Source: Anaerolineae bacterium (lineage in GTDB: Bacteria; Chloroflexota; Anaerolineae; B4-G1). Taken from it: 33,616 nt of DNA. Below, piece after piece: positions 1 through 33,616 of this stretch (position 1 is the first letter of the stretch; every line of letters begins with the position of its first letter). Under the pieces are notes generated by a model. The model did no database searches. It was not told the origin of the DNA and saw nothing but the letters and a program-made list of their open reading frames with translations. The DNA lies in contig JAFGED010000299.1 of the NCBI GenBank assembly GCA_016931785.1, positions 1 through 33,616 of the forward strand, written 5' to 3'. The position numbers were made by a program, and so were the translations under genes.

Positions 1-1429
1 CCGGGCGCGGCTGTTCCTCGCGCGCCGGGCCGATCAGGTGCTCCTGCACGGAGACGATCAACGCCGCGCTATCGGCGATCATCTCCAGGTCCTCGCGCAT
101 CGACTCCAGCCGCTCCGGCTCGGTGGGCGGCAGGCGGTCCAGGTCCTCCAGCAAACGCTGAACCCCCGCCGAGATCGGCAGCGCCTTGTTGCCGATCCAG
201 TGAATCGCCTCCAGCGTGGCGGTGGCAATCGACTCGTAGGTCTTGGTGCGCAGCAGCTCCGCGTGAGCGGCCTCCAGCTCTTTGAGCAACTGGGCGTTGC
301 GGATCGCCACTGCCAGGTGATCCGCCATGGCCTGCAGGGAGGTGATGTCGTCGTCATCGAAGGCGGCCTCCTCGGTCGACTGCACCGTCACTGCGCCAAG
401 CAAATCGTCGCCCACGACCAGGGGCAGTGCCATCTCGGAACGCGTATCGGGTAGGTGCGGGTTCTTGAAATGGACCGGCTGCTCCCCCACATCCAGCGCG
501 ATGAGCGCGCCCCGCATCCCGGCAGCGGCGCCGATCATCGAGTGCCCACCGATCTCCAGCTTGTGCCCCTCGGCCACCATCGCCGCGCCCGCCTCACCCC
601 GGCCGGCACGCAACACCGCCCACGCCGGCTTGGCTGAAGCCAAAGCCGACCTGGCTGACGCCAGGTCGGGCGACGAACCTGGCGGTTCGTCGTCTAGATA
701 CTCGGCAAGGAACACGCCGGCGTAGTAAAAGCCGTACGCATCGCAGATGATGTCGACCATCCCGGACAGCAGCTCGTCAAGGTCGAGGATGGAAGCGGTC
801 TCACGCCCGACCTCGGCGGCGGCTGCCAGCAACTGGGTGCGCCGCTCGGCCCGCGCCAACAGCTGCCGGTTCTGGGCGTAGAGACGCGCGTTGTTGAGCG
901 CGATCGCCACCTGGTCGGCCATGGTCTGCAGCGCGGTGATATCGTCGTCGCTAAAGGCCGCCTCCTCTACCGACTGCACCGTCAACGCGCCGATGATGCG
1001 CACGCCTCCGTCCGCATCTCCCACCATCAGCGGCAGGGCCATCTCGGAGCGCGTGTCGGGCAGGTGTGGGTTCTTAAAATGCACCGGCTCCTCACCCACG
1101 TCGAGCGCGATGATCGCGCTCCCCATTCCCGTGGCCGCGCCGATCATGGAGCGACCATTGACCTCCAGCTTGTATCCTTCGGCGATCATTGCCGCGCCTG
1201 CCTCGCCCCGGCCGGCACGCAGCACGGCCCACGCCGGCTTGCTTGACTCCAATGGCCCCTCGATCAGGAACACGCCGGCATAGTAGAAGCCAAACTCGTC
1301 GCAGATGATGTCGACCACCTGCTCCAAAAGCCGGTCCGGATCCAAAATAGACGTGACACTGTGCCCCACTTTGGCCGCGGCTTGCAGCAGGACGGCGCGC
1401 CGTTTGGCCAGGTAAATGTCGCTTGGCAT
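1..1429 (-). CDS. GAF-GAF sensor histidine kinase, C-terminus cut off by window edge
   Basis: A reading frame of 476 codons runs off the left end without a stop. The ATG at 1429 follows an AGGAGAGA ribosome site. It carries two tandem GAF domains (about residues 20-185 and 205-385) that are near copies of each other, sharing FGFYYAGVF, AVLRAGRGEAGA and HLPDTRSEMALPL. A dimerisation region follows with the probable phosphoacceptor His410 in EAIHWIGNKA. The ATPase domain must lie outside the window. The closest relative visible is the hybrid kinase at 2879-4870, which has one such GAF and the same EAIHWxGNKA box. No transmembrane segment is seen, so it is probably cytosolic. It starts 51 bp after the receiver gene and probably shares its transcript, so that receiver is a likely partner. 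The second GAF has an extra stretch of about 20 residues encoded by three palindromes (see 630-692). Confidence 0.85.
   Translation of the reverse strand, partial: MPSDIYLAKRRAVLLQAAAKVGHSVTSILDPDRLLEQVVDIICDEFGFYYAGVFLIEGPLESSKPAWAVLRAGRGEAGAAMIAEGYKLEVNGRSMIGAATGMGSAIIALDVGEEPVHFKNPHLPDTRSEMALPLMVGDADGGVRIIGALTVQSVEEAAFSDDDITALQTMADQVAIALNNARLYAQNRQLLARAERRTQLLAAAAEVGRETASILDLDELLSGMVDIICDAYGFYYAGVFLAEYLDDEPPGSSPDLASARSALASAKPAWAVLRAGRGEAGAAMVAEGHKLEIGGHSMIGAAAGMRGALIALDVGEQPVHFKNPHLPDTRSEMALPLVVGDDLLGAVTVQSTEEAAFDDDDITSLQAMADHLAVAIRNAQLLKELEAAHAELLRTKTYESIATATLEAIHWIGNKALPISAGVQRLLEDLDRLPPTEPERLESMREDLEMIADSAALIVSVQEHLIGPAREEQPRP
630..692. repeat. Three adjacent short palindromes inside the second GAF coding region
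   Basis: Three perfect inverted repeats stand side by side. TTGGCT/AGCCAA with a 2-nt loop lies at 630-643. CCGACCTGGC/GCCAGGTCGG with a 4-nt loop (TGAC) lies at 646-669. CGACGAACC/GGTTCGTCG with a 4-nt loop (TGGC) lies at 671-692. Together they encode an insertion that is missing from the equivalent place in the first GAF repeat of the same protein, where the linker is only a few residues long. The reading frame is kept. It looks like a small palindromic element that entered a coding region without breaking it. Confidence 0.75.
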
Positions 1430-1480
1430 AGACTCTCTCCTTTACCTCTCAATAACGCGGTTCACCGACCTCCGCTAGGT

Positions 1481-1882
1481 TCAAGCCGCGATAATGTCGT
1501 TGACCAGTTCGACCAACCCGGCCTCCCGCCCCTTGACGAAATAGGCGCGCGCGCCGCGTGCGACGGCCTCCTTGGCGCGAGCCACCTCGTCGAAAGCGGT
1601 GAGGATGACGATGGGCAAGTCAGCATCGGCCTTGCGCAGCTCGGCCAACAGCTCTAGCCCCGCATTGGCGTCATCCTTGCCATCCAGGCCAGGCATATTC
1701 AAATCCAGAATGGCGATGTCAAATAGATCGCCGGCGGACCGGGCCTTCTTGAACAAGGCCAGACCGGCGCTCGCGCCTCCGGCTGTCTCGACGTTAAAGC
1801 CGGCCCGCAGCAGGGTCTTTTCCAGACTGCGCCGCACCAATTCCTCATCATCTACCAGCAATATTCTGATCTCACCCGTCAT
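1481..1882 (-). CDS. Single-domain response regulator (receiver only)
   Basis: This 133-aa protein is one receiver domain with no output domain. The acidic pocket is Asp11-Asp12, the phosphoacceptor is Asp60 in ILDLNMPGLDG, and Thr95 and Lys117 complete the active site. An insertion of about six residues (KDDANA) follows the phosphoacceptor loop, and the usual Lys-Pro is Lys-Gly. The ATG at 1882 is preferred over a GTG at 1900 because GGAGAAGAG sits 8 nt before it. The start overlaps the stop of the upstream 339-aa gene as ATGA, so the two are probably translationally coupled. It lies between two related GAF kinases and probably takes phosphate from one of them, acting through protein contact rather than DNA binding. 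Confidence 0.88.
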   Translation of the reverse strand: MTGEIRILLVDDEELVRRSLEKTLLRAGFNVETAGGASAGLALFKKARSAGDLFDIAILDLNMPGLDGKDDANAGLELLAELRKADADLPIVILTAFDEVARAKEAVARGARAYFVKGREAGLVELVNDIIAA

Positions 1883-2898
1883 ATTCTCTTCTCCAACCAC
1901 GGAACAAGGGACCAGCCCCCCCGACTCTCCGGAAACCGGTCAAAATCGACCACGTAAGCCCACCAGTTGTTCAGCCGCCCCTCGGTGTGGCCGGGCGCGT
2001 GCGGGAGATGACGCAGCCACCAACGGTGGTGCGCGCGTATATCCCCCCCGCCCCACTCCAGGCAGTTCACCTCCCGAGGTTCTCCTTCAAGATTGGGATA
2101 GTTCAGCCAGGCGTCGCACGTGCTCAACACGAACCGCGCGTTGCCCCAATCGTAATCCTTCTCGCTGTTGGGAGCGAAATGGACGTTGCCACAGGCGGAT
2201 TTGCCGGGCGTGACGCGTTCGTGCAGCGTAAAGCGGTTCCAGGCGTGCGTCCCCTTGAATTCCCACGAGCCATAGGTGTGCCGCATGATGGATTCAACAC
2301 GGTGCCCAAAATCCTCCAGCATCTCGCCGACGCCCCGCTCGTAGTTGAACCCCATGATCAAAAAGGGACGCGATGTGGCGACGTCTTCGAGCGGCGGCGC
2401 GTTGCAAAAATAGGCCCGCCGACCGGCCATCGTGGACTCCCAAAAACCGGAGTAGGGGAAGGCCCACAGCCACACCTCGTCGATCTCGCCCCGTTCGACC
2501 CGACCGGGAATCCCAAAATCAGAAAGGATCGCGTAATAATCGACGCGGTCGGGCTCGTGAAACCCCGCACGCGCCCGCCAGCGGCGCAGGAACTCTTCTT
2601 CTGTATACCGGAACCCGTCCGCTTTCACGGGGTAGGCGTCGACGTCCTGCCACTCCACGATCTCGTAGCGCACGTACCCATAGCTGCATTCTTCGAGATC
2701 GGCGATGTATCCATCCGTCAGCACGCGCGGGTCGTTCCAGCGGAGCACCTCGTGCAGCCGCTTGCCCCCCTCGGAGCGGACGATTGGGTCGAAATTGAGC
2801 ACGAGCACCTTGGGCGAGAGAGAAGCCGAACACGCGATTGCCCCCGAGATCGTAGAACGGAGCTTGCCCGAAATCCACCTACGCAGGGATTCGCACAT
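1879..2898 (-). CDS. Conserved protein of unknown function, 339 aa
   Basis: I do not recognise a named function. The ATG at 2898 is chosen because AAAGGAGG precedes it closely; it overlaps the end of the hybrid kinase gene by 20 bp. The stop overlaps the next receiver start as ATGA. The conserved-looking core starts at about residue 28 (SPKVLVLNFDP) and is rich in Trp, Tyr, His and Asp, with stretches such as GEIDEVWLWAFP, GFNYERGVGEMLEDFGH and VNCLEWGGGDIRAHHRWW. The many acidic and His residues could suit a metal-dependent or hydrolase-like fold, but no known catalytic motif was identified. The N-terminus is basic and amphipathic without a clear signal peptide. Its tight packing between a kinase and a receiver suggests a role in the same signalling unit. 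Confidence 0.8.
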   Translation of the reverse strand: MCESLRRWISGKLRSTISGAIACSASLSPKVLVLNFDPIVRSEGGKRLHEVLRWNDPRVLTDGYIADLEECSYGYVRYEIVEWQDVDAYPVKADGFRYTEEEFLRRWRARAGFHEPDRVDYYAILSDFGIPGRVERGEIDEVWLWAFPYSGFWESTMAGRRAYFCNAPPLEDVATSRPFLIMGFNYERGVGEMLEDFGHRVESIMRHTYGSWEFKGTHAWNRFTLHERVTPGKSACGNVHFAPNSEKDYDWGNARFVLSTCDAWLNYPNLEGEPREVNCLEWGGGDIRAHHRWWLRHLPHAPGHTEGRLNNWWAYVVDFDRFPESRGGWSLVPWLEKRI

Positions 2899-4870
2899 CA
2901 GTTTCCTCCTTTGCCGCGGGCAAGAACACGCTAAAGGTCGTGCCCAGGCCGGCCTCGCTCTCCAACGTGACCTTGCCATTCAACTGGCCGATAATCTGGG
3001 CGCAGGCGGGAAGCCCCAGGCCGGTTCCGCCGCGATCTCCCTTGGTCGTGTAGAACGCCATCCATATCTTGTCGATCGATTCCGGCGGGATGCCGACTCC
3101 GCTGTCGATCACGTCGACCACGACATAGTCCGGCTCGTCGGCCCGCCGCGCCCAGACAAACAGCTTCTTTTCCTCCACGTCCTCCATCGCCTCCAAGGCA
3201 TTCTTGAGCAGATTCGTGAAAACGCGGCTCAACTGTGCCGGATCGGCCCGCACGGGGAGCAGGTCAGGGGAAAACAGCGTGCGCACGATCTCGGGCGGTA
3301 TCCCCATCGAGGCGATGGTCTCTTCCAAAAGCTCGGGCAGGTGGACGATCTCATCTTTGCGTTGGCGGGCCGGACCGATGAGGTCCTCTTTGATGTTCAG
3401 GATGGCGCGCGCGCTCTTTTCGATGATCTGCAGGTCTTCATAGATGGACTCAAAACCGAGCGTCCGGCGCAGCCGCTCTAGCGACTGGGCCTCCAACGCC
3501 GCCTGCACCTCGTCCAGGCGAAAGCCTCGCTCCTCCATCTCCCCAACGGCCTGGGCCAACAGCCTGGCAAAATCGCGCTCGCGCAGCTCGGGCGGAGCCT
3601 CGGCCAGCAGCGCGTTGGCCATGCACAGATAGCGGACGATGTCCTCGGTGATGCGGGTCACGCTGCCGGGGATGGGCGCGGCCTTGTTGCCCACCCAGTG
3701 GATCGCCTCGCCGGTGGCGTTGGCGATCGCCTCGTAGGTTCGCGTCCGCGTCAGCTCCCGATGTGTCCTCTCCAAATCGCCGAGCAGGCTCGCGTTGCCG
3801 ATGGCCACCGCCAACTGGTCGGCCACGATCTGCAGGGCGGCGATGTCGTCGTCGCTGAAGGCAGCCTCCTCGGTACTCTGCACCGTCAGCGCGCCGATGA
3901 CGCCGATGCCTCCGTCCGCTGTCCCCAAAATCAGCGGCAGCGCCATCTCGGAACGGGTATCGGGCAGGTAGTGATTTTGGAACCGCACCGGCTCCTCGCC
4001 CGGCCCGGCGGGGCTCGAAGTCACATCCAGGGCGATGAGCGCCCGGCGCTGGGCGATGGCGACACCCACCATCGAATCTCCCCCCACCTGCAATTTGTGA
4101 CCCTCGGCGACCAGCTTTGCTCCCGCCTCGCCGCGACCGGCGCGCAGCACGGCCCAGCGTCCCACGAACCCACTCCCCGGCAGATTCACATCCCCACGTA
4201 AGAAAACACCGGCGTAATAGAATCCAAAGTCATCGCAGATCGTGTCGACGGTGGCCTGGAGCAGTTTCTCCAGATCGAGAATAGACGTGATCCGCCGGCT
4301 GGCCCGGGCGCCGGCCTCGAGCAACTTGGCCCGGCGCTGTGCCTTTTCGAGCAACTGGAGATTCTCCGCATTCAGCTTGGCGTTGCGGGCGAGAGCCTCG
4401 GTGAGCTCGCGGACGTTCTTCTCCAACCGCGCGACCAGCGTCTGCTGGTAAATCTGGCGAAAACGATCGTCATCGAGGAACTCGCGCTCGCCTGATAGAT
4501 ACGCCCGCACCTGCTCAACGAAACGATCCGGATCGATAGGCTTGGAAAGGTACCCGTCACACCCCGAAGCCAGGGCGCGCTCGCGAACGTTGTCGGTTAC
4601 GTCGGCCGTCAGAGCGACGACGGGGCTCCCCGGCAGAATCGACTTGATGCGCGTGGCGACCTCGTATCCAGTGAGGCCCGGCATGTGCAGGTCAACCAGC
4701 ACCAGGTCCGGCCGCTCGACCTCCGCCAGATCGATCCCCTGAAGGCCATCATCGGCCTCCACGATGGCATAGTCGGAGGATAACAGCCGCTGAACCAGCA
4801 TGCGCACGTGTGGGGTATCGTCGATACACAGGATCTTTTTTCCGAATGCCGGCCCGTCCATATCAGGCAT
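2879..4870 (-). CDS. Hybrid sensor kinase: REC-GAF-DHp-HATPase
   Basis: This 663-aa protein begins with a receiver domain (about 12-127; phosphoacceptor Asp60, Lys110 in SKPID). A short coiled linker leads to a GAF domain (about 190-365), then a dimerisation region with probable phosphoacceptor His391 in EAIHWVGNKA, and an ATPase domain with N box NLLKNALEAM, G1 box DSGVGIP and G2 box GGTGLGL. About 75 extra residues lie between the His helix and the second helix (ILNIKEDLIG), unlike the compact DHp of ordinary kinases. No membrane segment is seen. The ATG at 4870 is preferred to a TTG one codon upstream. It follows the HerA-like gene by 57 bp and overlaps the next gene by 20 bp. An N-terminal receiver suggests that another kinase controls this one. 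Confidence 0.9.
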   Translation of the reverse strand: MPDMDGPAFGKKILCIDDTPHVRMLVQRLLSSDYAIVEADDGLQGIDLAEVERPDLVLVDLHMPGLTGYEVATRIKSILPGSPVVALTADVTDNVRERALASGCDGYLSKPIDPDRFVEQVRAYLSGEREFLDDDRFRQIYQQTLVARLEKNVRELTEALARNAKLNAENLQLLEKAQRRAKLLEAGARASRRITSILDLEKLLQATVDTICDDFGFYYAGVFLRGDVNLPGSGFVGRWAVLRAGRGEAGAKLVAEGHKLQVGGDSMVGVAIAQRRALIALDVTSSPAGPGEEPVRFQNHYLPDTRSEMALPLILGTADGGIGVIGALTVQSTEEAAFSDDDIAALQIVADQLAVAIGNASLLGDLERTHRELTRTRTYEAIANATGEAIHWVGNKAAPIPGSVTRITEDIVRYLCMANALLAEAPPELRERDFARLLAQAVGEMEERGFRLDEVQAALEAQSLERLRRTLGFESIYEDLQIIEKSARAILNIKEDLIGPARQRKDEIVHLPELLEETIASMGIPPEIVRTLFSPDLLPVRADPAQLSRVFTNLLKNALEAMEDVEEKKLFVWARRADEPDYVVVDVIDSGVGIPPESIDKIWMAFYTTKGDRGGTGLGLPACAQIIGQLNGKVTLESEAGLGTTFSVFLPAAKEETDVRIPA

Positions 4871-4927
4871 CAACCCGCCCCCACCTAACCTCGGACGTTT
4901 TCACCCCTGGGACAAAATCGGTCCTTT

Positions 4928-7456
4928 TCACTCGCGAGCAGGGAGATCGACTTGACGGCCGTCCTCCAAAACCACCCGCCAGACCGGCACCCAGGCCAGG
5001 CCGCAGAACGAGACCGTCACATCGGTGCGGCGCGGCTTGAGCTCGAACTCCTCGATCTCTTCAAGCCTGTCGGCCCAGGCATCTTTGATATCGGCGGCCT
5101 GGTCCTGCCACTCTTCCTCCAGCGCCTGCAACTGCCCCTCCAGGTCCTCGATAGCCTCCAGCGATTCCTCCACATCGGACTTGGCCTTCTGCGTCATCGT
5201 GCGCTTGCGGCTGGCCCTGGAGAGCGCGGTTGATGCACGCCTCCCGGAGAGCAGATTGAACGCTGACTCGCCTATGCCAAGCACCTCATCCCGCTTTCGA
5301 GCCGCCAGCTCCGCCTCGTCCGCCTTTAGCTCGCGCTCCTCGCGGCGCATTTGCTTCTCCACGGCGTCGATCTTTTTGTCCATAGCCGCGCGCGCCTTCT
5401 TCAGCTCTGCATCGCGCTGCCGCTCCGCCTCCTCGCCACAGCGCACTCGGAAATCACGGCGGTTTTCCCCCACGTCACCATACAGATCGAGCGCCGGATT
5501 GTACAGGATGGTAACGGAGGCGTTGTAATAAAGATAGTCGGCAAAGTCCTTCGCCAACTGCGCCAGATCGCGCGAACGGGCCAGCTCGGCAGGCAGCGGC
5601 TCATACAGCCCTTCCCCCATCGGCTTGAGCGCAAGATCGTCGTTGCCCACCACGGCCTCTCCCTCGCCCCAGTTCACGCCAACGCTGCTTCCAGAGACCT
5701 GGATCAGCCGCACCACGTTCTTCTGGTGGTCGACGCCGCGCTTGCGATCTAGCAGGCGCGCCGCCCCAAGTGCCAACAGCCTGGGGACATAGACCAGGTC
5801 CCGATCCTTCGTCAGCGCCGCCTGCTTCGTCTGTTCCTCGTAAGCCCGCAGCGCCCACTCGAAGGTCGTGGTGGGCGGTAAAAAAGCCTGCAGGATTTCC
5901 GGCGGCAGCGTGGGCGGCGTCGGGCTCAAGCCCTCGGGCACGGCCTCTGGCGGGCGCGGCTCGGCCACTGAGACGACGACGGTCTGCTTGGATGCTGCTG
6001 GAGTTCTCGCCTCAGATGGCGACGTGGCAGCCTCGGCGGCAGGCCCGGCCAACTCACGTACCTGCTTGCGCGTCAGCGGCCCCGCCAGGTACGACATCGC
6101 CCAGCGGGTGTGGAAAAAGACCGGCGCGCCCTCGCGGATATCGTGGAGCAAAAAGACGCGCGGCTTGAGCGCACCCAGCGCGGCGTCGAGGGTGCGCCGA
6201 TCCATGGCCGCCCCGGCCTCGGCGACAGCGCCCTCCAGCCCTTCCAGCACGCGCTCCTTGTCCCGCTCGGCGCGCAGCGAGCCGACCGCCCAGGTGCCCG
6301 CATTGGTCAGCCCCTTGTAGTCCAGGTCGCCGGGGTTCTGCGTCGCCAGTACGACCCCCAGCCCAGCAGATCGCCCCTGCTTGATCAGCGCCATGAGCGG
6401 CGTCTTGGTGGATGGATTCCTGGGATACGGCGGAAAGAAGCCAAACACCTCGTCGAAGTAGAGCAGCGCCCGCAGGTCGGTGGTGCCGGATTGCTGGCGC
6501 ACCCAGTCGCGCACCGCTTCGAGGAACAGGGTGATGAAAAAGAGACGCTGCGCGTCGTCGAGGTGCGCCATGTAAAAGATGGAGGCGCGCGGGCGGCCAT
6601 CCTCAGCGAAGAGCAATGTCTTCACATCCAGCGGCATGCCCTCCTGCCAGCTCTCGAATCCCGGCGCGGCGACGAGATTGTTCAGCGTGCGGGCCAGCGC
6701 AAAGCGATCCTTTTCAGGGAAGAAGGCCTCCAGATCGAAAACGCCCACCTGGTTGAAGGGCGGCTTTTGCAGCAGGTGGATCAACGTCGGCAGGTCGAGA
6801 TGCTCCCCGGCGCGCCAGACGTGCTCGACGATGCGCGCCAGCAGGATGTGCTCGGGGCTTTGGAGCGGGTCAGCCTCGACGCCCACCAGCCCCAAGAGCG
6901 CCGAGACGATGCCGCCGACGCGCTCGCGCAGCGCCTCCTCGTGTTCGTCCCAATCCAGCTCGGGCGCCTCGAAAAAGTGGAGCACGTTCACCGGCTGCCC
7001 GGCCTCGGAGCCGGGAGTAAAGATGGTGAACTGCGCCGCCCGGCGCAACTGCGCGATGCGCTCGCCGGTAACGCCCCAATCCGCCAGCCCTTTCTGCCAC
7101 TTGGCGGCCTCCTGGGCGGCGTACTCCTCGACGCTCACCCCTTTCCGCTGCGCCCCTTCCACGTCCACCCACGGTCCAAAGTCCTCCGGGCGCAGGTCGG
7201 GGAAGGTCAGCAGCAGATTGGCGATATCGCCCTTGGGGTCGAGGATCAGGACGGGGAGGCCTTGCAGCAAAACTTCCTCCAACAGGATGACGCCCAGGCC
7301 CGTCTTGCCGGAGCCGGTCATGCCGAGGATGACGCCGTGGGTGGTCAGGTGCTGAGCCTTGTAGAAGACGGGGTTTTCGCCAACCTGGCTTTTCTTCAGG
7401 TCGTACTCGCGGCCCAGGTAAAGTTTGCCACGCTCGCTACTCATGCTCATCATCAT
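4928..7456 (-). CDS. HerA/FtsK-like (DUF87-type) P-loop ATPase
   Basis: The 842-aa protein has a P-loop GMTGSGKTG (about 45-53), a DPKGD motif just after it (about 73-77) typical of HerA/DUF87 translocases, a Walker B LLYFDE (331-336) and a sensor-like stretch VVLATQNPGDLDYKGL (about 368-383). After a Pro-rich linker (about 475-525) comes a C-terminal part with a long charged coiled coil (about 660-790). The family forms hexameric rings that move DNA or protein; the substrate here is unknown. No NurA-type nuclease gene is beside it, which argues against a standard HerA-NurA repair pair. The start is the first of three ATG codons in a row, 5 nt after AGGAGG. A near-consensus promoter lies about 30 bp upstream. 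It heads the run that continues into the sensor kinases. Confidence 0.88.
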   Translation of the reverse strand: MMMSMSSERGKLYLGREYDLKKSQVGENPVFYKAQHLTTHGVILGMTGSGKTGLGVILLEEVLLQGLPVLILDPKGDIANLLLTFPDLRPEDFGPWVDVEGAQRKGVSVEEYAAQEAAKWQKGLADWGVTGERIAQLRRAAQFTIFTPGSEAGQPVNVLHFFEAPELDWDEHEEALRERVGGIVSALLGLVGVEADPLQSPEHILLARIVEHVWRAGEHLDLPTLIHLLQKPPFNQVGVFDLEAFFPEKDRFALARTLNNLVAAPGFESWQEGMPLDVKTLLFAEDGRPRASIFYMAHLDDAQRLFFITLFLEAVRDWVRQQSGTTDLRALLYFDEVFGFFPPYPRNPSTKTPLMALIKQGRSAGLGVVLATQNPGDLDYKGLTNAGTWAVGSLRAERDKERVLEGLEGAVAEAGAAMDRRTLDAALGALKPRVFLLHDIREGAPVFFHTRWAMSYLAGPLTRKQVRELAGPAAEAATSPSEARTPAASKQTVVVSVAEPRPPEAVPEGLSPTPPTLPPEILQAFLPPTTTFEWALRAYEEQTKQAALTKDRDLVYVPRLLALGAARLLDRKRGVDHQKNVVRLIQVSGSSVGVNWGEGEAVVGNDDLALKPMGEGLYEPLPAELARSRDLAQLAKDFADYLYYNASVTILYNPALDLYGDVGENRRDFRVRCGEEAERQRDAELKKARAAMDKKIDAVEKQMRREERELKADEAELAARKRDEVLGIGESAFNLLSGRRASTALSRASRKRTMTQKAKSDVEESLEAIEDLEGQLQALEEEWQDQAADIKDAWADRLEEIEEFELKPRRTDVTVSFCGLAWVPVWRVVLEDGRQVDLPARE

Positions 7457-7485
7457 CGTCGCCTCCTATCGGGAGTAATGCTTCC

Positions 7486-7514
7486 ATTGTACTCAGATGA
7501 GGGGGGAAGTGCAA
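7486..7514 (-). promoter_or_regulatory. SigA-type promoter for the HerA-like gene run
   Basis: Reading the minus strand, TTGCAC (7514-7509) and TACAAT (7491-7486) are separated by 17 nt. The start point would fall near 7479, about 23 nt before the first ATG of the ATPase gene. Spacing and match to consensus are good. Confidence 0.65.
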
Positions 7515-7542
7515 GTGGCGGGAAGGGCCGCGAGGCGCAGTT

Positions 7543-7571
7543 TTGACTTCCGGTGAGGGTTGGAATATACT
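7543..7571 (+). promoter_or_regulatory. SigA-type promoter with long leader, facing DUF151-dnaB
   Basis: TTGACT (7543-7548) and TATACT (7566-7571) are separated by 17 nt, a near-consensus pair. Its start point near 7579 would give a leader of about 284 nt before the DUF151 ATG. That leader contains a small hairpin (7628-7647) and a long inverted repeat (7691-7755). It is divergent from the promoter at 7486-7514; the two -35 boxes are about 30 bp apart, so one regulator could affect both. Confidence 0.6.
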
Positions 7572-7627
7572 GAGCTGCCCTGGCCGAATAACACATCCGT
7601 CGGCTTCGCCCCTCGACTCGCTCGGGG

Positions 7628-7647
7628 GGCGCCTCAGGACAGGCGCC
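7628..7647. repeat. Small GC-rich hairpin in the dnaB leader
   Basis: GGCGCCT and AGGCGCC pair perfectly around a 6-nt loop. No T-run follows, so it is not an ordinary intrinsic terminator. The surrounding text (CTCGACTCGCTCGGG to CTCAGGACAGGCGCC) has the look of an interspersed intergenic repeat, which a genome-wide count could test. Confidence 0.4.
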
Positions 7648-7690
7648 GCTATCCAAACCCCCATCTCTCCCTTTTTCGAGCGAGGTAGAC

Positions 7691-7755
7691 TGCTCGGGCG
7701 AACAGCCCGAGTAGTTACGCTTTCTCAGTATCTACTCAGGCTGTTCGCCCGAGCA
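7691..7755. repeat. Long inverted repeat (24-bp arms, one mismatch) in the dnaB leader
   Basis: The left arm 7691-7714 and the right arm 7732-7755 are reverse complements at 23 of 24 positions, with a 17-nt spacer. The inner 16 bp of the outer part (GCTCGGGCGAACAGCC) match perfectly. The left arm is itself palindromic (CTCGGGC gaaca GCCCGAG), so two competing folds are possible. No T-run follows. It lies 108 bp before the DUF151 ATG and could be a leader RNA structure, an operator, or a remnant of a palindromic repeat element. Confidence 0.75.
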
Positions 7756-7796
7756 CAGGGTAATCACCAGCAATTTCCCATTCGCTTCCCCTGTGG

Positions 7797-7802
7797 TATA
7801 AT
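7797..7802 (+). promoter_or_regulatory. Possible second -10 box before DUF151
   Basis: A perfect TATAAT lies 60 bp before the DUF151 ATG and just after the long inverted repeat. The -35 candidate 17 nt upstream (TTTCCC at 7774-7779) is poor, so use of this promoter is uncertain or may need an activator. Confidence 0.35.
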
Positions 7803-7862
7803 AATTTTGGTAGACCCACATTCGAAGAATCAACATCCCCGGAACCCGTCAGGAGGCGGCGC

Positions 7863-8354
7863 ATGGTCGAGGTGACAGTCGACAGAATCCTGCTAAACCC
7901 GATAGCCGAGTACCGCGTGGTCATACTCAAGGAGATTGGCGTCGAACGGTACCTCCCTATCTACATCGGGCGTCCCGAGGCGGACGCAATTGCCATCTGC
8001 CTGCAAGGCCACGAACACAAACGCCCCATGACGCACGACCTGCTCAACAACATCATCACAGAGCTGGGCGGAGAGGTCTCTCACATCATCGTAAACGACA
8101 TGCGCGACGACACTTTCTACGCCCGCATCTATGTGAACGTGAACGGCCAGCAACTGGACATCGATTCGCGTCCATCCGATGCCATCGCGCTGGCGGTGCG
8201 CTGCGACGCCCCCATCTTTGTCGAAGATGAAGTCATAACCAAGACCGGCATCACGCCTGAGCCTGATATCAGCGAGGGCGTGGACGGCGAAGATTTGGAA
8301 GCCTTCCGCGATTTCGTGGACAGCCTAGATTTGGACGACCTGCCCATTCAATAA
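7863..8354 (+). CDS. Bifunctional nuclease family protein (DUF151)
   Basis: The 163-aa protein matches the BFN/DUF151 domain through nearly its whole length. The signature stretches are [14 protein letters not shown] (31-44), RPMTHDLL (54-61) and [13 protein letters not shown] (101-113), followed by an acidic tail that is common in this family. Members are small proteins reported to have nuclease activity in some organisms; the biological role in most bacteria is not settled. The ATG follows AGGAGG by 6 nt. It ends 11 bp before dnaB, so the two are probably one transcript, which suggests a link with DNA replication or repair. Confidence 0.9.
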
Positions 8355-8365
8355 GGAAACCCCAC

Positions 8366-9709
8366 ATGGCGACGCCTGACAAGATGGTGCCCCACAACAT
8401 CGAGGCAGAGGAAGCCGTGCTGGGCTCCCTCCTCATCGACCCCGAAGCGCTGTTCCGCGTCTCCCCCTTCCTGAAGGGGGATGACTTCTATATCCAGAAA
8501 AACGCGTGGATCTATGACGCCATCCTGGCGCTCCACGAACGACGCGAGCCGATCGACTTTGTGACCCTGTGTGACGAGCTGGAACGACGGGAGCAACTGG
8601 AAGAGGTCGGGGGCGCTGCCTACATCACGCACCTGATCAACGCCGTCCCCAGCGCCATTCACGCTGAATCCTACGGCCGCATCGTCGAACAGGCCGCCCT
8701 GCGCAGACGGCTTATCGGTGCGGCCAGCCGGATCGCACAGCTGGCCTATCAAGAGGCAGAAGAGATCGACCAGACGGTGGACCAAGCCGAGCAGGCGCTC
8801 TTTCACGTCTCCCAGCGCCGGATCACGCGCGACCTGGCCCCGGTCCAGGACGTCATACGCCGCTACTATGATCGCATCGAGTACCTCTACGCGCACAGGG
8901 GCGAACCGCTGGGCATCCCCACCGGATTTACCGACATCGACCGGCTGCTAGGCGGGTTCCAGCGCTCTGACTTCATCATCATCGCCGCCAGGCCGTCAGT
9001 GGGCAAGACCAGCTTGTGCCTCTCGATGGCGCGAAACGCCGCCCGCTTCGGCCAGCGCGTGGCGATCTTTAGCCTGGAGATGTCAGCCGAGCAAATCGTG
9101 CAGCGCATTGTCTCGGCCGAGACCGGCATCGATACGCAGCGGCTGCGGCTGGGCGACTTGCGCGAGGACGAGTGGCCGCTCTTTGTCCAGGCCACCGGCA
9201 AACTGGCGGACCTGCCCATCTTTATCGACGACACCCCCTCGATCTCCGTCCTGCAACTGCGCACCAAGGCCCGCCGGCTGCACGCCGAGCACGGGCTCGA
9301 CTTGATCCTCCTGGACTATTTGCAGTTGATGTCGGGAGACGAGCGCTCCGAAAACCGGGTGCAGGAGGTCTCTTACATCTCGCGCTCGCTCAAGGCCGTC
9401 GCACGCGAGCTGGACGTGCCCGTGGTGGCCGCCTCGCAGCTCTCCCGCGCCGTCGAGCAGCGCACCGAAAAGCGCCCGATGCTGGCGGACCTACGCGAAA
9501 GCGGGAGCCTCGAACAGGACGCGGACGTGGTGATGTTCATCTACCGCGACGAACTCTACCACCCCGAGAGCGAGCAGCAAAACATCGCCGACATCATCAT
9601 CGCCAAGCACCGCAACGGCCCCACCGGAGTGGTCCAACTCTTCTTCCGCAAGCGATTGGCCCAGTTCCTGGACGCAGAGACGCGCCAGCAACCGGTGAAT
9701 CTAGAGTAA
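8366..9709 (+). CDS. dnaB: Replicative DNA helicase DnaB
   Basis: The 447-aa length is typical for DnaB. It has the helical N-terminal domain (about 8-110), a linker, and a RecA-like C-terminal domain with Walker A ARPSVGKT (208-215), the catalytic Glu in FSLEMS (about 238) and Walker [11 protein letters not shown] (313-322). It also has the conserved [11 protein letters not shown] and [13 protein letters not shown] stretches. DnaB is the hexameric helicase that unwinds DNA at the replication fork. No intein interrupts the usual insertion sites. It follows DUF151 closely and ends just before an intrinsic terminator, so it closes that transcription unit. Confidence 0.97.
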
Positions 9710-9722
9710 CACGTTCGATGAC

Positions 9723-9748
9723 GCCAAGAGAAGCAGCTCTTGGCTTTT
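9723..9748 (+). terminator. Intrinsic terminator after dnaB
   Basis: GCCAAGAG (9723-9730) pairs perfectly with CTCTTGGC (9737-9744) around AAGCAG, and TTTT follows directly. It lies 14 bp after the dnaB stop and 42 bp before the purD start, so purD is probably expressed separately or by read-through. Confidence 0.75.
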
Positions 9749-9789
9749 CCGTGAGGGTAAACCAAAAGTTTCAAAGGAGGCAACACCCC

Positions 9790-11061
9790 ATGCGCATTCT
9801 AGTCGTCGGCTCAGGCGGGCGCGAACACACGCTGACCTGGAAAATCGCTCAATCGCCCCAGGTTGACACACTCTTCGTTGCGCCGGGCAACGGCGGCACG
9901 GCCGAGATCGCGGAAAACGTCGCCGTCGCCGACACCGACATCCCTGCCCTGGTCGATTTCGCCAAGAAGGGGCACATCGACCTGACGGTAGTAGGGCCGG
10001 AAGCCCCGCTGGTCGCCGGGCTGGTCGATGCCTTCAACGCGGCCGGCCTGCGCGTCTTCGGGCCGACCTCGGCGGCAGCCCAATTGGAGGGATCGAAAGC
10101 CTTCTCCAAGCGTTTCCTGATCGAGGAGGGCATCCCCTCCGGCGTGGGCGCCATCTTTCACGATTACGACGCGGCGCTGGCCTACCTGCACGGACAAAAA
10201 GCCCCCATCGTGGTCAAGGCCAGTGGGCTGGCAGCGGGCAAAGGCGTGTTCGTCTGCGCGACGATGGAGGAAGCGGAGAATGCGCTGCAGCAGACGATGG
10301 AGGAGCGCGTGTTTGGCGCGGCGGGCGACGAGGCGCTGATCGAGGACTGCCTGGCAGGCGAGGAGGTATCGCTGCTGGCCTTTTCCGATGGAAAGACGGT
10401 GGTACCCATGATCCCCGCCCGCGATTACAAGCGCGTGGGCGATGGGGACGCGGGACCGAACACAGGCGGGATGGGATGCTACGCTCCCTCCCCCTACCTG
10501 CCGCCGGAGGTGATCGCGGAAGCACACAGGCGTGTCCTGCAGCCGACGGTGGACGGCATGCGAGGCCGGGGGACGCCCTACGTGGGCGTGCTCTACGCCG
10601 GGCTGATGCTCACCGAGCGTGGCATGCGCGTGCTGGAGTTCAACTGCCGCTTTGGCGATCCCGAGACCCAGGTGCTGCTGCCGCTGCTGGAAAACGACCT
10701 GGTCGATATCTTCCTGGCCTGCGCCGAGGGACGGCTGAGCGAGATCGACGTGCGCTGGAAACCCGCCCACGCGGTCTGCGTGGTCAAGGCCTCGGGCGGC
10801 TATCCCGGCACATATGAAAAGGGCAAGCCGATCACGGGTGTCGCGGAGGCAAACGCGCTGCCCGATACCGTCGTCTTTCAAGCGGGAACAAAGCTGGCGG
10901 GCGGCAAGCTGATCACGGCGGGCGGGCGCGTGCTGGCGGTGACGTCTATCGGCGCCAGCCTGGAACAGGCCCGCACAAAGGCCTACCAGGGCGTCGCGTG
11001 CATTGATTTTGAGGGCGCGCAAAACCGCAGCGACATCGCGGCAGGAGCACCGCCCTCCTAA
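9790..11061 (+). CDS. purD: Phosphoribosylamine-glycine ligase (GAR synthetase)
   Basis: The 423-aa protein is a standard-length PurD. It has the N-terminal MRILVVGSGGREHTL, VVGPEAPLVAGL, an ATP-grasp region with KASGLAAGKGVFV, and the conserved NTGGMGCYAP and LEFNCRFGDPETQ stretches. It joins phosphoribosylamine to glycine with ATP, the second step of purine synthesis, in the cytosol. The ATG at 9790 is chosen over upstream in-frame codons that fall inside dnaB, because AAGGAGG lies 9 nt before it and homology starts there. purN, the next step, lies 3.2 kb downstream, separated by a membrane protein gene and a sensor kinase gene. Confidence 0.97.
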   Translation: MRILVVGSGGREHTLTWKIAQSPQVDTLFVAPGNGGTAEIAENVAVADTDIPALVDFAKKGHIDLTVVGPEAPLVAGLVDAFNAAGLRVFGPTSAAAQLEGSKAFSKRFLIEEGIPSGVGAIFHDYDAALAYLHGQKAPIVVKASGLAAGKGVFVCATMEEAENALQQTMEERVFGAAGDEALIEDCLAGEEVSLLAFSDGKTVVPMIPARDYKRVGDGDAGPNTGGMGCYAPSPYLPPEVIAEAHRRVLQPTVDGMRGRGTPYVGVLYAGLMLTERGMRVLEFNCRFGDPETQVLLPLLENDLVDIFLACAEGRLSEIDVRWKPAHAVCVVKASGGYPGTYEKGKPITGVAEANALPDTVVFQAGTKLAGGKLITAGGRVLAVTSIGASLEQARTKAYQGVACIDFEGAQNRSDIAAGAPPS

Positions 11062-11239
11062 GAGAATACCTTTCCGCAGCGGCACGATGAAAAACACCTT
11101 CGAGTCCTTTAAAAGGCGATCAGGATAAGCCTTTACAGGCCTGAACCAGCTAGAATCGGCATGTCGTTACGCAATCTGGATCAAGGCGCAGGGAGTAATT
11201 TTCTTGCAAATCCCAAGTAGCCCTATTGAGGCAACGCCG

Positions 11240-11833
11240 ATGGCTCAAGAACACGTCGAACACCAGGCTGATACAAAGATCGACGCGACCATATCGTCTC
11301 TGTGGGCAAACGTGTTCGGCTTGATATTTCTGGGAATAACGACCGGGGGATTCGGCGCGTTGTACCTGTTCACCGGGCACACAATCTCGCTGAGACCCAA
11401 CCTTCTCGCACTGGCGACATTCGCACTGGCGCTCGGCCTTGGCGGTCTGGCCCACGAAGTGCTCCACGCGTTGGGTTGGATGCTTTTCGGACGGGTGCCG
11501 TATGAGGCGATCAAGTTCGGGTTCAGTTGGCAAGGCCTGATGCCCTACACACATTGCAAGATGCCTTTGAAACCTTCCGCGTACCGCATCGGCTCGCTGC
11601 TTCCCGGCGCCGTCACCGGATTGCTGCCCGGCATCGTCGGCCTGGCGTTAGGCAGCTTGTGGCTGACCATGCTGGGCGCGGTGCTTCTCGGCGCAGCAGG
11701 AGGAGACATATTGGTACTGTGGGAGATTCGCTCCGTTCCATCCAACGCCAGCATCCTAGACCATCCCACCAAGACCGGATGCGAGGTGCTAGGTAGGGTT
11801 GACATTAGGCCTGGCAACGGCGCGGCATCTTGA
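11240..11833 (+). CDS. DUF3267-type membrane protein (putative zinc metallopeptidase)
   Basis: The 197-aa protein has several hydrophobic segments (about 23-46, 55-82 and 115-165). An HEVLH motif (72-76), the HExxH form expected for zinc binding, lies within the second. The C-terminal part has GGDILVLWEIRSVPSNASILDHPTKTGCEV, which fits the DUF3267 family. Substrate and activity are unknown. The ATG at 11240 with GAGG 8 nt upstream is preferred to a TTG at 11204. A 178-bp gap after purD holds only a weak AAAGGC/GCCTTT stem (11112-11134), and no clear promoter was seen there. Confidence 0.8.
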   Translation: MAQEHVEHQADTKIDATISSLWANVFGLIFLGITTGGFGALYLFTGHTISLRPNLLALATFALALGLGGLAHEVLHALGWMLFGRVPYEAIKFGFSWQGLMPYTHCKMPLKPSAYRIGSLLPGAVTGLLPGIVGLALGSLWLTMLGAVLLGAAGGDILVLWEIRSVPSNASILDHPTKTGCEVLGRVDIRPGNGAAS

Positions 11834-11904
11834 GAATCTCGCTGGAATTGCACGGGGAAGGACCCAATGTCAACACAGCCTAGTCGAATGAGGAGAACGG
11901 TGCA

Positions 11905-14217
11905 ATGACGCTGCGGAACAGAACGTTGGTCAGCATTGGCCTAACCGTGGCTCTCTTGATCGCCGGACTCTACGTCATCTCACGCACCATCGTACTGGAC
12001 GGCTTTGCCAAGCTGGAAGAAGAGGACGTACAGCAAAACCTCGAACGCGTGCTAACCTCCGTTCGAAACGACGTCGACACACTAGACGCGCTGACTTTCG
12101 ACTGGGCTGCTCGGGATGAGAGCTACGAATTCATCGAGGACGTCAATCAGGATTACATCGACTCCAACCTGGTGGACGAGACCTTTCCCAACGCGCGGCT
12201 CAACTTTATCCTGTACGTCGACACCGACGGCGCCTTGGTCTATGGCAAAGGCTACGATCTGCAAAGCAAGGAGCCGATCCCCATTCCAGGGAACCTGCTC
12301 GAACACGCCACGGGCGATGTTCCACTGGCACGACACACCGAGACCGATGGCGTCGTCAAGGGCCTGATCATCCTTGAAGAAGGCCCCCTCATCGTGGCCT
12401 CGCGCCCGATCCTGACCAGCGAAGAGGAAGGGCCTATCCGGGGGGCCCTTATCATGGCCCGCCACCTGGACGACGCTGAGATCGAACTGCTGGCAGAAAG
12501 CACGTCGATCCCCTTCACCTCGGCCCTCCTTGAAGAAGCGCCAGAAATCCTGCGCAAACCGCTTTCGGCGGAAGGTGTTACGCTAGTGCGACGGCTGGGC
12601 ACAGACACCATCGCCGGGTACACGCGACTCGACGACATCTATGGCCAGCCAGCGCTCGTACTGGAGTTACAGACGTCCAGGGACATCTACCAACAGGGAG
12701 AACGCAGCATATCCTACTTCATGCTATCCCTGGTGGGAGCCGGGCTGATCTTTGGCCTGGTGGCACTTTTGATCCTGGAGAGGCCGTTATTGGCGCGACT
12801 GACGGGCCTCAACTCGGACGTCGAACGCATCGGCGCGACCGGAGACCTATCGAAACGCGTGCCCGTCTCCGGCAAGGACGAGCTATCCAGCCTGGCGCGC
12901 TCCATCAACAGCATGCTGACCAGGCTGGAGGCGGCCCACATCGAACATGAGAAAGCGGAGATAACCCTGAGGCAGCACGCATTCACGCTGTCCCAACTCA
13001 ACCAACTCGGGCAACAACTCACCGCCTCACTCAACCAGTATCAGATCGTAGAACAACTGTCGCGAATCGTCACGGAGGTCATCGCCGTAGAAGGCGTGTC
13101 GGTGTGGCTGCTGGATGAAGAACAAAAAGACGAGTTGGTCTGTTGGGCCGCCTGCAACCAACTGGGGGTCGAGCCGGACCAGTCGCCGGTCGGTTTGCAC
13201 GTGCGCGCCGACCAGGGCGTCGTTGGCTGGGTCATGCAGCACAAAGAGCGCGTCATCATCTCCGATGCCGCCAGTGACGACCGCTTTTTCGCCGGAGTCG
13301 ACGAACAGACCCGCTTCCAGACGCGCTCCCTGCTCGCAGTCCCCCTCCAGGTACGCGGTTCTATCATCGGCGCGCTGGAGATGGTCAACAAAGTCGTAGG
13401 GCCGTTCACGGAGGACGACCTGAACCTGACGGAGGCCCTGGCCGCTTCGGTCGCCATCGCCATCAACAACGCGCGCCTGATCGGCGAGCTGCGGCAATAC
13501 ACGGTGGAGCTGGAAAGGCAGAATGCCGAGCTGGACGCTTTCGCGCACACCGTGGCCCATGATCTCAAGAACCCGCTGGGCGCGCTGACGGCCTTTAGCA
13601 CGATGCTCGAAACCGAAGGCGCTCAAATGAAGCCCCATGAAATCCTGCAAGACATGCACGTCATCACAAAGAACGCCCAGAGGACGGCCAACATCGTCGA
13701 CGAACTGCTGTTACTGGCCAGCGTGCGCAAGCAAGAAGAGATCGAATGCCGTCCGCTGGACATGGCCCCCATCGTCTCCGAAGCGACGGAGCGGCTGAGC
13801 GGGATGATCGCGGAACACCAAGGCGAGATATCCACGTCCGACGAGTGGCCGGTGGCTGTGGGTTACAGCCCGTGGGTACAAGAAGTATGGGTCAATTACG
13901 TCAGCAACGCCCTCAAGTACGGTGGCCGGCCGCCGCGCGTCGAGCTGGGAGCGACGCCGCAGGACGGCGTGGTGCGTTTCTGGGTGCGCGATAACGGCGC
14001 AGGCCTCACCGCAGAGGAACAAGAACGCCTCTTCACCGAGTTCACGCGCCTCCACCAGGTGCGCGCCGAGGGGTACGGCCTGGGCCTGTCTATCGTCCGG
14101 CGTATCATCGAAAAACTGGGAGGAGACGTGGGCGTCGAGAGCGAGATAGGAAAAGGCAGCACCTTTTACTTTACGCTGCCGAGCAGCGAATCACGACAAA
14201 CTGAGGAGCACTCATGA
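11905..14217 (+). CDS. Membrane sensor histidine kinase CHASE4-HAMP-GAF-HisKA-HATPase
   Basis: The 770-aa protein has a transmembrane helix (about 8-28), an extracytoplasmic CHASE4-like sensor domain (about 30-262, with the FDWAARDESYEFI stretch), and a second transmembrane helix (about 268-291). A HAMP domain (about 292-345), a GAF domain (about 375-525) and a HisKA domain with His552 in AHDLKNPLGA follow. The ATPase domain has N box NYVSNALKYGG (664-674), G1 DNGAG and G2 GYGLGLS. All catalytic boxes are present, so it should be active. The ATG follows GAGGAG by 9 nt. Its stop overlaps the purN start as ATGA, so kinase and purN are probably translated from one message. No cognate receiver is beside it. 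Confidence 0.92.
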   Translation: MTLRNRTLVSIGLTVALLIAGLYVISRTIVLDGFAKLEEEDVQQNLERVLTSVRNDVDTLDALTFDWAARDESYEFIEDVNQDYIDSNLVDETFPNARLNFILYVDTDGALVYGKGYDLQSKEPIPIPGNLLEHATGDVPLARHTETDGVVKGLIILEEGPLIVASRPILTSEEEGPIRGALIMARHLDDAEIELLAESTSIPFTSALLEEAPEILRKPLSAEGVTLVRRLGTDTIAGYTRLDDIYGQPALVLELQTSRDIYQQGERSISYFMLSLVGAGLIFGLVALLILERPLLARLTGLNSDVERIGATGDLSKRVPVSGKDELSSLARSINSMLTRLEAAHIEHEKAEITLRQHAFTLSQLNQLGQQLTASLNQYQIVEQLSRIVTEVIAVEGVSVWLLDEEQKDELVCWAACNQLGVEPDQSPVGLHVRADQGVVGWVMQHKERVIISDAASDDRFFAGVDEQTRFQTRSLLAVPLQVRGSIIGALEMVNKVVGPFTEDDLNLTEALAASVAIAINNARLIGELRQYTVELERQNAELDAFAHTVAHDLKNPLGALTAFSTMLETEGAQMKPHEILQDMHVITKNAQRTANIVDELLLLASVRKQEEIECRPLDMAPIVSEATERLSGMIAEHQGEISTSDEWPVAVGYSPWVQEVWVNYVSNALKYGGRPPRVELGATPQDGVVRFWVRDNGAGLTAEEQERLFTEFTRLHQVRAEGYGLGLSIVRRIIEKLGGDVGVESEIGKGSTFYFTLPSSESRQTEEHS

Positions 14218-14828
14218 CACGCATCGCCGTCCTGATCTCCGGCTCTGGTACCAACCTGGAAGCCATCCTGCAAGCCATCGAGGAGGGAAAACTCCCTGGC
14301 GTCGAAGCGGCGCTGGTCGTCTCCAACCGGCGGGATGCTTACGGCATCAAGCGGGCCATCAAGCACGGCGTGCCGGTGATCTACTTTCCCCTGGCTCCGT
14401 ACACCGAGGCGGGCCGCTCGCGCCGCGAGTACGACGCCGATCTGGCATCCATCGTCCGTTCCTTCGGCGTCACCTGGATCGCGCAGGCCGGGTGGATGCA
14501 CGTGTTCTCCAACGCCTTCCTCGCGCACTTCCCCTCGCAGGTGATCAACCTGCACCCCGCCCTGCCGGGCACCTTCCCCGGCACGCACGGCATCGAGCGC
14601 GCTTACGAGGCATACCAGAAAGGCGAGATCGCACACACCGGCGTGATGGTGCACCTGGTGCCCGACGAGGGGGTGGATGTCGGGCCGATCGTTGTGCAAG
14701 AGATCGTGCCAATCACCCCCGAGGACAGTCTGGACGACCTGGAGGAGCGCATTCATACAGTAGAGCACCGGCTGTTCGTGAAGGCATTATACGACCTGCT
14801 GTGCCAAGGCGAGCCGCCGGGGGTATAA
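14214..14828 (+). CDS. purN: Phosphoribosylglycinamide formyltransferase
   Basis: The 204-aa protein is a typical PurN, which transfers a formyl group from 10-formyl-tetrahydrofolate to GAR in purine synthesis. It has the N-terminal ISGSGTNLEAIL, the catalytic INLHPALPGTFPG (Asn112, His114), and HLVPDEGVDVGPIV with the probable catalytic Asp155. No residue expected to be essential is missing. The start overlaps the stop of the sensor kinase gene as ATGA. It ends 50 bp before the convergent ABC permease gene, and no clear terminator was seen between them. Confidence 0.96.
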   Translation: MTRIAVLISGSGTNLEAILQAIEEGKLPGVEAALVVSNRRDAYGIKRAIKHGVPVIYFPLAPYTEAGRSRREYDADLASIVRSFGVTWIAQAGWMHVFSNAFLAHFPSQVINLHPALPGTFPGTHGIERAYEAYQKGEIAHTGVMVHLVPDEGVDVGPIVVQEIVPITPEDSLDDLEERIHTVEHRLFVKALYDLLCQGEPPGV

Positions 14829-14878
14829 TGCGCAAAACGTAATACGTGAATCATGCCTCCGACCTCACGCATCACGAA

Positions 14879-15994
14879 TCAATCCAGACTCCGCCCCAGG
14901 CTGCGCACGGCGACAATCGTGACCAACACCCCGATCGCGGCCATCACCGCCGCGTGCGGCCACAGCACGTCCAACCCCGCCCCCTTGAGCATCACCCCGC
15001 GGATGATCTCCAAGTAATGGCTAAAAGGCACCACCTGCGCGATCGCCTGCAACGCCAGCGGCAAGTTCTTGATCCGCACCATGTAGCCGGAAAAGGTCAT
15101 GTCGAGCATCGCCAGGACAAAGACGAGCAAGATAGCCTGCTGCTGCGTGCGGGCGATGGAAGAGATCAAGAACCCGTAGCCAATCTCGGCGACGACAAAC
15201 ACCAGCGTCAGGGCTAGGAGCAGCCATAGCGATCCCTGCAGCGGCACCCCGAAGGCAAAAACAGTGATGGCCAACAGACACAAAAAGTTCACTGTCCCGA
15301 CGATGAGCGCCGGGATCGCCTTGCCGACGATCAACTCGAGTCGCCGCAGGGGCACCACCATCAACTGCTCCAACGTCCCCAACTCCCGCTCGCGGGCCAA
15401 CCCGATGGAGGTGATGGTGAGCGTCACCTGATAGATGATAAAGCCCACCTGCGCCGGCATCGAAAAGAGACGGGCGTTGAGCTCGGGATTGAAGCGCACC
15501 GTGGCGCGTAGGTCGACGGGGGAAATCGCAGTCAATCCGCGTTCCGCGGCCCGGTCGGCGGCAAACCCGAGGATAGCCCCATTGGCTGCCCGCAGGGCAA
15601 TCGAACCAGGGAGGCTGTTGCTCGCGTCAGCGGCAAGCTGCACGTGAGGTTCCGCCCACGCGTCGGCCAAATGAGTGGCAAAGCCCTCGGGAATGACGAC
15701 GGCAAGCGTGGCTTCTCCTTGATCGAGCAAAAAGTGAGACTCCTCCAACGTCTTGGGGAAATGGCAGACGTTCAGTTCCCGCTGGTTATCCAACATGGCG
15801 ACGAGCCTGCGGCTCTCTGCAGAACGATCGAAATCCAACACCGCCACACACAGGTCAGAGATGCGGGAACCGGTCGCCTGCGCCAGCAAGATCAACTGCA
15901 GGATGGGTAACGTGAGAATAAAAGCCGTCATCACCCGGTCACGCAAGAACTGGATGAACTCTTTCAGCACTAGACCCCAGACACGCAGAAACAC
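14879..15994 (-). CDS. ABC-2 type permease (YhhJ/YbhR-like), second of a pair
   Basis: The 371-aa protein has the ABC-2 plan: one N-terminal membrane helix (about 20-42), a large extracytoplasmic domain, and five C-terminal helices with the ARERELGTLEQLMVVPLRRLELIVGK stretch (typically RERExGTxEQLxVTP). Such permeases export drugs, lipids or polysaccharides with a separate ATPase. The start is uncertain: GTG at 15994 lies 4 nt after GGAGG and 14 bp after the upstream permease stop, while the longer open frame would overlap that gene deeply. It is the last gene of the long minus-strand run and converges on purN. No ATP-binding subunit gene is adjacent. Confidence 0.88.
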   Translation of the reverse strand: MFLRVWGLVLKEFIQFLRDRVMTAFILTLPILQLILLAQATGSRISDLCVAVLDFDRSAESRRLVAMLDNQRELNVCHFPKTLEESHFLLDQGEATLAVVIPEGFATHLADAWAEPHVQLAADASNSLPGSIALRAANGAILGFAADRAAERGLTAISPVDLRATVRFNPELNARLFSMPAQVGFIIYQVTLTITSIGLARERELGTLEQLMVVPLRRLELIVGKAIPALIVGTVNFLCLLAITVFAFGVPLQGSLWLLLALTLVFVVAEIGYGFLISSIARTQQQAILLVFVLAMLDMTFSGYMVRIKNLPLALQAIAQVVPFSHYLEIIRGVMLKGAGLDVLWPHAAVMAAIGVLVTIVAVRSLGRSLD

Positions 15995-16008
15995 AAAACC
16001 TCCACGCC

Positions 16009-17121
16009 TCAACGAATCTTTTTCCTGAGCAACGCCAAACTGCCCGCCAGTGAGACGACACCCGTCCCCAACAGAATCGATGCCTGCCTCCAAAGGGAAC
16101 CCACGCCCAATCCCTTTAGAAACACACCGCGGCAGATGGCGATAAAATGCGTAGTGGGCAGGGCATAAGCGACCGCTTGCGCGATAGGCTCATCAGAGAC
16201 TGGGGTGATAAGGCCGGCAAGGAAAAAGCTGGGGATGAAAAAGATCATCAGCACGAGGAACATTGCCGTCTGCTGGTTGCGCACAAAGTTGGCTACCAGC
16301 AGGCTGACCCCCATGCTGGCAAACAGGTAAACAGCGGCGAGCAGGAGAAAATCGAGGTACCCGCCGCGGAAAGGGACGCGAAACCATTGCATAGCGATGA
16401 ACCAAGCAACCACAAGGCTCGCCATACCGCCGATCACATAGGCGGCCAGCTTTCCGACCAGGTACTCAGTTCTGCGAACCGGCGTGGCGATCAACCCCTC
16501 GAAAGAACCGGTCTCCTTCTCGCGGGCCAGCGCCAACGTCAAGGCCAGCGCGGGCATGCACATAATGACGGCCAGCATACCAGGCACCATGCTGACCAGC
16601 GACTTGAGCGTCTCATTGTACCAGGCGCGGTCGTCGACGCGAAGCCCAATCCCGACGTCGACCGAGCGCTGGCCCAAGAGATCGGCGACGAAATCGGTCA
16701 CGCGCTGTTGCAGCAGGCCGAGCGTCTGGCCGGCGGTGATCGAATCGGAGCCATCGACGATGCACTGCATCTCGGCCGGTCCTCCTGCCAGCGCCGCATC
16801 GGTAAAACCGTGGGGAATGACGAGCACCAAATCGGCTGCGCCGCGGACAAGCAAAGGCTCAACCTCCTCGCTCCGCTGCAGGTAGGCGACAATGACAAAA
16901 TCCTCGTCGGCGCTGAGGCTGGCGATGAAATCGCGCGACAGCGAGGTGCGATCCATATCTTGGACGGCAACGTTGATCCGTCCCACATCTAGGGCGAAAA
17001 CATAGGAAAGAGTGACCAACAAAAAAGCTGGGGCAACGGTCACGAGGAAAAGGATGCGCGCATCGCGCGTGATGTGGCGGAGCTCTTTACGAATGACAGC
17101 CAGCAGCCGGGAGATGGACAT
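16009..17121 (-). CDS. ABC-2 type permease, first of a pair
   Basis: The 370-aa protein has the same architecture as its downstream partner: MSISRLLAVIRKELRHITRDARIL before the first helix, an extracytoplasmic domain (about 45-185), then five helices and the AREKETGSFEGLIATPVRRTEYLVGKL stretch. The two would form a heterodimeric channel. ATG at 17121 is preferred because the IRKEL amphipathic start is typical; upstream in-frame codons (17151, 17175) would encode low-complexity sequence from a repeat-like stretch. No good ribosome site was seen. It follows the alpha/beta hydrolase gene by 71 bp. No ABC ATPase gene lies in this window near either permease. Confidence 0.88.
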   Translation of the reverse strand: MSISRLLAVIRKELRHITRDARILFLVTVAPAFLLVTLSYVFALDVGRINVAVQDMDRTSLSRDFIASLSADEDFVIVAYLQRSEEVEPLLVRGAADLVLVIPHGFTDAALAGGPAEMQCIVDGSDSITAGQTLGLLQQRVTDFVADLLGQRSVDVGIGLRVDDRAWYNETLKSLVSMVPGMLAVIMCMPALALTLALAREKETGSFEGLIATPVRRTEYLVGKLAAYVIGGMASLVVAWFIAMQWFRVPFRGGYLDFLLLAAVYLFASMGVSLLVANFVRNQQTAMFLVLMIFFIPSFFLAGLITPVSDEPIAQAVAYALPTTHFIAICRGVFLKGLGVGSLWRQASILLGTGVVSLAGSLALLRKKIR

Positions 17122-17125
17122 GTTC

Positions 17126-17186
17126 GCAATTAGCGGCAAGCAATCAGCCATTAGCAGCCAAAAGCCAACGGCCACCAGCTAATTGC
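17126..17186. repeat. Repeat-like spacer with 9-bp inverted repeat
   Basis: The gap between the hydrolase and permease genes is made of degenerate GGCTnnT-type units (minus strand). Perfect 9-bp inverted ends GCAATTAGC (17126-17134) and GCTAATTGC (17178-17186) bound it. It resembles short interspersed repeats rather than a terminator, since no T-run follows. Confidence 0.45.
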
Positions 17187-17192
17187 CAGTAT

Positions 17193-17981
17193 TCATCGGA
17201 AGCGGCGTTGCCACTCCTCTTTCAGCGCCAGGGATTCCAGGTCACTACCGGCGTCGAGGAAATCCATCAGGAGTCGGTTGAACTTGTTGCGCTCCTCCAA
17301 CATCGGGAAATGTTGAGCGCCGGTCAAAGAAATGGAGCGCACGTTGTCGTCAAAATCTTCCAACCAGTCCGGCTCAGGCATCCTGATGAGGGGATCATCG
17401 CCGCCATATGTCAGAAGCACAGGCGTCTCCACGAGAGGTGAAAGTAAGTCGCGCAGGTCGTACCCCATCACAGACTGCACGCTGTTGACGACGGCGTTCG
17501 CATCGGTCTTGCGCGCTTCCATCTCCACCTCTGGGAAGTTGGCGCGTCGGGATACCAGGCGTGCCAGCGCCTCGCCATTACCGTCGAAACCGGCCAGAGG
17601 CCGGTTGACAGCCTCGCCTAACACAGGCACGCTCACCGCCATCACACGTTGTACCAAACTCGGGGCCTGAGCGGCAAACGCCAGCGCGACCAAGCCTCCC
17701 AACGCATGGCCGACGATGGGCACACTCTGAATACCCAATTGCTCAAGGAACTCGTTGAGCAGTTCGACGTACGCGCCCACGTTGTAGTACGCACTCAACT
17801 TGTCAGAATCGCCAAACCCCCACAGATCCAGGGCATAGGTGCGATGCCTGGCCGACATCTGCTCCATCGCCGGCACCCAGTAGCGCCACGAGCCCAGCCA
17901 GCCGTGAATGAAAATCAACGGCTGTCCACGCCCTATCACCTCGTAGTGAACGAGGCCTTCCTTAATGACAATAGCGCTCAT
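17193..17981 (-). CDS. Alpha/beta hydrolase-fold protein with nucleophile Ser replaced by Ala
   Basis: The 262-aa protein has the alpha/beta hydrolase layout: oxyanion region LIFIHGWLGSW (22-32), LDLWGFGDSD (51-60), nucleophile elbow GHALGG (91-96), acid region TYGGDDPLI (Asp195/196) and catalytic His224 in GAQHFPML. The elbow should read GHSxGG, but codon 93 is GCG (Ala; plus strand 17703-17705). A serine codon TCG would differ by one base. The paralogue at 27522-28307 has GHSMGG with Ser at the same residue number, 93. The protein is otherwise intact, so it may be a non-catalytic binding protein or may use another mechanism. It lies between a lone receiver gene and the ABC permease pair. 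Confidence 0.9.
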   Translation of the reverse strand: MSAIVIKEGLVHYEVIGRGQPLIFIHGWLGSWRYWVPAMEQMSARHRTYALDLWGFGDSDKLSAYYNVGAYVELLNEFLEQLGIQSVPIVGHALGGLVALAFAAQAPSLVQRVMAVSVPVLGEAVNRPLAGFDGNGEALARLVSRRANFPEVEMEARKTDANAVVNSVQSVMGYDLRDLLSPLVETPVLLTYGGDDPLIRMPEPDWLEDFDDNVRSISLTGAQHFPMLEERNKFNRLLMDFLDAGSDLESLALKEEWQRRFR

Positions 17982-18016
17982 CGCAGACCATCACCCAAGT
18001 ATCGACAAACCACCTG

Positions 18017-18397
18017 CTAATCCAGGGCCCCCACTCGCTTCAGAATGTCTCTGACCTGATTGGCCAGATCATCCGGGGCAAAGGGCTTTACGATGTATTC
18101 CAACGCCCCCGAGGCCAAGCCTTGCTCGATCTCGACCTCCTGCCCCTTGGCCGACAGGAAAACGACCGGGATCTCGGCTGTGACCGGGTTCTCCTTCAAC
18201 ATACGACAGGCTTCGTATCCCGTCACCCTGGGCATACGAACGTCCAGCATGATCAAATCAGGCTGCACTTGAGGGGCTTTCTCTACCGCCTCCGCGCCGT
18301 TGGTCGCCAGTTCCACTTCGAAGCCAGCGTACCGCAGCGTGAAACCGATCAGCTCACGAATATCTCTTTCATCTTCAGCAACGAGGATTCTCGGCAT
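18017..18397 (-). CDS. Single-domain response regulator
   Basis: The 126-aa protein is one receiver domain: acidic residues Glu8-Asp9, phosphoacceptor Asp52 in IMLDVRMP, Thr/Ser-type residue in FLSAKG and Lys104 in IVKPF. There is no output domain. The ATG at 18397 follows GGAGG and is preferred to a TTG at 18421 that overlaps the kinase stop. It begins 20 bp after the giant kinase gene, so it is probably that kinase's extra receiver partner. The sequence between it and the following hydrolase gene is 35 bp. Confidence 0.92.
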   Translation of the reverse strand: MPRILVAEDERDIRELIGFTLRYAGFEVELATNGAEAVEKAPQVQPDLIMLDVRMPRVTGYEACRMLKENPVTAEIPVVFLSAKGQEVEIEQGLASGALEYIVKPFAPDDLANQVRDILKRVGALD

Positions 18398-18417
18398 AAC
18401 TTTCCTCCACCACGCTT

Positions 18418-21400
18418 TCAACTACTACCGGTTCCGCCATTCCCCCAGAGGACCGTTTCGATCTCATCGATCAATCCCTCGACAGAGAATGGCTTGGCCA
18501 TGAAGCTAGCGGCCCCTAACGCAAGTACTTTTTGTCGCTTCGCATCATCAATCACCGAGCTGCCCGTGATCATAATGACGGGGATGTTCTGAGTGACAGG
18601 GTCATCCTTGAGCTTTTTCAGCACGTCATACCCATCCAGATCACTCAAATGAAAATCCAGCAATATCAGGGCAGGCTGCACCTCGCGTGCCACGCGCAGG
18701 ACCCGCTTGCCCCGCGTGGTCGTCCGCACGCCAAAATTATGAGCGCGTAACGCCTCACGCATCAGCGAGAGATTGTCCTTGTCGTCGTCCACCACCAGCA
18801 CGGTGCCACCTCTCACCAACACGCGGCGCACAGAACGCACCAACCGCTCCTCATCAATCGGCTTTGTGATATAATCCACTGCCCCCATCCGCAGACCATC
18901 GTCGCGATCCTGCAAGATAGAGACGACGATCACCGGAATCCCCCGCGTGATGGGATTCGACTTTAGCTGCTCAAGCACACCAAAACCATCGGCGTCTGGA
19001 AGCAGGACGTCAAGCGTGATCAGGTCTGGGCGCTCGCGCTGCGCCATCTCCAGCGCCTCATCCCCGCGCTGCGCGATCATGACCTCCCGGCCATCCCCGG
19101 CGAGATGCAGGCAAATCAGGTTGGCTATGTCAGTATCGTCTTCGACGACCAGCACCTTTTTCGATGTTCGCCCAAAGTCACCTCCGACCCGGGAGGACTC
19201 CCAAGCCTGGGCTGTGGGCAAGGTGAACGTGAATGTACTCCCCTTGCCCAGCTTGCTCTCAACCCAAATCCGGCCACCGTGCATCTCCACCAAGGATTTG
19301 GTGATGGAGAGACCCAAGCCAGTGCCCGGCGCATCCTGAACCACCGGGTCATCGGAGCGAAAGAAGCGCGAGAAGAGCCTCTTTTGATCATCCTCCGAGA
19401 TGCCGATGCCCGTATCCCGCACAGAAACGTGTATCTCGTCGCCCTTGGCGCGAGCCGACACGACGATCTTGCCGCCAGATGGCGTATAGCGGCAGGCATT
19501 GCCCACCAAGTTGGTCAAAACCTGGATCACGCGATCCGGATCGACGAAAATCTCGGGAAGCACCTGCGGCAAATCCGTATGCAGGTCCAAGGCCCTCTCC
19601 GCCGCCCGAGCCCCCAGGGTTGTGACGACTTGAGTGATCAGATCGTCTATGTGCACGACCCTCGGGGTCAATATCAAACGCCCGCTCTCGATCCGCGAGA
19701 TATCCAACAGGTCATTGACCAGAAGCGTGAGGCGATCTGTGTTACTCTTGATGATCGTCAAAAACCTCTGCTGATCGTCCGAAAGCGAGCCAACCGCCCC
19801 CATCAAAAGAAGATCAGCATATCCCTTGATCGACGTCATCGGCGTGCGCAGTTCGTGCGACACCGTGGAGACGAACTCGCTCTTGGCCCGCTCGGCTTCC
19901 ACCTCTGCGGTCACGTCACGAAAGACCGAGACGGTGCCCAGGAACTCCTCGCCCATCAAGACCGGCGCCAGGTGCACGCTGACGATCCGGCCACCGATCT
20001 CTAGGCGGGCCGCCAGATACTCCTCCAAATCCTGCGCACCCTGCCACTTGGAGATCGCCTCCATCCAATCTTGCGCCTGGCCGCCGTACAGGCCGAGCAT
20101 CTCGCTGGTCGAGCGCCCCAGCGCCTCCTCCCGCTGCAGGCCCAGAATACGCTCCGCAGCGGCATTGAACAAAATCACCTGCCCTTGAGCATCGGCCACC
20201 ATCACGCCATCCGCGACGCCTTCCAGGATGGCCTGGCTCTTGCTCGCCTCAACCTCCTGCCCTCTGAGCATACGGCCCAGCCGGTCGGTCTGCTCGAGGA
20301 TCAGTTTGTACAGTTCGGCGTTGTTGATCGAATTGGCGACCTGCGTGGCGGCCGTCTCCACCAAGCGCAAGTGTTCCTCCACAAAGTAGTTGGTTTGCGC
20401 GTGGAAAAGCAGCAGCGCTCCCAAAACCGCATCCCCAGCAGTGAGGGGGGCAGCTACAGCGGAACGGTACTCCCGCGCCCCCTCCTGTGGCTTCTGCCAG
20501 CGCTCATCCTTTCGCGTATCCGGCACGATGACCGCTTGACGGTTCGCGACCACCCACCCCGCCAGGCCCTCACCCCGAGAGAAGCGGATCGTTCTCCCGA
20601 CATAGGATGCCTCATCTCTCGTTCCTCGGGCTGCGCGGCAGAGCAATTCCCCCGTCTGCAGGTCTAGCAGAAAGATAAACGCCTGCTCGGCCCCCACAGC
20701 CTCCACGAGCAACTGCAAGGCCCGGTTGAGCACATGGTCCAAATCAAGGCTGGAGGAAAGCTGCGAGGTAATCCGGTAGAGCGTCTCGACCCGATCGCGC
20801 TCCACCGTCAGATCGCTCATCGTCTCGGCCAATTCCTGGGTGCGTTCCTCGACACGCTGCTCAAGTTCCTGCGAGAACCGGCTCACCCGGTCGAACAGGC
20901 GCGCGTGGTCCACCGCTGCGGATACCTGGTCGGCCAGCGCGGAAAGTGTCGCCACCTCCGCGGGAAAGAATCTATGGGGCTCCCGATAGCCCACGCACAG
21001 AACGCCGACAACTCCACCACCGGCCGAAAGAGGGGCCATAAGCACAGCCCCCACTTCCTCTCTCGCAGAAGCAAGAAACGAGCTCGACTCCTTCGCCAGA
21101 TCGTCAATCGCCAGTGGCATGCCGCTCTCAGCCACCGACCCCACCAGGCCTTCGCCGCGGGCAAAGCTGTGAGCCGAGATGTTCTCCAGCGCGAACCCAT
21201 ACACGGCCTGCAGTGTGTACCGCTTGCTCTCGGCGTCCAAGAGAAAGATAAAACTATGATCGTACCCCAGCAACTTGGGCGCCATCACGACGATGCTATT
21301 CAACACATCGGCCAGTTCCACCTCGGCAATAGCCGCACGGCTGACCTCGTTGAATAACGCCAACGTGTCGGCGCGGCGCTCCAGCTCTTCCACCATGCGC

Positions 21401-23529
21401 GCGTTCTCGACGGCGAGCGCGGCCTGCGCTGCAAAGATCTCGAGCGCCTCGACGGTAGAGTGGTCGGGCACACGGCCATCCCGCGGCTGGCTCACGGAGA
21501 GAACGCCGTGCGTGTCCCCACCGGGGCCGATGAGAGGGACAAGCAGGACATCTTGGGGATGCCAACGCCCGGGGTGGCGTATAGCATCCCCGGCTTCCTC
21601 ATAATCATACATAGCCAGGCGACCACGCCAATGCGCTTGCCTCTCGGCCGGAATGTAATAGCTGTTGCTGATGCGAAACTCGGCGCTCATCACCCCTGCC
21701 ACATCGAACCAAGGTTTGAGCGCCTGCCTCATACCCTCAAAAGTCGTAATGGGAATCCCTGCCGCAGCGGCCCATCGCATGTTGGCTGGAGCGCCCTCCA
21801 GGACGCCGATCAACACCACGTTGAACGCCACGGCTTCCTCGATCGCATACGCAACCTCTTCCAGTATTTCAGCCAGGGGCCGGTCCGAGCGCAACGCCCT
21901 GCTAACCTCCAGCACCATCGCGAGCTGGTCCGCCCGCTGAGATAGCAGGTCCCGCTGTTTCACTTGCTCATCATAGCGCCGCTTGTTGCCGATGGCGATA
22001 GCGGCCTGAGCCGACAGCCCTTCGACAAATCCCAAAGCCTCTTGGCCAAACACCGCCATCGCCGCGCTTTCCAGGAGAATCACGCCGGTCAGCGCCTCCG
22101 CGTAAAAGACAGGCACGATCAACATGGAACGCGAGCCCGCCTCGAAACCGGTCCCGCCTATGCTGGTAGTCATGTCGGGAATAACCAAGGACTGACCGGT
22201 GCGCAGCACCTCTGCCAACGCAGAATGCGCCTCCGGCGACTGCAACACCATACGGATGCGCCCTACCCCCTCTTCCGAATACCCCGTATGGACTCCCAGG
22301 CCCAGCTCGCCACTCTCACCCAAGAGCACAATCGCTCCACAAGCTGCGCCGGACAGGTGCGCCGCCTCCTCCAAAATCACGGGCAAAATGTCATCCAGCA
22401 TGAGGGTGTCGTTGATCTTGCGGCTCACGCGCCCAAAGCCCTCCAGCGCCTCCATCCAGCGCTGGAGCTTTTCATCCGTCTGCGCGTACATCCGCGCGTT
22501 CTCAATCGCGATCGCCGCCTGATCTGCCAGCGTGCTGAGCAACTCGACATCCGTTTCGGAAAAGCCGTGTGGCTTGGTGAACATCGCGGAGAGCATACCG
22601 ACGGGACGGTTGGCCCGCTTGAGCGGCAAATCTGCGAACGCACGGAATCCCTCGCGTGCCGCCATGGGCACGTCATCCTGCAAACCTGCAAAGATACACG
22701 GCTCTCCAGTTACAAAGGCGCAAGCCCGTCCGTCGCGATCCAGCTCAAGCGCCTTCGGCTCCGGCGCATATTTCCCGCCCAATCCCTGAATCATCTCCAA
22801 GCGCAACACCTGCCGCGACTCGTCGAATACATAGATCGCTGCACGCTGGCAACCTAATACCTCCAATACCGCCGAGGTGATCGTCTGCAGCACGTGCTGC
22901 AGGTCCAGCGACTCGCTCATGGTGGACGAAATCGCCGCGAGAGAAGCCAGGTCCGCAGCGCGGCGTCGTGCCTCCTCGTAAAGATAGACGCTCTCCAAAG
23001 CTATCGCCATCTGATTTCCGATCGCCTGCAAAATCTCCAGGTCGCGCTCCGTGAAGGCATTCTTGCGACAACCGAACATCCCCAGCGTGCCGATAAACCG
23101 ACTTTGACTTTGCAGCGGAACACCAACATATGATCGGAAAGGATATCCACGCTCGTCCGACTTGGGACGCACGTCCTGCCGGGCCTTGATATCGGGAATG
23201 AAAAGCGCCTCCCGATGGCGTGCTATCCAGCCCGCATATCCCTCGTCAAGCTGATAGACACCGCCCGCCTCCCAAGCATAGGCCCGACTTCCGCGCCAAT
23301 CCTGCGTCACGCAGCACTGTCGCTCCTCATCCCAGAGTGCAACCTCAGCGACGTCATAGTTTACGACCTGATGAGCACTTGAAAGCAGCGAATCCAACGT
23401 CGTCTCCAGATCCAGGCCGCCGTCAACCTTGACCTCAAGAACAGGACGCCCCATTTCCTCCTCGTGGCCTGCCGGCCGCTTTTGAGGGGAAGGCACCTTG
23501 AACTGGCGTTTCTCTACACGCACGTCCAT
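18418..23529 (-). CDS. Giant hybrid kinase: six GAF, PAS, HisKA, HATPase, two REC
   Basis: The 1703-aa protein (ATG start; a TTG at 23541 would add four residues, and neither has a strong ribosome site) contains six consecutive GAF domains at about 41-186, 196-346, 366-516, 541-711, 726-876 and 921-1071. A PAS domain (about 1096-1211), HisKA with His1225 in STVSHELRTPM, an ATPase domain with N box NLVGNACRYTP, G1 DTGIGI and G2 GTGLGL, and two receivers with Asp1507 and Asp1625 follow. A coiled coil (about 880-920) separates GAF5 and GAF6. No membrane helix is seen, so it is probably a cytosolic integrator of several signals with a built-in phosphorelay. It follows the REC-GGDEF gene by 26 bp and precedes a lone receiver. 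Confidence 0.93.
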   Translation of the reverse strand: MDVRVEKRQFKVPSPQKRPAGHEEEMGRPVLEVKVDGGLDLETTLDSLLSSAHQVVNYDVAEVALWDEERQCCVTQDWRGSRAYAWEAGGVYQLDEGYAGWIARHREALFIPDIKARQDVRPKSDERGYPFRSYVGVPLQSQSRFIGTLGMFGCRKNAFTERDLEILQAIGNQMAIALESVYLYEEARRRAADLASLAAISSTMSESLDLQHVLQTITSAVLEVLGCQRAAIYVFDESRQVLRLEMIQGLGGKYAPEPKALELDRDGRACAFVTGEPCIFAGLQDDVPMAAREGFRAFADLPLKRANRPVGMLSAMFTKPHGFSETDVELLSTLADQAAIAIENARMYAQTDEKLQRWMEALEGFGRVSRKINDTLMLDDILPVILEEAAHLSGAACGAIVLLGESGELGLGVHTGYSEEGVGRIRMVLQSPEAHSALAEVLRTGQSLVIPDMTTSIGGTGFEAGSRSMLIVPVFYAEALTGVILLESAAMAVFGQEALGFVEGLSAQAAIAIGNKRRYDEQVKQRDLLSQRADQLAMVLEVSRALRSDRPLAEILEEVAYAIEEAVAFNVVLIGVLEGAPANMRWAAAAGIPITTFEGMRQALKPWFDVAGVMSAEFRISNSYYIPAERQAHWRGRLAMYDYEEAGDAIRHPGRWHPQDVLLVPLIGPGGDTHGVLSVSQPRDGRVPDHSTVEALEIFAAQAALAVENARMVEELERRADTLALFNEVSRAAIAEVELADVLNSIVVMAPKLLGYDHSFIFLLDAESKRYTLQAVYGFALENISAHSFARGEGLVGSVAESGMPLAIDDLAKESSSFLASAREEVGAVLMAPLSAGGGVVGVLCVGYREPHRFFPAEVATLSALADQVSAAVDHARLFDRVSRFSQELEQRVEERTQELAETMSDLTVERDRVETLYRITSQLSSSLDLDHVLNRALQLLVEAVGAEQAFIFLLDLQTGELLCRAARGTRDEASYVGRTIRFSRGEGLAGWVVANRQAVIVPDTRKDERWQKPQEGAREYRSAVAAPLTAGDAVLGALLLFHAQTNYFVEEHLRLVETAATQVANSINNAELYKLILEQTDRLGRMLRGQEVEASKSQAILEGVADGVMVADAQGQVILFNAAAERILGLQREEALGRSTSEMLGLYGGQAQDWMEAISKWQGAQDLEEYLAARLEIGGRIVSVHLAPVLMGEEFLGTVSVFRDVTAEVEAERAKSEFVSTVSHELRTPMTSIKGYADLLLMGAVGSLSDDQQRFLTIIKSNTDRLTLLVNDLLDISRIESGRLILTPRVVHIDDLITQVVTTLGARAAERALDLHTDLPQVLPEIFVDPDRVIQVLTNLVGNACRYTPSGGKIVVSARAKGDEIHVSVRDTGIGISEDDQKRLFSRFFRSDDPVVQDAPGTGLGLSITKSLVEMHGGRIWVESKLGKGSTFTFTLPTAQAWESSRVGGDFGRTSKKVLVVEDDTDIANLICLHLAGDGREVMIAQRGDEALEMAQRERPDLITLDVLLPDADGFGVLEQLKSNPITRGIPVIVVSILQDRDDGLRMGAVDYITKPIDEERLVRSVRRVLVRGGTVLVVDDDKDNLSLMREALRAHNFGVRTTTRGKRVLRVAREVQPALILLDFHLSDLDGYDVLKKLKDDPVTQNIPVIMITGSSVIDDAKRQKVLALGAASFMAKPFSVEGLIDEIETVLWGNGGTGSS

Positions 23530-23555
23530 ACGATTTACCAACTCGAGGTTCGAAC

Positions 23556-24458
23556 CTAAGACTTAGCCTCCCGCCCTTCGCGCCGCGCAGTAGCAGCAGC
23601 CTCGGTAATCTCGCGAATGTCGGAGAAGGGACCATCATCCTCAGTCAACACACCGATAGCAACAGTCATCAGATCGACCTTGGTCTCGTTACCCGCCTCG
23701 TCGCGCACGAGCAGGTACCCCTGCTCTCGCGTCTGCCAGTCGTAATGCGTCCCCACGCCGTCATTAAAGCGCTGCGTCAGATCCTCCACCATCGCATCGA
23801 CCGACCCTTTGTCAGCGGAAATGACGATGAAATCATCCCCGCCGATGTGGCCGATGAAATCGTTGGGCGTCCCCAAACTGTCCAGCGACTGGCCCAGGAT
23901 CATCGCCATGAATCTCAGCACCTCCTCACCCGCCACGAAACCATATACCTCCGTGAATGCATCGAACCCCACCAGGCCCACGTAGAGAATGCCCCAACCA
24001 TCTCGCCGCATTAGATTCCGCAACTGATCCTCAATCAACCGGCCGCCAGGCAAGCCGGTAGTGGGGTTGGTCAGGCTCTGGATGGTCGCACGAGAAATGG
24101 CGCTCTTGACCCGCAGCTTGAGCTCCTCCAGGTCAAAGGGCTTGGTGATATAGTCATCGGCGCCCAGTTCAAGGCCATGAATTTTGTCGGAACGCTCGTC
24201 CTTTTGAGTCAAAAAGATAATGGGAACGTGGCTGGTACGGAGATTGTTCCGCAACTCGCGGCAAACGTCATAGCCATCCATGTCCGGTAGCATTATGTCA
24301 AGCACAATGATGTGAGGCAACTGCTTCCGGCACATCTCCAACGCATCCTCACCTCGCTGAGCCACAGCCACTTCGTAGCCATGCGATTGGAAGTAAATGC
24401 GTAACATGTTGGAGATGTCGAAATCGTCCTCCACTATGAGCATTCTACCTTCGGACAT
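23556..24458 (-). CDS. Response regulator with degenerate GGDEF domain
   Basis: The 300-aa protein has a canonical receiver (about 5-120; Glu10-Asp11-Asp12 acidic pocket, Asp54 phosphoacceptor, Lys106) joined to a GGDEF-like domain (about 130-290). That domain keeps TGLPGG (134-139) but its signature is GGDDF (206-210) instead of GGDEF/GGEEF. The usual FDxFKxxND stretch is replaced by GFDAFTEVYGF. These changes make diguanylate cyclase activity doubtful; it may bind GTP or act as a scaffold. The ATG is preceded by AAGGAGG. It lies 58 bp after the AAR-like gene and 26 bp before the giant kinase, so it is probably part of the same phosphorelay. Confidence 0.88.
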   Translation of the reverse strand: MSEGRMLIVEDDFDISNMLRIYFQSHGYEVAVAQRGEDALEMCRKQLPHIIVLDIMLPDMDGYDVCRELRNNLRTSHVPIIFLTQKDERSDKIHGLELGADDYITKPFDLEELKLRVKSAISRATIQSLTNPTTGLPGGRLIEDQLRNLMRRDGWGILYVGLVGFDAFTEVYGFVAGEEVLRFMAMILGQSLDSLGTPNDFIGHIGGDDFIVISADKGSVDAMVEDLTQRFNDGVGTHYDWQTREQGYLLVRDEAGNETKVDLMTVAIGVLTEDDGPFSDIREITEAAATARREGREAKS

Positions 24459-24516
24459 AATTCCTCCTTAATATGGCCAGCAGCCACACTGCTGCGAACA
24501 TGCACCAAGAGATGCA

Positions 24517-25530
24517 TCAACAGATGGCCGATAATCGAAAGCCATGCTTTCGAGCCAGTCGAGCGATCTCGTGGACCTGTTCAACCCGAATATGCTTGCC
24601 AAGTGAGTAGCTTTCGTATCGCCCATCCAGTGCCAACACCATCGTCTCTGCCATACAGGCATAGGCCTTGCCAGACGAAAGCCCAAAGTCAAACCCAAAG
24701 TCGACCTCACCCGGCACGTCCACTAACCCCCCCGCGACAATCAACACATCGCTCCGCTCTTGCTTCACACGCGGCGAGACATCCGGCGGAAGGGCTATAT
24801 CGCACACGACCGCACCGTGCTTGAGATATTCAGGCTGGATGACCGAGTCGGCAGCGCTGGTAGCGCTCAACACCAGGTCCGCCTCACACACCTCCTCGAC
24901 CTGCATCGAGGTGCGCACCTGCCGGGTCCTGGCCCCTTCGACTTGCGCCCGGACCTGTGCCAGCCTGGACTCTGAGCGGCCAACCAGAATCAGCCTATCC
25001 ACCGCCGGGGCAAGCAGCTCAGCGCACGCCCGGCCAATGCTCCCCGTCGCGCCGATCACAGCCACGGTAGACGACTCCAGCCGGATGCCTTTGCAACGCG
25101 CCCCTTCCTCCAGCGCTTCGAGCGCCATCGCTACAGTGAGACTGTGCCCCGTCGTGACAGGGATATCAAGATGCCGCGCGACGGTCATACCAGCGTCGCC
25201 TACCACGGACGTGAAAGCCCCCAACCCCAATATCTGGGCGCCCAACCGCTGTGCCAGCCGGCCCGCTGCAATTATTTTATTGTAAACTGTCCGGGTTGGC
25301 AACTCGAGTGCCTGCCGTGCGGTAAACGGGCAAGCCACCAACCAACCCTCTATTTCCTTTCCCGTATCCTCCGAACGCACGCCGGCAACGTGCGAAAGGC
25401 AGACCGGCGGCCAGAAACGCGCCAAAAAGTGAACCAACCTCGCGGGCAATATCCTTGCCAGATGCGGATACTTGCGCGCTACATCCCGCTTGGGATCAAC
25501 AGGATGAATGACAAAAGCAAAACTGCTCAT
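24517..25530 (-). CDS. Homologue of long-chain acyl-ACP reductase (AAR)
   Basis: The 337-aa protein resembles cyanobacterial long-chain acyl-[ACP] reductase along its length. It has a VxSxTG-type stretch before EIEGWLVACPFT, LGLGAFTSVVGDAG (102-114), a Rossmann motif VIGATGSIGRACAELL (158-173), AGGLVDVPGEVD, and a C-terminus GKAYACMAETMVLAL with Cys292 aligned to the acyl-thioester cysteine of AAR. The tail RVEQVHEIARLARKHGF also matches. AAR makes fatty aldehydes from acyl-ACP with NADPH. Similar proteins are often labelled shikimate dehydrogenase, but the AAR-like cysteine and tail argue against that. No aldehyde-deformylating oxygenase gene is nearby, so alkane synthesis is not implied. 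The start overlaps the stop of the beta-helix gene as ATGA. Confidence 0.82.
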   Translation of the reverse strand: MSSFAFVIHPVDPKRDVARKYPHLARILPARLVHFLARFWPPVCLSHVAGVRSEDTGKEIEGWLVACPFTARQALELPTRTVYNKIIAAGRLAQRLGAQILGLGAFTSVVGDAGMTVARHLDIPVTTGHSLTVAMALEALEEGARCKGIRLESSTVAVIGATGSIGRACAELLAPAVDRLILVGRSESRLAQVRAQVEGARTRQVRTSMQVEEVCEADLVLSATSAADSVIQPEYLKHGAVVCDIALPPDVSPRVKQERSDVLIVAGGLVDVPGEVDFGFDFGLSSGKAYACMAETMVLALDGRYESYSLGKHIRVEQVHEIARLARKHGFRLSAIC

Positions 25531-26798
25531 ACAACGCTGGCTGAGGCGGGGTCATACAAGCGCCGATGGAACTCTTTTCCATCCTTGATGCCAAAATGAT
25601 CGCTGTCCTCGTAACAGACGTTTTTGGTAATCACGCGACGCTCATCCGAGGCCACCAGGATAACGTCTGATTCAACCGCTCGGCCCGGATACACGACCAT
25701 ACCCGAGCCGATGAAGCAATTGTGCCCCACACAGCCACCTAGAACCGGCATACCTGTATCCCCCAGAGCGCCATCCCCCCCCATTGCGCGGATAGGCTTG
25801 GGCACCAGGTTAAAGTCGGTAAAAGTACTGCCAGCACCAATGAAGGTATTACGCCCGATGCTACAGAACTGCAAGCACGTGTTCTGCGCCACCATCGAAT
25901 CTTCCATCATCACACTCATAAAAAGCGCGGCGCGGAAGGGAAGAAACCCACGATCCGACACCACACTGAGCTGAATCTGACAATCCTGCCCAATATCCAC
26001 GTTGTTCCCGATGACGGACACGTCGATCACCGACCCCGCCCCTATGCTCACGTTGTCACCGATGTACGTCGGTCCCTGAATGACGGCCGAAGGGTCGATA
26101 CTACAATTGCGTCCTATGTGTACCGCGCCCGACGACATGCCCGCTTGCTTTCGTTCCAACATCCCATGCCACAGGAGTTTGAGTTGCTTCAAAGCACTAC
26201 GCTCGATATCACGCTCCAAGCGCGCCCCCTCGGAAAACACGCCAAAGAAGATGTTGGCGGTGATGGTGTGTATCCAATGTTCGATCGAACAGAAGGATTT
26301 GGTGGGCAGATGATACGTCAAGTCGCCCTTCTCGTTTGACATGTGCGTTGGGACGTGATAGTAACCCGCCTGGCGCGACTCGGTATCCATAACGAGGGGG
26401 CGCACAATGGGTTCGACGCCGTAGGGGAAATACCACATATCAGCAACGTATACATTCCCCTCGGGACGGATGCCCTGCTGCAGATGAATGGCATGGGCGT
26501 TGATCGCCGGATCGTCTAGCGCAAAAGCGACCCGGCACGCTTTGCCCAACCGCCGGGCCCGGCGGATGAACTCGTCCAAAAAGTGCTGGTCAAAAAACAG
26601 GTTGTCCCGGTAGACCAGTGTCTCCACCCGCTGGGAATCAATTCCGGCAAATGAATCGATCTCACGCTCCTCAGTGGTGTAGGAAGCCAGAACGTCTCGA
26701 TGGTAAAGCCACAAGGGTTTGTTAAGCACCCGCAAGTTACGCGCAGGCTCATTGAAAGGAAATATCAGACGGCTGTCCTGCAGAATAAATTTACGCAT
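25527..26798 (-). CDS. Left-handed beta-helix transferase-like protein with NTP-transferase-like N-terminus
   Basis: The 423-aa protein has an N-terminal part (about 1-200) reminiscent of the GlmU-type N-terminal fold, without a clear nucleotide-binding signature. A C-terminal left-handed beta-helix (about 225-400) of hexapeptide repeats follows, such as VHIGRNCSIDPSAVIQ and YIGDNVSIGAGSVIDV. Such helices occur in acyl- or acetyltransferases and sugar nucleotidyltransferases. A loop (about 283-312) interrupts the repeats. The substrate is not known. It starts 6 bp after the V4R gene and its stop overlaps the AAR-like start as ATGA, so all three are probably expressed together. Confidence 0.78.
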   Translation of the reverse strand: MRKFILQDSRLIFPFNEPARNLRVLNKPLWLYHRDVLASYTTEEREIDSFAGIDSQRVETLVYRDNLFFDQHFLDEFIRRARRLGKACRVAFALDDPAINAHAIHLQQGIRPEGNVYVADMWYFPYGVEPIVRPLVMDTESRQAGYYHVPTHMSNEKGDLTYHLPTKSFCSIEHWIHTITANIFFGVFSEGARLERDIERSALKQLKLLWHGMLERKQAGMSSGAVHIGRNCSIDPSAVIQGPTYIGDNVSIGAGSVIDVSVIGNNVDIGQDCQIQLSVVSDRGFLPFRAALFMSVMMEDSMVAQNTCLQFCSIGRNTFIGAGSTFTDFNLVPKPIRAMGGDGALGDTGMPVLGGCVGHNCFIGSGMVVYPGRAVESDVILVASDERRVITKNVCYEDSDHFGIKDGKEFHRRLYDPASASVV

Positions 26799-26804
26799 CG
26801 ATCG

Positions 26805-27497
26805 TCAATCCAATGGGCGCTTGCCGATCAAGAAAGAACAGGTGCGATCTCCGGCAGCGATACAGGATACCTCTTCGATGTAAAAGCTCTTGCCACCGCT
26901 GACCCAATAAAGCCCTTCCTCCAACACACCGATGACCAGATGGCAGCATGGCGAGCTAGACGTCCGCCCCCAGCACACACCACAACGATCCATAATCCAG
27001 TGAAAATGCTCCTCACTCTCCCTCAATTCCACCAGGTTATCCGTGTACTTGTTCATCGTCTGGGCCAGGACTTCGAACCCCACCTTGAGCCTCATACCTA
27101 AGGGCAGGATGCGAAAGGTCAAATCCGCGATGCCGAGCATCGGCCCAAAGTCTATGATTCCCAGCTTGAAGCAAGCCTGGCCAGCCCGTCGCGCCAGCCC
27201 TCTCCCACCTCGTGGACCATACATCTCGTCCAATGCCTGCAACAACTGCCCCAGCTCATCAAACCCAAAGTCCTTGACAAAATTGTTAGGCGGATAGTTC
27301 CCGATCCTGTGCTGGAGCCGGGCCAAGTTCAAGACAGCGGTCACGCCATTGCGGCCCATCACCTCCTCCAGTGCTAGGAGGACGATCCGCCCCATCTTGT
27401 TGGGAAGCAGATACCTTGGCGATTCTTGAGCCGCCGAAGCAGGGACCTCTGCCATACGAACATCCATCTTCCGATTGGTAACCACGTCGACTCCCAT
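26805..27497 (-). CDS. V4R-domain (4-vinyl reductase/hydrocarbon-binding) protein
   Basis: The 230-aa protein has a helical N-terminal half and a C-terminal V4R-type domain (about 145-228) ending in EEVSCIAAGDRTCSFLIG, the usual closing motif. The domain is Cys-rich (Cys172, 175, 184, 185, 212, 220), compatible with metal or ligand binding. V4R domains bind small hydrophobic ligands in several regulatory and pigment proteins. Here it sits between a hydrolase gene (24 bp upstream) and the beta-helix gene (6 bp downstream), and could sense or carry a hydrophobic product of the neighbouring enzymes. ATG at 27497 is used; no strong ribosome site was seen and later ATG codons (27467, 27455) are possible. 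Confidence 0.78.
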   Translation of the reverse strand: MGVDVVTNRKMDVRMAEVPASAAQESPRYLLPNKMGRIVLLALEEVMGRNGVTAVLNLARLQHRIGNYPPNNFVKDFGFDELGQLLQALDEMYGPRGGRGLARRAGQACFKLGIIDFGPMLGIADLTFRILPLGMRLKVGFEVLAQTMNKYTDNLVELRESEEHFHWIMDRCGVCWGRTSSSPCCHLVIGVLEEGLYWVSGGKSFYIEEVSCIAAGDRTCSFLIGKRPLD

Positions 27498-27521
27498 GCG
27501 GGCTTTCCCAATCCTTCGCGT

Positions 27522-28307
27522 TCAGTCAAACGAGCGATCTAGAAACTCGACCAGTACATGATAAAACCTTTCGGGCTCGTCCAACATCGGAAAGTGCCCC
27601 GAGCTCTCGAAATAGCTTATCTCGGCCATCGGCGCGCTATCTGCCAGCACGTTGCGCTGCTTGGGATCCACGATGCGATCGATCCGGCCATAGATGCCCA
27701 GTATCGGCACCTCGATCTCGCACATCCGGGGGCGCAAGTCCGTGTGACGCAGTGAAGCGATGCTGTAGTGAAAGGATTCCAGTGTCGTGCGCGAAAGATC
27801 CGCCTCAAACATCTTGTACCACGTTTGCCAATCCCGTGCATAGATTGGAGAGAGAAGGCGAGAACCCAGCGGGAAGAACCGATAGAACAGACCGGCCAAG
27901 GAACGGCGCGCCGACAGACGCAGCAAGAGGGCCAACCCATCGCCCACGATAGGCGATCCTACCACCGCCACCCTCTCAACGCGACCGGGATAGTCCAGCG
28001 CCACGCCGAGGGAAACCGTGCCCCCCATCGAGTGGCCGATGATGGGTGCTCGTTCAATCCCAAGCCGGTCCATAAACTGGTCCACCATGGCGACGTAATC
28101 GCCGACCGTGAACGTACCGCCTTGCTTCCCGGACTCGCCAAATCCCCAAAAGTCGAGAGCGTAGGCCTTATAGCTGCGGCTCAGGGCCTCCATGGTCCCA
28201 CGCCAAGGATGCCAGGACTCGAGCCAACCATGCAGCAAGATCACGGGCCGTCCACGCCCATGTGTCTCGTAGTGAACCACGCCCCGATCAGTAACAAGAG
28301 AACTCAT
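27522..28307 (-). CDS. Alpha/beta hydrolase
   Basis: The 261-aa protein is an alpha/beta hydrolase with a complete triad: Ser93 in GHSMGG (91-96), Asp210 in IYGRIDRIVD and His238 in SSGHFPML. It has the oxyanion region VILLHGWLESW and LDFWGFGESG. It is a paralogue of the Ala93 protein at 17193-17981; the two align without gaps through the elbow. The substrate is unknown; such enzymes cleave esters, thioesters, lactones or epoxides. A -10 box lies at 28342-28347, so this gene may start a sub-transcript that includes V4R, beta-helix and AAR-like genes. Confidence 0.92.
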   Translation of the reverse strand: MSSLVTDRGVVHYETHGRGRPVILLHGWLESWHPWRGTMEALSRSYKAYALDFWGFGESGKQGGTFTVGDYVAMVDQFMDRLGIERAPIIGHSMGGTVSLGVALDYPGRVERVAVVGSPIVGDGLALLLRLSARRSLAGLFYRFFPLGSRLLSPIYARDWQTWYKMFEADLSRTTLESFHYSIASLRHTDLRPRMCEIEVPILGIYGRIDRIVDPKQRNVLADSAPMAEISYFESSGHFPMLDEPERFYHVLVEFLDRSFD

Positions 28308-28341
28308 AGAACCAGCACAACTCCGTACTTAACACGCCCGA

Positions 28342-28347
28342 ATTATA
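28342..28347 (-). promoter_or_regulatory. Possible -10 box before the hydrolase-V4R-AAR genes
   Basis: A perfect TATAAT on the minus strand lies 35 bp before the hydrolase ATG. No good -35 box is seen 16-18 nt upstream. An inverted repeat (28395-28427) lies about 50 bp further upstream. The 212-bp gap holding both is much longer than the other gaps in this block. Confidence 0.4.
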
Positions 28348-28394
28348 TCCCCGTTGCGCCCAAGTATGGCCAAAGATGCCAGCGTGACAAGCAA

Positions 28395-28427
28395 CGGTCG
28401 AACTTGCCATTGCGCATAGTTCGACCG
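28395..28427. repeat. 10-bp inverted repeat upstream of the hydrolase gene
   Basis: CGGTCGAACT (28395-28404) and AGTTCGACCG (28418-28427) pair perfectly across a 13-nt loop. It lies about 95 bp after the GTPase stop and about 50 bp before the -10 box at 28342. Without a T-run it is more likely an operator or RNA structure than an intrinsic terminator. Confidence 0.5.
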
Positions 28428-28519
28428 CTGGAGAAATATCTCACACCTGTATGACGACAAGGAATTCGCACCGCCTCGCACAACACACCTTGGACACAGG
28501 AGGATTTGTCTCCGATACC

Positions 28520-29068
28520 TCAGTCCACAGACTCCCCTTCTCCATCCATCGCCTCGAGGATTGAGTACAGGAGCTCCAGCAAGACGTTTTTGACACTCTC
28601 TCGATCGGTCGCTACGCAAGGCAAAACTTTGACGTCGCCCGGAATACGAAGCGCGATACGCAAATCCTCAGGCTGCCACGCGTCATCCAAATCCTGCTTG
28701 TTCGCGGCAACGACGTAGGGTACAGGCGCGTAAGAGCGGAATGTATCCAGAATACTTCTAGCCTCACGAAATGTCTCCGGCCGCACGCTGTCGAGCAGAA
28801 CGATGAAGCCAAGCATGCCCTCAGAAAGAATCTCCCACATAAAGTCAAAGCGGCGTTGGCCAGGAGTACCGAAAAGGTAAAGCACCAAATCGTCGTCCAC
28901 GGTTATGCGACCAAAGTCCATCGCCACTGTGGTCTGATCCTTGACGCGCTCCTCCGGACGGCTTATCTTTCGCTCCGTCGCGACGACATCGATCTCACTA
29001 ATGGCCTGAATGAATTCCGTTTTGCCGGCCGAAAAAGGGCCGGTCACCACCATTTTGACAGTCTGCAT
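28520..29068 (-). CDS. Small GTPase, MglA/CvnD-like
   Basis: The 182-aa protein has the G1 P-loop GPFSAGKT (10-17), a G3 region FGTPGQRRF (66-74), in which the usual Asp of DxxG is replaced as in other bacterial GTPases of this type, and G4 NKQD (123-126). The family works as a switch in polarity and multi-component signalling systems. It starts 2 bp after the PATAN gene stop, so the pair is very probably coupled. No roadblock-domain partner gene is seen in the window; the PATAN protein may fill a partner role. A 212-bp gap follows before the next gene. Confidence 0.9.
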   Translation of the reverse strand: MQTVKMVVTGPFSAGKTEFIQAISEIDVVATERKISRPEERVKDQTTVAMDFGRITVDDDLVLYLFGTPGQRRFDFMWEILSEGMLGFIVLLDSVRPETFREARSILDTFRSYAPVPYVVAANKQDLDDAWQPEDLRIALRIPGDVKVLPCVATDRESVKNVLLELLYSILEAMDGEGESVD

Positions 29069-29070
29069 AG

Positions 29071-29901
29071 TTAGAGCTTCCGAATACGATCGATTAACCG
29101 CAGAACGACACCTCGCTTAACGGCAGGGCGACGCGTAGTCAAGGGAGTCTCCGGGCTGGGCGCTCCCGGTCTTGGACGCGGGATCACGCCCTCGGGCTGG
29201 ACCAACTCCACCAGACCCGCTTGCAACAGGCCGTAAACGATCTTGCGAACCTGGAAATCGCTCATGTTGTTATACTGGGCGATCTGGCGAATCGTGTTGC
29301 GGGGATTGATGAAAGAAACGACACGCCACTCCTCGACACTCATACTGATATTGCGCATATTGGCGCCCGGGCGATCGGCAAACTTGAGCGCCATATCGAG
29401 GTTGGGCAACTCATCCTGCAGCCGCTCCCACTCCTTCAAGCGGCGACTGCCCTCCATGATCACATTTTCCAGATCGATGGAGACGTTAATGCGGTCCCCA
29501 AACGGCAGCACATTCGACTCGAAGCGAAAATTCCCATCCGGCCAGGTGAAAAGAGGGTAAACATTGCCGAGGATGTAGGCATGTACGCTCTGGAGAATAT
29601 CGGACTGGCTCACGTAACCGGCGTTAATCAGCAGCAGGCCCCACTCTTTATCGCTCTTTGCGCTGGCCTGTGTCTGAATTGTGCGGGCTTGTTCCTCGGA
29701 GAGCTTGCCTGCCCGGTGCAGGATCGCGGCTAGATGGGCATCTTGTCCAAGCGTCGCATAGACAAGCTTGCCTTCCCTGAAGGAAAGTCGAGCACGATCG
29801 TCGCGCGCATCAATCGCCAGCGTACCCGTCTTGCGGGCCAAGTTGATCAGATTGAGTAGCTGCGTTGTGCTGAAATCCCGCAGGTTCCCCTTCAGCGCCA
29901 T
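29071..29901 (-). CDS. PATAN (DUF4388) domain protein
   Basis: The 276-aa protein begins MALKGNLRDFSTTQLLNLI, the typical opening of the PATAN/DUF4388 domain, with RKTGTLAI and GKLVYATLG following. A second part contains KEWGLLLINAGYVSQSDI and FTWPDGNFRFE. A C-terminal winged-helix-like region (about 180-235: NTIRQIAQYNNMSDFQVRKIVYGLLQAGLVEL) is followed by a Pro-rich basic tail. PATAN proteins often act as adaptors with two-component systems and small GTPases. ATG at 29901 follows GGAGG; an upstream in-frame codon at 29931 is less likely. It is the first gene of the block, 114 bp downstream of a near-consensus promoter. Confidence 0.88.
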   Translation of the reverse strand: MALKGNLRDFSTTQLLNLINLARKTGTLAIDARDDRARLSFREGKLVYATLGQDAHLAAILHRAGKLSEEQARTIQTQASAKSDKEWGLLLINAGYVSQSDILQSVHAYILGNVYPLFTWPDGNFRFESNVLPFGDRINVSIDLENVIMEGSRRLKEWERLQDELPNLDMALKFADRPGANMRNISMSVEEWRVVSFINPRNTIRQIAQYNNMSDFQVRKIVYGLLQAGLVELVQPEGVIPRPRPGAPSPETPLTTRRPAVKRGVVLRLIDRIRKL

Positions 29902-30022
29902 ACTTACCTCCACTACGGCTGGAAAAACCACAGACTCGACCCTAGAGGGTCATAGCAGATTAGCGAACATCCTCCTGATGGCTTCCAACTGGGCCTTCCC
30001 AAAGGAGACTTTCAATGCGCTA

Positions 30023-30050
30023 ATTATACCTCTCTTGGCAAACAAGTCAA
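30023..30050 (-). promoter_or_regulatory. SigA-type promoter for the PATAN-GTPase gene block
   Basis: On the minus strand TTGACT (30050-30045) and TATAAT (30028-30023) are separated by 16 nt. The start point near 30015 gives a leader of about 115 nt before the PATAN ATG. This is the best promoter seen for the minus-strand block that ends at 14879. Confidence 0.7.
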
Positions 30051-30202
30051 CCACTGCCTTGAGCAATTTTCCGGTAGCCGCCGCAAACCCCAACCGCCAG
30101 TCTCGACCAGGCTTTTTCCCGACGCGGAGGATGACGCGTCAAGGTTTTCCCCCCGCCCCAATGCCCCGTGACGAGACACGGGCGGGCCTCGATAATTTCC
30201 AC

Positions 30203-30231
30203 TTGTCCACCACCCCCGCCGATGGTATACT
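30203..30231 (+). promoter_or_regulatory. SigA-type promoter for the membrane protein and iron-sulfur genes
   Basis: TTGTCC (30203-30208) and TATACT (30226-30231) are separated by 17 nt. The start point near 30238 coincides with the first base of the 77-bp inverted-repeat element, so the element would form most of the first half of the roughly 150-nt leader. Confidence 0.6.
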
Positions 30232-30237
30232 TAGGCC

Positions 30238-30314
30238 GCGTTCAAAAACAAGTTCGCACTTTTTGGGCAAAATCACCCTGGACAACGGGAAAAACACAAG
30301 TTGTTTTTGAACGC
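30238..30314. mobile_element. 77-bp element with 14-bp terminal inverted repeats (MITE-like)
   Basis: GCGTTCAAAAACAA at 30238-30251 is the exact reverse complement of 30301-30314. Imperfect pairing continues inward (AAGTT and AACTT, then TTTTT-GGG and TTTTT-CCC when the right arm is reverse-complemented), so the whole could fold into a long hairpin. TACTT occurs just outside both ends (30227-30231 and 30316-30320), which could be a target duplication but is slightly offset. No coding capacity. It looks like a non-autonomous transposable element or its remnant in the leader of the next gene. Confidence 0.6.
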
Positions 30315-30388
30315 TTACTTGGCGGCACCGAACACATGCCAAGATGGCGACCTGCCGGAGGCTGCCCAATCCACAGGAGACAAGGACC

Positions 30389-30982
30389 ATGCCCAAGAAA
30401 CAGGGAAAGCGCTTTCGCCTTCTGATATACGAACGCATGTGGCAAAAGTGGGGAATAGCCAGCTTGCTGGTCGCCTTGGCCTCGGGCGTGCTGTGGCTTT
30501 TGGCACCGCGCATTCGATTCCTTCCTAGCTCACTCCGCCCGCTAATTCTCGTCCCGGCACTGGCCAGTTTCGCCATCTTTGCCTACGTTTTCATGGCCCG
30601 GCGGATGGCCTGGGTGCAGTGCAGACCGGGTCATTTCCAAATCCAGACGCCGGTCTATCCCCTCGCTATCTCCTACTCTCGGATTAAAATCGTGCGCCCC
30701 ACGGAATTCTCCCACATCTTTGACCCTTCCAAAGAGAAACCGGCCCGCCGGGACTGGCTGCGGCCTTATTGGGGCATGACCGCTGTAGTGATCGAGATCT
30801 CCAAGTACCCGGTCAAGAAAGAGTGGCTGCGACTGTGGTTCAACCACTATATGTTTTCCACCGAAGTCACAGGCTTTGTCTTCCTGGTCGATGACTGGAT
30901 GACGCTTTCCCGCGAGCTACAAGACTTTCGCAGCAACTGGGAACTACAGCGCGCGGCGCGCCGCAAGCAGCCAGCCCGCTAA
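30389..30982 (+). CDS. Small membrane protein of unknown function, 197 aa
   Basis: I do not recognise a named family. The protein has a basic N-terminus (MPKKQGKRFRLL), two membrane helices (about 22-40 and 50-70), and a cytosolic part (about 75-190) rich in Trp, Arg and Lys that may resemble a bacterial PH-like domain (QCRPGHFQIQTPVYPLAISYSRIKIV). The ATG at 30389 has AGGAG about 12 nt upstream; an in-frame ATG at 30344 is less likely. It lies downstream of a good promoter and the 77-bp element, and ends 37 bp before the iron-sulfur gene, so the two are probably co-transcribed. Confidence 0.75.
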   Translation: MPKKQGKRFRLLIYERMWQKWGIASLLVALASGVLWLLAPRIRFLPSSLRPLILVPALASFAIFAYVFMARRMAWVQCRPGHFQIQTPVYPLAISYSRIKIVRPTEFSHIFDPSKEKPARRDWLRPYWGMTAVVIEISKYPVKKEWLRLWFNHYMFSTEVTGFVFLVDDWMTLSRELQDFRSNWELQRAARRKQPAR

Positions 30983-31019
30983 TAGGACACCATCCTTTAG
31001 AAAACAAGGAGAGTGAACC

Positions 31020-32102
31020 ATGACCGATGACGTTTATCGCAAGTTGGCCCAGCGACTGGACAAGATTCCCAACGGATTTCCCGTCACCGAGAGCGGCGTC
31101 GAGCTGCGGCTCTTGGAAAAAATCTTTACCCCAGAGGAAGCGGCGCTGGCCTGTGTGATGCGCCTGACGTACGAGCCGGCGGCCGAGATCGCAGCCCGTG
31201 CTGGCATCGACGCCAAGGTCGCCTCCCGCATGCTCAAGCAGATGGTGCGCAAGGGGCAGATTCGCGTCAGAGTAGAGGAAAGGCGCCTTCTATTCAGGCT
31301 CATGCCCTTCGTCGTCGGTATCTATGAAGACCAACTGCCCCGGATGGACGCTGAACTGGCCGAGCTTTTCGAGCAGTATTTCTACGAGACACGGGGAGCC
31401 GGCTTCGTCGAAATCGCGCCCGCCGTCCAGCGCGTCATCCCCGTCAGCGAGGCGATCCCCGTCGATGTGGAGGTCTTTCCCTACGAGCGCGCCGTGGAGC
31501 TCATCGAAAGCGCCAAGTCGTGGGGCGTGCGCGACTGCATCTGCCGCGTGCAACAAAAGCTCGTCGGCAAAGGGTGCGATCGCCCGATCGAAGCCTGCCT
31601 GGTCTTTGCCCCCGTGGAGGGCGTCTTCCAGGGCGACGGGCCAGATCGCCCCATCACCAAGGAAGAGGCACTGCACATCCTGCGCCAGACCGAGGAGGCC
31701 GGGCTGATCCATTCCACCGGCAACTACCGGGACGGCCACTCGTACATCTGCAACTGCTGCACCTGCTGCTGCGGGATACTGCGCAGCGTGGTCGAGTTCG
31801 GTATCCCCACCGCTGCCGTCAGCTCCGACTTTTACGCCGTCGTGGACGCCGACGCGTGCATCGGCTGCGGCGAATGCGTCCAGCAGTGCCAGTTCAAAGC
31901 GCTCGCGGTGCCAGAGGACATCTGCGAGGTCGACGTATCTCGCTGCGTGGGATGTGGGCAGTGCGTCACCATCTGTCCTAGCGGTGCGCTCCACCTGGAA
32001 CGCCGCCCCGAAGACGCGTCGTCTCTGCCTCCAGCGGATCGCAAGGAGTGGCTAGACAGGCGAGCCAAGGAACGGGGAATCAGCCTGCAAGATATCCTAT
32101 AG
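31020..32102 (+). CDS. Winged-helix and 4Fe-4S cluster protein
   Basis: The 360-aa protein combines an N-terminal winged-helix-like region (about 35-95, with AAEIAARAGIDAKVASRMLKQMVRKG), a middle region with DCICR (Cys173, Cys175), Cys186 and Cys193, a striking Cys cluster CNCCTCCC (244-251), and two C-terminal 4Fe-4S motifs CxxCxxCxxxC (280/283/286/290 and 309/312/315/319). It could be an electron carrier or a redox-responsive regulator. The ATG follows AAGGAGAG. It ends 14 bp before the convergent metallophosphoesterase remnant. Confidence 0.85.
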   Translation: MTDDVYRKLAQRLDKIPNGFPVTESGVELRLLEKIFTPEEAALACVMRLTYEPAAEIAARAGIDAKVASRMLKQMVRKGQIRVRVEERRLLFRLMPFVVGIYEDQLPRMDAELAELFEQYFYETRGAGFVEIAPAVQRVIPVSEAIPVDVEVFPYERAVELIESAKSWGVRDCICRVQQKLVGKGCDRPIEACLVFAPVEGVFQGDGPDRPITKEEALHILRQTEEAGLIHSTGNYRDGHSYICNCCTCCCGILRSVVEFGIPTAAVSSDFYAVVDADACIGCGECVQQCQFKALAVPEDICEVDVSRCVGCGQCVTICPSGALHLERRPEDASSLPPADRKEWLDRRAKERGISLQDIL

Positions 32103-32116
32103 GCGCAGATAGGGCG

Positions 32117-32379
32117 CTACGCGAGCACACTTCCCAGCCCGCCGGGCAATTCACCAGCCTGCCGCACCGGCCTTTCCATGTCAAAGAGCAAATAGCGCCC
32201 TTCCTCAAAGGGATGCGCGTGACCGAAGCTGGCCAGCCGAAGCTGGCGTCCGCCGGCAACCAACGCATATCCACCGCTGCAGGCCATGTGCCCTGCCACC
32301 AAAACGCGCTGTTGGTGAAACCCCTCCGACGGTAGCGACGGCAAACATCCCAGTCTCCATGCAGGTCGGTGACGACCAT
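32117..32379 (-). pseudogene. Remnant of a calcineurin-like metallophosphoesterase gene
   Basis: A frame opening at 32379, with GGAGG 11 nt upstream, reads MVVTDLHGDWDVCRRYR, the usual start of a metallophosphoesterase with the DxH metal motif. At about 32330 the similarity jumps to another frame that reads HQQRVLVAGHMACSGGYALV, then RYLLFDMERPV and a stop at 32117, which fits the C-terminal end of the same family, including the GH motif. The middle (more than 100 codons, with GDxxxR and GNHE motifs) is absent and the junction is out of frame. It is therefore an internally deleted and frameshifted gene. It lies 75 bp after the GNAT-like gene and was probably once its operon partner. Confidence 0.65.
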
Positions 32380-32454
32380 CGCCACGCCCGCCTCCAGGCT
32401 GATGACGCGAGAAGGGCCATTGGGCTGCACCCGATCTAGGATAGGCCAAGTCCG

Positions 32455-33579
32455 TCAACGCAGCGAACGCCGGTAGACGCGGTGGCGCTTGTACGGCTTG
32501 ACTTGGACCAGTTGCAGCTCCTGCATCATGCGGGTGTTGGTCTCCTGAATCTGCACGAGGTCGGCATGCTGGTACTGCGGATGGTCTATCAGCATGTGGT
32601 AAAGCTCCACGTACAGCAAGGCATCCCCGCCCACGCCGCGATACTGCGCCAAGATCCCCCCGCCATTGTAGTTGAGCCATGGGGTGCGCTTGAACTCGCG
32701 CATCAAATAGTACCAACCCAGCGGCCACATCCGGCCCTTGCAGCGCTGGATGGCAGCCGATAGATCGGGATACGTGATGGCGAAACCCGCGACCTCGTCT
32801 CCCTTCATCAACATCGCGATCAGCGAAGGATCGGCGACAGAGATGATGCGGTCGGCGATCACGCGCGTCTCTGTCTCGGTGAGAGGCACGTACCCCTGCA
32901 CCTCGGCGAAGGCTTTGTTGTAGATATCGGTTATAAGAGGAACCACCGCACGCAGGTCGGTCTTGTTACGAAAGCGCACGATGCGAAAACCCTCGCGCCG
33001 CCTGACCTTTTCCGCCACCCGCAAAAAGCGCTCCGAGACCTCCATCTCCCGATTCGTGTAGCAGGAGACGAGATCGACTCCCTTCTCGAAACCTGCATCC
33101 TCGACCAGCTCGCTATAGTAGGGATAGTTGTAGGCGATGCCCAACGCCGGGCGGTGCTCGAACCCCTCGACCAGCAATCCTTTTCCATCGGCGGCGACGA
33201 GGCCCTGCGGCCCCCACATCTCGTCCAATCCCCGCCCGCGCGCCCAGTCGAAGGCCGCGTCGAAGAGCGCGCGCGAGGCGGCCGGGTCATTCACCACGTC
33301 AAAGTGACAGAAGAAAGCCGTCCGCTTCTGATGGTACTCGTTGTAGTGGGCGTTATCGAGCGCAGCGATGCGGCCCACGACCTCCCCACCTTCCAGCGCG
33401 AGGAAAAAGGCCGCCTCCGAGTGCTCATAGAACGGATGGCGGTTGAGATCGAGCTGGGCGCGCATCTCGCCCACGAACGGCGGCACCCACAGCCCGCTCT
33501 CGCGGTAAAGCTGGAAGGGGAAATCGATATAGCGACGCAAGTCGCGCCGGTTGGCAGAGTCGAGACGGTGGATATGCAT
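32455..33579 (-). CDS. GNAT-like acetyltransferase-fold protein
   Basis: The 374-aa protein looks like a two-part GNAT-fold protein. It has a first part with FPFQLYRESGLWVPPF and EGGEVVGRIAALDNAHYNEY (the beta-strand and loop typical of GNAT), GPQGLVAADGKGLLVEGF, and a second part with KGDEVAGFAITYPDLSAAIQ and a closing VQVKPYKRHRVYRR. The substrate is unknown. ATG at 33579 is used, with AGGA about 9 nt upstream; the frame stays open to the window edge, so a longer N-terminus cannot be excluded. The remaining 37 bp to the right hold no other feature. Confidence 0.75.
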   Translation of the reverse strand: MHIHRLDSANRRDLRRYIDFPFQLYRESGLWVPPFVGEMRAQLDLNRHPFYEHSEAAFFLALEGGEVVGRIAALDNAHYNEYHQKRTAFFCHFDVVNDPAASRALFDAAFDWARGRGLDEMWGPQGLVAADGKGLLVEGFEHRPALGIAYNYPYYSELVEDAGFEKGVDLVSCYTNREMEVSERFLRVAEKVRRREGFRIVRFRNKTDLRAVVPLITDIYNKAFAEVQGYVPLTETETRVIADRIISVADPSLIAMLMKGDEVAGFAITYPDLSAAIQRCKGRMWPLGWYYLMREFKRTPWLNYNGGGILAQYRGVGGDALLYVELYHMLIDHPQYQHADLVQIQETNTRMMQELQLVQVKPYKRHRVYRRSLR

Positions 33580-33616
33580 GAAAAGATTCCTATGGCAACT
33601 TTTCGCTTTGCTCAAA

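Follow-up and report, generated by a model that had tools for sequence, protein, structure and literature searches.

The window (the whole 33,616-nucleotide stretch of contig JAFGED010000299.1, from an Anaerolineae bacterium) encodes a run of genes on one strand in the order DUF4388/PATAN protein, Ras-like GTPase, alpha/beta hydrolase (ABH), V4R protein, left-handed beta-helix protein (LbH), AAR-type reductase (AAR), response regulator, giant GAF kinase and second hydrolase (ABH2). The named relatives of the window genome are Chloroflexota, mostly Anaerolineae. The features of the locus are as follows:

29071-29931, minus strand: DUF4388 (PATAN-type) protein, ending 2 bp before the GTPase gene
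28520-29068, minus strand: small Ras-like (MglA-type) GTPase with conserved G motifs
27522-28307, minus strand: ABH, alpha/beta hydrolase with nucleophile elbow GHSMGG
26805-27497, minus strand: V4R-domain protein of 230 aa, predicted to be a zinc-binding sensor of hydrophobic ligands with the TRAPPC3/PoxR fold
26838-26945, minus strand: putative zinc-ligand segment of V4R, C185, E209, C212 and C220, corresponding to MopR C155, E178, C181 and C189 (PMC7264223, PMC10715001)
25527-26798, minus strand: LbH, left-handed beta-helix (hexapeptide) protein of 423 aa with a degenerate nucleotidyltransferase-like N domain
24517-25530, minus strand: AAR-type acyl-thioester reductase (337 aa)
25033-25053, minus strand: GATGSIG dinucleotide-binding loop of AAR (GATGDIG in cyanobacterial AAR)
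24655-24657, minus strand: Cys292 codon of AAR, the aligned counterpart of catalytic Cys294 in Synechococcus AAR (PMC7089970)
23556-24458, minus strand: receiver-GGDEF response regulator
18418-23541, minus strand: giant sensor kinase (1707 aa) with six GAF stretches, PAS, HisKA, HATPase and two receivers
17193-17981, minus strand: ABH2, second hydrolase, with the nucleophile Ser replaced by Ala (GHALGG)

The intergenic gaps from DUF4388 to the kinase are 2, 212, 24, 6, -4 (ATGA), 58 and 14 bp, and a further 436 bp lies between the kinase and ABH2. The hydrolase, V4R, beta-helix and reductase ORFs are those singled out by the first-pass annotation, and they lie at the positions it gave, on the minus strand; their junctions are 24 bp from ABH to V4R, 6 bp from V4R to LbH, and a 4-bp ATGA overlap between LbH and AAR. 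This four-gene set is real but incomplete, since the operon also includes the DUF4388 and GTPase genes upstream and the regulator, kinase and ABH2 genes downstream. The ABC-2 permease pair that comes after ABH2 in the window has no adjacent counterpart in relatives.

Synteny was assessed for 80 AAR loci in reference genomes, with the loci testable for each gene as denominators. The LbH gene is located at most 400 bp upstream of AAR in 66 of 74 testable loci (with three more recovered by tblastn), and the regulator gene is downstream of AAR in 66/74. The GTPase and ABH genes are upstream in 49/60 testable loci, DUF4388 is upstream in 42 of the 49 loci that extend far enough to show it, and V4R is the gene immediately before LbH in 29/60. 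The neighbourhood search, which had been proposed as a check on a V4R, beta-helix and reductase triplet, for the most part bears out that grouping: LbH and AAR adjoin in approximately 90% of testable relatives, whereas V4R and LbH do so in only about half. Because the arrangement recurs across Anaerolineae, it is not a product of chance. In Chloroflexia the operon is split, with LbH, regulator and kinase genes together (with or without V4R in front), DUF4388 and GTPase genes elsewhere, and AAR in a third place, as a 690-760 aa fusion that is unlinked to the other genes. A quick tree clusters the operonic Anaerolineae AARs apart from these Chloroflexia fusions (support 82). Pfam recognises nothing in the ~300-aa N-domain of these fusions, and the genes beside the fusions include no common partner; upstream in Chloroflexia lies a ~950-aa gene that was identified as UvrA-like and is therefore outside the system. 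A TamH-like fusion is also present in Chloroflexota (family f63, L118).

In a set of 400 phylum genomes, 69 encode AAR, 70 LbH, 77 V4R and 75 the GTPase. All 70 genomes with LbH also encode the GTPase and V4R, and 64 of them encode AAR; the co-occurrence of AAR with LbH has a genus-level hypergeometric value of 2e-23, which is uncorrected for kinship and inflated by shared ancestry. Mirror-tree correlations are high for every gene pair and single out no partner. Linkage alone does not account for the association, since the genes of the split Chloroflexia operon, AAR included, still go together at the genome level. AAR is the operon member most often absent: in two near-complete genomes (G104 and G216) the run DUF4388-GTPase-ABH-V4R-LbH lacks AAR (in G104 it continues into the regulator and kinase), and two others (G150 and G309) keep V4R, GTPase and LbH without it. 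Smaller units comprise DUF4388, GTPase and V4R only (L146), or these three with regulator and kinase, but without ABH, LbH and AAR (L147). The minimal system is a small GTPase with a PATAN-type partner and V4R, usually accompanied by a two-component pair. The existence of AAR-less operons and of minimal DUF4388-GTPase-V4R units therefore indicates that the core is signalling, and that AAR, LbH and ABH are an optional acyl or lipid module. Synteny establishes this core as the DUF4388/PATAN protein, the Ras-like GTPase, the putatively zinc-binding V4R, the regulator with degenerate GGDEF and the giant GAF kinase, and the module is the active-site-intact ABH with LbH and AAR. The earlier proposal of a three-gene lipid pathway is not upheld; instead, the set is a block inside a GTPase/two-component signalling operon.

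The GTPase resembles MglA and Arf (MglA 3t12, E 4e-7), with the motifs TTVA[M/L]DFG, LFGTPGQ and NKQD present in 66/66 aligned sequences and a GxxxxGKT P-loop in all of the variants listed. PATAN (DUF4388-type) proteins have been described near MglA-type GTPase genes (PMC4316618). The receiver Asp of the regulator is kept in the family; its GGDEF domain is degenerate (mostly AGGDNF in the family, IGGDDF in the window), and c-di-GMP output was rejected on account of this degeneration of the GG[D/E]EF motif of active diguanylate cyclases. Kinase-GTPase operons are known in the form of conservons (PMC4316618, PMC13343842), and the actinobacterial conservons (CvnA-D) likewise combine a small MglA-type GTPase and a histidine kinase in one operon. 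However, a Pfam scan recognised no roadblock (CvnB) or CvnC-type gene among the genes of the block, so conservon membership was rejected; moreover, the block adds V4R, LbH, ABH, AAR and a giant GAF kinase.

The V4R protein of the window has a Pfam score of 27 bits, under the 31-bit cut-off, yet 27 of 28 orthologues match Pfam V4R at E <= 0.001 (best 9.5e-12), and the putative zinc ligands are kept (C185, C212 and C220 in 28/28; E209 in 26/28), which sustains the V4R identity. The V4R profile aligns weakly with solved V4R sensors (E 0.03-0.16), among them the PoxR and MopR sensor domains (E 0.03-0.14), and the residue correspondence with MopR was counted from this weak alignment. A Cys/Glu/Cys/Cys zinc site is characteristic of phenol-sensor V4R domains of the DmpR/MopR type (PMC7264223, PMC10715001), and the TRAPPC3/V4R fold holds palmitate or phenols (PMC7264223, PMC10933270); V4R proteins are considered to be related to TRAPPC3/Bet3, in which the cavity holds palmitate (PMC2253512, PMC10933270). 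The window protein shares the C-terminal V4R motif and Cys/Glu/Cys/Cys pattern with MopR, PoxR, DmpR and TRAPPC3/Bet3, and a hydrophobic cavity is predicted; unlike MopR, PoxR and DmpR, it is a stand-alone protein that has no fused output domain, has an extra conserved CxxCW motif, and is encoded by a GTPase-linked gene. On these residues and motifs, it is probably a zinc-binding sensor of hydrophobic ligands.

By sequence, the reductase is assigned as an AAR-type acyl-thioester reductase that is nearer, by score, to the PigE thioester-reductase domain than to cyanobacterial AAR. Its NCBIfam scores are 216 bits for PigE and 112.1 bits for AcACP_reductase, both below the equivalog cut-offs (850 and, for TIGR04058, 449.7 bits). 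A PDB sequence search retrieved PigE 4ppm (E 4e-35, full-length chain) and Synechococcus AAR 6jzu (E 4e-24), with no comparable match to shikimate dehydrogenases, and the family profile gave 2.8e-51 for PigE and 2.4e-41 for AAR. The AlphaFold model (pLDDT 92) superposes on 6jzy_A, an AAR with NADPH and stearyl (Foldseek TM 0.86, rmsd 3.0, E 1.7e-25). Although the strongest Pfam domain match is Shikimate_DH (49.7 bits), a shikimate/quinate-type or other Rossmann dehydrogenase is extremely improbable, and shikimate/quinate dehydrogenase identity was ruled out, by the fold of the model (TM <= 0.51 to shikimate/quinate dehydrogenases among the matches listed; a comparison set in advance as the check on this identity) and by full-length alignment to AAR and PigE that covers the catalytic Cys region.

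The assignment to AAR made in the first-pass annotation is therefore borne out, as are the active-site features on which it drew. Cys292, aligned with the acylated, catalytic Cys294 of Synechococcus AAR (SeAAR; PMC7089970), is invariant in 41/41 reductase homologues, as are the glycines G160, G163 and G166 of the GxxGxxG loop. The NADPH-phosphate contact R185 (SeAAR R189) is kept in 39/41, position 312 (the SeAAR contact R314) is Lys or Arg in 41/41 and Lys in the window, and the third phosphate-contact site (SeAAR R193) is variable (R189 and R314 contacts: PMC7089970). The window reductase thus shares fold, GxxGxxG loop, catalytic Cys, R185, Lys at R314 and a His7 equivalent with cyanobacterial AAR (6JZQ, 6JZU, 6JZY, 6JZZ); it differs in its 26% identity, in its low TIGR04058 score (112 vs 449.7 bits), in a genome group without aldehyde-deformylating oxygenase (ADO), and in the acyl tunnel, where Tyr247, required for acyl binding in Synechococcus AAR (PMC7089970), is replaced by Arg in 37/41 homologues and by Leu in the window. 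Chain or head-group preference therefore probably differs, and the substrate may differ as well. The same conserved Cys has been reported in the reductase domains of PigE (prodigiosin; the closest characterised sequence by score) and TamH (tambjamine), which convert acyl thioesters to aldehydes (PMC8341465, PMC9594044); these proteins carry a fused PLP aminotransferase, whereas the window reductase is a reductase domain only, inside a signalling operon. As the AAR fold, Cys292 and loop are kept, and PigE and TamH have the same Cys, aldehyde formation is strongly implied, and we predict with good confidence that the enzyme would reduce acyl thioesters to aldehydes. ADO was detected in 0/24 genomes of the group (the Synechococcus control was detected), in line with the initial reading, which saw no aldehyde oxygenase gene nearby, and an alkane pathway was rejected on this basis.

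AAR might instead be an ordinary lipid enzyme, controlled by the operon, that supplies fatty aldehyde or alcohol to the synthesis of wax, ether lipids, diol lipids or alkyl amines, with a product that is no signal. This is the strongest competing account, although we consider it appreciably less probable than the reading preferred below. It would accommodate the separate location of the 690-760 aa AAR fusions of Chloroflexia, the operons that lack AAR, and the biosynthetic roles of the relatives PigE and TamH (PMC8341465, PMC9594044). However, only 2/41 genomes have a clear wax synthase (WS/DGAT), which led us to reject wax-ester synthesis as a general aldehyde sink; ADO is absent from the 24 genomes; no known aldehyde-consuming enzyme was recognised beside AAR in Anaerolineae; and the AAR gene has a fixed position between the LbH and regulator genes.

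The best structural match of the LbH model is ST0452 (query TM 0.52-0.62), a sugar-1-phosphate nucleotidylyltransferase-acetyltransferase, followed by GlmU, with TM values of about 0.5-0.7. The two-domain layout and LbH domain are shared with these proteins, the left-handed helix is intact, and YRDNLFF may correspond to a GDN-type motif; in contrast to ST0452 and GlmU, the glycine-rich NTP-binding loop is missing across the family. The N-domain is therefore probably a pseudo-nucleotidyltransferase, a dead half as judged from sequence and model. Thus, the earlier description of a transferase-like beta-helix protein stands as to the GlmU/ST0452 type, but the nucleotidyltransferase loop has degenerated. 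LbH could be the main enzyme of the block, namely an O/N-acyltransferase or a sugar-nucleotide enzyme for a surface glycolipid, with AAR and the hydrolase as accessories; the hexapeptide domain and ST0452/GlmU-like model, an invariant His359, and strict co-presence with V4R and the GTPase are consistent with this. We regard it as unlikely, given the loss of the loop and the absence of glycosyltransferase and polymerase genes from the block. The nucleophile elbow GHSMGG of ABH is kept in 66/68 sequences, in agreement with the initial view that the upstream hydrolase is active, which we would restate as a predicted intact active site. ABH2 comes after the kinase in several relatives, and its nucleophile is lost in 8/11.

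Our preferred reading is that the locus is a Chloroflexota G-protein/two-component signalling operon with an embedded acyl-chemistry module, to which, working as proposed here, we assign a probability of about 0.5. AAR would use acyl-ACP or acyl-CoA to acylate Cys292, and NAD(P)H-dependent reduction of the bound acyl group would yield an aldehyde, as suggested by homology and conserved residues. Gene coupling suggests that the aldehyde could then be passed to a partner, likely LbH or ABH, by analogy with the hand-over from AAR to ADO, or from the PigE and TamH reductase to the aminotransferase domain; the partner is most likely an operon product because the LbH gene overlaps AAR. V4R, judging from its family, may read the acyl-derived product, acyl supply or another hydrophobic ligand, and its state would be relayed to the GTPase switch and the kinase/regulator pair, as the minimal units suggest. 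It is reasonable to propose that the gene set could make, modify and sense a lipid. That the AAR product itself is the V4R ligand is doubtful, and as an obligate, general rule it was rejected, because the near-complete genomes G104, G216, G150 and G309 and the families L146 and L147 keep V4R without AAR. More speculative still, and improbable at present, is a lipid-gated G-protein switch in which a Bet3-like V4R would bind an acyl ligand made by AAR, LbH and ABH and regulate the adjoining GTPase, a parallel to TRAPP-Rab that is possibly evolutionary.

We found no description in the open-access literature of an operon that combines a GTPase system with V4R, LbH, ABH and AAR, and the combination may be new. 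AAR-type reductases are otherwise known for the synthesis of alkanes or alkyl-amine tails, and the present family adds members in which the acyl tunnel is altered. The operon would genetically link bacterial V4R proteins, as Bet3 relatives, to a Ras-like GTPase, such that a role for V4R as a GTPase-associated lipid sensor becomes testable. Fatty-acid chemistry and signalling may be coupled in these bacteria; if so, this little-studied phylum would have a G-protein signalling system tied to fatty-acyl supply.

The AAR-type acyl-thioester reductase of the window (24517-25530, minus strand) lacks a C-terminal tail of ~25 residues (RSFEREVTEEQI...) that is present in most relatives, and ends at about the same point as cyanobacterial AAR. 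AAR-type or AAR-like sequences were also identified in larger proteins of other Chloroflexota:

L118:4018-6564, plus strand (genome G145): class-III aminotransferase fused to an AAR-type domain
G110:C1:2487780-2488466: weak AAR-like match inside an open frame of >4100 aa
G034:C29:21689-22312: weak AAR-like match inside an open frame of >4100 aa

In the L118 fusion the aminotransferase is N-terminal to the AAR-type domain, the same layout as in the tambjamine reductase-aminotransferase TamH, and this analogy suggests a role in long-chain amine synthesis. In L113-L117 (Chloroflexia and family f9), the AAR domain is fused behind an N-domain of ~300 aa that matches no Pfam family, and some of these genomes encode two paralogues of the fusion. 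The weak matches in G110 and G034 probably represent a reductive domain of a megasynthase. The carmabin TAD (9e4u) is offered as a comparison; apart from AAR structures, it is the one that the fold of the window AAR matches best.

Other genes in or near the operon, or related to its components, are as follows:

Window 17193-17981, minus strand: second alpha/beta hydrolase (ABH2; GHALGG), downstream of the giant kinase
Window 31020-32102, plus strand: two-part protein, winged-helix-like at the N-terminal side and a 4Fe-4S dicluster ferredoxin at the C-terminal side
L132:677-1303, plus strand (contig C302): second V4R protein
L146:5977-8148, plus strand (genome G088): DUF4388, Ras-like GTPase and V4R, in that order

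In the GHALGG motif of ABH2, Ala occupies the position of the nucleophilic Ser, which is absent from eight of the 11 ABH2 sequences compared; this loss suggests a dead hydrolase retained as a binding protein. The ferredoxin-containing gene adjoins the operon in divergent orientation. The second V4R protein, from the same genome as the window V4R and ~25% identical to it, has genes for an ABC substrate-binding protein and a kinase-like protein in its vicinity. The three-gene L146 unit is minimal, with neither kinase nor enzymes, and is a clean genetic link between the small GTPase and V4R.
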